From assembly GCA_038501625.1 (NCBI GenBank), contig JAZAYU010000933.1:56183-120182 (forward strand): a stretch of 64,000 nt of DNA. The letters run 5' to 3'. Origin of the DNA: Corbicula japonica. Its lineage: Eukaryota; Mollusca; Bivalvia; Venerida; Cyrenidae. The translations under genes were made by a program, and so were the position numbers. Shown here one piece after another: positions 1 to 64,000 of this stretch; the stretch's first letter is position 1; each line of letters begins with the position of its first letter. The notes under the pieces are model-generated. The model did not search any database. It saw nothing but the letters and a program-made list of their open reading frames with translations, and was not told the origin of the DNA.

Positions 1-858
1 ATTTTGGAAAAAAAATGGGGTGGGTTGACAAATTTTATTTTTATTTACGAGATACCTGAGAGTAGAAGTACAAAGCTTTGAAATGATGAGCATTTTGTGT
101 TATTCTTGCTGTCCATATTTTTTTATTTGATAATCAAGGCATCCATATCCGGGATGGTATAAAACCCGTTCTATCCTAATCAGAATATGTTCCATATTTT
201 TACCAAACACATTTTGGGGGGCAGGTGGTTTTGGAGAGGGGCGAGCGGGGATGAGAGTCTATTTTTCTTTCCTTTTGTTTTGTCTTACCGACTATTGGCT
301 TGACAGTAAAGCACTCTTAGTATCTGTCTTTTGTTTTGATGCCTACTGTACATAAAGTTTTTTTGGACAAGAGTCATGTATTTATGCTTTAAAGATTGTG
401 GGATAATTGTCAATAAACTTGTGATACATCAATGAATAAATTTATTATTCGGATTATTCAGTTACTTAATGTCCAGAGTGAAATGCAATTTGAAAATAAT
501 TGCCTGGAAAATAGATTTAGCTATGTAAAAAACATCAAAAACCAACAGGCTAATGGTAAAGATAAAACTAACACTACAAGAATATATTTTACCAAAAGCA
601 ATCAATAATGTAAATCGTTATATTTTTCGAACTTTTTATTTCGACATTACAGGTTTGTTGTTGTTGTCGTCGTAATAAACTATCATAATATCGCGGAATA
701 TTGATCGTTTCAAATAATTTCCTGCAATTTTTCTATCCATAAACTTTAAAAATAAAAATAAAAAAATGCTGTCTATATTCCATAGGTCCGTGACATCGAA
801 ATATTCGATAAAAAGCCGGATATCTCCTTACCTTTATTGTTCAGTCACGACAACTCGA
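1..858. other. AT-rich intergenic DNA, no gene seen
   Basis: The stretch is AT-rich with homopolymer runs and no open frame of note. I see no recognisable element; it leads into the GC-rich promoter candidate that follows. Confidence 0.5.
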
Positions 859-903
859 GTGACGTCTTAGCTCCGCCATTTTGCTGCGCGCGCACATGCG
901 CGA
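859..903. promoter_or_regulatory. Promoter candidate: CRE, YY1-like and NRF1-like sites
   Basis: Within 45 bases of an otherwise AT-rich stretch lie a TGACGTC half-plus CRE (859-865), CCGCCATTTT (872-881, the YY1 core in reverse sense) and GCGCGCGCACATGCGCG (887-903, close to the NRF1 palindrome). This trio is typical of TATA-less metazoan housekeeping promoters. No first coding exon can be identified next to it, so the direction of transcription is unknown. It could instead belong to a mobile element. Confidence 0.4.
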
Positions 904-1196
904 AAATCGTTTATGATCGTATGATTACGAGGAGTTCCGAATGTATGTCATTCGGATTGAAATGTGATTTGAGGATATGGAAGGTAGATGTGTGAGGTCA
1001 CACAATGCCACACACACACGTGCTGGAACGTTATATGGAGGTACTCATTTAAATTTAGCAAAATGGTGTGTCGTGAAATTTGTGAGCATTTGGCGAGGTA
1101 TACATACCGAGGATATGGGAAAAGTACCTCGCTATTTTTGGGTACCTCGGGGCGTGGGTGTGTACTCATACGAAATACCTCGACCAGTAAGGTATA

Positions 1197-1200
<4 letters not shown>

Positions 1201-1290
<90 letters not shown>
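1201..1290. repeat. (CA)45 microsatellite
   Basis: Ninety uninterrupted bases of CA. The long Cys-Val and Thr-His open frames across it are artefacts of the dinucleotide repeat. Confidence 0.98.
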
Positions 1291-1291
<1 letters not shown>

Positions 1292-1430
1292 CCTGGGTGA
1301 ACACTATATGCCCTTCCGCCATTACATGGCGGGGGCATAAAATGCTCCCTGTTCATTGCAAGCGATAAAAGTCTTATTTTGCTCCTGCACACGTTTTCTC
1401 AATAAGACTGGTGAGCTTGTTATTAATCTA

Positions 1431-2018
1431 GGCCAAAAATAAAATATTGTTTGTTTCCCCTCCCCACCCTACCCATTCAAATCAGCCCTACCCAAAAGAT
1501 TTTTTCCCAATTTTGAGTTGCAACAATATTTTTTTAAGAATTGTGTTGAACAAGCTCAGAGTGAAAAATATGTTTTACCATGATTAACTTATTGTACATG
1601 TTTCACTTAATGTTGGTGCTGAATGAATATAAGCAAAACAAAAAGAGGTACTTGTTTTTGATGTTAATAAAGTTTTCCTTATGTAATGCATGTTTAATCT
1701 AGTCATTTGACACATTCTCAAGAGATACTTGCTTTAGTGCCAATACAGTTTCACATACTGTTTTAATTTTGTAAAAATAGTTTTAAAATAGTATATTAAA
1801 ATAGTTTTATAATAGTATATTTTACACACAAAATAGTTCTAGAAAGCTAGATTCTATCTATGTGTTCTAGAGGATGTCATTCATGTCAGTTAAGGCTGTA
1901 AAAATCATTGGGTAAATTTGTCATCTTCCAAAAAAAAATACTAATTTACCTACCTACCTACCCATTCCTTTTTTGCCTGGGTCGGGAAGGGGAAACAAAC
2001 ATTATTTTATTTTTTGCC
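1431..2018. mobile_element. Harbinger-like MITE, 588 bp
   Basis: The ends form an imperfect ~40-bp inverted repeat: the left end starts GGCCAAAAATAAAATATTG and the right end, read in reverse, starts GGCAAAAAATAAAATAATG. Both continue with a TTTGTTTCCCC block. The element is flanked on both sides by CTA (1428-1430 and 2019-2021), a 3-bp target duplication. GGCC-type ends with a 3-bp T/A-centred duplication fit PIF/Harbinger MITEs. The interior is noncoding and holds a short CCTA run near 1948. Confidence 0.6.
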
Positions 2019-2021
2019 CTA

Positions 2022-3399
2022 TGAGGAAACGAGGCGTATATAGTAGATCATAAGTTGACAAACAGAACGCCTGAAAAGTATTTGATTTACGCTTCTTTAT
2101 CACGTCACCCGAATTTAAAATAGAACAAAATAGATTTTATTTTTGCCTCTGGTTTCAAAATTATTTTCACAATGGCTAATTATGTACATGTTCTTTTATG
2201 GCCTTAAGACAAGCTGTTAAAAGTTCGGATAATTTAGTAGTTGTGCAAGAAATGGAAATCGATCTCGCTTTGGTTCAAAACTGATTCTACATTTTGTAAT
2301 ATGTTGAGAGTGCTCAGTAACAATTTCACTCTCCGATGAAAAAGTCAGCGTGTTAGCCTTAGTACTATTACATGTACGCTCTTCAGTTTAATTACTAATA
2401 CAGTGTATACGTCGTACAATAATTACACGTTATTTGAAGCCTTATTAGCAAGACTAGTGTTAAAACAAGTCTGTTGTGAAAGTACTGAATTCCCTGTTCC
2501 CTTGACGAAAGTTAAAACGAGGTAGCGGAGGTAATAGAGCTATATTTTTTATAGGAGGATGTCAATTAGTTTGAATATGTGTTGTTGTTTTTTTCCAATT
2601 AGAAAGAACAATAGGCTCAGCATGATCTCGTTTTCACCATTTATTGCAAAAAGAGTTTAAAGACTTAGCAATTTCCACTCGACAGGTATTAAATTCGATG
2701 TCAGATGGAATTCTATTTCGGACCTTGGGAGATTTAATGACGGACTCTATAGTCTTTAATAACATTTAGATTCCCTGTAACGATATGACCGGCATTTTGA
2801 TAGTAAAATTTTGAATTTGAACAATCTCAAGATTCAGGTGTATTTTCAACTATCTGTAAATCCGAAGTAATTTTATTGTAATTGAAAATTGTGTGAAAAC
2901 GATATGCGTTTCAGTATTCTTGAAATAACTTGGTATAGCCGATCGAACAGTTTTATCTTTTATCTTTAAATATACTTCGAAGGTCAATAAAATCTATCTC
3001 TTTTTTTAAAAAAGGAATTTTTAGGAAATGTCTTTGGTGATCAGATTCCAAGTCAATGTGTGGTCTTAGTGCCGAGTGTAACACTGAGTAAGGCTTGCAA
3101 CTTCATAAAGTAGATGAGTGCTTATTACAATGTCATCAGTTTCCTCATCCACTTTCTGTAAACATGATATAGAAAGAAAACTCAAACGTGAAAGCATAGC
3201 GTGTCTACCAGAATGTTTACAAATATTTTGAAGGTCATGAATAGAACAATGAACACGTGATTTTCTTTAAATGTTACCTTTAGTCCTTATTACTATTTAC
3301 CTTGTTACCATTGCGACCTCGATACAAAACAATACGGGGTTACTTAAATACCGTCCATTATTGTGCATCGTCATCCCTGCTTTTGTTCCTTACATAGCG
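2022..3399. other. AT-rich intergenic DNA
   Basis: No open frame, RNA gene or repeat that I can support. Confidence 0.4.
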
Positions 3400-3625
3400 A
3401 ACGGGGTAATGTTTTCGTTCTACTACACGCTGCCATACGGCAACTTTCTTGCTTCAAACAATATAAACGCTCAAATTGTCAACAGAATTCCCAGATCTCA
3501 CCCCGATTAAACACATATGGGACGTTCTTTCGTTCTGCTTACGTTAGACTACGCACGCGTACGCATATAGTAAATCTGCCTTATTTGCATCTCTCTCGGT
3601 GAGGTACAATGTTCGTACTTGATAA
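3400..3625 (+). pseudogene. Tc1/mariner transposase remnant (C-terminal catalytic region)
   Basis: Reading on the plus strand gives NFLASNNINAQIVNRIP (3451-3494) and then, in another frame, FPDLTPIKHIWDVLS (3487-3531). This matches the family pattern around the last catalytic acidic residue, usually written SPDLNPIEHxWD. The glutamate position reads Lys here, a frameshift sits between the halves, and the rest of the transposase (normally about 340 residues) is missing or unreadable. It is a dead fragment. Confidence 0.7.
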
Positions 3626-3769
3626 CTATATCCGTGAAGAGTAATTAAACGAGTTAGATTTACTTATTCTATTTTCTGTTTCTGTCTGTGGCGGTTTAAA
3701 TTCTGACAATTTATGCAAACACTTACTTTTCATTTACAGTTTTACATAATGTATGGAAATTCATTTTAA

Positions 3770-4125
3770 CAATGTTGCATGCAAGAGCACAAAACATATA
3801 AAACATAAGAAGCTAATATCATTGCAAAGCCAAATGGGCGAGTTCTAAATGATCTTACCGAGACCAGAGCCCCCGGAGTCAAATTAGCAAGAACACGATG
3901 ACATGGAATGGATAAAAGTAACAAATCGAGCTTCTAGGTTCTTTGAAAAGATTTCCTCATAAACCTTCATAAACTCTCAAAACCCTGTCACCGTCTTGCA
4001 GCCAGAGAGGTATGCATAGTGATTAACTTTTATTTTCGTAATTTTATCAAATTTTATCTCCATAAGAAACTGGCTGTGAAATACCTTGTTGCAATAGTAA
4101 TCTTAAACTGCACCTGGTTTTTTTT
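3770..4125 (-). pseudogene. Penelope-like element remnant (RT C-terminus and 3' region)
   Basis: In reverse complement, 4125-4019 matches the segment of the plus-strand Penelope copy at 39910-39990 (CAACAAGG.ATTTCACAGCCAGTTT..TATGGAGAT), and 4010-3770 matches its 3' region at 40130-40300 (blocks such as GAACCTAGAAGCTCGATTTGTT). Coding potential is destroyed. It shows that the same family lies in at least three separate places in the window. Confidence 0.7.
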
Positions 4126-4321
4126 TGAGAGAGACAACAAATTATTGCGTCTTAATCCTGTTATAGATAATGATAGATACTGGTTCTTAATTTATTATAA
4201 GCGCGTTACTGGATTGAAGCTGCACGTTAAGTTAATTGATCGTGCGAGAAGTTTCTGTTAACGTCAACAGAAACAAACCTTCAACTCCAGATAAAACTCC
4301 TAATCATTTTTACGCTCAAAG

Positions 4322-4831
4322 ATGCAATTGCGCGCATTTCGCATACTGCTGTTGACTATTTTGGACCATTCATCACAATTTAAGGGCAAGAAAACGATCG
4401 CCGCAGCGATAAGAAGTACTTTCAACAGTTGTTTTATTCACATGCCGAGTTTGAAGGCTCATCTTGAAATAGCTGATTGGCTCGATACTAATTCATATTT
4501 AAGCGTTTTACCGCTTCGCAAGTCAAAGGGGCTACCAGTTGGGATGATCTCTGACACGGGTCAAATTTTGTTGGTGCAGATAGTTAGCTATTTAAATACT
4601 TATAAAACACTTAGGAGTATACTAATATTTTCTTCTGAAAGATATACATGTTGTACTGCATATGTTATTCAAGTTAAAAACAAGACACAGTATTTCTTAC
4701 GCTATGTCTTCCAAAAATACACAAAACATCTTATTACACAAGATTTATCGAAACTTTGTTTCATGTACAACTTTCAAAGTGTTTGCTCTTACCAAAGTGT
4801 CATTTTACAGTCATTACAGAACACATTTTAG
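4322..4831 (+). CDS. Unrecognised 169-codon open frame
   Basis: It opens with ATG and is long for this AT-rich sequence, but no motif or domain is recognisable. The composition is rich in Leu, Ser and Tyr with no clear signal peptide or repeat. No splice context or promoter was noted. It may be chance or a decayed element; I assign no function. Confidence 0.12.
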   Translation: MQLRAFRILLLTILDHSSQFKGKKTIAAAIRSTFNSCFIHMPSLKAHLEIADWLDTNSYLSVLPLRKSKGLPVGMISDTGQILLVQIVSYLNTYKTLRSILIFSSERYTCCTAYVIQVKNKTQYFLRYVFQKYTKHLITQDLSKLCFMYNFQSVCSYQSVILQSLQNTF

Positions 4832-4834
4832 GTC

Positions 4835-5432
4835 AGAGACCACTAAATAGTTTCCCATAGACTTACATTATAAGATTTGGTCCTCCTGTGATTTTATTTA
4901 CACGACTTGTTCCAAAACTACCCCAGATTTGCATAGTGGCACTCTTGAGAAATGCAAAAATGACCAAGAATTGGTGCCTTCACCAACTCATTCTCTCAGC
5001 ATTTGAAACCGAAAGTAACCACCCCGAGAATGTAAACAAATCTCTAACCCAAAATAAGGAAAGTACCAACTTCTTTAAAGTGACACAAATCACCTTTCAA
5101 ACAGTGTTTTAAATAATCATTTTTATTTTTAAGTATATAATTAAAGTCATTTTACATTTTTGAAAACACAAAATTATTTCTATTCTCTATAGTTTCGGCC
5201 AATGAATCTTTGAAAATAAATTAAGCCCGAATCGTCCCTAGACAAAATTGCCCAATCCGCACCAGGCTTTTATATTTAGTGTACTCTGACCTTATAAGGT
5301 ATAAAAAAATGTTATTCAAAAATATTCTCGGTCAATTAAAACCTGGGCGAGTTCTTTTTAAGGATTGGACCCTGGTGTGACATATTTTGTTCTTTATATT
5401 AATTTATTTATATGTTAATTTCTGTTCATTAT
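4835..5432. other. AT-rich intergenic DNA
   Basis: Contains only short open frames without recognisable content. Confidence 0.4.
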
Positions 5433-5456
5433 TGTCGGTCATCATGATGACCGACA
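5433..5456. repeat. Perfect 24-bp palindrome
   Basis: TGTCGGTCATCA is followed directly by its exact reverse complement, with no spacer. It could be a cruciform site, the core of a fold-back element, or a dimeric protein-binding site. No longer arms are evident. Confidence 0.85.
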
Positions 5457-6050
5457 TATTATAATCGACCAAACTTGAGCTCTTAGCCTGAACACCAGTT
5501 AACAGTGACTCACGGTCCAGAACGGATAATTTAGACTATGCCACCTGTTCCTTAGACGCATGCAAAAGGATAGTGTAGAGGCTGATGTTTGATTGCTTGA
5601 TATAAAGAGAAGCACTTTACCGGATAAGACATTAACGTAGATAATCATATTTCTTGTATACCTAATTTATATTTTAATTCAGGACGTGTAGAAATAATGC
5701 AGTTGTTTAAGTATCGTTAAATTGGATGCCTTCTAGGTCATAGCGGTACCATAGCACTTTCCACAGTCGATGCGTATTTGTACTCTTAGCAGACAAGCGA
5801 TGCTTATTTACATAGTTAGATCCGCAAATCAGGTCAAATCAGGTCAGTGACCGTTAGGAGACGGAAAGAAATGTATTCGTATGTTGGATGCATTTATTAT
5901 ATATAAATTTTACTTGAACTTTGTGCTGATCAATTGATTGATTTTGTTATTGTAAAGACGATTTACTTTGAAACTATTACAAATAAAAATTGTTTTAACT
6001 AATTCTATGACCAAAATATTAGCATTATGTCACTGTTTTAAAGGTGTTTT
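5457..6050. other. Intergenic DNA
   Basis: Nothing supportable beyond a short direct repeat (AGGTCAAATC AGGTCA near 5830). Confidence 0.35.
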
Positions 6051-6053
6051 ACA

Positions 6054-6240
6054 AGTATGTCTTGGTATTTCTTTGACCGTTCCAAGGCGGTAACCCCTCT
6101 GGTTCTCACTTTCGTTATTTGTTTGTGGCGTCCATTTTGAAACTGATTATTGTAATACCATGCTCTCTTTTCCTCTCTACTGTTCGGCTGTGTAGGGAGG
6201 CTGTGTATGCTGGATGTGGCCATTCCTGATATGCATATTT
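6054..6240 (+). repeat. SL-family short dispersed repeat, 5'-truncated copy
   Basis: Shares long blocks with 36718-36970, 39330-39535, 40420-40680, 40995-41115 and (inverted) 56160-56375. Examples are CCGTTCCAAGGCGGTAACC, TTGTTTGTGGCGTCC, and the 3' end ATTCCTGATATGCATAT. This copy lacks the 5' part that carries the box-B-like GGTTTAAACCC seen in fuller copies. Confidence 0.75.
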
Positions 6241-9063
6241 CATTTTTTTCTCAGCCAGAAAATTACTTCAAAAGGTGGTGGTCTTCTAATTTATAACAAA
6301 CGATCGCCATTTACATAAAATAATATGATGATTGCTTATGTTGTCTAATTTACTGTACTTGTAAAAATAATGCTATTGTTTAAGCATTGAGTTCAGACCG
6401 AACAAGATCAGTGACATACTAGTGTGTGTATGTGGGGTCAGACATTAGGGTTAGGGGTTTCGCGGGTATGTTTTGCACCTTTGAGCTCAATTTTGATTTC
6501 ATTCATGGGCACTTTCATGTAAATCTCAGTGATATAACGAATTCAACACTATGTATGCTTCGTTTTAACAGGGGAAAAAGAACAAATATTTAAAGTATAA
6601 AGGTGACTGAGCTTCATTTACAAACAATAATTCCAACAGAAACAGGAAATAAAAAACAAACATTTATTTTTGCAAGATTGCATTTCAGAAATTATTTTAC
6701 GGATGACGAAACAGTACTTGTCTTATTTGCGTTTATATGTCGACGCCACCGGTAATCCATATAAGCTAAGCCTACAGAATTTCCATATTTTATCAATCAT
6801 GTAAAGGTTATAATCTGGAAGTATTCCATGTGAGTGATTACCGGCAAAGTCGGAATACTTCATTGTTGAGTCGGGACTGGCCTGTTCGCGCCGCTCCCCG
6901 GTAAATCAAAACAATGCTATTGCAGCTTTTTAAGAAATCAGTTTATAAATTTCCGACAGCCAAGATTAAGTTCGTTTTATAGTCCACAGACCAGATCGCA
7001 GATAATGAATTCCATGAAACACAATTATTCAAAGTATTCTAAAGTTTAAACTGGTATTGTTATTCACTTAAGCTTTCTATTCAAAAGTTCGAACGGCTAA
7101 TCATACTTTTTGTGTTTATTTGCATTATTTCTCCAAATATTATCCAAGTGAAATGTTAAAACTGCGACATTTTTAACAGACTAGTAGTCTTCATATATAA
7201 ATAGTGAATCAGTACATTTGTCGGCTTGTTTGGGATGCATTATTTAATTTAATGTTGGAGATAAATTCGAGCAGTCGAGATAGAAAATATTTAAACGAAA
7301 AAGGCACTTGTAAAATGCAGTCTTTGTTGCCAGCTTGTAAAACAAACACGTCCACTGGTACTGGACCAGCACTACTGGGTGTACTGTATTATTAGTTTTG
7401 CTAAATGAAGAGGATTGTCACTCCTCATTTAAAGGTTGCATTGCAACACATTGTCCGTTTAATATCTTATAGGCAACATTAAATTCGATATTTAAGTAAT
7501 TTGATAGGGGCATAACAAAAATAATATATAAGAAGAGTGATCATTTTTGTTGTCGGAGATGGCTTTATTCATGCAGAAGATATTTTTTAATAATTAAGTT
7601 AATATGTCAAATACCTACGAAATTATAGGCAACATTAAGTTGCACATTTAAGTTAATGGGCTACAGGACGACGCAGCCGCCGCCAACGACGGACACGCCG
7701 CCGCCGTCGGACAAAAGGATCTATTGCAGGTGACACAATGATAAGCACTGTCATACAATGAATTTAACATCATTTAAAATCGAAACAAAAACGAGAGCGA
7801 GCATATTTATTACAGGGCGGAAATTCTCAACAAATACCAACATTCTAACGACAATTTTCTAGAAAAGTTTACACTTCAGAGCCGTCTTTAGTTAGAATGT
7901 CATGCTAATGACTGACTAGCTTTTTGGAAAGCTAAAACTTGTATTCTATTATATCTAACAATCTATTAATGTTTGTACTTTTCTATCCTGTTCTGTAAAG
8001 TATTCGTTATTTAAAATTACAAAATTGTAAAAACTATAATTGATAAAACCCACTTGTAAGTGATAGCTTTCCTTATCTATATAATCGCAGTTTTCTGGAA
8101 ATAACGACAGAAAAGAACGGAAAATAAAAAAAATTACATAGATTGAAATTAATACTCGGCACATTATATAAATATTTCGCAAAGCTAATGTTTAGTTTTA
8201 ACAGTAACACACGCACACATGTTATTTTTTACATTTGCACACTCAGATGGATGTTTCATGTATTTGAGAATCGTTAATCAGAAAACGTGAAATTTATAAA
8301 TGACAAAAATAGTTTATGCAAATGATAACATTTGTAGTTTACATGGTTTTTATAGTTTGTACGAAAACGGTAAATTACAAAGTAGGTTGGAAAGTAAGTA
8401 AAGGAAGTGATTTTACACCATTTTTAAAAGGAAACAAGGGTGTATTTAAGTAGGAAGGGCTATCAAAAATTTCAAATATATTAAAACAGTGTATTCAAAA
8501 TCCAAGCCAGTATAGCTGTAGATTGTGTTTTATTACTCTGACGAACAGGTGAAAAAAAAATCTTAATTTATAATCAGTGAGTTATCATTCGTATTTCAGT
8601 AAGAAAAGTGACCGGTATATGGATATTAAAATTTGTATTCAAACAATCAATGAGGAACATGTTTAATTGTTTATGTGGGTTTTAATCTATTTTCCATTTA
8701 ACCTCTCGCAATCCTATTAAACCGACCTAAACAGTTAATCTAAACGTTCATAGTATCGTAAACTGATGTGCACATTGTTATTAAAATTGTGTATAAGATA
8801 CCTGTGTGTGTACCATAGCGACACTCAACGATTCCCTTTTCGTTAATGTACAGTTGTTCTCCGCAGTCTTTACATGTCCATCTACCTTTGCTGAAAACGC
8901 CAAACAATGAAAAGTATTTTGGGATAGATATAAAAGTGTATTGTTAAGTGGTAAAGATATACGGTTGCAGTCCACCTCGGGCTAAACGGGTGTCAGTAAT
9001 ACGCATTCCTTTTAACTATCGGATCTTATTAAAATGCTGTTTCTAGAACAAAATAATATGATA
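6241..9063. other. Intergenic DNA with minor repeats
   Basis: No gene seen. Contains a local direct repeat (TTATAGGCAACATTAA at 7467 and 7623, 156 bp apart) and a small GC-rich patch of GCC/GAC triplets at 7664-7710 that stands out from the AT-rich background. Confidence 0.4.
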
Positions 9064-9206
9064 TAGTTATTTGGTTTCTTGACAGGGAATGTGAGGATAT
9101 ATTGCCGGTATGGGTGTCATATTACCCGAGCCGCAGGCGAGGGATAATATGACATACAGACCGGCAATATATCCTCACATACCCTTTCAAGGAACCAAAT
9201 AATTGT
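9064..9206. mobile_element. Fold-back (snap-back) element 1
   Basis: Two arms of about 65 bp are nearly perfect inverted repeats, centred at about 9134. The shared block TGAGGATATATTGCCGGT occurs in both arms, and the outer part TTATTTGGTT.CTTGA also pairs. The apex is CGAGCCGCAGGCGAGG. It is noncoding and is the first of three such hairpins in the window with related apices. Confidence 0.85.
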
Positions 9207-9329
9207 TTTATTATACTGCAAAGACATTTTCAGACAAAAATAACGAGAAACCATCGATCTTTCATTTATTTCGCTTATTTAATGCCGAACGGATTAATTC
9301 CCCTCTGAGAACCTCAAAAATTACATGTC

Positions 9330-9358
9330 TGACGTCATAATTTACCCTCATGACGTCA
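9330..9358. promoter_or_regulatory. Two perfect CRE sites 21 bp apart
   Basis: TGACGTCA occurs at 9330-9337 and again at 9351-9358, a spacing of two helical turns. The palindrome is the consensus CREB/ATF site. It lies about 200 bp upstream of a possible first exon at 9550. It also lies about 200 bp from the fold-back centre, so it could be part of that element. Confidence 0.5.
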
Positions 9359-9549
9359 CTTCTATAGAAACTGAATGGACTATCGATTAGAAATTAATTT
9401 CAAAAACCTGAGAATAATCTAATCGTTTTCAACGTTAAAAAGATAACACAAATATTCTCTGTAACAATTTTAGTAATCCCCAAGCCAACCGCGTTATAAT
9501 TTACAAGATCGGCTTCAAATTGTGCATTTTTACGGAAATGCAAAACAAA

Positions 9550-9569
9550 ATGGCGGACGACAACAAAAG
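9550..9569 (+). CDS. Possible first coding exon (MADDNK...)
   Basis: AAAATGGCGGACGACAAC gives a start codon in good context followed by six further codons. It runs into a GTGAGA splice-donor-like site at 9570. The ATGGCGG form is common at the 5' ends of host genes (YY1-type initiator overlapping the start). The paired CRE sites lie upstream. No downstream exon with a matching phase could be found, so this is only a suggestion. The long minus-strand open frame over the region is not recognisable. Confidence 0.2.
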
Positions 9570-9799
9570 GTGAGAGGCCAGAGAGGGAAATTAAGGCACG
9601 TGCGTTCATATCTACGGCCGATCCGTAAATATACATCAACGGCAAATGTATCCAATCATATTCAAGCAAATTTCTTTGTACATTGAATGTCAGATAAAAT
9701 GACATTTTCAATGTTTTTATGTCGCAGTCATTTCCCTGAGTGACATTAGCAAGAAATGTTGGTTCAACTCGTATTTCGATATAGTTAATATATAACAAA

Positions 9800-10244
9800 C
9801 ATCATACGAACACTAGAATTGAATTATAATTATTCATGTCGTCATAATTGACATCAGAATAGCCGAAAATTCCTATAAATAGTCTGTCGCAAAGGGGTCT
9901 ATATTAATATTAACGTAAACCTTAAGCTTAATAGGAAACAAAACACCGATGTTAGGTCATGTTTTAACGGGTATGGTTTAGTTTATTCCAAGTAACTTAA
10001 AATTATACAATTCTCCGATAAACTGACTAACCTAGATTAATGAAATGATTGTCGCAAATATACTGGTTTAATGCCTTTAAACTTACTTTAACAAACGTAG
10101 ACGTCATCAAGAAACATTAAACATTGGCTTACTAAGTCTTAAAATATAATTATGTGGAATGAAACAAACTAAAATGCAATCGTCGAATCATCAAATCTAA
10201 GATGAATTGAGATATAATAAAATTACAGGTAGGACGTTAGAATG
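9800..10244. other. AT-rich intergenic DNA
   Basis: No feature seen. Confidence 0.4.
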
Positions 10245-11141
10245 TGTCAGGTACGTTAACTAGTATACTTACTTCCTCGTCCGTAGTTTTGAGATTATAT
10301 TTCCATATCATTGTTCTTCGTTTTTCATGCAGTCTTATTTTTTATTGAAGTAAAACATGCATTTGTGGCAGTTTATATATTGATTGCATAGCAGAAAATT
10401 AAAAAAAAATGACTGTCAAGTACGTTAAAGTCAGGTACGTGTACATGAAACACGATTCTTTAAATAAAAAAGTTATTTTCGTACTTTTTCATTTTCTTGG
10501 CACAATATAACGTATGCACACATATTTTGCCCTTATACATCGGTTACAACAGAAATATATGAGCACAAACACAACAGATTATTATCATGTCAGTTACGTT
10601 AACTGTTTTACAAATCGAGGTTAGATTCATTACTTTCAATAATATACATGTAGCTAGAAATATATTATCTTTATTACAATTACAGCAAACCAATTGTATA
10701 TACGACTTTGTTACTTTTCAATTGTTTTGAAACAGTTCAAGTTTTGAATAGTTGTAATTGTTTGTCAGGTACGTTAAAATATGCACATTTTTAAGGTACA
10801 GTTTAAAACTAAACTAATGCAGTGTTGTTCGCAAAAATATTTCCTTTCCTATGAATAAGGACTGAAGTGTATAAATTACAAGGAAATGTCATATAAAATT
10901 GGCTTTGTTTTTATTTTTCAACTGATGTTGCAAAGTTCGGGTATTTATTTTTTGTTTTGATTACGCAGGGGTTTTATTTTACATGTATACCTTAAAATAT
11001 TTTATTAAACACTTCCCATTAGAAAGATACTGTCCACAGTATCTTGGTCATACATTGGTAAATTTAAAAACGTATTTATTGTTGGATTCAAATGAATATC
11101 ATTGAAATTAAGGTGATGTATAATAATATAACGTACCTGAC
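10245..11141. repeat. Regularly spaced 15-bp motif TGTCAGGTACGTTAA
   Basis: The motif or a one- or two-base variant starts at 10245, 10414, 10588 and 10763 (spacings 169, 174 and 175). An extra partial copy is at 10430, and an inverted copy is at 11129-11141. The DNA between copies shows no obvious similarity, so this is not an ordinary tandem satellite. The function is unknown. Confidence 0.6.
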
Positions 11142-11550
11142 TTTTAAAAATGGGCGAGTCATTAATAAGCTGAAATTCATGGACTAAGTATATCAAGAAA
11201 TGACCCCATTGTCATTTTACGTCAGGTGGAATGTTTATAATTGGTTTTTTAAAGTTATTAATGTAAAATTGAAAAGTTTATTTTTTCATAACTTACAATG
11301 TGCGAATGCTGCGTTAATTGACATTCAGTGTGTAGTATAATAATTTATGTCCCCCCTTTTATAACAAGCTCTGTGGTTTTCAAAGCTCATTGTTCATCTG
11401 TTTATAAGATTCTGTTTTCGTGCGTTCCGTTTATCTTCTAACTTAATATGAACTTACTGGATCTTCTTCAGTTTTACTCTGTACATTAAGCACCATGATA
11501 TTGCGGTTTTTTTAATCACCTGATTAGCTTTATTACTTATAAAGTAATGA
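11142..11550. other. AT-rich DNA left of the LTR element
   Basis: No gene. The last five bases before the LTR, ACTAT, recur just after the right LTR. Confidence 0.4.
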
Positions 11551-11554
11551 CTAT

Positions 11555-12169
11555 TGTTATGCCCTGAAATTTAGTGTAAATTTCTTTGTAAATTTTTGAA
11601 ACTTTATAAGTTTAAAATAAATTCTATATTTGAAATTATTAAATTCTATATTAAAATCCCTACTTTTTGGGGGAAATCATTTTGTTGAATTTTAAAGTTT
11701 ATTCTAAGTTGCTTTTGACAATCTGTGGTGTTAATAGAGAAAATAATTCTTATTGTTTGACTGGTTGACACTTCTCAAAATTCTCTTTTAAGTTTGACAA
11801 CTAATCAAGAGAATAAAAGAGGTGTTAGCCAGTTGTTTTCTTATTAGATGCCATAAATAATTTTAATTACTATTTTGAGACTTAGTGTCGGTCTCGGGGC
11901 AATTATTAATCAGACGAGCTTCTGGCCCCTAAGCCATGATTTTCACAGCTCCGCCTTCGGGAAATCGGACGCGCTCATTGGTCAAACACCACCAAACCCG
12001 GGTCGCAGTTCGATCCTTTATAAGATCGCTTTTTCCAGTCAGTCAACACATCTGCTTTGACTGTTTACGTGGTATAACATTATTAAATAACTGGAAAAAG
12101 GATCTTAACTTCTTGTTCTTAATTTTAGAAATCCCCATTGAAATTTGTGTTGTGCACATCAGCATAATA
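11555..12169 (+). repeat. 5' LTR of the env-only element
   Basis: 615 bp, almost identical to 15555-16169 (differences seen near 11784 and 11845). It contains a reversed CCAAT box (CTCATTGGTC near 11975) and a TATA-like CCTTTATAAG near 12014. This marks a plausible U3/R promoter, with transcription starting about 30 bp on. It also has several AATAAA-like signals. Confidence 0.9.
11974..12024 (+). promoter_or_regulatory. LTR core promoter (CCAAT and TATA boxes)
   Basis: ATTGG (inverted CCAAT) lies about 35 bp before TTTATAAG, at a spacing seen in retroviral U3 regions. The same array is present in the 3' LTR at about 15974-16024, so that copy could drive flanking DNA. Inferred from motif and position only. 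Confidence 0.5.
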
Positions 12170-12171
12170 CG

Positions 12172-12189
12172 TGGTGGGTACGGAAGAAG
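12172..12189 (+). other. Candidate primer binding site
   Basis: TGGTGGGTACGGAAGAAG begins two bases after the 5' LTR end and starts with TGG, as needed to pair with a tRNA CCA end. I cannot assign the tRNA from memory, so this rests on position and the TGG start. Confidence 0.4.
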
Positions 12190-12239
12190 ATCCCAACCTC
12201 CACATAAGACCAAGCGAGAACACAGCTAAACATGCAGTC

Positions 12240-12374
12240 ATGGAGATGGAACGGCGACCCTCCAGATTAGTCGGACATGATATCGATTACCATCTGTCAA
12301 TCAACGAACTCGGACCTCAAAATGGACTATGTACAAGGAACAGCGATTTGAATACTCCACGCACACAAACATAA
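12240..12374 (+). CDS. Possible env leader exon or short leader ORF
   Basis: An ATG-started frame (ATG at 12240 and 12246) sits just after the primer-site region and ends at 12374. It encodes about 44 residues without recognisable motifs. The downstream envelope frame lacks an upstream ATG, and envelope mRNAs of retroviruses and errantiviruses are usually spliced. This frame could therefore supply the first codons through splicing to the acceptor near 12919. The exact donor is not clear. Confidence 0.25.
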   Translation: MEMERRPSRLVGHDIDYHLSINELGPQNGLCTRNSDLNTPRTQT

Positions 12375-12909
12375 GTGATGTTTCGGTGAATCATTAACAA
12401 AACTGTCTTGATTACTTTCCAAAAAATTGAAGAAGATAATGCGCAAATATGGGTATAGGTAATTTTGATAAAGCCAAAAACGTTAACACTCGATAGGATG
12501 GTTATACATAATGAATAGGTTTTATCGCTGTTATGAACTCTCAAAAACTTTTAATTTAAACACGTTGTCTTTGTTCACTTAATTACGTGATAGGGCTTTG
12601 GTGTTGAATATGTAGATGTAGGGTTTATTTTTAAAGCAGTTACTTGGTTGGTGGCAACATCCCAATTATGTACAATCTTTCCATATTGTAATTAAGATGT
12701 TTTATGTAGGAAGGTCAATCTCTTGGGAACTCAAATTGATCTGTATGGGGTGTGTTTGTATTGTGTGTGTGTCTGTGTGTGCTAACATGGTTTTAATTTC
12801 ATCAATTTCCGTTCCTAAATAATAGTGCTAGAATGTATAACTTGTGGCCAAAGTTTACATCATCGACTGACCTACATTCCATTGTCTTTTATTTAATTGG
12901 GGTGACCTG

Positions 12910-14184
12910 TTGCCAACCATAGTTCTGCTGATCCTATGTGCTACCATGGTTTCTGGTATTCCACCGACAGAGTTGCAGCGGCTTAACTACGGAGTTGTTT
13001 TCGAACCAAAAGCACAATTGCATCTAGCTTCTGAGATGTGGGTTCACACCTTTGAGATTGAACTTCCAAGGGAAACAAACTTGATAGATTTACCAGGATG
13101 TAACAAGAAACCAAACGTGTGTAACTTAGTTAATGAGGTCCTGGTCGAAATCAATCAAATTAGAAGTGATACGGAATCAATGATTAATAATACAATCGCC
13201 TCGATCAATCGCCTAGTACCGGAGAGAGAACTTGGTGTAAAAAGTAGGACCCGTCGGGCGCTGTTGCCTTTCATTGGCGGCTTGTCTAAAACACTGTTTG
13301 GAACAGCAACTGTTGACGATGTAGAAATGCTCGCTCGTCACATCAATGCATTAAACAAAATAACCAGTAAAGTTGTTTCAACAGTAGAACAACATGAAGA
13401 AAATTTAGCATCTTTTATCAAAGCTTCAGACGAAAGAATGTCTAATTTAATGGAAGGCATTAAGGATAATGGACTAGCTATAGAGCATATACAGACTCAA
13501 TTACATGAATCCTTCGACAATTTAGAAAGGAGTTTTTCAATCATGAGTGTTTTATTATCTAAACAAGTAGAAAAATCAAGGGCATTAGAGCATATGTTTA
13601 ATGAGTTTTTAGAAGGTATCTATGACCTTGTGGAGGGTAAAATTTCTCCTCATTTAATATCTCCTGACACCATGACCAAAACCATGAACGACATCCAAGA
13701 CATAATGTTTAAAAAATTCAATGGGTTTAATTTTGTGTTTACAGACCCTGTCGATGTTTATAAAAATGTTGATTGTTTATTTGCTAGAAAAGGGTACAGC
13801 TTGTACATTGCAGTTAAATTTCCGATCGTTCCGTTCCCAAAACCCTTATCGCTGTTCTCCTTAGTAACATTCCCAGTACCTATCAATGATTCGGTTGATC
13901 ATGCTACTCAGTTGTTAAACATGCCTGATTTGTTTGCAGTAACTGATGATTTACAATATTACACAGTATTTCAAAAGGAAGAACTAGATGGCTGCACTGA
14001 AACAAAAATCATTACTTGTAAAACAAATAAGGTTCTGACTCCGGTCACTTCAAATAGCTGTATTTTTGCTCTTTTCGCAAATGATAAAACAAATATTAAG
14101 AATTTATGTGATTTCAGGTTTCTTGTAAACCATTTAAACTCCGGTGTCGTTGCTTTGTCAGATACCAGTGTTATTCTTTATTGA
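12910..14184 (+). pseudogene. env: Envelope fusion glycoprotein, first part (F-like), ended by an in-frame TGA
   Basis: The open frame runs from 12871 but has no upstream ATG; the first is ACCATGG at 12946. A CCATAG acceptor at 12919 fits a spliced mRNA. Residue numbers below count from 12910. A hydrophobic stretch (4-15) resembles a signal peptide. A furin-type RTRR at 113-116 is followed directly by a Gly/Leu/Phe-rich fusion peptide (ALLPFIGGLSKTLFGT, 117-132) and a heptad-like helical region (about 135-240). This is the layout of baculovirus F proteins and the Env of insect errantiviruses: a short surface subunit, a cleavage site, then the fusion subunit. It should act at the virion or cell membrane. 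The frame ends at TGA 14182-14184, and the same frame stays open beyond it. The interruption is a single stop in an otherwise intact reading frame. Confidence 0.8.
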
Positions 14185-15264
14185 GTAGATACTCTTCAAT
14201 TAATCTGTAATGGTACAAAAAGAAATGTACAAGGGTGTAATTTCTGTATCATTGATATTCCTTGTCAGTGTTCAGTATCCACGGAGAAAATGTATTTACC
14301 TCAAAGATTGTCATCTTGTCAGGATAAGTCAGAAAGTAAACTACACCCATTTAATCTTGCAGTTTTACAACAATTCTTTAACGATTCATCATTAAGCGCC
14401 ATTGAAGGCAATTCAATTTTTGATAACCCGTTGATAGTTACTATCCCACAGTTTCAATTGTATAATCATTCTATGACAAATATGTTGGCCGATGATAACA
14501 AAGCACATCTTAGTTTACAGAAAATGGCCGACGCTGCGGAAAATGACGCAGTGGCATTTAGGTCCCTGACCGAAACACTTTTAGCAGGTGATATTTCCCT
14601 AGAGGAAACTTGGCCAACTACGGACAATGTTCTTTTGTATGTTACTTCATCAATAGCTTGTGTTTGCCTTCTTGCACTTTTGGCTGTTTTCCTTAAATTG
14701 AGAAAAATTATGATAGTACTTAGCGTTATGCAAAATGCGCATAAAAATCATGTCAGCGCATCCACAATCCCATCTTTCATTTATAAAAGAAACAAACCAC
14801 CTGTACTATCTGACAACACTTTATTTGAAACAATGAATCTAACTGTTGAACACTATATATTGGCTGTATGTGTATGCATTTTGTTAATTTTGATTGGGTA
14901 TATTGTATATGTTTGTAAATGTAAATGTAATAATAGTAAACCCATGCTCATAATTGAACTCACTAACGGTGAAAAGTGCGTTCAGGTGCCTTTGACCACG
15001 TTGTCGCTGTGCCCAAACTACTGGACAGTGGTTCTACCACAACATATATCGTGTATATCAATTCGAGGTTTGTGGGCACCCATTCTGTCTTTCGATTGGG
15101 ACCATTGTTTACTGGTAAACAAAATAAATGAACGAACACGGCATGTCAAAACACAATATAATATTTCAATTCTTAAAGCAAGACAAATTCGTGCCGTGCT
15201 GAGCACCACTTATTCGGTGCACTTCTTCATAAAACACAACAATTTCCTAATACCCGTTCAATGA
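14185..15264 (+). pseudogene. env: Envelope glycoprotein, second part (Cys-rich stem, membrane anchor, tail)
   Basis: This continues the frame of 12910-14184 after one TGA; the next ATG is 14290. Directly after the stop comes a Cys-rich segment (six Cys before 14290, then SSC at about 14312), as in the stem of F-type fusion proteins. It is followed by a helical part and a strong transmembrane segment (VLLYVTSSIACVCLLALLAV, about 14629-14688). A basic and polar stretch follows, then a second hydrophobic segment (about 14854-14910) ending in a CKCKC cluster. About 110 residues follow that match no family I know. It ends with TGA at 15262-15264, some 275 bp before the purine tract. Without readthrough, the first part would lack a membrane anchor. 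Confidence 0.75.
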
Positions 15265-15540
15265 CCAATTGCTATACAATAGGCCAAAAGAAGCACCTCC
15301 AAATCAAGGGTTTTGTGTATATTGTTACATATAACATGTTTGTACATATGTTACATTATTATTTGTTAACCTACTTCTGTTTTCAGATTCATTACTTATT
15401 GGGTAGTTATTTGTAATTCTTACTTGTAGACAAATGTTCTTATTTTGGTAAAATTACAATACCTTGTGTACAATATCTGAAAACTAATGTCGGTTGAAAT
15501 GTACATACCTTTTTGCACTTTATAGGAATAAAGTTATTTT

Positions 15541-15554
15541 AAAGGGGGAGGTGG
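15541..15554 (+). other. Polypurine tract
   Basis: AAAGGGGGAGGTGG abuts the first base of the 3' LTR, the expected position of the plus-strand primer of an LTR retroelement. It confirms the plus-strand orientation. Confidence 0.85.
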
Positions 15555-16169
15555 TGTTATGCCCTGAAATTTAGTGTAAATTTCTTTGTAAATTTTTGAA
15601 ACTTTATAAGTTTAAAATAAATTCTATATTTGAAATTATTAAATTCTATATTAAAATCCCTACTTTTTGGGGGAAATCATTTTGTTGAATTTTAAAGTTT
15701 ATTCTAAGTTGCTTTTGACAATCTGTGGTGTTAATAGAGAAAATAATTCTTATTGTTTGACTGGTTGACACTTCTCAAAATTCTATTTTAAGTTTGACAA
15801 CTAATCAAGAGAATAAAAGAGGTGTTAGCCAGTTGTTTTCTTATCAGATGCCATAAATAATTTTAATTACTATTTTGAGACTTAGTGTCGGTCTCGGGGC
15901 AATTATTAATCAGACGAGCTTCTGGCCCCTAAGCCATGATTTTCACAGCTCCGCCTTCGGGAAATCGGACGCGCTCATTGGTCAAACACCACCAAACCCG
16001 GGTCGCAGTTCGATCCTTTATAAGATCGCTTTTTCCAGTCAGTCAACACATCTGCTTTGACTGTTTACGTGGTATAACATTATTAAATAACTGGAAAAAG
16101 GATCTTAACTTCTTGTTCTTAATTTTAGAAATCCCCATTGAAATTTGTGTTGTGCACATCAGCATAATA
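15555..16169 (+). repeat. 3' LTR of the env-only element
   Basis: Direct copy of 11555-12169. It is followed by CTAT, repeating the four bases before the 5' LTR. Confidence 0.9.
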
Positions 16170-16173
16170 CTAT

Positions 16174-17510
16174 TTTTATGCACAGTACGTATCTAACAGG
16201 CAGTACACCTTCTAATTGTAAACACTTGAATGTATGAAAACATATCGGATCTTCTTCAAATTTAGTTTTTATGTCAAGGACCATATTGGTCGCATTTTAT
16301 AACCAGCGTGATAGCTTGTTTTTCTTATAAAATATGACCATTCTATTTTATTTACCTTTGATCGAGATTGTTGACCTAATAAACATTTTCTTCTGTTTTC
16401 TTTTATTTCTTAGTTAAATATTTGATCTTTTTTACTATTGACATTTAATATAAGTAACTACTGTTCTTGCTTATGTAATCTGATCTAAACAAGGGCGTAT
16501 GTAAATATTTAAATCAATTGTTTGCATATTCGTTAACTTTCTTCTATCAGGTTTCATTTCTAAGCTCTTATGTTGTTGCAGTATTGCCTAATATTTCTAC
16601 AGTAGTTTTATTATATACTTATTTATTAGTTCCACTTATTGTAATGGAAAGGCTCAACTGATTTAGTTCGTGCATTTGTGGTTCAGTTCTGGATATGACA
16701 GGTTGGAGGTTAAATAATCGAAGAAAGTTCAAAGAAAAATTCTGCACACGTATGATCTCGTAATAGAATATATAAGTTTAATTTGAGAAAAAAATAGCGA
16801 GAGACAGTTCTGGATGCTCATATTGTTTTTGTCGTTAGCTGTCTTACCTAGATTTTGACATACTACAAACTTAAAACGCTAGTTTTCAACGAATGGTGTA
16901 TTGTGAATAAGACGTGTATTCAGTTGTTGTGCAGTTAAAAATAAAATTAACTATTCCAATTGGTGTCTTTTAACAGAGAGATGTTTAGTAGGTGCTAAGG
17001 TATCTATTTGGAAGATTTAACTAAACAATTAGTTATAGTTGAACCTGCTATAGCAGCCACCTTCATGAAGCAACCACCTGTCTTACACAGCCAGTTTAAA
17101 TATGTCCTTACATGTACCTGGCTTTAACATCTATCTTTGTTAAGCAGTCACTTTTTGTCACTACCTTGGTTGGCTGCATAAGACATGTTTGAATGTATAC
17201 GATTTTCGTATTAAATTCACATGTATAAACGTAACACAAACTTTGTATCTTTTCTGTATAATGCAGTTTTACATTCGAATGCTTTTCACGTTCTTAAGAA
17301 GCTCGGTTCTTTTACTTTAATTACTCGTTAATCATTCATGTAAGATTCTCATTTATGACAAATTTTACATGTCAATCAACATTAACTTAACTCCGTCTTA
17401 TTTCATATACAGTGTAACGGAAAATCAACGCCGTGTATCTTTTTGTTCAATTAATGTCTCGTTTGCAGTTTTCTAACACGCTTCCGTGCATTTGTTGTAC
17501 TTATTTCACA
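16174..17510. other. AT-rich intergenic DNA with a GCAGCCAC repeat patch
   Basis: No gene seen. At 17045-17190 there are diverged short repeats of the type GCAGCCACCT/AAGCAGTCAC, spaced irregularly. They look like a decayed dispersed repeat. Confidence 0.4.
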
Positions 17511-17520
17511 AATAACCATA

Positions 17521-17752
17521 TGTAGCGCCGGGAAATGTCGCAACGCCGGGAAACGTCATAATCTACGGGAAAATGTCGCACCGTCGCCGGGAAATGTCGC
17601 AATCTACTGAAAACGTCGTAAACCCCACTGCCGGTATATGTCGCATTGTTGACGGGAAATGTCGCAAAAAATTTCAGTGCCGGTATATGTCGCAACATCG
17701 ACGGGAAATGTCGCAATTATTATTAATATTGCATCTTGATAATCTTCTAAAG
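17521..17752 (+). repeat. Left TIR with internal GGGAAATGTCGCA array
   Basis: Within the TIR, GGGAAATGTCGCA or a close variant recurs about nine times at irregular spacing of 14-25 bp. Such subterminal arrays are usual binding sites for transposases of long-TIR elements. Confidence 0.85.
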
Positions 17753-18012
17753 AGAAAGCAACAAGTCATTAAGTATACATGTATTTGAATAGCGTATATT
17801 AAATTGAAAAGTGTTATTATAGCATATACATGTAATTGATTATCTGGTTGCCATACAAATATCACAGCTATAATTTACATGTACAAATGTATATGGCTAT
17901 TTTTGAATATTTTCAACATTTTATTCAATTATTCAAAGAACATATGCAGATAAATATGATTAAAAATATTTTTATAATGAGCTTTGAATATACATGTTTC
18001 TGGTATTATTTA

Positions 18013-18952
18013 ACCCCCCCCCCGACCCCCGATCATGACGAATCGTAGTAGAAGCTTTGTTGGGTCTTCATAGGCGTAGTAGGGTCGAGGTAGTGTCTTT
18101 ATGATCGGGGAGCACTTCGCTCCTAACACGCTTATTTTGCACATGTTCAAAACAAGTGTAGTAGATTCGTAACAAGAATCAGGGAAGAAGCGTACAAGGA
18201 GCGTGGTAGACGCAGCACAATTGTACCAGCAGTGGGCAAGGTTGGTGGTGAGGTCTTCTTTATAAATTAAATGCAATTCAATTGATCGTAGTAAAAGCGT
18301 ATACCAGTAACATCTTCGTACAGTCTTGTGCAGTTTGTTTCATAGCGCTAATATTCGAATGGTAAAATATAGTATCATTTGTAATGACGATCATTTGTAC
18401 AGCTTTTTACATCTAACTGGTTAAACTTCCCTTTAAATGAAAAAAAAAATACGCAAGCTCAATTTCTATTTAAATTTGTTTTTTGTTGAAACAAAGACAG
18501 ATAAATAATCACTTATACGTTTTTTCATGTCGTAAAATAAAGTTAAATACATTTCAGAAACCCAAAAGATATGCACATCATCGCTTAATCATACATTACT
18601 AGAAGCGTAGTAGAATCCTAGTATGATCAGCACCACCGTAGTGGTATCGTTGTACAGTCGTCTAGGACTTCGTAGCGTCGTAGTATGATCTTGAATGTCG
18701 TAGTAGAGGCGTACCGTTAACGCAATAAACTCAGTCGATTGACGGATGTAGTCTGTGTAACATCGTAGTAGAAGCTGGGAGCGTATAAGACGTAGTATCA
18801 CCGTAGTGTTGTCGTAGTAAAGACCATCAACTGCCAAAATGCTCGACTTTGACCCTGACCGACGCCGATCAGCCTCGATCCATACTTTTTGTCAGATCGT
18901 GGTATGGTCGGGGTGGTCGTCGTACAGTCGTCACTTTGTGTGAACGGGGGGT
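18013..18952. mobile_element. Possible nested MITE rich in CGTAGTA
   Basis: Starts TAACCCCCCCC (from 18011) and ends GGGGGGTTA (to 18954), giving short inverted C/G ends between TA dinucleotides. Inside, CGTAGTA or a near variant recurs about a dozen times (for example 18043, 18072, 18606, 18701, 18764, 18790). It is noncoding. The terminal repeat is short, so the boundaries are tentative. Confidence 0.4.
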
Positions 18953-20286
18953 TAGTTTATTACAAACGCAGTTATGGTAAAATCACAGCTGCTTGATTAA
19001 AACAATAATCAAATCAATGATTAACCATTAACGATATACATGTATTGATTAAGCAAAATATTGATGCATCAATACATGCATGACAGTGACGGGCCCAGAA
19101 AAAAAATACTTGGGGGGATCTAAAGCTGAGGTTTGCTCATGTTTGAAACAGCTGAGTGCTTTTCGGGTTTATTTATTTACTGGTCGCTTCTCAGCCAACT
19201 TGGGAGATTTAGCCCCTACCACCCCCCCTCAAAAAATGACTTTAGGTTGAACCAAGGTAAATCCAATTCCCATAGACCTCAATGTTAAATTCCCAATATT
19301 CAATGCACATTAAACACGATTTCTATCATCTTAATTTCTATACAACCATATATGACTGTGAAGATCTACATTTCATCTATTCAAAAACACACAGCAAATG
19401 GGGGGTTAACTTACTTGTAAGAAAATTACTGATCTCTAACCGAACAGACCCTATTTTAAACGCGGTATCGCAAATACGGTGCCAAAAATATACATCCGCT
19501 CTTCCGGAACTAGTCCGCCTCTACCAAACGAGATATATGCATGAAATTGCTTTCATTTGTTTTCCTGACGTGTTATTCCTACAAACAAGTCACAAACAGG
19601 TCGATTTCTAACGGTTAAGAGGCCCCCAGATGAAGTGAAAAAATAGCATATATTAAAACGGACTTCATTCGAATGGACCACGGAGGAATACTGAGTTATT
19701 TACCATAATACAACCTTTACAGATTCGAGGAAAGACATGACATTATGTGTATGCCTTGTCCACGAAGCCCGTAAAAGAGGAAAAAGACACGAAAGGAAAT
19801 TTGAATTTCTGCATGTGGAGATATGGCAACAAGAGGTATACTATTGATTAATATCTTATACATGTACAAGTGCGGATGATCACTAGCGAATTCAGAGGCC
19901 CAGGGCGCACCCGGCGAACGCATCCCCCCCCCCCCCCCCTAAAAGTGCCGGATTTTTCAACCTTGATGACAAACACTTATAACGTTTTATATCATAATTT
20001 CCATTTAAAACCCTATTTTTACATAAAATTAAAGCACAACATCTATTTCAAGTAGAACAATCTTTGACTTTGCAAGCATACTAGTGTCTCTGGTTGAAAA
20101 AAAGGTTATTTATTCTTCGCGTCCCTCTAACCAGAAAACCACACCCCCTCTAATCTGAGATCCTGGATCCGCTACTTATGATTTCCCAAATTCAATCAAA
20201 CAAAAGATCCAAATCACACGATCAATAAACATTTTACAAACATTCAAACCAACGAGTTTACATTTTAATTCAATAAAAATCGTTAT

Positions 20287-20518
20287 AATCGCATATAAAT
20301 TGAAAATCTTCAAAATGCAATATTAATAATAATTGCGACATTTCCCGTCGGTGTTGCGACATATAAATTTTTCTGCGACATTTCCCGTCAACAATGCGAC
20401 ATATTCCGGCAGTTGGGTTTATGACGTTTCCAGCAGATTGCGACATGTCCCGGCGACGGTGCGACATTTTTCGTAGATTATGACGTTTCCCGGCGATGCG
20501 ACATTTCCCGGCGCTACA
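20287..20518 (-). repeat. Right TIR
   Basis: Reverse-complement copy of 17521-17752. Scattered substitutions are visible, including a shortened unit near 20360, so the TIRs have drifted and the element is not young. Confidence 0.85.
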
Positions 20519-20819
20519 ACCATACATTCTGGTCAGAGTATGTTTCTCATGTATTTGTTTTTGAAGAAGTTTTTATCTTTAACTGCGGTTTTAGGGCACA
20601 TATCATTTTCTACATATGTCTCCAATTTCATCTACATTATTATCGCAAAATTAGTTTTAATAGTGTTTGATATCAGAAAACGCAATTATATTACTGTCGG
20701 AATTGTTTGGTTTAAAGTCGTAAAAAGAATCGGTAGACTGAAGCAATTGGATCGCTATTGTAAACAATAAATAGAAGCGATGAGATCCGACCCTGTCAAA
20801 ACGCCCCGGTCCTTTCACT

Positions 20820-21416
20820 TATAGTGATCCAAACGCTCAAAGCGATTCGTTTCGATTCCATTCCGTTTCCAGTTCGATAGCACTTAAGGGATAAGTTTGC
20901 GATCCGATTGTCAATTTCATGAATTTCAGTACTGTATAGTTTAAACCATAAAGACAATAATATGCCTCTACTAGGGAACAACCCGTTTGGCGACATCACC
21001 AAGCAATGCAATGCCAATAAAATAAAATGATATTGCCTCTAGCTGGTCGGGAACCACCACCGTCACGGCGATCTATCCCTGCAATTCCGACAACGCAAAT
21101 AATTGAGCTGGCCGGGACAGACCCCAAAACGTTGATCGGATATCCCTGATATAAGCATCATGACATCGGAAACGGGTTGTTTTACTGATAACAGTACTGA
21201 CTATGAACGGGACGACTTTTTACGGCCGTCACAATGAACATATAGCGATATTGTGAATTTCAAATAATGTTGCTTCCAGCTGATGCGTATCCGCACCGTC
21301 ACGGCTTTAGCGCCTAGCCCAGCAATTCCAGTTACATATTGAGATAACCGAGACAAAACAGTTGATCGAATAACCCTGAAACGATATCATCACTGCATGA
21401 CTCCAGAAACCGATTA
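20820..21416. repeat. Tandem repeat of about 245 bp, left part
   Basis: Recurring blocks include GAGCTGGCCGGGACA / GAGATAACCGAGACA, GTTGATCGxATAxCCCTGA, and CACCGTCACGGC. They are spaced about 230-250 bp apart (near 21105 and 21340). The array continues at 25090 after the inserted element. Confidence 0.6.
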
Positions 21417-24400
21417 GAGCGGGGGCGGGTATTACCGAACACTTAACATGCTTAAGCCACAAATTTAACTGTTCGGTATTAGACGCCAATACTGTATAAT
21501 TTCCGTTTTTTATAGATAATAAAAGTCTTAAAGCAACGTTTAAAGAATAGCCTGTATCTGTAACTATATTATAGCGTGACATACCTTACTTTTACATATC
21601 CCACTGTTCGTTGGGTATTGCCGACCATTATGTCTAAATCCGAACACTTGTGCGTGCATTTCTGAATATAAAATAGCTTCTTTTTTTAAACAAAACGCAA
21701 CTTTAAACAAAAAAAAACCTAAACTGTTTCTTCAATTGTATTTATTTCAATTGTGTTCATTTTACTGGGTCGGTCCCGCTACTAGAGCTACAAACATTTT
21801 TTTAAGGATGGCCTAATCACGTAAATCTTGTTCTTCATATAGAATAAATCTTATTCTTTAGAGTATTTGTTTAACATACTATCATAAATTTGCTTTATAC
21901 ATTTTTTTAAAAGAGGACTTGTATATTATGAAATAATATTGGTTAACATTCGAAACATATGAAAGATAGTGCAGCTTTTTCCGAACACCCCGTTATCTAC
22001 GGAAGAGTATATGGGCCTCTCTATGTTTATAATATATATATCTGTAAATAAACAAATTTATTTTATATATTTTATAATTAACTCGGGGGTGTAAGTTAAA
22101 TTCATTTCCTGCATTCATTTAAATATGTTTAAAATTGCAATTATTTATTTTTAAAGAAAAGATTTTAGAGTTTTTAATGTACTGAAAAGACAAAAAGTGT
22201 AAATGGAATTTGAAATTACAAATTCGAAAATTTCTTTGTAATATGAGTGGCATATATTTATGTTTACATAAGTATTTAAGAAATTAATTCGTTATAAACA
22301 TCGAAAATTCTTATTGGCAACAAAATTTCACATTTCTTTAATATAAATGACGTATTTTGATTTTATTCTTAAAATATAAATATTTTATTTAAAGAAAAAT
22401 AAAACTGTACTTTTATATTGGTGTTTGTTCTAGAAATATCTACATTGTTCTTTCAAATTTGTTTGAAATATATGTCCACTTCTTCATATATCTCTCTAAT
22501 TTACACATGTTTTTTCTTTACAATATATAACTTCAAATAAACTCTTCTTTAGTAAATAAATAACGTTTTTATTCTTGAGAGACATAACTTTTTGGCTATT
22601 TTGTTAAAAATATTAAACGAATATATAACTTTTACGGAAGAGTATACTGACCCCCCTTATATCTTTTGTATAGATATGAGAAAATTATAGAGTTATATAC
22701 TACACAAATGATTAAAATCAATTAAGTTATATTATACGCAAAACGTATCTGTGATTTTAATATAATTCAAAATATTTTGAAAAATGACGGTTTTTTTTTT
22801 GTTTTATGTCAAGATATGTTTGTATTAAATAACTGGCAAAATCAATAAAATTATTCTGTCTAATTTACAGCATTTCAAAATTTTTAAACATATATATTAA
22901 TAATATATAATTGTATGCTACCATCTGCCATAAAAAGTTAGGGTGTTCCGTAGGGGCCATAATTGTTTCGCACTGTCGACATCTTAGGCGGGACCAAAAA
23001 ATCGCGCCAACACGATTCGAGACCGCGAAACCACGATGCGAGATCGCAAAAAAAACCACGATAAAAGGTAACAACAGTACGATGCTGGTAGGTAGTCGCA
23101 ACCTCGAATAGTTGTTTTTGTGTTCTCGCCATCGTGTTTTCTGAGGACAGCGAGACCATGAAAGCACGACGAGAGATCGGCTTAATAAGACGCGAGGGCG
23201 CGGTATCAAAATCGCGCCCGATATCAAAATCGCGCCCTTGCACCGTACTTTCGCGATATCGCTCCGTTGTTTCGCGATCTTGCATCGCACTTTCGTGGTC
23301 TCGCTCTCCTGAAGGTCAGCGAACCGAAAACTTATTGCTTTTCCATGTTTGATCTATAGGAAGTCACGGGATTCTCTTTGATTTATTACTCTTTAGGCAC
23401 TATAAGGCATTGTCATCTGATAGAGTTCATTTAGACACACAGGCCATGTCAACATGACAGTTTGCTTCTGCCTTAAATTTCAAATTGATGGTTTTTACCC
23501 TTTCCTGTTGACTAATTGACTTGTGTCTAACCTGTTAATTTGCATTCTTTCAAAAGAACAATGTATTTTTCTTATATTTGATGGTTTGGATAATGGTGAT
23601 ACAGAAATTTTCAATATGTTTTGATTTAAGAAAGATTTTTACATTTCTTAGCTATTTTGACCAAACAGCTTTTTTATATCTATTGTAGATCCGTAACTTT
23701 ATTCTATTTGTCATGTTTGTGTTAGCTGATTAGAAGGCGAGATCACAAAACCGCGAAAACACGATGAGAGATCGCAAAACAACGATACGAGATTGCGAAT
23801 GCGAGGATGCGATGGCGCGAAATAACAAAACACCTCGTATTGTACTTTCGCGATTTCACATCGTGTTTTCGCGTTTACGTGGTCTCGCTATCCCGAGGCT
23901 GAGACGACGAAAACTCGAAAACAAGATTCAAGAACGCGAAACAACGATGCGAGGTCTTGAAAGTACGACGCTAAAGGGCGATATTAATTTTTTGCGTCCT
24001 CGCTTCGTATTTTTGCGACTTCGCTTCGTTGTTGCTTTTTGCGCGATATTTCTGCATCATCGTTTCGCGATCTCGGATCGCTGTTTCGCGATTTCGCATC
24101 GAGTTTTCGCGTCTTCGATGTGTCGCTTAAGAGGTCGAAATGGCGAAACAACGATTTCCCCGTAGGAACACCGTAGTAAGTTGATACATGTGGAGGAATA
24201 TGTAATTTTCTATTTCTCTCAAATTATATAATATAGTTATCTTATAAGTCGTGTTCCAATTATAGTTACATTATATTTGATATATAGCAAGTTGTTTGTT
24301 ACAATGACATATATATTACGCAGAATATTATTTCGATTTTTTTAAGAAGGAAATAGTATTTCAGTTAAAATAAACACAGGAATTCTGGTCAGATAACTTT

Positions 24401-25085
24401 TATTACAGCAATAAAAACTAGAAGATAAATATAAAATATATGAATAAGTTTAATAAAAGTATACAAATATATAGTGATATTATGTATATTCCTTACAATT
24501 TTACCCTTATGAAAGATTTAAGGGGGGTCAGTATACTCTTCCGTAAACTTTAGCTACAAAAGATGCTAGTTATAAATTAATTTTAAATTTAATTTAAGTA
24601 AGTTCAGATTTTTTTTCAATATACATGAAAACAAAATATAACTGTATTGCTAGCTGTACGTAAATATTTAACATATGGGCGTCAGTATACTCTTCCGTAG
24701 TTATCTTTTTATCACGCGTTATTGTTTTGATAAAAGTTGTATCCCCTGAAAAAAAAATGTTTACATTTTGAAAAAAGAATCATAATATCTTATATACGTA
24801 GACTAAAATATTTAAACTTTCTGTAAACTTAAGATTTTGGAATGTTGGGATTTACTAATTATTGTTAAACTTAACTTACCTCAAACAGCGATTTTCTTTG
24901 AAACGCAATACATTTGAAACGAGCGTGCTGTTTTAACTTGTAAACAAGTCAACTATTCTATGACAGTATAATGGCGTTATATTTCACCTCACACACAAGT
25001 TAATCTTTTGAAAAACAAACATAATTTTATTTGAAAATTATGTTCGGAATAAGACACCTGTTCGGTAATACCCGCACCCGCTCAA
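21417..25085. mobile_element. 3.7-kb element with three concentric inverted repeat pairs
   Basis: The outer pair is GAGCGGGxGCGGGTATTACC at 21417 and, inverted, at 25085, extending into CGAACA. The middle pair is CTACGGAAGAGTATA near 22013 and inverted near 24705. The inner pair is TTTACGGAAGAGTATACTGA at about 22632 and inverted near 24546. It interrupts the 245-bp tandem array. No transposase is visible; the interior is AT-rich apart from the MITE at 22942-24173. Confidence 0.65.
22942..24173. mobile_element. CGAAAACACGAT-type MITE, with a 400-bp insertion
   Basis: Ends GGTGTTCCGTAGGGGCC and, inverted, GGTGTTCCTACGGGG, both followed by a GTTTCGC block. The body is packed with variants of CGCGAAAACACGATGCGAGA in both orientations, which creates long open frames of no meaning. 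From about 23335 to 23733 the pattern is replaced by ordinary AT-rich sequence, probably a later insertion. A second, shorter family member is at 35141-35456. Confidence 0.7.
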
Positions 25086-25089
25086 TTTA

Positions 25090-25290
25090 TAACAGAACTG
25101 ATAATATGTACGGGAAACCATTTTATGGCCGCCACACTGCACAAATAACGCTACTCTGAATTTCAAATGATCGTGTCCTAATGGGAAGCGAAATTGTACG
25201 GCGACATCGCCTAGCAACGTAATGCTAATTACGCTACCTATGGAGCTAACCGGGACAACCGCTAAAATGGTTGATAAGATAGAATGTCAC
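25090..25290. repeat. Tandem repeat, right part
   Basis: Carries blocks of the 20.8-21.4 kb array (ACTGATAATATGTACGGGA, GAATTTCAAATGATxGTG, GGAGCTAACCGGGACA) in the same orientation and order. The 21417-25085 element therefore split one array. Confidence 0.6.
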
Positions 25291-25299
25291 AATGTTTTA

Positions 25300-26598
25300 A
25301 TTAAATAAAATAATCTCAATGATACCTTATTAAACAAAGTCAAGTTGTATGATTGTATAGAAAAATGATATAAGTCAAAATCGTTAGTTTTACAATGTAC
25401 ATATCAATAACTAAACTCCGTCAACAGTGTTCGGTGAAAAGAAGGAAAAAAATAATTGTTTGGTATTTGATTCGTTCTTATTGTTTGTAAGTGCCATTAG
25501 TAACCCTACATTGGTGTTTCCTTATATAATAATTAATCACAAATTTTCATGATTTTAAACACCCTAGCACATATATCATATATTCAATTGAACTATCTGC
25601 ACTATTTATCGACCAATTATGAATGTCTTGCTAAAAAAAATTAAAACGTTTAAGCACTTCATATGTATTTATTTTTATCTGAGAATAAACATTGACTTAA
25701 CTCATTTTTTATCACTAGGAACCAACATTCCTTAATTGAATTTTTAATCTTGTAATCCTTGAATTTGGACCAGTTTGGCGAGAGTTATCGTAAATTGTGC
25801 TGAAATGCATTTCATGCACTTAAAGCTTAAGCAAAGAGGAATTCTCTCTAAATTTCTTGTTTTCTTTTAGTATGACCTCTCAATAGTAGAAAAAAAACTA
25901 TGGCGTGGGAACTGGGCTAGAGGTCCCCAGACAATCGGAGACTTGATGATAGACAAATAATGTTTTACAATATATACCATTGTTGATTACCCATTTATAA
26001 GAGGTATTTTTAAAATGAATGTTTAATAACTTTAATTTTTGGACGTATTTCCATGTCACATTCATGCCCCGATGTGCGCATTCGTGTCTTTACTTTAACT
26101 AAAGTCTTAAATACATCATGTAAAACGCATTAATTTCGCGTAGTCAAAATTTCGCGATTTTTACTTAATTCACGTATTTATGAATTTGTGACGTCCTCAG
26201 ATCCAAAAGTGGAAAACCAGAAACGGTGAAAATAATAGCCGCTATTGTGCAATTTCGAAGCACCGGTACTCATTCATATGTTAAATGTTCGGCTACGGTC
26301 ATTAAGGGCTTATCGCATTTATCTACTGCCCAGTAGAAATAAAAGATCATTGCTTTGAATTACCGATAATGTGAAATTTTACTGAATAAACATATCATTT
26401 TTATACAGTTGTTGTTTGTTTAGATGTGAAATATTACGAAGAGAGCTGACAATAGGCTATATAATTTTGCTTCATGTTTCAGGTTTGGGAATAATAGTAA
26501 AAACTGTGTATAAAGTTTTATTGAAATTTGTTTATTTTTATTTAGTACACTTTTGGACATTTTGTGTGACTGCATATAGCTAAAATACTAGATTTTAA
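25300..26598. other. AT-rich intergenic DNA
   Basis: No gene or repeat that I can support. Confidence 0.4.
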
Positions 26599-26599
26599 T

Positions 26600-26756
26600 T
26601 AAGGATCGAATTGAAATTTGATGGTTTTCCTTTGGGTATGGAAAACAGTTGGGTTGTTTAAAGTGTGTGAAGACCGAAGGGCTTCACGCGTACTTTAAAC
26701 AACCCAACTGTTTTAACTACCCAAATGAAAACCATTAAATATTGATTCAATCCTTA
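26600..26756. mobile_element. Fold-back element 2
   Basis: Arms of about 70 bp pair almost perfectly around 26680, including AACAGTTGGGTTGTTTAAAG and an outer GATGGTTTTC.TTTGGGTA block. The apex is TGAAGACCGAAGGGCTTCA, related to the apices of the other two hairpins. Confidence 0.85.
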
Positions 26757-28130
26757 TATTTTCACTCATAATATATCTCATTAATACAGAATTTTTTAGA
26801 AGTATTCGTGATATTACGTTTTTTTTCAAAAGGCTGTTGGAACAGAAATGTTGACGACACAATGAAAGACGGCACGCTTCTTCGTAGCTTCTGGTGGCAA
26901 AACGTGCGTGCTCGGCGACGTCACACGTCAAAACATTGTGCAACGTCCAATAAATTATGAACGGCTCTACTGTACCCACGCCTTTTAAAACAATACGTCA
27001 CACTGTTTACCAAAAGAAATTATGATCCGTGTGATGAATGGACTTTATCATCGAGGACGACGTTGATGTGTAAATATTAAATGTTAATATACCGATAGAT
27101 TTCCGTTAATAAAAAGGGAAACAACTCGAAGTTCTCTGCGTTTCTTGAACAGTGATCTACCTGTCTGGGTATCCACATACAGACTTGAAAAAAATCAATA
27201 CTTTACATAAATTAAGGAAAAAATCGTTTTACTTTTGCCAAATATATTTATAGAATTGAATCAAATAAAGAATGGTGGCCAAAAAGGTATGTTATGTGAC
27301 GTTTGCAGCGATTAACAGTTCCGTTTCCGTTGATAACTTGTATAACGACTTGTTCTATATCTAAGAAACGCATAACTTGATGAGGTAGTACCCAAATGAT
27401 TTTCGCTACTCTTACAAATAGGCGTACCCGTCTTAAATCTAAACCGGCATGTTAGTAAAACTCACTTCTCGCAAAGGATAATAAGAACTCTTAACCATGA
27501 TTATTTACCTTATTTGTATTCTTGTTATGTGATATATTGTTATTTAAAGAATTGAATACACACTCAACCAAAGTTCTAACTGGTCATTTATTGTATATGT
27601 TTACAACGTATGCTAGTTTCGTTTCTTCCCTACGTTACGAGAGGTTGTGGAAAGAATTGTTTTGTCTTGAAATCAATTATTTAATGTCTTTTTAATCTTT
27701 ATTGGTTGTTTTCTTAAATGAATCTAATACCATTTACTTACACAGCACGGTCAAACTAAGAACACTCTTTAATTGAAAGGAAGGTAATTTTAAAATTAGA
27801 TACTTTGAAATGTTTTTTTAAGAAATGTGCTGTTGATTAATCATGTTCTCTGTTTTTCCCACTAATGAGGGGTCCCATTAAAATAAAACAAGGAATTAAG
27901 AGCAAATTTCTGTTTGCTTGACCTTTTTATGCAAGGAATGAATTTTTAGCAAAAGGGTAACTCTCGCGAAACTGTTCCAAAGTCATTTATTACAAGATTA
28001 AAGCTTAAGTTGAAGACTGTTGTTGCATATGATTATAAATAACGGGTGAATTCAATATCTTTCTAATAAAAAAATTACGGACAAAAGTGACCAATTAGAA
28101 CTTTTGTTGAGTGTATATGTAGGACTCTGA
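26757..28130. other. Intergenic DNA
   Basis: Contains a GACGTCACACGTCA CRE-like pair at 26920 and no other recognisable content. Confidence 0.4.
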
Positions 28131-28222
28131 TCGTTGGCCAGTCCCAAATTGTGGGCCGATTTCCTAATCATGGGCCGTTTTCTACATCGTGGGCCGAATA
28201 TCCTCAAATCGTGGGCCGGTAT
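28131..28222. repeat. Short tandem repeat around GTGGGCCG
   Basis: About five copies of a ~19-20 bp unit with the core TGGGCCG (28151, 28170, 28190, 28212, plus a weaker TTGGCCA at 28134). A GC-rich stretch with TGACGTCA (28222) and GGCGGGAA (28238, E2F-like) follows, so a promoter role is possible. Confidence 0.55.
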
Positions 28223-30022
28223 GACGTCAAAACTGGCGGGAACTCGATTTTGAGGTTAAGTGACGGCAACTTAATTGAAACATATCAAAAAGGTAAAGAC
28301 GCAAGTAACAACTTCATAATTAACATGCAAAATCATTTTTCAATCGGAGCGGTTTTAGGCACGACTTCCCAGGAAGCTAAGCTATGTAGGATAAGTCCAT
28401 GCGTTTCAGACTGTGACAAGAGCACAGAAATATACAGTTGAGTAAGGCCTACTTTAAACACGTATTACAGGTTTCTTTATTTAAAAAATGCTGTTATAAT
28501 ATTATAGCCAAACTTTAAATGAATATTCTCTTTTCTTCACATCACGAAGTCAAAATACGTATATAAGTAAATTGTAGTTGTAGATCGTCATGTAGTGCAT
28601 CCCGCAACACCCAATTCAATTTCAACACAAGGCCTAGTTTTATGAATCTGAACATTAATTTCTCCGTATAAATGGTAATTATTGGTATTTTAGATAACGA
28701 TACTACATGATGATTTCAATATAAGGCGACAAAAGTCGAATGGCCTCAAAAACTGATGACCCTGTCGGATAATAAACTTGAGATCATGAATCACTGGTAT
28801 CAGTCTCTAGGTCTCGGCACATGTCGCCAAAGCAGAAAGGGGGAAATGATAAAGCCGTGAGTTTATGATGTTGGTTTAAGTATTCAGTGGTACACAATAT
28901 ATTTTAAATAAGTTGTTTATCAGACAAAGCGCTTGTTTTCCGTTTATTTAATTATTTCTTTAAAGAAATACTTATACATGTAGGTTGTATTTAAAATAAG
29001 AGCGTACCAAGCAAAGGCGTTATAGGTTGTGTACTAATTATTCAGAAAAAAATAGTTACCAGCTGAGAGGGTAACTACTCAAACTACTAAATGTCTGCAT
29101 AGACCGCTCCCTTAAAATAACTCAGATAATCGTAGAGCATGGATTTGTAAGTAGCTTATGAAATTAGATTGTTATATTCCTTAAACAGTAAACACCAAAC
29201 CATTTTTCTGTTTTATTTACAGGTGTGACTTCCTTTGCGCGATCTAGAAGACTATTCCTACAGCAGTTGAGAGACTGATTTGAAGAAACTGCCTTATCGC
29301 GGATTGAATGAGGCTTACTGCGACGGCAAGCCAACCAAAGATGATGCAGACAGAATTGGTTCTGTATCTGAATGCTAAGTAAGCAATTAGATATCTACTT
29401 TTATTACACACCCATGAATGATTTTAGCATAGTGCAGCGTTAATCCGCAAAATTGATACAACTCGTTAGATTAGTAATTCCGTATTTGACAATGTCCGTT
29501 TTCCCATTCTTTATTTTGCAGCTCCCCGTGTTCTATGTGATGTCATTTACTACGTAACACTATGTTGTCGTAATTTTTTTGGCACATAACGACTTCAAAA
29601 TAAGAAACTTTTCGTATCAGTAATACAACTGTTACGATATTTTTACGCCATTCATAAAATGTTTACGCCATTTATAAATTTACTACCGCGTTACTATACT
29701 TATGGACAAAAGTTTGTCCGGTATGGTTCTCCATAATATCTTTAAAAAGCGTGAAATCTAAATTCCTCATTGCTCTAACGGCATGAATTTTGTATCGATC
29801 AAAACATGACATTTTTATGCATTCAATGAAAAAAAAGAATTTGAGCCATTACTGCTGGTAAAGTAATGTGTTAAAAATTGGCATGTACAAAGTTCAAATC
29901 TTCATACTGGACAAGACTTTTGTCCATTAGCATACTTTTATTTCCACTATTTTGTAAACCACGTTCTTGACTAAAATTGTGTTGTTTAGTGTTTTTTTTA
30001 GCGAGATGGGTATATAACAAAA

Positions 30023-30171
30023 AGGAATATTATGACAGTATACAATCTGTAGGTTCGTAATATTTCCCGTGGTGTATGTAAACCACATCACGCTCGACTT
30101 TCGGTCTCGCGTAATATTGTTTACATTACACACCTGGAATAATACGAACCTGTTACACGAGTAATATTCCA
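30023..30171. mobile_element. Fold-back element 3
   Basis: Imperfect arms around 30105 share AGGTTCGTAATA.TTCC and GTGTATGTAAAC/GTGTAATGTAAAC. The apex is CTCGACTTTCGGTCTCG, whose reverse complement reads CGAGACCGAAAGTCGAG, akin to the apices at 9134 and 26680. Confidence 0.8.
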
Positions 30172-30274
30172 TATGTATTGCAAAATAATTTAAAAGTATT
30201 TTTGTATACCTTTTATATCGCAGAGCTATTTGCAGCTATCGCATCCGTCATGATGTCAAATTTTCAGTACAAGT

Positions 30275-31200
30275 AGGATGAGACAGCCCGTATAGACCTT
30301 GAGCTGCCAATAGACCCCCCCCCCTTTTGGGAATTTCGAGGGGTATGTTTTTCTGAAAGCCTATACCATTCTACGCATTTTGCAATTTGTTTGCACTCTG
30401 GCGAATGGGGCGTTTTTCCGTAACGCCTGTTTGAATATGTTACCTTTGAAAAAAAGTTTGTGTGTAATGAAATATTGGACAATTGTAAAAGTTCTAAAAT
30501 TAACCTATTTATTCTACACCAGGAAGCTCTAATCTATTTACTAATGCAATAAAACATCTGTAACCTAAGGTATTGGTCTAAAATAGTGATTAAGTTATGT
30601 TACTAAACATAAAAACCTACTTAAATAAGATGTATGAAACATTTCTTACGTGCAGTAGCAAGTAATTTGTGCTTATAAGTAAAATATAGTAAGATAAATG
30701 AGAATTCAGGACAAATATAATACAGTGATATACATTGGGACAAAAGCCCGTAACGCTGTATTGAAATATGTCACCGAAAGAAAAGAAAATGGGAAAACAA
30801 GCCATACATGTATTAGACATTGAGCTGCCAATAGACCCTCCTCCCCCATGGGGGAATTTTGAAGGGTATGTTTTTCTGAAAGCTTATCCCATTCTTCGCA
30901 TTTTGCAATTTGTTTGCTTTCTGGCAAGTGGGGCGTTTTACCTTAACGCCTGTTTGAATATGTGACCTTTGAGAAAACTTTATGCGTTGAAGAAATAATT
31001 GGCAATTATAAAAGTTCTGAAATAAACCTATTTTTTTCTACACCAGACAGATGTTTTTTTTTTAATTTTTAATGCAATTAAACATCTGCAATCTATGGTA
31101 CAGGTCTATAAATAGTCATTAAGATATGTTCCATAACATCAAAACCTAGTTTAAAAAGTTATATGAAACATTTCTTACTTACATTAGCAAGTAATGTCTG
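30275..31200 (+). repeat. Direct duplication, period about 521 bp
   Basis: GAGCTGCCAATAGACCC starts at 30301 and 30822. Both are followed by a C-run, GGGTATGTTTTTCTGAAAGC, GCATTTTGCAATTTGTTTGC and AACGCCTGTTTGAATATG. Similarity continues (diverged) for about 400 bp in each copy. Confidence 0.8.
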
Positions 31201-34070
31201 TTTTATTTGCTTAATTCATTAATATAAATAAGAATGCAGTATTTAAATGTAATAATGTCAGATTGAGACACACTTCTTGTTTAATGTATGTAAATAAATA
31301 CATATATTTGTAAATTCCAAAAACAAAAATATATGAAGAAAAAAAACAATGGAAAAAAACATCTCAAAGATAGCAAATAAAATATTTATAAATAAGAAAA
31401 ATTATAAAGAAATAAACTCTGAAAGACATATTGTGTGATTTAAATGTAAACAGTGTTAAACACTTTGTTAATATTATCTATAACTTTAGTTATAAGTGAC
31501 TTTAATATTATGCTATGTCATATACTTATGCCTATGGTTAATAAATTTTAAGTTTAAGTGTAATTGTTTTTGTTTAAATACACCTCTTCATGAGTTTTAA
31601 CGATTAGTTAGCTTTATATCATAATAAAAATAAAAACCATATCATAAATCATAATTTTTTAATATGTTACCCAAAAGAACGTATTTAAGTTACCAACATT
31701 CCTGCACTTTATGTATCTTGCAATCAAATAGGTAATATATATTAAGAATTATGTTACAAAAGGAAATTAAGGTATTGATGCTGGTGATATTAAACAGAAA
31801 TGTATTTTTTAATTTAAATGTAGTTAAACTTTAGAGATTAATGATCTGTGTACTGCTCAATATGTCTTTAAACAAATGTGTTGTATAATGTAGATTGTTC
31901 AAGTTCGTCCAAATCTTTTTAAATTAATAATAAACCTATCAACATGGCTCAGTGACAACATTGTAATACAGCTTACGTTTGCACTAATCATGGGCTGTTG
32001 CATCCAGTCTAAAGCTAAGTCCAGATACTCTCAATTGAGACAGATAACATTAATTTGTTCTAACAAAATGTAGAAAAGAAAGAATAAACAAAATTAACAT
32101 TTTTTTATCATTTTATTGTTCTATTTATGTCTTTAGTCATCCTATAATATGTTACCAATTTTTATATAATAATCAGCAAATACAATAAGAAAAGCAAGAA
32201 ACTGCAAACGATTAGTTAAATAACATTTTGATACCGGTAAATATTTTTATATAATATTATATTATGTTAAAGTTGATCTATAACAAATTTAAAAGCTACT
32301 TAATTTAAACTTTACACAAATTAGCTGATTAAATTATCGGATGTTTGAAATATTTTTAAAAGTAGTTTTATTCATCTTAAATACTAAGGTTCAGTGTACA
32401 AATTGTAAAACATTGAAACAGCATGAGCATTATATAGAATTTTTTTGACTCAAGTAAAAGAATTTTTACCTAAAAAATTATTATACAAAGGTCAACGTTA
32501 ATTTGTCTATTAGCTTACCATCACTTGCATTTGACAGATTGTCTTTCAAATTAGGATGTTTCTCTTTAACACTTATTTGTCCTTAAGACAAATAACATTC
32601 TACAAAGATCTTAAGGAACTCTTAACAAATTCTTAAGCTTTCTTTGAACAATGGAACAAATAATGTTTCATTTAGGACAATTTATTTTTCGTATTTTACA
32701 TGTTTTATTTAACAGCAATGTCAGTTATTATTGCTCTAAAAAACCAGAACTGGTGCTTTCAACTTTGTTTTTAGTAAGTATAGTTTATACTACGGTAATA
32801 AAGATACAAACTATCGGGTAAAACACGGTTTATAAATTTATTTTCTTTATTCTTAGTGATCTTTCTAAAAAAAAACATTATTCAAATAATTAGGTAACAT
32901 ATAATTAGTTTTAATTAGTTTTATTTTTAACACTTTTTAAGGCAATAATTTTATCTCTTGTCGTTTTCCTTTTTTGGAAACAATTCTAAAAACTATTTTT
33001 TTGAATTTAATTCATAAATGCATTATACTTTGGCAATATGGTAACTTCAGAATTATATGTTACGGAGATTTGAATGTTTACAATGGACAAGCTTAAACAC
33101 TAACATTTTAACCACATAACATAACATAGTATACACTATAAACTTCTTACTATTATTATTTTATAGTTTAATCTAAAATGATTGCATAGTCATGATACAG
33201 TTTGGTAAATGTAATCAGTTCTTTGTACAACAATATCAGTTTTAGAGAAAATACTTCATTCAATCCGTAATATTAGTTAAAAAAAAACGTCTGTGAATGT
33301 AATTAGAAATCTACACAGGGCTAACAAACATCAGGACATTGCACAGAGAACACATAGTTAATTTCTTCATAGATATCAGCTAACACCATTAAAAATAAAT
33401 TAAAACTAGGAAATAAGCCTTTTTTAATAAGTAACATATGTTATGTATGTTGAAAATTTGAAGTCATGAAAGTTTCAAGAACACTTACATATATAAAGCT
33501 CAATAATTTAATTAAACTCTATATTTTATGCTTGTTTATCCCAAAACAAGAATATAATGTTTCAATTAGCGATGTGGTAACATATAAGATTATGGAAAAA
33601 ATATTACAATTGCCAGTTGTGATTTTTATGAAAATCACATTGGGTTATATTGTTTGATCATTCAGCTTTCAAAAGCATGTATTATTGCCAAAGTTTGATT
33701 ACAAATAAAAATCCTACAGGTAAGTTTCTGACTTAAATTTCCTCTTTTTAGGGTTATGTATTTTATACACAAAATATGTTACCTAAGTGCAAACATTTTG
33801 AAATAAAACTACATCAATCAACAGATAATACTTCATCCTTATATAAAAATATAAGTTTCATTAAATCATATCTGGAATAGAGCAGAATTAAAGATTCAAA
33901 ATCCGTATGTTTTTTTCTACAAATTTTAGGGGTTACATATTAAAACCTCCGTAACACCCTTATGCCCCACTCGCCAGAGTGCAAACAAACTGCAAAATAT
34001 CCAGGACATAACAGGCTTTCATAAAAATCATGTCTACAAAACTCCCTAAGGGGGGGGGGGGGGGGGGAGC
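30832..34070. mobile_element. AT-rich inverted-repeat element, about 3.2 kb
   Basis: The block at 30832-30960 reappears inverted at 33950-34070 (TTTGCAGTTTGTTTGCACTC, GCGAGTGGGGC, then a long G or C run). The 3-kb interior is extremely AT-rich with no gene. ATATGTTACC or its complement recurs in it (31662, 32147, 32892, 33576, 33775). This fits a non-autonomous DNA element, or two related copies in inverted orientation flanking unrelated DNA. Confidence 0.5.
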
Positions 34071-34312
34071 AAACATGTTCCTGGCCACCGGCCTAGTATC
34101 ACCAAGAACCAATGACTTTCCGGAAAAATGCTTTGTAACAATATACACTAATACAAACTTAGTCATAACAGTCAGAGATTTAGATTGCTGAACAGAATTT
34201 TAAAATACCTTTTTTAAATTAAAAAATGCGATACTAAGATTGTGTTTAAGACCAAATTGGAGCCGACCTAGGCAAATATGTTGATAAATGCATTATACTT
34301 TGGCAATATGGT
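33014..34312 (+). repeat. 29-bp exact direct repeat, 1270 bp apart
   Basis: A 29-bp sequence containing GCATTATACTTTGGCAATAT occurs exactly at 33014-33042 and 34284-34312. One copy lies inside and one just outside the inverted-repeat element. Confidence 0.85.
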
Positions 34313-34704
34313 TTATTTTAGTCACTATTTCGGCCTAATGTTTTTCTATTCACAGACAGTGTCCAGCGGAAATTGCAGGAAGTCTTTATAAAGAAATTTC
34401 GTTTAGCAATGTTGGATTTGAATTGCATCTGATACAGATAACTTGTAAGTATTTAAGTTGTCGATGTACTGCTACGCAGATGAGAGACTGAGTTGGATAC
34501 ACTTACTGGGACTTGCGCGGCGAACCTTAAAATGTTTTTTTTTTCAGAGATACCGACTCAGACCGATAATCAATCAGCACGGATCCGTCAGCAAAGCCCT
34601 TTTCGGACGTAGTCGTGTTTGACTGATTAATACTTGTACTTTTAGACAAATTTGAGTATTCGCATGAGGAATGCGCGGTTGACACACTTGTCGCGACTGA
34701 TATT

Positions 34705-34770
34705 ATAAAAGCTGGGATTCGAACCACCGCCTATAACAAAGACGCTTAACTGTGTATCAATAGAAAACTA
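34705..34770 (-). repeat. tRNA-derived SINE fragment
   Basis: The minus strand carries GGTTCGAATCCC (34713-34724), a perfect pol III B box, preceded by an anticodon-arm-like stretch. No complete cloverleaf or clear A box is present, so this is a tRNA-like remnant and not a tRNA gene. Confidence 0.45.
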
Positions 34771-35140
34771 TAAAAATGCTAGTTGTGTATTACTTCCAAC
34801 ATGTTAAACAAAGATGTAAACAACTATCGTTTCAAAACCAGAGAAAAACGCCAGGGTTTTGTACAATTATGATAATAACTTAGTGTCCTCGAGTTTTCGG
34901 GATGAGTATTAAACTCGTACAATTATAGAAAAACAATAATAAAGCAGCGAGTTATTTTCCAAACTAAAATTTGTAAAAGAATGAGTAGAAAGATTAAGTT
35001 GAAATGTGATTACAATTAGCTTTATCAATATAATCATTTTATTTTGAAGTACAAAAGTAAACACGAAAGAACGACACTAACAGTAAAGTACTGCAAGACA
35101 TGTATTCTCCTCGAATAATGAGATATTTTATTGTATATGA

Positions 35141-35456
35141 TGTTCCGTAAGGACAATCCTTGTTTCGCCATGGAGACCTCTTGAGTGAGTCCACGAAAAC
35201 GCGAAAACACGTTGAGCGATTGCAAAACCATGCAAATCGTTCGCCAGGTATCGATGCAAGATCTCGAAAACCCGTTGGGAGGTCGCGAAAAAACACACAA
35301 TTTTTGTACCCTCGCATCTTGTTCCCAGCGACCTTGTATCGTTATTTCGGAACCTTTCATCTTGTTTTTCGCAAACATTAAAAAAGCACCGTGCTTTTGC
35401 GTTTTCGTCACGACAAAGAGGTCGGCATTCGAAACAAAACTTGCCCCAACGGAACA
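35141..35456. mobile_element. CGAAAACACGAT-type MITE, short copy (316 bp)
   Basis: Ends TGTTCCGTAAGGACAA and, inverted, TGTTCCGTTGGGGCAA, with the same adjacent GTTTCG block. The interior has CGCGAAAACACGTTGAGCGA-type motifs matching the larger member at 22942-24173. Confidence 0.75.
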
Positions 35457-35690
35457 ACTTATTTTATCCGATTATAGTATAGATTCTTTCATGGTTTGAT
35501 GATTGTAGCAGCTACTTTAAGTTTGTTTTATTTTTTACAGGACGACACATGGCGGAAAACTGGACCACATCGCCGATGATGTAGGCGGACCATTTCGTGA
35601 GAGGAAGTTGTTATCAACCAAAATCAAGCGCCAATGTTTATCATTTGTTAGCATTTTTCAAATTGAGATTAAAAACAAAAAACCACGAAC

Positions 35691-36717
35691 TTTAAAATGT
35701 GTTCTTGTTTTATTTATCAGCCCAATATACTGTATGCATGTAGTTCATTATACAGTCTAAAAACGACGCTTGGTTTGCAATCCGCACACGATTTTGGGAA
35801 TCATCCCATGAATTCGAACTCACCCACGATCTAAATCCTACATATATATCAAGTATATCTTACATCGAAAAGGAAATTGATATAAGAAGAAACTTAGTGG
35901 CAGCTTATCTTTTACTTTTCAGAAATAACCGACGTTAATTTCGTTGAATCTTTGCGGCAATCTACATAGGAATATACTGTATTTGGTCAAAATCATTGTA
36001 TGATATTTGAATAAACAAATTAGCAGCAATCTACAAGTAATCGGCGTACAATTATGTAGAACATTATGTACACGGAGATAACGTGTAAAATGACTTTTAG
36101 TAAATTTTATCTACACTTGTATTTATGACGTACAACACAGAAATATCTACTATACGTACCCATAAACGAACAGGATAGCTAAAACTTATTAATATGATAC
36201 TTGAAATGACATTTTTGGTATTAAAACGTCTATAGCCGTTTTACATACATTTCATCCATCCGTATAAAACATAATGAGTGAACTTTCGTAAAATAATAAC
36301 ATCTTGAACGATTTGTAACTCGAAAAATGATTTTTATGAGTGGCAATTTTGAGGCGTCATCGAGATTCGAATTGATTTACCTTTCATATAACAACACAAA
36401 ATAAAAAGAAGTGATTTACCTAGGGTCTGCGCATGATGGGCACTTAAATTTAGTAAGTGCTACCCACATTTTTCTTAATATATCCTTTAGCAAACTAACA
36501 CGTATAAGAGCGGTATGAACATGTTTTTACATCAGATAACTATTTTATATCTTTGTAGATAACGTTTGTTTACGTCATATTTAATAATATGCAAGCCAAA
36601 TAGGAACATTTTAATGAAATTAATGATTAATTGGGTCAGTAACAATGTAAACAAAACACAATCTACATGTACTTGACGGATAATATGTCCATTGTCCTTT
36701 ATTTAAACAATCAATTA
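35691..36717. other. AT-rich intergenic DNA
   Basis: Nothing recognisable. Confidence 0.4.
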
Positions 36718-36970
36718 TACAAGAACCTGTTGGGGCAAGTGTGAGGTTGTTGCACCCTAGAACCTGGTTTAAACCCCCAGTGGCCAATTGTTTTGCCACT
36801 GACCGCTCCAAGGCGGTAACCCCTCGGGTTTTCACTTTCGTTAATTGTTTGTGGCGTCCAATTTGAAACTGATTATTGTAATACCATGCTCTCTTTTCCT
36901 CTCTACTTTTCGGCTGTGTGGTGAGGCTGTGTCTGCTGGATGTGGCCATTCCTGATATGCATATTTCACA
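36718..36970 (+). repeat. SL-family repeat, full-length-like copy
   Basis: Starts near AACCTGTTGGGGCAAGTGTG and contains GAACCTGGTTTAAACCCC (a box-B-like core). It ends ATTCCTGATATGCATATTTC. The copies are about 250 bp and share both ends, as in a SINE, but the A box is not convincing. Confidence 0.75.
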
Positions 36971-37534
36971 CTTTTGACTTACATATTGTGAACTAAAGAG
37001 ATTATTTGTTAAAGTGTGTTCAACCATGAATATTCTGGTCGCTTTCTGTCGCGCAATTGTGTGACAAACGTTGATAACTCTCTTCATTGATGAACGTTCT
37101 TTAAAAGGACACACCATATTTTTGTTCAGGACATTTTACTCATGTTATTTTATCAAAATAATTTTATGTTGTTTAGTTTTTGTGCATTGATTCAAATATT
37201 ATTAATGGGAAATTTAGGTCTCTAGCTATTTTTCGTAACTTTTCAACTTCTCTTAACATATGTAACATGAAAAGACGTTAATAACGATTAATTTTTTTAT
37301 TAAACTGCATTTTGCCGTTATAGAGATTTTGATGTTTTTTTTCAATGGCAGTGAAATGACGACTTAAGACGGCCTTAAAAGAATAAAATAGTCGGATCGA
37401 CTAAACCTAATTGCTAAATCGTCTATCGTTTGATATATTAAGTAGACCAGCTAGAACCACAATTCCTCTCTGTTTTTCGTAACAACCATAAGTCATTCAA
37501 AAATGTTTATCATCATGATAGTCAAAAGCGCTTT

Positions 37535-37850
37535 GCATGCTTGGTGATTAACAAAGTTTATCGCTTTGATAACATGTACCTCTTTGATTGCACGAAGGTG
37601 GCATGGGTTTACGATGTTACTAGTATGAAGTTTATGAAGGGAAATCTTGTGAATGAAACTTGATCAGTTTCTTTTCGGCATCCTATCGTGTTTTTGCTTA
37701 TTTGATTTAGAGGTCTTCTGGTGTCAGTAAGGTCTCTGATTTCAATGCCACTAGCTTCTCGTGTTGTTATATGTTTAAGTGGGTGTGCTTTTGCATTTAA
37801 CATTGTCGAGTTGAATTGTCGATTAGAGCTTGTTCTCAGACCACACATTG
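37535..37850 (+). pseudogene. Penelope-like element 3' fragment (upstream copy)
   Basis: Matches 40070-40370 collinearly: GGTGATTAAC, TACCTCTTTG.TTGCACGA.GGTGGCA, the GAAATCTT, ATCGTGTT and GTCTTGCTG-type blocks, and TGCTTTTGCAT. It lies upstream of the main copy in the same orientation. That is the tandem arrangement (pseudo-LTR) often seen in Penelope-like elements. Confidence 0.65.
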
Positions 37851-38099
37851 ACTTGGAATCTGATCACCAAAGACATTTACTAAAACTTTTATTTTTAAAT
37901 AAAGGTGTAGATTTATATACAGTCTGTTGACCTTCCAAATATATTCAAAGATAAACTATTAAATAAGCTATACCTAATTATTTCAAGAATACTGAAACAC
38001 CAATCGTTTGTTATAAATACAACAAGCCAATTAGAAACACAATTTTAAATTACAACAAAATTCTCTCGGATAAACAAATTGTTGAGAATATACCAACAT

Positions 38100-39382
38100 C
38101 GTGAGACTGTTCTAATTCAAAATTTTGCTATTAACCGGCCGGTCACATCGTTACAGGGATCTAAATGTTTTCAAAGACTAAAGGAATCCTCAATTTAATT
38201 TCAAAAGGTCCGAAATACAGAATTCCATCGGACATCGACTTTAATACCTGTCGTGAGGTAATTGCGGAGTCTCTAAACTCTTTTTGTAATCAATGGTGTA
38301 AACGGGAATATTCTGAGCCTAATATTCTTTCAAACTGGAAAAAAACAAATATTCAAAATAATTGACACTCGAATATCCTTCTTTAAAAAAAACATAGCTT
38401 TATTGCCATCTCGACCTTGTTTTAACTTTCGTCATTTGAAAAAAGAGTATTCAAGACTTTCACAACTGATTTGTTTTAACACCTGCTGATAAGACTTCAA
38501 ATAATGTAATTATATGGTGACGTATATACTATATCATAGTTCAAATTGAATAGCTTAATAGCACTAATGCTTATACACTAACTTCATTTTTGTGAGAGTG
38601 ATATTGTTACTGCAAACACTCTACAAATTACAAAATTTAGAATTAGTGTTGAGCCGAAACAAGACAAAGTACCTACTATGTATTGGTTACCTAAAATTCA
38701 CAAAAAACCCTACAAAGCAGGATTTTCTGCAAACTCTAGTTCTTGCACAACTACAAAATTTACCGTTCTCTTAACATCTTGTCTTACCGCTATTAAAGAT
38801 CATGTGATTAGGTATTGCGAAAAGGTCTTTAAAACCAATGGCATAAATTTATTTTGGTCTATAAAAAATTCAAATGACGTGTTAAAGAAGCTAAAATCAA
38901 ATAATGTTTGTTTGTCTACTTATGATTTCTCAACTCTGTATACTTCTCTCCCTCATAATTTAATAAGAGACAAGCTAACCAGTCTCATTGAAAAAAAAGT
39001 TTGCTAGACAAAATAAAACCTGTATAGCTTGTAATGAACATAGGGCATATTCTACAACGGGTTCTTATGATAATTATACTCTATAGTCTGTCAAGACTTT
39101 ATCGAGGCGCTCACATTTTTATTGGGTAATATTTTTGTGAGATTTGGTACCTCTATTTATTAACAAGTAATAGGCATTCCAATGGGTACTAATTGTGCAC
39201 CGCGTGTTGCTGATCGGTTTTTATTCTGTAATGAAAGTGATTTTATGTTATCTCTTTCTACCGAACATCAAGATGACATTATTACAGCCTTTCTCAACAC
39301 CTCGAGATACCTTGATTCTTGGTTCTCTTTTTTGTTAGTTGTTTGTGACGTCCTAGTTGAATTGACATACTCATAACAAACA

Positions 39383-39459
<77 letters not shown>

Positions 39460-40330
39460 CTTTTTCACTGCCGGGGAGGCTGTGTTTTGTGAGTTTGACG
39501 ATTCCTAATATGCATATATCACTTTTATGATAATTTGTATAATATATATAACAACCATTTTCAATCTCTGGTTAATAAATTTACCCTCATGAACTACAAC
39601 TTGATAAAGTAAACACTTCGGATCGGCAAGAAAACTCTCTTGATCTTCGTATTTCTATTGAACATTGATGCTTTACTACAATATATGGTAAAAGAGACGA
39701 TTTTAATTTTAATATAGTAAATTTTCCGTTTTTAGACGGCGATGTTCTTTATCTTACGGGGTTTTTATCCCACAGCTAGTTCACTTTTCTAGCTTTGCAT
39801 TACAGAAAAACTTTTAAAACAAGGTTATCGGTATCACAAATGAAGGAAAACCTTTTGCAAGTTCTATCGCCGATATCCAGATCTAATTCATTAATACAGC
39901 TGCAGTTTAAAATCACAATTGCAACAAGGAATTTCACAGCCAGTTTTTTATGGAGATTTAATTTATAAACTTAAGAAGATAAAAGGCGATGTTAATTTCT
40001 CCCGGTTATTCGTAAAACCCATCTGTAAATTTAAAAAGAAAGGTTACCAACATGATATTTTACAGCGCTCTGCAGGCCTGGTGATTAACCCATCTACAGT
40101 TGATCATTATGCTTACCTCTTTGGTTGCACGACGGTGGCAGGGGTTTGAGAGTTTATGAAGGTTTATGGGGAAATCTTTTCTTAAAAGAACCTAGAAGCT
40201 CGATTTGTTTTTTTTATCCCTGTCATCGTGTTCTTGCTGATTTTACTCCATGTGCTCTGTTCTCGGTAAGATCATTGAGTACCCGCCCTTTGGCTTTGCA
40301 ATGCTATTAAATTCTTTTTTTTATATGTTT
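38100..40330 (+). pseudogene. Penelope-like retroelement, RT-coding, degenerate
   Basis: Successive frames encode the Penelope RT. An N-terminal part (38165-38365) is followed by YWLPKIHKKPYKAGF (38681-38725), TTKFTVLLTSCLTAIKDHV, then WSIKNS and TYDFSTLYTSLPHNLI (about 38918-38965), which includes the first catalytic Asp. GIPMGTNCAP (from 39174) and LNTSRYLD follow. After an SL repeat the frame resumes near 39600 (VNTSDRQENSLDLRISIE), KRDDFNFNIVNFPFLDGDV, KTFCKFYRRYPDL, and a C-terminal part to 40149. The RT resembles Neptune/Penelope clade proteins. Many stops and frameshifts show it is dead. No GIY-YIG endonuclease was recognised after it. Confidence 0.85.
39330..39535 (+). repeat. SL-family repeat inserted in the Penelope RT, expanded CT tract
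   Basis: This copy splits the RT just after SRYLD. It contains TTGTTTGTGACGTCCTAGTTGAA at its left, though with changes, and GGGGAGGCTGTGTTTTGTGA at its right. Between them lies a CT microsatellite (39384-39460), which expands the short CT-rich part of other copies. Its insertion inside a coding domain shows that SL moves on its own. Confidence 0.7.
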
Positions 40331-40419
40331 GTATGCTTTTGCATGCAACAATGTTGAGCTGATGGGTGGATTGGAGTTATTTCACCAAGACAAACTTGGT
40401 GATACTTGTTTTGTGATAC

Positions 40420-40680
40420 GAGAACCTGTTGGGGTAAGTGTGAGGTTGGTGCACCCTAGAACCTGGTTTAAATCCCCAGTGGCAATTCGTTTTGCCACTG
40501 ACCGTTCCAAGGCGGTTTCCCCAAAGGTTCTCTTCTTCGTTAATTGTTTGTGGCGTCCTATTTGAATTGACATACTTATATAAAACATGCGCTCTCTCTC
40601 TTCCTCTCTTCGTTTTCGCTGCGTGGGGAGGCTGTGTTTTGTGAGTGTGGCGATTCCTGATATGCATATATTGCTTATTT
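40420..40680 (+). repeat. SL-family repeat
   Basis: Close match to 36718-36970 from GAACCTGTTGGGG through CACCCTAGAACCTGGTTTAAA to CTGATATGCATATA. It lies between two Penelope fragments. Confidence 0.8.
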
Positions 40681-40689
40681 GCAATGATG

Positions 40690-40920
40690 TTAATGATTTC
40701 AATGAACATAATCTTTGCATAACAGAAAAACTTGTAAAACAAGGTTATCTGTATCATAAAGTGAGGAAAACCTTTAGCAAGTTTTATCGCCGTTATCCAG
40801 ATTTAATTGAAAAATACAGGTGCAATTAAAAATCACTACTGCAGCAAGGTATGTTACAACCAGTTTTTTATGGGGATTTAATTTGTAAACTTCAGAAAAA
40901 AATAAGAGGTTATTAACCGT
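40690..40920 (+). pseudogene. Penelope-like element, downstream C-terminal fragment
   Basis: Encodes ITEKLVKQGYLYHKVRKTFS (about 40716-40775) and then KFYRRYPDLIEKY, followed by a stop. The next bases repeat 39910-39990 of the main copy (CAGCCAGTTTTTTATGG type). It is a second, separate copy of the RT C-terminal region in direct orientation. Confidence 0.75.
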
Positions 40921-40994
40921 TGTTCAAGGGCCGGGATGTGATATCTGCCCGGAAGAGCAATATTCATCTTGTACTTGTTCGTTCATATAATTTA

Positions 40995-41115
40995 TAACCT
41001 GTTGGGGCATGTCTTGCTTCAACCTAGAACCTGATTTGAACCTCCAATTCCAAATCGTTTGTGGCTTTATCTCATGAATTTCAATGTAATTCCTGATATG
41101 CATATTTCACTGTTT
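40995..41115 (+). repeat. SL-family repeat, degenerate
   Basis: AACCTGTTGGGGCATGTCTT, CCTAGAACCTGATTTGAACC, then ATTCCTGATATGCATATTTC; the middle is largely missing. Confidence 0.6.
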
Positions 41116-41180
41116 TTTGAATTTGGCAAGACATGATAACTGTATTTTGTTAAATCTGCAATGTTTTCATGAATGTATAT

Positions 41181-42245
41181 TGTAGCGCCGTCGTCACTTC
41201 CTGGGAGGGCGGGGTGCCTCCGGATGCTAAAGCTCTCTTGAAGAGGTAGTGCAGCTACACTGTTTGATCCACCAAGCCTAGGTAGGCGGGACTGATCTTG
41301 AGAACTTGTATGTCATGTTTTGGTAGCGCTCAGCCTCGGTCACTGATCAGATGTCGGCTAACTTGCGTCTGCTGCTTGATTTAATTACTGCTAGTTTCTT
41401 GTATATGGTGTATGGGTTTTTTTAAGTTGGACTCCAACTGTTGGACTACTCATTAATTAATGGGAGTTTAGTAAACGGGTAGGGGTTTGTGTTTGCGATG
41501 AGTATGATACCTAAATTCATATAATGAAAACTAAGACCTATCTAAATCTATGAGACTTTTAATTAGTATTAAAATACTCAAAACGGCATTTCATTACTTA
41601 CTAGTATATAACGACATAACGATTCAACATATCTTTGCAAATATAACATTCTCTGTTATCACAAATAATGAGAACCCTTCAGATAAAACACCCTAAATAT
41701 ATCTACCCTTGTTGAATGGAAATTTGAACCGGAGCTTTCAGTAACACAACCCGGCAGTAGTACGCAAAATGTACAAATAAGAAAACTGACAACTTTATCT
41801 AAAATGGTAAATAAATTATTTCTGTGAATAAATTTCTCAGTAGTTAAATCCTGCTCATTCAATAAAATGTTATTGAAAGGAGAGTGCGCACCTTTAAAAC
41901 GTATTATTATGCGAAACGGCCGAAATGGCGCACTCTTATAATTTTGAAGCGTTGGAGTCCTCGAATGAAAAATTCCAAGGCTTTTATACTACAACACTAG
42001 GCACAGCGTGCCATGCGCCAGTCACAAGGCGCGGTGCGCCCGACACAACAAAAATAGCGCCTGGCACAGGACACAGTGCGCCGTGTAAAGGCACAGCCTA
42101 TCCTGTGTCGCAGGTGCTTGCGATGAACTTTGACCGTCATGGTCCATTTGAACGCAGTACTTTAACAATAAATAATTATACAAATAAGGAAAATATTATT
42201 AATTACCTCATGAGACCGTTTCCTACTGTTCATCTTGTGTTTTAC
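41181..42245 (-). repeat. 3' LTR of the Gypsy element
   Basis: Plus-strand edge TGTAGCGCCGTCG; the inner edge in minus sense reads TGTAAAACACAAG, right after the G tract. It is about 98 percent alike to the right LTR by eye, with small indels (ACTTACTAGTATATAACG against ACTTATACAACG). It contains a GC-rich mini-repeat patch at 41999-42110 (GCGCC and GGCACAG units). Confidence 0.9.
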
Positions 42246-42247
42246 AC

Positions 42248-42266
42248 TACCCCCCCCCCCCCCCCG
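42248..42266 (-). other. Polypurine tract of the Gypsy element
   Basis: On the minus strand a run of about 17 G precedes GTAG and then the 3' LTR start (TGTAAAAC). This is the expected plus-strand primer position. Confidence 0.6.
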
Positions 42267-42692
42267 GTCTTCCATGGCAAACTCCCGTTGCCATCAACGC
42301 ACAGGAGTACAAATATGTTATACTGAAGTATTGATAATGCTGACAAAACTGTTTGTCCCGTTAAAACGCTTAACAATTATTAACAAGTGTTCTCGTAAGA
42401 AAACATATATACATAAATTCTTTACTAAGAAATGTCAATATCTTCTGACTAGAGTGTACACTCACACAGTCTTTTCAGTTTCAACGTCGCATGTAAACTA
42501 ATGTCACCTTTCCAGAACTTCAGAAACACTGAATTTAAAAGATTCGCATATCTGATATTACCTGTTCCATAACGTTAATGATTAGGGCTAATATTCAAGA
42601 TCTCAATTAAAGGAATGTCACCAATTTTCCAAAACTGTTTCAATTAAATTAAACGTCACAGTACTTATTTGTTATAACTGTTTACAAGCAGC

Positions 42693-44081
42693 CTATTTTC
42701 TATGAGTGATCTTTTTGTTGTCCTTAATGTTTTCTTTGTCTTCCAGGCGTGGCTTCTTAGCTTCCTGAGCTTCGTCTGGCCTACGGTGCCACCTTCTCTG
42801 TTCTTCGGACATCCGATCTATGGATCGTGCCAGGTTCGCCATAGAATCCGCGATCTTCTTTGTGGTCTCATCAAGGTTTCTCACGGCCCGACTGTTCCAG
42901 TCAACAGCGGCCGTGAGTTTCCCGACGGCTACTTCCATAGTCTTCTCCATATGGCGGAGAGAAGCCGACACAGACTCCGCCTCGCTTGTTGTTGTTTTTT
43001 TTTGTTTGCTCCGTCTGGGTGCCCTGAGAGTTGTTGACGACCTCTCTACCTGCGGGAATAAGAATAGGTTTGAAGACAGCGGACGTTTCATTGAGGCCAA
43101 GCAGGTCATCTGTGATGTCTTCTACCACAGACCTAGTCGACGAGCTCGGTCTGACCAGCTCATCTAACAAAGGCGTGTTTAAGTTGGATCGATTTGGCGC
43201 TTCTGGGATTACTTTGCTAGGCTGGTTCGACCAGGCCGTTGTTATATCCGGGATCCTCAGAATTGGGGTTATCTGATTTGGAGGCCGGGCGGAATAGGCA
43301 GGGGCATCTGCGGCGTCATGCCCAGGGTTCGCCAGTCCATCCATTGAATCAGCAAGTGTGGTCTGTCCGCCAACGGAAGCTGAAAACTGTTTGACGACTC
43401 GGTGGGTGCCACGCTAGCCGAGAGCAAATCCTCGAATGGGATCAAACCTCCAGGCTTTGTTGCAGGCGCTGCAGGCTTTATGGTGGCCGGCTGGCGTATG
43501 AAACCTGGCCTCGTTGGATCATACATGAGAGTGGCCCTGCATGATGGGCTCAATGGTGGCAAGTTGAACGTAGGCTGGGTAGCTGTAAGGGATCGCATGG
43601 CCCTCTGCTCAAGGATGCTGGCAAGCTCTTGAGGGGTGATGCTCACCTTCACCACATCACTTTCCCCACCGATATGCAAGTCTGAACTGCCCACTTTACT
43701 AGGTAGTGGATCCTCACTAAGCTGCTGGGACCCATAACTGCAGGGTTCTGCCGCCAAAGCCTCGTAATCAAAGCCTTCCTTAGGTTCTCGAGGGTAGGGA
43801 TTCTCCACGAAGTATTTTTGAGGGTCTACATCATTGCAGCCCTCCTCACGGACCATCACAATATGGCGCTTGTAGTCGGTCACATGTTTTACGAGTGCGC
43901 TTTTCGTTACGCATCTGAAAAGGCACAATGAACAGTAAAACGGAACCTGGTCAAGAGCGAAATGGTGCTTCTGGAGGTGGTCCACCATTCGGTACCTCTC
44001 GTTTACGTACGGGGGCTGTCGGTTCTCTATACATCTCAGGCACTTGAAGAGGGGCCTTCGCCTTGTCTTGCTGATCTCCAT
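42693..44081 (-). pseudogene. Extra ORF in env position: zinc fingers plus coiled coil, two frameshifts
   Basis: The ATG at 44081 (MEISKTRRRPLFKC) follows a TGTATTTTCAG splice acceptor (minus strand, 44088-44098), suggesting a spliced subgenomic mRNA. Residues about 14-75 hold two Cys2His2-like fingers (CLRC...HLQKHH and CSLC...HVTDYKRH). A long Pro/Ser-rich middle follows. The frame then shifts near 43300 (to ...NSQGTQTEQTKK) and again at a T9 run (42995-43003). It ends with a heptad-rich stretch (MEKTMEVAV...MSEEQRRW) and a basic tail (KKPRLEDKEN). No signal peptide or membrane segment is present, so it is not an envelope protein. I do not recognise the family; nucleic-acid binding is inferred from the fingers. 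Confidence 0.65.
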
Positions 44082-44450
44082 GACAGCCTGAAAATACAGA
44101 AGGCAAGCACCGATTTACCGCCATGTTCATCACTCGGACACCAGGTTATGTCTTGAAAGCTCCGTTGTTTTTTATTTTTTGCTATTCAGCCCCAATGACC
44201 CGGGTTACCTAAATAAGACCATAAGACCGAACAGAATCTGCTACTTGTAGCTGCTCTCACTAACATCCCTTAATCTACCCTGACTAATGAAGGCACAGCT
44301 CTTCCTTAGACTGGCACCGGGAGCAAGAAGAAAACAAGATGATATGATTCTACGAGACATTTAAGACTGCTACGTTCCTAAAGGAATAGTGACTTTTATT
44401 CCTTGGATATTAACCCTAAGGCCTTTGGACATCTAACGAATGTCATTTTA

Positions 44451-44912
44451 CTACTGTGGTTGCGCTAGCCCACCCGTGGTCTTAGCCAATTTTTTTACCC
44501 ATCGTGGCTTGTTTCGGCCCTGGTACAACTTTAATTTGTCGTGATGCGCCACTCTTTTAGTTCCCTTCGCATCAAGCTGTAACACAAATGTAATTGGCGA
44601 ACGCTTTTCGACGATGGGGAATGGTCCATCATATCTCTTTTCCAACTTAGGGCATACACCTACTTTCCTGCCCTCATGCAGTAACCACACCAGTGATCCT
44701 ACTTCGAAATGTCCAACCGCCAAGCGAGTGTCGTAGGTTTCTTTACTGCGACGGGCGCTTGCGTTGATGTACCTTCGTGCCACCTCATGTGCATATCGAA
44801 GTTTTTCCTGTATTTCTTGGACATAGCCTGGGGCTGAGATAGTGCTATCGTTGGGCACTGGTCTGTACATCAGGTCAACTGGTAGTCGCACTTCACGCCC
44901 TAAACAAAGCAT
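44451..44912 (-). pseudogene. Gypsy integrase, C-terminal part (downstream of the LINE)
   Basis: Starts at MLCLGREVRLPVDLMYRP, the conserved segment following the integrase core in Gypsy elements. It then has ARRYINASARRSKETYD and a GPF/Y-type module (KRYDGPFPIVEKRSP...VAHHDKLKLY) and ends at 44451. The codons directly upstream lie at 47977, beyond the LINE. No chromodomain is seen after the GPF/Y module. Confidence 0.9.
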
Positions 44913-44913
44913 T

Positions 44914-47499
44914 TTAGAATCAATATTTTTATCCATTCCATCTCTTAATGAGTCAGAAACTGTGATCTTAGGTGATTTTAATACTAATTGTTCTTCAACA
45001 GGTAACTGTTCACTTGTAAATAGTTTAAACTCTCTTTGTGATATGTTTAGTTTTAAACAAATTATCAAAGATTTCACCAGAATAGCTTCCACATCGACAA
45101 CTATAGATTTAATTCTTGTGACAGATCCAGATAAGATTTCTCAGAGTGGTGTTATTGATTGTTGTATTAGTGACCACTTGATGACATTTTGTACTAGAAA
45201 AGTTACTCATGCATATATTGGGAAACATAATACTGTAAATGTTAGATCTCTTAAACATTATTCTAAAGAAAGTTTTCAACAATCTTTGTTAGGATGTGAT
45301 TGGACGTCAGTGTTATATTGTGACAATGTAAATGATGCTTGGAACAATTTTAAATCAGTTTTTATATCAACAATGGATTCAATTGCTCCAGTCAAGTCTG
45401 TCCGCATAAAGCAGAGAACTGAAGAATGGGTTGACTCCGAGGTTTTACAAAGCATTAAAGATAGGGACAAGGCTTTTTATAATTACAAAAGAAACAAAAC
45501 TGAAGAAAATCTTAACTATTTTAGAACCATGAGGAATAAAGCAAACCAGATTATCATGAGTGCCAAAAAGAATTATTTTAAATCATCAGTAGAAAACAAC
45601 ATGTCTGATTCTAAATCTTTATGGAAAACACTGAAAAGTTTAGGCTTACCAAATAAAGATAGTCAAGGTTCAAGTAATATTGGTTTGAATATTGATGGGG
45701 AAGTCTGTTTTGACAAACTAAAGGTTGCAGAGAAATTTAATTCTTTTTATACTTCTGTAGCTGAAAAACTTGTCAATAAATTGCCAAAAATTAGTAATAA
45801 GTTTGGAGAAAATTTTGTTTTTAACTTTTATTCGTCGAAGAGTGTTAAGAGAGATACTTTTTCTTTTTCTATTGTGTCCGAAAGCAAAGTTCTTAAGTAC
45901 TTAAACAATTTATGTCCTAATAAAGCTACAGGACTAGATGGTATCCCTTCACGTTTCATAAAAGATTCAGCCCAAATTATTGCGGGTCCTCTTGCGCATA
46001 TTATTTACTTGTCAATTATCCAGGGTGTGGTTCCCGATGACCTAAAGTCTGCCCGGGTAGTCCCAATTTACAAGAAAAGTGACAAAACGGATGTTGGAAA
46101 TTACCGTCCTGTTTCAATTTTAAGTATTTTATCTAAGGTCATTGAACGTGTTATTTACGACCAACTGGAAGATTATTTAGCTTCTAATAGCCTACTTTAT
46201 AAACATCAGTCTGGCTTCAGGCATGGGTATTCAACTGACACCTGCCTTGTGCATCTTACTGACTATATCAGGTTCCAAATGGACAAAGGTCACCTAGTTG
46301 GTATGATCCTGTTAGACCTTCAAAAAGCGTTCGATACGGTCAATCATTCTATTCTTTTAATGAAACTTAAAGCCATGGGTCTAACTCAGTCATCCCTGAT
46401 GTGGTTTTCTTCATATTTATCTGACAGACATCAGCTGGTTGAGTTGTCAGGTACAAGGTCTTCTACCAAGAATATTACTTGCGGGGTTCCCCAGGGATCT
46501 ATTTTAGGCCCACTATTATTTCTCATCTATGTAAATGACATGTCTGCAGTTGTTAAAAATAAGTTGTTACTATATGCTGATGATTCTGCTATACTTGTGT
46601 CTGCCAGGAATAAATCAGATATTGAGAATAAGTTAAGTAATGATTTAAATAATGTAAGTCATTGGTTGGTTAATAATAAGCTTTCATTACATCTTGGCAA
46701 AACAGAATCAATCTTATTTGGTTCAAAACCGAGAATAAGATCTCAACCATCACTTGACATTACTTGCAATGGCTCTTCAATAGAATCCAAAACTTCAGTT
46801 AAGTATCTTGGCGTAATCATTGACCAGTGTCTGTCTTTTGAATCGATGGCTAGGGCTATAATTAAGAAGTCAAATGCCCGACTGAAATTCCTATACCGAA
46901 AACAAAGTTTTCTTAACCAGTACACCAGGAAACTCTTGGTTATGTCCCTTATTCAGTGTCATTTTGACTATGCCTCTTCAGCTTGGTTCAACAGTCTTAC
47001 ACAGGACTTAAAACATAAACTGCAGGTTACACAGAATAGGCTCATTAGATTTGTTTTGAACTTGCATCCCAGGTCACATATTGGCAAGGAGGAGTTTATT
47101 AGGCTCAACTGGTTACCAGTGGCATCCAGAGTCAATCAAATTATACTTTGTCATGTTTTTAAAATTAATTCAAAGCTTGCCCCATCCTACCTAAATGACC
47201 ATTTTACACCTGTTATGAATATTCATGAAAAAAATACAAGGTTCAGGGTAAAAATTGACTCCACTAATAATGATAATTCAAATACAGTCTTGGAGAATAG
47301 CAAGAGGTTTTGTATACCCAAGGTCAAAGGGTTTGGCATGAAATCGTTTGCCTACAATGGTTGTACCCTCTGGAATGCTTTACCACAAATTGCCAGAGAT
47401 GCCAAAACTGTGGCCTCTTTTAAAATATTATCAATGAACATATTTTTAATTCTTTGTAAATGTGTTTTAGTCAATCTATTTTATACTAGTACTGTATAA
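44914..47499 (+). CDS. LINE ORF2: endonuclease tail plus reverse transcriptase
   Basis: The LINE-derived frame starts at about 44914; upstream codons are antisense Gypsy. The end of an APE-type endonuclease is present (VILGDFNTNCSS, 44962-44997). A complete RT follows: GLDGIPSRFIKD, VVPIYKKSDKTDVGNYRPVS, GMILLDLQKAFDTVNHSILL (first catalytic Asp), GVPQGSILGPLLFLIYVND, then YADD (46573-46584) and KYLGVIID. A C-terminal region follows (QNRLIRFVLNL..., LNWLPVASRVNQI). The frame is uninterrupted for over 850 codons, so the copy is recent. The protein would nick and copy LINE RNA at a target site. Lacking the 5' end and most of the endonuclease, this copy should be inactive. The closest clade is inferred from motif wording only. 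Confidence 0.92.
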   Translation, partial: LESIFLSIPSLNESETVILGDFNTNCSSTGNCSLVNSLNSLCDMFSFKQIIKDFTRIASTSTTIDLILVTDPDKISQSGVIDCCISDHLMTFCTRKVTHAYIGKHNTVNVRSLKHYSKESFQQSLLGCDWTSVLYCDNVNDAWNNFKSVFISTMDSIAPVKSVRIKQRTEEWVDSEVLQSIKDRDKAFYNYKRNKTEENLNYFRTMRNKANQIIMSAKKNYFKSSVENNMSDSKSLWKTLKSLGLPNKDSQGSSNIGLNIDGEVCFDKLKVAEKFNSFYTSVAEKLVNKLPKISNKFGENFVFNFYSSKSVKRDTFSFSIVSESKVLKYLNNLCPNKATGLDGIPSRFIKDSAQIIAGPLAHIIYLSIIQGVVPDDLKSARVVPIYKKSDKTDVGNYRPVSILSILSKVIERVIYDQLEDYLASNSLLYKHQSGFRHGYSTDTCLVHLTDYIRFQMDKGHLVGMILLDLQKAFDTVNHSILLMKLKAMGLTQSSLMWFSSYLSDRHQLVELSGTRSSTKNITCGVPQGSILGPLLFLIYVNDMSAVVKNKLLLYADDSAILVSARNKSDIENKLSNDLNNVSHWLVNNKLSLHLGKTESILFGSKPRIRSQPSLDITCNGSSIESKTSVKYLGVIIDQCLSFESMARAIIKKSNARLKFLYRKQSFLNQYTRKLLVMSLIQCHFDYASSAWFNSLTQDLKHKLQVTQNRLIRFVLNLHPRSHIGKEEFIRLNWLPVASRVNQIILCHVFKINSKLAPSYLNDHFTPVMNIHEKNTRFRVKIDSTNNDNSNTVLENSKRFCIPKVKGFGMKSFAYNGCTLWNALPQIARDAKTVASFKILSMNIFLILCKCVLVNLFYTSTV

Positions 47500-47976
47500 C
47501 AGAATATTTATCTTACTGATATAATGGATAGATTGTTTCTGACGTGTCATAGACAAACCTGATGGTATTGTGATCATTGCAACAGTTAGCATGTATAATG
47601 TGATATGTGTCAAACCTATTCAGTCATTTTTCATTGTGTATTAATTTTATTGCTAGATTTTAATGTGTATGTAATTCATTCATCATATCGTATTTATTTT
47701 AACTACTAAGTCTTTCATAAGCAATGCCAAGAGATTTCATTTAGACTGTGATATTTTCCTATGTCATACAATATTATATAAAAAGGACCACAATGGAAAT
47801 AAGAGTTTATATTAACTCTTTTTTGTGTAATCCTTGATATGTAATGTTGGGTGACATGGCTTATTGTTTAGCATGATACATACATATTTGTTATATGTTT
47901 ATATGTATGATTATTGTTGCAATTCAATGCCATGTTTCTTTGTGCATTATATATTGAAATAAATCTATCTATCTAT
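47500..47976 (+). other. LINE 3' UTR and tail
   Basis: AT-rich noncoding stretch between the RT stop and the ATCT tail. RT recognition of the RNA 3' end would act here. Confidence 0.75.
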
Positions 47977-50900
47977 GTTTGGAGTTAGCTTAGTCGTCTC
48001 ACTTGGGGATGACCGATATGCTCCCGCGATGCAGCCTAGATATAGATCCCAGTCTTCTTGGTCAACAAGATAGACTTTTTTTATCATACTCAGCAGCGTC
48101 CGGTTGAATCTCTCGGTTTGACCGTTGCCCTTTGGATTCCTCGGACTCGTCCGACTCTTTCTGATTTGAAATAATTGGCACAACTCCTTAAATAGCCTAC
48201 TTTCAAAGGTCGTCCCCTGGTCGCTGTGTATAGACAACGGTGCACCCCAGCGTGCTACAAAGTCGTTTGCAATCTTAAGAGCACACTCCTCTGCTTGTTG
48301 GTTCTTCACGGGTATCACCTCCACGTACTTTGTAAAGTGGTCAGTGAGGACCAGTATATATTTATTTCCACGCGGTGTTTCGGGAAGAGGGCCCAGATAG
48401 TCCAGGGCCAAAGTGTCCCATGGCGCCATACTTGGGAGATGACCCATAGGACCCTTTGGGGTTTTCTTTGGCAATTCGTCAGACGCGCAAACATCGCATG
48501 CCTTTACATGCAGGCTTATCCTCTCTTTAACATTGAACCAATAGTACCCACGGAGCAGTTTTTGTTTTGTTTTCTTGATCCCGAGGTGTCCCGCCAACAG
48601 TCCATCATGTACCTGTCTAAGGATTTCATCTTTGCGACATTCTGGTACAATTACTTGCAGGTAAGTGTCTGTATTGTTCATCTTCCGAAATTTTCTGCAG
48701 AGAACTCCATCATGCGTTTCAAGGTCATCCCACAACAGCCAATAGTGCCTTGCTGCTGGGCTCTCGCTTTTCATGGCATCGCTGGATGGCTTATCAGCTT
48801 TCTCTTTAGCATTTATTATCAAGGTCAAGTCTGGGTCATTTCTTTGGTCAGCAGCCATGCTTTGAGCGACAACTTTGTCATACCATGGCCTTTTCAGTCT
48901 TGAATCATCAGGGCTCGAGGTGCTCGCTGCATTAACATCAACCTTTCTGGTCACATCTTGTACGGCAGCGGTCTCTACTAAAGTAGTTTTGACATCTGCG
49001 GCTTCAGCATCAGTACTATTCATAGCCAGCTGCATTTCTTCAGCTCTCCTTTTACACTTTTTGCAGGGCCCGCATTTCAGCGGCTCTGATGTATCTACGT
49101 CATGGCAGTTGCAATCCCTTGGTTGTGGACAGCGCGACAACGCATCACAGTGTGGCTGCTTCCTCCCTGGCCTATATTCGATACCGAAGTCGTAAGGTGC
49201 TAGGATCTCTAGCCAACGTGCAATCTTCCCATTCGGTTCCTTAAGTGAAAACAGCAAGACAAGCGCTTGGTGATCAGTCCTAACCACGAACCTCCTGCCC
49301 AATAGGTACTGGCGGAAGTATTGTATGAAGAACACAACCGCCAGCAGTTCTTTCTCTGTAATACAATAGTTGCGCTCTGCTTTACTAAGGCCCCTGCTGG
49401 CATAGGATATCACCCTCTCTCTCTGTCTTCCTGTATTTGAGCCAATACCGCCCCAATACCCACACCCGATGCGTCAGTGTCCAGTATAAAACTGCCACCA
49501 TCATTTAGAGGAAACCCCATGACATCTGGGCTTGTCAATGCTGATTTTAACTGATTAAAAGCGTCTTCACATGAACTGTTCCAAGTAAATTCTACGCCCT
49601 TCTTTGTGAGGTCAATCAATGGTCTTGCAGTTTTTGCGAAATCCTTTACAAATCGGCGGTAGTATGAACCGGTCGCAACAAATTGCTTTACTTGCTTCGC
49701 ATTCTCTGGTCTAGGCCAACCTATCAACTTCGAGATGTTCGATGGATCTGGGCGCACTCCCTCTTTAGAGACTACATGCCCAAGGAACACAACCTCGGTT
49801 TGGAACATATTACATTTGTCAGGGCGAAGCTTAAGACCCGCTTGTTTAAGTCTGCTCAGCACCTGATCTACCCGCTCAATATGTTGTTCGAATGTCGTCC
49901 CATAGACAATGATGTCATCAATATATACGAGGCAGGTCTCCCATTGAAGCCCCTGGAGAGCGAGCTCCATTGTGCGCTGGAACGTACTACTGCTGTTATT
50001 CAGGCCAAACGGCATTTTAGTCATCTCAAAATGTCCGTATTTACATACAAATGCACTCTTGGGGATATCTTCCTTTTTGAGCGGTATCTGGAAGTATCCG
50101 CTTGTCAGGTCAAAGCTACTGAAGAGACTGGCACCAGATACGGCATCTAAGCAGTCATGCACTCTAGGCAAGGGGAACCCATCGGGCTTGACAAGAGCAT
50201 TCACCTTACGATAGTCGACACACGGTCGGATTGCCCCCGATTTTTTTTTTCACCAGTACAATTGGGCTTGCCCAGGGCGACGTTCTCTTCTGTATAACTT
50301 CCTTGCGCAGCAGATCTTCAATGGCGGCCTTCTCTTCTTGAGCATACGCTAAAGGCACGCGTCTCGGGCGCTGCTTGATTGGGGCAGCGTCTCCAGTGTT
50401 AATAGCGTGTTCCGCAAGGTGCGTTACCCCAAGGTCCCATTCGTCCTTTGAGAAGGTGTCAGAATATTTTCCTAGCAATCCAGCTATCATTTCTGTTTCT
50501 TGTTCACTTCTGCCTTTTGACGCTTTCACGAACAGTTCTTGTAGATGCCTCGGGACCTGTGTATCTTTCGCCACTGGAAAACCCTCAGTCTCCCCACTCG
50601 GCTTAACGTTTGCAAATTCTACCCTCCGCACATGATTTAAGTTCTCTGTCTCATCTGCATGTTCCACCTCGGTAATAACGCTCACCACCATTTGAATCGC
50701 TTCAGCTCGTCCTATTTCAGCATCCTGTTTAAGCTCTACAACAGAGGGCAATGGATTCATAACCCGGATCTTCGAGGTCGCTGATCTATTTATATCCACA
50801 AGAGTTGATCCCATCACCAACTGATATCGATCTTTAAACCCGTCTGTGGGCTCCACGAGAAAGTCAGCTCGACTGTTTTCATCATCACCCTCCATCCGTT

Positions 50901-51402
50901 CAACGAAGACATCTACCAATGCCTCAGATTTTCCCGGAATGCTTATATTATCAGCTACCGTAACTTTTCTGGCTCTTGGTGATTTAACCCGCTGTCGGCA
51001 CTCTATCTCCGTGCCATTTAGCACTATAATATTCTTGCTAAGTAACAGATCAGCAGGACCCTTCTCGTCACCCACCAACACATCATATCCCAGAAGGATA
51101 TCGTCTTCAATGTCCGCAACAATCATCTCTCTTCTAAGTTGGAGCTTCCCTAGTTGTATATTGAACATCGCCTTGCCCCTTTCCCTTATTGGGGTCCCTC
51201 CAGCCCCTTTTAGACAAGCGGAGCCAGTCAACCTCGGCTTCATATCCTCTTCCAGTCTGTCATACATCCTAGATGACAAAATGGTCCTCGAGGCTCCTGT
51301 GTCTGCCGTGAAAACAATAGGCTCCTTCTCAACAAATCCATCAATATACACACCATCGCCCAACTCTCTAGGCTCCCTAGCCTTTGCCGATCTAGCGGAC
51401 AT
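47977..51402 (-). pseudogene. pol: Gypsy pol: protease, RT, RNase H, integrase (N-terminal and core)
   Basis: Read on the minus strand. A retropepsin has the ADTGAS active site (about 51304-51287) and an ILLGYDVL block. The RT begins after HAINTGDAAPIKQRPRRVP and continues after a frameshift in an A10 run (50241-50250). It then has FSSFDLTSGYFQIPL, FGLNNSSSTFQRTM, and the YIDD catalytic box (about 49927). RNase H begins with DTDASGVGIGAVLAQ, is broken by a shift in a CT-rich run near 49430, and continues as SYASRGLSKAERNYC. The integrase has an HHCC finger (HDGLLAGHLG...CDVCASDE) and a D,D-35-E core (LDYLGPLP, HSDQGTTF, NGQTERFNR). It stops at the LINE junction. The enzymes would copy and insert the element. 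Confidence 0.93.
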
Positions 51403-51458
51403 TTCCGCCGTTGGCGGGTCCTTCTCTGTTACAGTGTTGTGGGGCTTCTCTGTCTGAC

Positions 51459-52941
51459 TTACTGGGACCTCCCTTTGCCCGCAAGGAATGGTCCTCTGGA
51501 GTTTAAAGGTTGGTCATTGTCCTTGGACTTGTCTCGCGCGTTCTCTTGATTTTCATGTGTATCCTTGTTGGGACAATCCCTGGCAAAATGTCCGAGATTG
51601 TGACAATTAAAACACTCAGCATCTCGCCTATCTTTTTTCCCATTTGTCTTTCTTTGTTTCTGCTGCGCATGTGCCTCTTCCAGCTTTTCGATTCTCTGTA
51701 GGATCTTCTCTAGCATTTTTGTTTGCTTGTCCTCAGCACTTTTACCGTAACTCGCTGTGCCGCTCACTTTCCACCTGCTTATGATTCGGTCCTTGGACCC
51801 GATTTATCGGATCACTAGAGCAGCACTGGTCTTCACCAGATTCAAACTCTCCCTCCAGCTGTGTTCTCCTGGTCGGCTTTCTTCGATCATAACGGCTGGT
51901 GTTGTTGTTGACCGCTTGAAACACCGCCTCGTCGATATTTTGCGGCTCCTTATGATATTCGACCTCAAACCTTAGCTCATCATCGTACAAGCCGTCAAGA
52001 AATCGTCGTACCAAATCCTCATCACGCGTCCTACGGTCCCTATAACCATGGGCTTTATCGTACAGTCTCTTCAATTCTGCCGCATAATCCTCCGCCGTCT
52101 CGCCTTGCCTCTGCGCTCTCCGGCTAAATTTTGCTGCAAATGAGCGGGCTGTCTCAATCTTCCTAAACCGACTATTCAGCTCAGCTACGAGGTCGTCATA
52201 ATTCCTGAGAACAGGGGGCGGCAACTGTGTAAATACAAACTCACTTGCTTCACCCTCTAATCTTGGCAGAAGCTGGTCCAGCTTGTCTTCATTTCCCCAG
52301 CGGTACCGTTCCGCTATAACCTCAAAACGGGCGATCCATGTGGGCCAATCCTCCTTACCATTAAATGCGGGAAGCTTTACACTTGTGGTGTGCCAAGACG
52401 GCGTGTGCGAATGCTCATCTTGGAAGTGTTGCCAGTCACGGCCCTCACTCGGCGCGGGGCCCCTATAGCGGTCCGCCTGTGATCGGTTATGACTTATGTT
52501 GTATGGATCTGGCCGAAAATTGTCTGGCCGAAAGCTATTATAGGCTGTCCTAGATGAGCGATCGTAGTTAAGTGCAGTGTGCCTTTCTTCCCTGGGGGGC
52601 CGGTAATATATGCCGTCTGAGGAGACCTCATTATTATTGTTAGCTGTTGCATTAGTGGGCCTAACAGTAGCTTGCTTTATTATTCCGAGCTCTTTTACTA
52701 CATCTCTTAAGGCGCTAGTCACTCCCGTCATAAGTTCTGACATCTGACTTACGGCATTGTCATTGATATTGTTATGCGTACCTGGGGCAATGCTCACTCC
52801 TTCCCCCACCGTGGATTCAACGTCAGACATTTCGTCAGCAGTCTCAAATCCACCCGCTATGCTAGGTTTGATAGCCCCTACTGGTGATTGCTTGTTAAAG
52901 GATATGACCCCTTCACTGTCCACGGCACTTGGGTCAATCAT
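51459..52941 (-). pseudogene. gag: Gypsy gag: capsid and CCHC nucleocapsid, one frame change
   Basis: The frame opens at ATG 52941 (MIDPSAVDSEG). A low-complexity N-terminal third precedes a capsid-like helical region (VKLPAFNGKEDWPTWIARFE, ...LPRLEGEASEFVF..., GETAEDYAAELKRLYDKAHG). This wording is typical of Gypsy Gag (retrotransposon gag domain). The frame ends near 51742. A +1-shifted frame (51767 to 51459) continues with a Lys-rich stretch and one zinc knuckle, CFNCHNLGHFARDC. The overlap could be an indel or a programmed shift; no classical slippery heptamer is evident. Gag would form the intracellular particle that packages the RNA. Confidence 0.9.
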
Positions 52942-53010
52942 CGTGCAACTCTTTTATTCGTGAGGACGCTGGTTCGATCGCAGGATCTGACTACAACAAT
53001 ATTAAATCAG

Positions 53011-53028
53011 ATCCCACCGCTGCCACCA
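53011..53028 (-). other. Primer binding site, tRNA-Leu
   Basis: The plus-strand bases ATCCCACCGCTGCCACCA are the 3' end of a metazoan tRNA-Leu (T-stem, acceptor stem and CCA), so the minus strand reads TGGTGGCAGCGGTGGGAT. It lies four bases inside the 5' LTR edge at 53033. The tRNA match is from memory of animal tRNA-Leu ends. Confidence 0.85.
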
Positions 53029-53032
53029 TAAA

Positions 53033-54092
53033 TGTAGCGCCGTCGTCACTTCCTGGGAGGGCGGGGTGCCTCCGGATGCTAAAGCTCTCTTGAAGAGGTA
53101 GTGCAGCTACACTGTTTGATCCACCAGGCCTATGTCGGCGGAACTGATCTTGAGAACTTGTATGTCATGTTTTGGTAGCGCTCAGCCTCGGTCACTGATC
53201 AGATGTCGGCTAACTTGCGTCTGCTGCTTGATTTAATTACTGCTAGTTTCTTGTATATGGTGTATGGGTTTCTTTAAGTTGGACTCCAACTGTTGGACTA
53301 CTCATTAAGTAATGGGAGTTTAGTAAACGGGTAGGGGTTTGTATTTGCGATGAGTATGATACCTAAATTCATATAATGAAAACTAAGACCTATCTAAATC
53401 TATGAGACTTTTAATTAGTATTAAAATACTCAAAACGGCATTTCATTACTTATACAACGACATAACGATTCAACATATCTTTGCAAATATAAACTTCTCT
53501 GTTATCACAAATAATGAGAACCCTTCAGATAAAACACCCTAAATATATCTACCCTTGTTGAATGGAAATTTGAACCGGAGCTTTCAGTAACACAACCCGG
53601 CAGTAGTACGCAAAATGTACAAATAAGAAAACTGACAACTTTATCTAAAATGGTAAATAAATTATTTCTGTGAATAAATTTCTCAGTAGTTAAATCCTGC
53701 TCATTCAACAAAATGTTATTGAAAGGAGAGTGCGCACCTTTAAAACTTATTATTATGCGAAACGGCCGAAATGGCGCACTCTTATAATTTTGAAGCGTTG
53801 GAGTCCTCGAATGAAAAGTTCCAAGGCTTTTATACTACAACACTAGGCACAGCGTGCCATGCGCCAGTCACAAGGCGCGGTGCGCCCGACACAACAAAAA
53901 TAGCGCCTGGCACAGGACACAGTGCGCCGTGTGAAGGCACAGCCTATCCTGTGTCGCAGGTGCTTGCGATGAACTTTGACCGTCATGGTCCATTTGAACG
54001 CAGTACTTTAACAATAAATAATTATAGAAATAAGGAAATTATTATTAATTACCTCATAAGACCGTTTCCTACTGTTCATCTTGTGTTATTTT
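53033..54092 (-). repeat. 5' LTR of the Gypsy element
   Basis: Direct copy of 41181-42245, with the same edge TGTAGCGCCG. The right end is ragged: the shared sequence stops at CATCTTGTGTT (54087), where the 3' LTR goes on TTACA. A few terminal bases are therefore changed or lost here. Confidence 0.88.
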
Positions 54093-54146
54093 TTATGTAT
54101 TTAACAGCGAAAAGTAATAAAACAACAAGCGTCTAAATATTCGATA

Positions 54147-54190
54147 GTTGCCTGGCAACGGGCACAGTAAAAAAAACAAAATGGCGGACT
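54147..54190. promoter_or_regulatory. Promoter candidate: RFX X-box and YY1-like site
   Basis: GTTGCCTGGCAAC (54147-54159) is a perfect palindromic X-box for RFX factors. AAAATGGCGGACTG follows at 54179, a YY1-type site often found at transcription starts. X-boxes mark ciliary and RFX-controlled genes in animals. No adjoining exon is identified, since the ATG in ATGGCGG runs to a stop after four codons. Confidence 0.45.
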
Positions 54191-56159
54191 GTTAATAGAC
54201 AGTGTGCTCAAGTTGTAAATAATCGACAAATAAATGGACTTTTAAGTTGAAATACAACGTGTTACTTCGCTAAAGTGTGCATCAGCATGGACTTAAATAA
54301 ACTGGCACACTGATTAACTTTAACAACGGGAGTAGACCGGTAATTATGCAAGTTTCACTGCAATGTTTACAAACAATAAGATTCAGTCATGGAAGACCAC
54401 GGCATGTTGGAAACACAGGGATACAAATCTGGCCTAACACATGTTGAAAAACATGTTGACCTGTGTAATTAACGAAGGTCAACATTTGTAAATATTTGAT
54501 AAAGCTGGAAAATGTGGCTAGAACAGAAAGTGAACTACACTGAATAATAAAGTATGGAAACGGGTAAATACCACTTACACAAATAAATGCTGGGCATTAC
54601 AATATCATATGTGTATAAATATGTCACGAACAAATTTCATATCTTGAAATAAGCATGATGACCTATAAAAATTACCTTTAGAATTGAAGGATATGAGAAA
54701 CAAACCATATGTACACCTAATCGATGCGTAGAGTTTTATATGTCATATGATGTTAGACTTAAGTACATTAATATAGACAGGTTAAACATTAGAAACATCT
54801 AAATGCAATAATGTTTGCTACTTTTATAAATAAGTCAAAGATGTTAATATTTAGGTTGAAATTATTGTATGTCCGTTATCGAGGAATGTTCCGTGGATTC
54901 TCTAAATTATTCGTTTATAATGCATGAAGCATATTAAATTCTTGGGTAGGTAAACGAAACATATTCAGAAGACAAACATCATGTAATAAAGTTCAGTCAA
55001 CCAATTTTATATTATATGGGCAATATTGATTCCGTATATTACGGTGACACAAATGTAAATCCGATGACTTACTCACAGACAGCTTGTTAAAACATTCAAT
55101 ATAACAATCAGAAAAAAATACCTCGTGTCAAAGACTAGAACATGCAAGTATACATAGTATTTTAAACCATGGAAAGTCTTTACAGCCTTTTTGACATATT
55201 TACAGAAGATATATGTGTGTGTATGTGGTATTGCATTCATTTCTAATGTAATTACATCTGCAGATCATTTTGCGAACGTTATAAATCATGCTTGTGTTGA
55301 CATTTTCTTAAAATAGTAATCGGGGAAAACCGCTATAGCCTATGTACGGTGTCTCCGACCGTCATCAGATCTAACAGTTTAATAGATCTGACTTTAGTGC
55401 TAAACATGCTGTAAAGCAACACTCCTTGTCATCATTTTCACAGAACAGTTATGCGGAATCGAGATTTTGTGAAACGAAATGATGATATCCACCAAGGCAG
55501 AAGCTAGTCTGTTACTCAGTTTATTCATTTACCCGATGAAAAAATCTTCTTGGAAAGAAGTTAAGCACTGTAATCTTAGGATAATTGTATCAAAATTAAC
55601 AAAACAGTTTTAGTTTTCCTGATTTCGAAGTGACTGACTGTGCTACTATGCCATAAAAAATTATGGGATACTTAATGCGATGTACTCGAATACAGTTTCA
55701 TAAGCAGCGGCAAATTGTCACAAAGAAACAAAGGTTGAGTAACCGGAAGCGTGAAAATAAAGATTAGATTAGATTAGATTAGAGCCTACACAAGAGGGAG
55801 CAGGACATTATCTTAGATTACATTAAATCATCCAAAGTTCTTTTTGGTCTCTTTTGTTTTCATTTTCTAAGGAAAAATCGACGTTATACTTTTTGTAATT
55901 AGTTGTCAAAAGCAGACTTTTTAAAATTATAATAAATGCCAGTCGCAGGTGAGTTTTCCTGTATTTTGATAAAACACTGCAAGCAGTTAAAGGACAAACA
56001 ACCGGATAATAGACCTGAATTAGTTGTTTTGTTTTAACAGGAATCCTCTTTGGAAAGAAACATACAAACCTTACTTTCACGCCATTTGCAACAATTAAAA
56101 GGCAAAATAAGTGCCTTAAAAGGTGAAGTACGCATATTAGGATTGCCACATTCGGAAAT
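54191..56159. other. AT-rich intergenic DNA
   Basis: No gene seen. A short AGATT microsatellite lies at 55761-55782. Confidence 0.4.
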
Positions 56160-56375
56160 AACACACTACACACAGCCAAGAAGAAGAGAGGAAGAGAGAG
56201 TATGATTGAAAATAAGACCAATTAAAAAGAAAACACAAACAATTTACGAAAATGAGAACGGATGAGAACGGTCAGTGTAACACAATTTGCCACTCGGGGT
56301 TTAAACCAGACTCTAGGGTGCATCAACCGAACACTTGCTGCAACAGGTTCTCAGATTAACAATCAAGCACTAGTT
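56160..56375 (-). repeat. SL-family repeat, inverted copy
   Basis: Reverse complement carries AACCTGTTGCAGCAAGTGT, CACCCTAGAGTCTGGTTTAAA and the CT-rich middle of the family. It directly follows (in minus sense) a Penelope 3' region, the same order as at 40130-40680. Confidence 0.7.
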
Positions 56376-58470
56376 TTCTTGGTAAACAACCCAACCCACC
56401 CATCAGCTCAACAGTGTTTCATGCAAAAGCACACACAAATAATTATAAAATATAAGAAGCGTATAGCCTTGCAAAGCAAACGGGCGGTTAATCGATGATC
56501 TTACTGAGACCGGAGCCCCTGGAGTCAAATCAGCAAGAACATGATGACACGGAAAAAAGAAACAAATCGGGTTGCTGTGTTATTTAACAAGATTTCAACA
56601 TAAACCTTCATGCACTTGTACATTCAAACTGTGTTGTTATCAGTTACGTCCCTTGAAGGTCGTGGAGCACGAGTCGTATGTACTATGTCAATAGTACTTC
56701 TAAAATTGCCTTTGTTTAAATATTTCGGCAAGTTTATAGATGGGTGCTTTCAATATCACAAGCTATACATATTCGGATATTGTGAAATTATGTCTGTGAT
56801 ATGCAGGATTTATATTCTCAGATTCCCTGTCAAAATTCTATTCTGTTTAGTTCCGCCCATTGTTTTCTCGTTTAGGGCAACCCCATTCTTTTATCTGGGG
56901 ACCATACTTCGCTGAACATGGAATGGTAATAATATGAAAATACCTCATAGAAGGTTACGTTCATCGCCATATGCATTCCATCGTTTGGGATGGATCAACA
57001 TTGTACTGTTTATTGGTGTAAATATTGAGTTGCGCTCAACCCGGGGCTAGGAGGCATGGACAGTAATATGCATTTCCATAACGGAACAGGCTCAATCAAA
57101 CTGAGTCTGCAATATTTTCATATTTGTCGTGTTCTTAGGCTTTTAAAGTTCACTTTCCATCTATATCAATACCACAGTAGCTTGTGCCGTGTGGCGGTTG
57201 TAAAAAGTTTCGCCGTACATTCAATCAGTGCTGTTATCAGTTACGTTCTAGACGTTGAGCACGATGTTATGTACTATGTCAATAGTACTTCTAAAATTGC
57301 CTTGTTTAAATATTTCGGCCAGTTTATGGATGGGTGGTTTCAATATCCCAACCTATACAGATTCGGATATTGTGCAATCACCCCTAGGATATTCTTCCTG
57401 CTTTTTAAAATTTTGCCTTTGAAGTTGTCTGTGATATGCAGGATTTATATTCTCAGATCCCCTGTCAAAATTCTTTTCTGTTTAGTTCCGTCCATTGTTT
57501 TTTCGATTAGGGCAAACCCATTCTTGTATTTGGGGACCATACGCCGCTGAACATGGAATGGTATTAATATAAAAATTCCGAATGGAAGGTTCCATGTTCG
57601 CCGCCATGTGCATTCCGTCGTTTGGGATGGATAAAAATTTTACTGTTTATTGGTGTAAATATTGAGGTGCGCTCAACCCGGGGCTAGGCGGCGTGGACAG
57701 TAATAAGCATTTTCATTACTGCAAATGAACAGGCTCTATCAAACCGAGCCGGCAATGTTTTCATATTTGTCGTGTTCATCTGCTTTCAAAGTTCCTTTCT
57801 TTTTGAGTTTACAGATGGTTTTAACGAAAAACTTGAAGAAATTAACTTAATTTTTTTATTTTATAATGTTTATAAATTGAATCTCCATAAAACACTTTCT
57901 GTGAAATTCCTTGTTGCAATAATAATTTCATGCTGCATCTGTAGTTTTAATTAAATATGGTTATCGGCGATAAAAATTGCAAAAGGTTTTCGCTAATTTG
58001 TGATACCGATAACATTGTTTGGAAAGTTTTACTGTTATGCAAATGTTAAGTTCATTGAAATCTTAAACATCATTACAAAAATAGAAAAGTTTAAACATAT
58101 TTTATTGCATATACAATCTATTACAATCACAGCAACAATATGACTTCGAAAACAAAACAAACGGGTCGGGCAACAAGTTCTTACAACGTTAATGACAGCC
58201 CTCCCGAAAGTGAGATATAAACCTCGTAAGATGTTGCACGAGGAACATCACCATCTAAAATATGACAATGTACAATATTAATTAAAATCATCTCTTTTTT
58301 CACATATTTTAGTAGTAACGTATCCTTTTTCAATAGAAAGATTTAGATCAAGAAAGTTTGCTCGCTTATTTGAAGTGTCATTAGACAATAGACACAGCTG
58401 TGCTGTGTCTGAAAATACACAGCTATACTGTGTTAAAGATTGAAAAACAACCCTTTCTAACAAAGGCTAA
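56376..58470 (-). pseudogene. Penelope-like element on the minus strand, interrupted
   Basis: In minus sense, 58463-58278 encodes RANFLDLNLSIEKGYVTTKI followed by CEKRDDFN, the RT segment that reads NSLDLRISIE...KRDDFNFN in the plus copy. About 58020-57955 gives the CYRYHKLAKTFCNFYRR type. Then 57950-57839 matches the ITIATRNFT/WRFNL stretch, and 56620-56400 matches the 3' region. Stops and frameshifts are present throughout. Between the last two parts lies an unrelated duplicated segment (56632-57830). Confidence 0.75.
56632..57780 (+). repeat. Tandem direct duplication, period about 598 bp
   Basis: Two copies share GTTATCAGTTACGTxCxxGA, GTACTATGTCAATAGTACTT, GTCTGTGATATGCAGGATTT, CTGAACATGGAATGGTA, CGTTTGGGATGGAT and GCTCAACCCGGGGCTAGG. 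The second copy has an extra ~45 bp near 57380-57425. The unit encodes nothing recognisable and interrupts a Penelope element. Confidence 0.85.
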
Positions 58471-60005
58471 AATTCTAAAAAAACAACAACATTTTAATGC
58501 ACTATAAACGATCGCTTGTATCATGGCTATCGATTTTAATACTGTCATTTCAATAGCATTTAAGAAACACTGGAATATTGTCTAAATGCTATGTTGTCTA
58601 CGTGTAAACACAATCTTTTTATTAAATGTTTGTTTCTTGAATTACTTTAATTTCCATTGTCCAAACGTGAAATGACAAACATCGGTCATAGTTTATGTTT
58701 TCTTTTATTCTATTTTCAAATTAAATTTTGCATCCGACTTTAAAAAAAATCCCCTAAAGGAAATCGCAAACTTTTAGCTAATTTAAAATAATTCAATTTA
58801 GATATAATAAAGAAATCAAAATATTTTTTCAGTTTCCAATCTTCTTCAAAAACTAACAAGTTTAAAGCAAATATCGACACATTGTTAGAGTCTGTAGCAA
58901 TGATATGTGTATAAATATCCTGAAAAGATGTAGCACTGGTAATGGATATATTTATGTAAATATATTATATTATGTAAGTAAACGGAATGCAAATAATGAA
59001 CTATACGTAATAGAGGCGTTGACCATATGGCACATCCTGTTTGCATAAAAAGCGATATTGGCTAGGCGAAGCCCGGGCGTCTTGAATAAGATAATTTCTT
59101 TGCAACGTTCGCTGGCTTCATAATTATCTAAACATATTTAACTGCATTGGACATTTACTCTTTTAGAGAAACCTTGAATTCTGTATCTCAGTCTATAGCA
59201 AAAAAAAATGTGTATATAACACTTCGACAAACAGGTATGTGTATGTAAATGTCAATGTCATTCGGAATGCAAATAATGAAATATACGTAAAAGATGTTGC
59301 CTGAAAATGTGTAATTAAAAATTTAAGGAATTTGGAATGTTCTGTGTGCATAGAAAGCGGTCTTGACCACTCGAAGCCGCTATGCCTTGCGATTAAGTTA
59401 CATTTATATTTGTCTGAAGGTGTGTGTGTCCGTTTGCTATCACACACACTTATAATATACAACATTTAATTTCTTAAAAGCTTCCATTTGGCTCGTAAAC
59501 GAGAAAACGATTGGCAAAGCTAAAATTTACAGACTTTTTCTTGACAAAGAATCTTATTCTATTAATCCTAATAACCGTGGATAAACTGTTTATCGTTTAC
59601 CAAAAACAGAAGTTCAGGAATCAAAATTGGTTAAAAGTAGCTTGATACACAATTACAGACCATTTTACGTTGACTTGTGACATTAGGAATGATTTTAGTG
59701 AATTGAATATTTAATGTAGCTCAGTAAACTTCGGCAGTACTGAAAATAAGCAAAGAAACGTACAAATCAAAAACATTAATTTTCTTTTTTCAAATAAAGT
59801 TCTTTTACGCTCCGATTAAATTCAAATAATATACGTAATTAAAATCAATACTCACACAAATAATAATTTAATATTCAATAAAGTCTATCAATTATAGTGC
59901 ATTAATTGTAAAACTTTTTAATTTAGTTGAACGCAATGATATACAATATACGTGTATGTGTAATAAACGACTGAACGTCACTTTCCAATACGCTTAACAT
60001 ATCCA
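58471..60005. other. AT-rich DNA with a diverged duplication
   Basis: Segments 58880-59080 and 59190-59400 are related. CGGAATGCAAATAATGAA is exact at 58983 and 59263 (280 bp apart), as is TATACGTAA, while the rest has drifted. ATGCAAAT is the POU octamer. No gene frame is seen. An ATTAAA-type signal for the minus-strand gene to the right lies near 59870. Confidence 0.5.
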
Positions 60006-60009
60006 TCCT

Positions 60010-61039
60010 CTATCGAAGACTTAAAGGTTCTTCCTCTTGTATTCTCCATAAATCATATTCCAGGCAGCTGTCGATTGTTTGGTTCTTGCATACTTCACTT
60101 ATTCTTCGGCATCCTGAAAGAATTACCAAAACATATAACTAACTTATCTAGAAATAGTTTAAGCGTTTTACACGTAATATAGAAATATATTACATGAAAA
60201 TTAGAAAAACGAAACATTTATTGTAATATTAAATGATGTATACAGTTTAAAATAATGTTTAGGTTTTTTTATTATAATTACTCACTCCCTCCAACACTCT
60301 CTCTTTCTTTCTTACCCATTTTATTTATTCTGCTGTCATTTTCTTGCTGATTTGACTTCAGGTTAATAGTCTCAGCAAAATCAAAGCGAGCGTTTTTCGT
60401 TCGCTTAACAATGGGGTTAGCTACTTATTTTGTATATATATGTGTGTGCTTAGTTTTAACTCCCAGTGTCGGGCTGATTTGGCACTGGGCATTCCAAGAC
60501 CCGCAACTCCCTGGTTATCATTTTAAATTGTAGGTAGTGTCTTCTTAAAACTCATCATATTATAAGCACACGCCCATTTCATCGTTTTACCTATTGCTTT
60601 TCTTAATGTGGCAAGTTTGAATATGTATATTTCCCTTTTCGATCTTTTCTTAGGAATGACTGAAATATTAATAAACGTATATGTACTCAATTGTTTTGCA
60701 ACAAAAGTATTCTTAACGGAGGCCAATTAAATATAGATGTGCCCCTCTATAGCTGATGCTAAGTCTTTTGATCTTTCAACAAATCACCATAAGCACAATT
60801 TTTTAACAATCAGAAAACAGTTCTGTTTTTAATTAATTATACGGTTAAATGATAGAAGTCGAAATAACATAGTAAGTATGAACATACCATTTCGAAATGA
60901 CTCGCCGCATCTTGTTTGCGGTCTTACTGCATTTCTATCTCTATTTGCCTTAAATTGTTCATCTAGTGTGTCTGTAGCGTGGGCTCCTGCCAACAGTTTC
61001 GAAAAACCTTCCCTTATTGATTCTTGCGACACATCAAAC
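60010..61039 (-). CDS. Last two coding exons of an unrecognised host gene
   Basis: Exon 61039-60888 is bounded by ACCATAG| (acceptor) and |GTATGT (donor). It is open for 50 codons: FDVSQESIREGFSKLL, AGAHATDTLDEQFKANRDRN, then TRCGESFRN. It leaves one base, G. The next exon starts at 60113 after TTCTTTCAG| and completes that codon (G|GA). It then reads CRRISEVCKNQTIDSCLEYD and LWRIQEEEPLSLR, with a stop at 60012-60010. The phases match across the 774-bp intron. Four Cys in the tail suggest a disulphide-bonded, perhaps secreted or extracellular, C-terminus. An upstream mini-exon at 61490-61438 (TTAG| acceptor, |GTAAGT donor, phase compatible) is possible but weak. The family is not recognised. 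Confidence 0.6.
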
Positions 61040-62590
61040 CTATGGTTAAGACATTATAAAATTAAATAAAATCTGGAAACAGAAGAAAATGGTTAGTAAC
61101 ATATCGTTAGGGAAATATATTTTGGTCAACCGATCGCTGGTGTACTGAATCTTTTAGTGCATATCTATGTGATATTAATAATAATATTACAGCAGGTGGT
61201 CAAATTCCAATTGTAAGAAAGACTAATCAACTGTAAAAGTTCCAAAACGGTTTTAATATTAACTTTGAACAACTAATATCAAACTCTAGCTCGGGTCGCA
61301 AACTCGTCTTAAGGTCGCAGGAATGCCCATTCACTAACGTTAAAAACGCGATGTTCTCGAATTTTGCGCTGGTTACCGGTTGTGCAAAGCATAAAGCATT
61401 GTAAACAGGGGAAGAAACCTGACCGGTAAAAACTTACGGCAAAGTATTGTTTTGACAAATTTTGTTTATTGGCTTTATTTTTATTAATCGCTAACTGCAA
61501 AATATCTTTAAAAATTAAAACTTATTTTTCGTTAGCATTCTTATCGGACGAGCATATTGGAAAGCAAGAAATAAATCGTAAGTTTAAAGAGTAGGTTGTC
61601 GTTCGTTGTAACCAATAGCGATACTAGCAATAACAACAAGCTTTATCGGCCATTTTTATACTCGGGAAATCAAGTTAAAAACTACTGAATTGTAACTTGT
61701 CAGTGGATTATAAGGCTAAATTCAATGGAGCATAAGGCACAGTGACGGAAAAATCAGATGCACGGTGAAGTTTTTCTTGAAGGCTGGATAGAACCAACTT
61801 TTATGTGAAGTTGTATTGTGAAATGGAACTCTCAATGTTCAGTCACACACAATGTGAGTCACACTGATCTTAGCGTAGACCAGCGCCACAATTCAGTTTT
61901 GTATAAGATTGTTTTATCACTGGTCGTGTTCGGCATTCAGACATGTCAGCTCATTGCAGTTAAAGATAATATTATTGAGAGTGAATAGTTGAAAACTTAA
62001 CACAAGGTATGAGATTTCTTTTCTAAATTTTGTAAAACACATTACACAAGAGCAAATCTACACAGATGGAACCGAGCAGATATTATGATTTATTTCAAAG
62101 GGGCTTTGAAGAGAGACCCCATCTTCACCAACAATGTGTAAAAACTTGCCGCCCCGTCCCCACTGTACCCCTAGAAATGAGGGTCTGCACAGGGTCTACA
62201 CTTCAAAACCGCATCTTTTTTTTTTTTGTTTTGATAGATTGGGATCGTTATCCACACTGAAGTTCTCTGAAAATGTGATTATGCAGTGTAGACACTGTGC
62301 ACCCGTGATTTCAATTGATGCAGATTCTTGAATTTTGATGCAAGCAAATTTGAATTTTCCACTTGGTCAAAATTTCCAAGAAAGATATTGTGTCTTTTGC
62401 ATTTTAAATATGAAGTATTTATAAATGTTTATTTGAACCATGAATATAAGTGAAATGAAGTTAAAATGATCAGTAGTAAAGTTCACTGAAAACAATATAT
62501 GACTCGTGACCATCAGATTATGAAAATTCCAAATAGGTGTCAGTTGACCCTTGGTTTTCAAAAACTATTAAAATTCCTGGTAGACCCTAA
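61040..62590. other. DNA upstream of the minus-strand exons
   Basis: May hold introns or further exons of the same gene, but none is supportable apart from the possible mini-exon at 61438-61490. Confidence 0.35.
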
Positions 62591-62682
62591 TTATTATGCC
62601 CCTGTGACTTATTTCACCGGTTTCACGATCATTGATCCCAGAAACTTTAAATCCAGTCGTGACAGGGTGAAATAAAAAGCAT

Positions 62683-62978
62683 TGACCAGACAGGACTCGA
62701 ACCTCGGATCTACATGCCTACAATGCTGATCTTCTACAAATTGAACTATATAAAATTAGTCTGATTTAAGTTCTACCACACTCCTGCCTGCTTTCATAAG
62801 ACTATTCCGATTTACTGAGCAAATTTCTGTAAGGGACTTCCCTGGTTATTGTCCACTACCCCAGGCAATGCTTCACCCAAAGTAGCTCACACATTTAACA
62901 ATGCCAATATAGCCTCAACCAGAACACGGACCTCGGGCTAACTGTGCGAAGACTACCAAATGAGCTACCTTTGGTGAA
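62683..62978 (-). repeat. Two tRNA-like units, probable dimeric tRNA-derived SINE
   Basis: On the minus strand, 62978-62910 carries GGTAGCTCATTTGGTAGTCT (an A box like TRGCNNAGYNGG) and a damaged B box. Then 62756-62683 carries TATAGTTCAATTTGTAGAAG and GAGGTTCGAGTCC, a perfect B box. The two units lie in the same direction, about 220 bp apart. Changes in the stems rule out functional tRNAs. Confidence 0.6.
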
Positions 62979-62979
62979 A

Positions 62980-64000
62980 AACCTTTCATTTCATATCTAT
63001 AAATGGAGGAATACTGCTAATTTATATGGACTGTAGATACAATTCATGAAAGGGCTATTGATTTTATTCTGCCTCTTTTTATAAGTTTAGATTTTTTTTA
63101 AAATTTAAGTACACAAATTATATGGTTTTTGATGTTAGATTATGCAACAAAAGACGCCAGCATTTAAGAAAGTCTGTTATTGTCGGTTTTGTAATTATTA
63201 ATTTATTTCTGCTTGCAAACTTGTCGAATTGTATTTTAACAATAATTCAATAACATTGGCATGACTTGGACTTATAAGTCAAAATATTAGAAGACATTTT
63301 TCATTTCCTTGAAAAAATTACAAAATTCCCTTTATGCAATAACTTGTTTTTTTAATTGATTTGTGATAATTGTAAAGATACTGACTAAATAAACTATACA
63401 AATATTGTCAGTTAGTTTATAGACAAATTGTGAGTCCTTGGTTTAAAAGCTTAAATAACGGAAATTTCAGGTTTTATAAATTGTATAGACAATAATTTGC
63501 TTAAAGTAACTACTGATTATAAGCCTATTAATTTTGATACACAGTAATATGAGATTTTCAATAAAAAAGATATTTACTGTTTTACTCCAAGGACATGCCT
63601 TTTTACTCATGTGAGACCAGTGTAGATCCAGATCAATGGGGTCCTTACGATATACAGAGTTATCTCAATATTCTGTCTTAAGTTACCACCCTTCGTAACG
63701 CGCACCTGTTACTGGGTAGTTCCGGTCTGAGATTGCCATAAAAACAGACATGCAGTAGTCATCCTTGGTTCTTTCAATTACGTTTTTATAGGGTCTGGCT
63801 GGTCAGAGATCAGCATAATACATAACAACGTTCGATTATTATTATCATTGAATGGAAAAATAGATAGTTTTTACAGTGGAGCGCCTGATATTTAAATTTT
63901 CTCTTCTAACTATTTTTATACATTGGAGAGGTTTGTGTTTTACATCGTGATGTTCGACCCCTTCGGTAACTAATGAGAGTAATAAATACGCATTTCTTCT
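62980..64000. other. AT-rich intergenic DNA to the window end
   Basis: No gene or repeat that I can support. Confidence 0.4.

What the first reader, a model, noticed from the sequence alone, without database searches (positions are those of the whole stretch)
11555..16169. Env-only LTR retroelement of recent origin
Seen: near-identical 615-bp LTRs (two differences by eye), a 4-5 bp target duplication, a purine tract, and an interior whose only recognisable gene is an F-like fusion envelope. Known: errantiviruses and retroviruses carry env with gag and pol, and non-autonomous LTR elements usually lose coding capacity altogether or keep gag. Keeping only env is unusual. Inference: a parasite element whose product (a membrane-fusion protein) may be the selected part, for pseudotyping a helper's particles, for superinfection resistance, or as a step to a host-adopted fusogen.
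Basis: partly seen in the sequence, partly recalled or inferred. Interest (0 to 1): 0.9.

Follow-up and report, generated by a model that had tools for sequence, protein, structure and literature searches.

The report
Env gene recombined into defective retroelement
A recently inserted, defective virus-like jumping gene carries only an envelope gene, which it appears to have picked up by recombination from a complete relative rather than kept while losing the rest; the envelope gene is already interrupted and this arrangement was found once.

Summary
In detail: two 615-bp LTRs with 2 differences, a 4-bp target duplication (CTAT), a purine tract, and an interior whose only recognisable gene is a baculovirus-F-like env. 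That env is split by an in-frame TGA.

The interpretation needs changing. The host assembly holds a long relative on contig C19 with gag, RT/RNase H, integrase, a weakly matching protease, an env 98.3% identical to this one (first piece) and the same LTR family. It also holds gag-pol-less, nearly env-less short elements (C53, C272, and a fragment on C211) that share this element's leader.

Around window position 12,545 the element switches sharply. In a four-way comparison it follows C272 upstream (5:0 informative sites) and C19 downstream (94:0). The best reading is a copy-choice recombinant: a gag-pol-less parasite that gained env from a full-length relative, probably in the reverse transcription that made this insertion.

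It is the only one of 10 env loci in its close subfamily without gag upstream, and no second copy of the junction was found. Nothing found supports selection for env in this form. New variant of a known kind, modest interest.

The parts
11551..11554 (.). target-site duplication, left copy (CTAT)
11555..12169 (+). 5' LTR, 615 bp, TGTTATGC...GCATAATA
   Evidence: family members elsewhere in the genome
12170..12219 (+). leader next to the LTR (expected primer-binding region; tRNA not identified), shared with gag-bearing C817 (50/50) and C19 (36 bp, 94%) and with the gag-pol-less copies
12220..12430 (+). leader segment matched only in C272, C53 and C211, where gag stands in C19 and C817
12431..12523 (+). 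decayed remnant aligning with the 3' end of pol (end of the integrase frame) and start of the spacer of C19, 53/82 identical
12524..12544 (+). recombination breakpoint zone, a tract 82-95% identical (18-21 of 22 columns) between any two of the five copies compared
12545..12870 (+). pol-env spacer of C19 type (93% then 97% to C19; 65% then 80% to C53 and C272)
12871..14184 (+). env piece 1, 437 aa then in-frame TGA at 14182-14184; F-like (Pfam Baculo_F); no ATG in frame before its hydrophobic N-terminal segment (12883-12939)
13246..13257 (+). furin-type site RTRR followed by a fusion-peptide-like stretch (function label recalled)
14185..15264 (+). env piece 2, 359 aa, hydrophobic segments at 14629-14685 and 14857-14913
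15265..15540 (+). post-env region; over 15265-15554, 270/279 identical to C53 and 232/278 to C272, gaps left out
15541..15554 (+). polypurine tract AAAGGGGGAGGTGG
15555..16169 (+). 3' LTR, 615 bp
16170..16173 (.). target-site duplication, right copy (CTAT)

Best explanation
This is a non-autonomous Ty3/gypsy-type LTR element that acquired its env by recombination. Shown: its leader and decayed pol tail are those of a gag-pol-less group (C272, C53, C211), and the stretch from 12,545 through env to where C19 breaks off (about 14,756) is of the C19 type, a long relative bearing gag, pol and env. Inferred: RNAs of a C272-like parasite and of a C19-like full-length element were co-packaged. Reverse transcriptase, copying minus strand from the 3' end of the full-length RNA through env, switched to the parasite RNA in the shared tract at about 12,524-12,544 and finished on its leader. 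The product was integrated with a 4-bp duplication by enzymes supplied by another element. One switch at the moment of this insertion is enough, so an env-only lineage need never have existed.
For: Sharp mosaic: of four-way informative sites among window, C272, C53 and C19, all 5 with window=C272 lie at or before 12523, all 94 with window=C19 lie at or after 12545, and 0 have window=C53. In the three-way comparison, window=C272 against C53 at 51 sites before 12545 and 4 after; C53=C272 against the window at 3 before and 105 from there on. C53 and C272 keep the other downstream type next to the shared leader, and C211 follows them for about 26 bp past the point where its match to the window ends, so the window copy is the odd one. 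C19 has gag, RT/RNase H, IN and env domains with LTRs of this family and TSD AAAT. The gag-pol-less copies are independent insertions, CTTG at C53 with LTRs identical over 1213 of 1213 bp and CTTC at C272, so the group was mobilised recently. C272 has mismatched LTRs (790/935 identical), another sign of recombination in the group. The leader/spacer search found 8 places, all 8 candidates scored; only the window joins this leader to a C19-type spacer.
Against: The actual env donor is not found; C19 is a close relative (env piece 1 98.3%) and an older insertion by LTR divergence (21/782 against 2/615). The upstream side has only 5 four-way sites, because C19 has gag-pol there and only 82 columns of pol tail and spacer can be aligned. 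C211 supports polarity over only about 26 bp. C53's own leader is only 72% like the window's in 12351-12523, and C272 is itself a probable recombinant, so which copies are parental is not certain. Gene conversion between genomic copies would leave a similar mosaic. The 3' end (post-env, LTR) cannot be assigned, since C19 is truncated there and C53 is 270/279 identical to the window in post-env; a second crossover is possible.
Confidence: 0.82

Rival explanations
1. Simple internal deletion: a full-length element lost gag-pol in one step and inserted here with env retained.
For: A long relative with the same LTR family exists; the arrangement was found once.
Against: The pol-tail remnant is only 65% identical to C19 while the adjoining spacer and env are 93-98%; the leader segment is shared at 95-100% with C272, which has a different downstream type. 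One deletion would not give that pattern.
Confidence: 0.1
2. An env-only lineage that spreads as such, with the env product selected for pseudotyping, superinfection resistance or host use.
For: Between the window and C19 env piece 1, changes are 12 nonsynonymous to 9 synonymous, dN/dS 0.36, so env was under constraint for part of its history; gag-pol-less relatives do move (C53).
Against: No second env-bearing gag-pol-less copy was found among the places scored; env has an in-frame stop; the constraint is explained by descent from full-length elements, and 21 changes are too few to place it on this branch. Two distant env loci (L042, L044) without a detected integrase were not resolved.
Confidence: 0.05
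3. Assembly error joining pieces of different elements.
For: The family is repetitive and mosaic.
Against: LTRs match at 613 of 615 sites, the same 4-bp duplication flanks both ends, and the mosaic point lies in the interior, away from the LTRs. Mosaicism also occurs in C272 on another contig.
Confidence: 0.03

Closest known systems
Env-bearing Ty3/gypsy elements (errantiviruses / insect ERVs with Env-F; envelope-carrying gypsy elements across animals)
   Same: Baculovirus-F-like env with furin-type site after pol, gypsy-type gag, RT-RNase H and integrase in the C19 relative, 4-bp target duplication. Recombination between env-bearing and env-deficient variants of one family, with exchange of env-F mutations, is reported in Drosophila rover (PMC12992720, passages seen).
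   Different: Here the partner is gag-pol-less and the product has env but no gag or pol. That paper argues against env-F exchange between lineages (passage).
Non-autonomous LTR elements (LARD/TRIM-type, recalled; RLG_Quinta with RLG_Cereba in wheat)
   Same: Shares LTR ends, leader and purine tract with related elements; mosaic attributed to template switching in the wheat case (PMC11302176, passages seen).
   Different: RLG_Quinta keeps gag; this copy has env alone.
Env recombination in vertebrate endogenous retroviruses, and env-only loci such as Fv-4
   Same: A paper treats env recombination as a driver of retroviral diversity (PMC10536682, listing and start of abstract only); env-only proviral loci exist (Fv-4, recalled).
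   Different: Those are vertebrate retroviral Envs, some with shown functions (recalled); this is an F-like env, interrupted, with no functional evidence.

Membership tests
Env-bearing Ty3/gypsy (errantivirus-like) element | F-like env downstream of pol | tested here: met
   Baculo_F above cut-off in window env piece 1; in C19 env follows integrase. In the window itself only a pol-tail remnant precedes env
Env-bearing Ty3/gypsy (errantivirus-like) element | gag and pol (PR-RT-RH-IN) in the element | tested here: not met
   No match of C19 gag, pol or integrase pieces in the window interior beyond the pol-tail remnant at 12431-12523. C19 meets it for gag, RT, RNase H and integrase; its protease matches are below Pfam cut-offs (23.9 of 26 and 19.2 of 20.7 bits), while C817's are above for two of these families
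Env-bearing Ty3/gypsy (errantivirus-like) element | placement in the errantivirus clade by RT tree | not tested
   no RT in the window element; no tree was built for C19
Non-autonomous LTR retrotransposon | LTRs, leader and PPT without gag-pol, with TSD | tested here: met
Non-autonomous LTR retrotransposon | shares cis signals with an autonomous partner | tested here: inconclusive
   LTR and first 50 bp of leader shared with gag-bearing C817 and C19, but C817 is partial and C19's gag and env are interrupted; no intact autonomous partner with this LTR was found
Non-autonomous LTR retrotransposon | multiple copies of the same structure | tested here: inconclusive
   gag-pol-less leader in 4 places (window, C272, C53, C211), but with a long env only in the window
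Host-adopted env gene | intact frame kept by selection | tested here: not met
   in-frame TGA at 14182-14184
Host-adopted env gene | expression and function in the host | not testable with these tools
   no RNA data

The most novel reading that the evidence does not exclude
Gag-pol-less parasites of an errantivirus-like element regain env by recombination with their helper, and an env-bearing parasite can supply envelope in trans or travel in the helper's enveloped particles, so that env passes between autonomous and parasitic lineages as a shared module. The window insertion would be one snapshot of that traffic.
Probability: 0.1. Interest if true: 0.65.

Novelty: new variant of a known kind. 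Interest (0 to 1): 0.35.

Why it matters
It shows, to within about 20 bases and inside one assembly, how a defective LTR element can come to carry env: by a switch to the sequence of a full-length relative, not by selective retention. That is a warning against reading function into env-only elements, and it gives a concrete case of env moving between gag-pol-bearing and gag-pol-less gypsy-type elements in what is probably a bivalve.

Tried and rejected
Retained env after one deletion: rejected because pol-tail and env divergences from C19 disagree. Further env-only copies: 30 of the 71 env matches were cut out, each with up to 1.5 kb upstream; 25 of 30 gave an integrase match with the C19 bait. 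The window copy (L021) and L042, L043, L044 and L047 gave none, also with baits taken from six other loci. L043 is a fragment of the C546 locus whose upstream part (L033) has integrase; L047 matches only residues 249-437 of env piece 1, so its upstream stretch may not reach pol. The other 41 matches, many of them weak or partial, were not tested for integrase. Pfam on small upstream frames of L042, L044 and L047 gave nothing above cut-off. Phage and viral-contig collections gave no relatives. No Rfam family at gathering score and no tRNA in the window. Spliced env RNA as the source of the gag-pol loss: considered and set aside, since a decayed pol tail precedes the junction. Host naming: a search with the window's LINE frame gave no useful taxon; bivalve is inferred from the only named env relatives, Pinctada imbricata twice and Magallana gigas once, 3 of 31. 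The tRNA for the primer site and a structure prediction were not attempted.
Full report
Observation. The window is part of contig C933 of a 1.07-Gb assembly. Two 615-bp LTRs at 11555-12169 and 15555-16169 differ at 2 sites and are flanked by the 4-bp duplication CTAT. A purine tract, AAAGGGGGAGGTGG, ends at 15554. The interior has two long frames in line, 12871-14184 and 14185-15264, separated by an in-frame TGA. The first matches Pfam Baculo_F at E 3.3e-11 and has a furin-type RTRR at 13246-13257. The second has two hydrophobic segments and no Pfam match. Pieces of C19 gag and pol find nothing in the interior by DNA, nor does its integrase by protein. Of 31 protein relatives of env piece 1, 3 carry a name, all bivalve: Pinctada imbricata at 37% and 34% and Magallana gigas at 35%; the best unnamed ones reach 60%.

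Copies in the genome. The LTR finds 52 matches (40 of 219 candidates scored), env piece 1 finds 71 (96 of 120), env piece 2 finds 48 (61 of 61) and the gag frame of C817 finds 87 (103 of 1225); counts are lower bounds where not all candidates were scored. The closest env is on C19, 97% in protein and 98.3% in DNA over piece 1. Ten env loci have a piece-1 match of 61% or better: window, C19, C4 (at 4.65 Mb), C61, C63, C343 twice, C55, C286 and C546. Nine of the ten have a gag match upstream in the same orientation, 4.7-5.8 kb from the env match; only the window copy does not. The two short C933 matches of that search are LTR and leader, where the gag frame used as query begins.

The long relative. 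On C19 (L051, L052, minus strand) an LTR of this family is followed by gag (Retrotrans_gag 5.7e-8), RT (8.1e-33), RNase H, integrase (H2C2 6.1e-22, rve 4.3e-10) and env (Baculo_F 4.3e-9), then a truncated env end and 3' LTR, with TSD AAAT. Protease matches are below the curated cut-offs in C19 but above for two families in C817. The C19 gag match has 2 stops and its env a stop at codon 412 of the compared stretch, so it is not itself intact. Its LTRs differ at 21 of 782 compared sites, so its insertion is older than the window's (2 of 615).

The gag-pol-less group. The 701-bp leader and spacer of the window finds 8 places, all 8 candidates scored. C53 and C272 carry LTR, leader, spacer, the first ~130 bp of env, post-env and LTR, about 1.2 kb of interior, with no match to C19 gag or pol. 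C53 has identical LTRs (1213/1213) and TSD CTTG; C272 has TSD CTTC and mismatched LTRs, 790/935. C211 holds a truncated LTR and the same leader, then departs; no env, pol or gag beyond the leader part was found in its 6 kb. The segment 12431-12523 aligns at 53/82 to the end of pol in C19, a decayed pol tail.

The mosaic. Identity of the window to C272 is 95-100% in 12220-12523 and 65% in 12546-12700; to C19 it is 65% in 12431-12523, 93% in 12546-12700 and 97% in 12701-12870. In the four-way comparison all 5 sites for window=C272 lie at or before 12523 and all 94 for window=C19 at or after 12545, with 0 for window=C53. In the three-way comparison window=C272 against C53 at 51 sites before 12545 and 4 after, and C53=C272 against the window at 3 before and 105 from there on. 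The breakpoint tract is 82-95% identical between any two of the five copies. C53 and C272 share one downstream type, and C211 follows it for about 26 bp, so I take the window as the recombinant; C53's leader is itself different in 12351-12523 (72%), and C272 may be recombinant too.

LTR form. C19, C53, C272 (3') and C817 have LTRs of about 1.2 kb, with a block of about 525 bp between two copies of an 84-bp repeat (LTR positions 491-574); the window LTR has one repeat and no block. More diverged LTRs on C51, C105 and C373 (88-91% identity) also lack the block, as does the C211 fragment. As the window LTR is 98-99% like those of C272 (3'), C53 and C817 over the first 574 bp (94% like C19), loss of the block between the repeats is likely, but an unbroken short line is not excluded.

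Selection. Between window and C19 env piece 1 there are 12 nonsynonymous and 9 synonymous changes, dN/dS 0.36; the second piece was not scored because the alignment had gaps. That is constraint inherited from full-length elements as readily as anything else.

Mechanism. Recombination during reverse transcription between env-bearing and env-deficient variants is described for Drosophila rover (PMC12992720, passages), and template switching is proposed for the wheat Quinta lineages (PMC11302176, passages). The window fits this, with the unusual outcome that the product carries env alone. I judge it at 0.82, leaving room for gene conversion and for a second crossover on the 3' side. My searches for print on env-only or env-capturing non-autonomous LTR elements (20 of 24, 15 of 15 and 10 of 10 papers listed) showed none I recognised as this case, but only open-licence papers are held, and I saw only listings, starts of abstracts and passages. 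The eLife paper on envelope-carrying retrotransposons in animals was not held; I know of it only through its citation in PMC13172572 (passages).

Noticed in passing
window 41898-54136: A larger gypsy-type element on the minus strand (gag-, protease-, RT- and integrase-like frames between about 47,965 and 52,953, named by eye) with matching end frames at 41898 and 53744, and a LINE-like frame of 890 aa on the plus strand at 44827-47499 that appears to sit inside it.
   Followed up: partly
L054 (C817:107700-113300): LTR-gag-protease-RT of the same family running into an inverted LTR of the same family, a head-to-head structure that may come from auto-integration or rearrangement.
   Followed up: no
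[quoted passage not shown]
   Followed up: partly
window 11441-11554 and 16224-16341: The two flanks share a similar stretch of about 115 bp in direct orientation (local alignment score 93; identity not computed), ending at the insertion point on the left; the host site may be an old tandem repeat.
   Followed up: no
C29:3363096-3364331 (L042) and C937:54158-55138 (L044): Distant env relatives (30% and 32%) for which no integrase was found in the 1.5 kb upstream; possible further gag-pol-poor env loci.
   Followed up: partly
proteins P0029 and P0031: Predicted bivalve proteins joining a gag domain (Pfam, above cut-off) to an env start, perhaps gene models spliced across pol, which would fit env expression by splicing.
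   Followed up: partly
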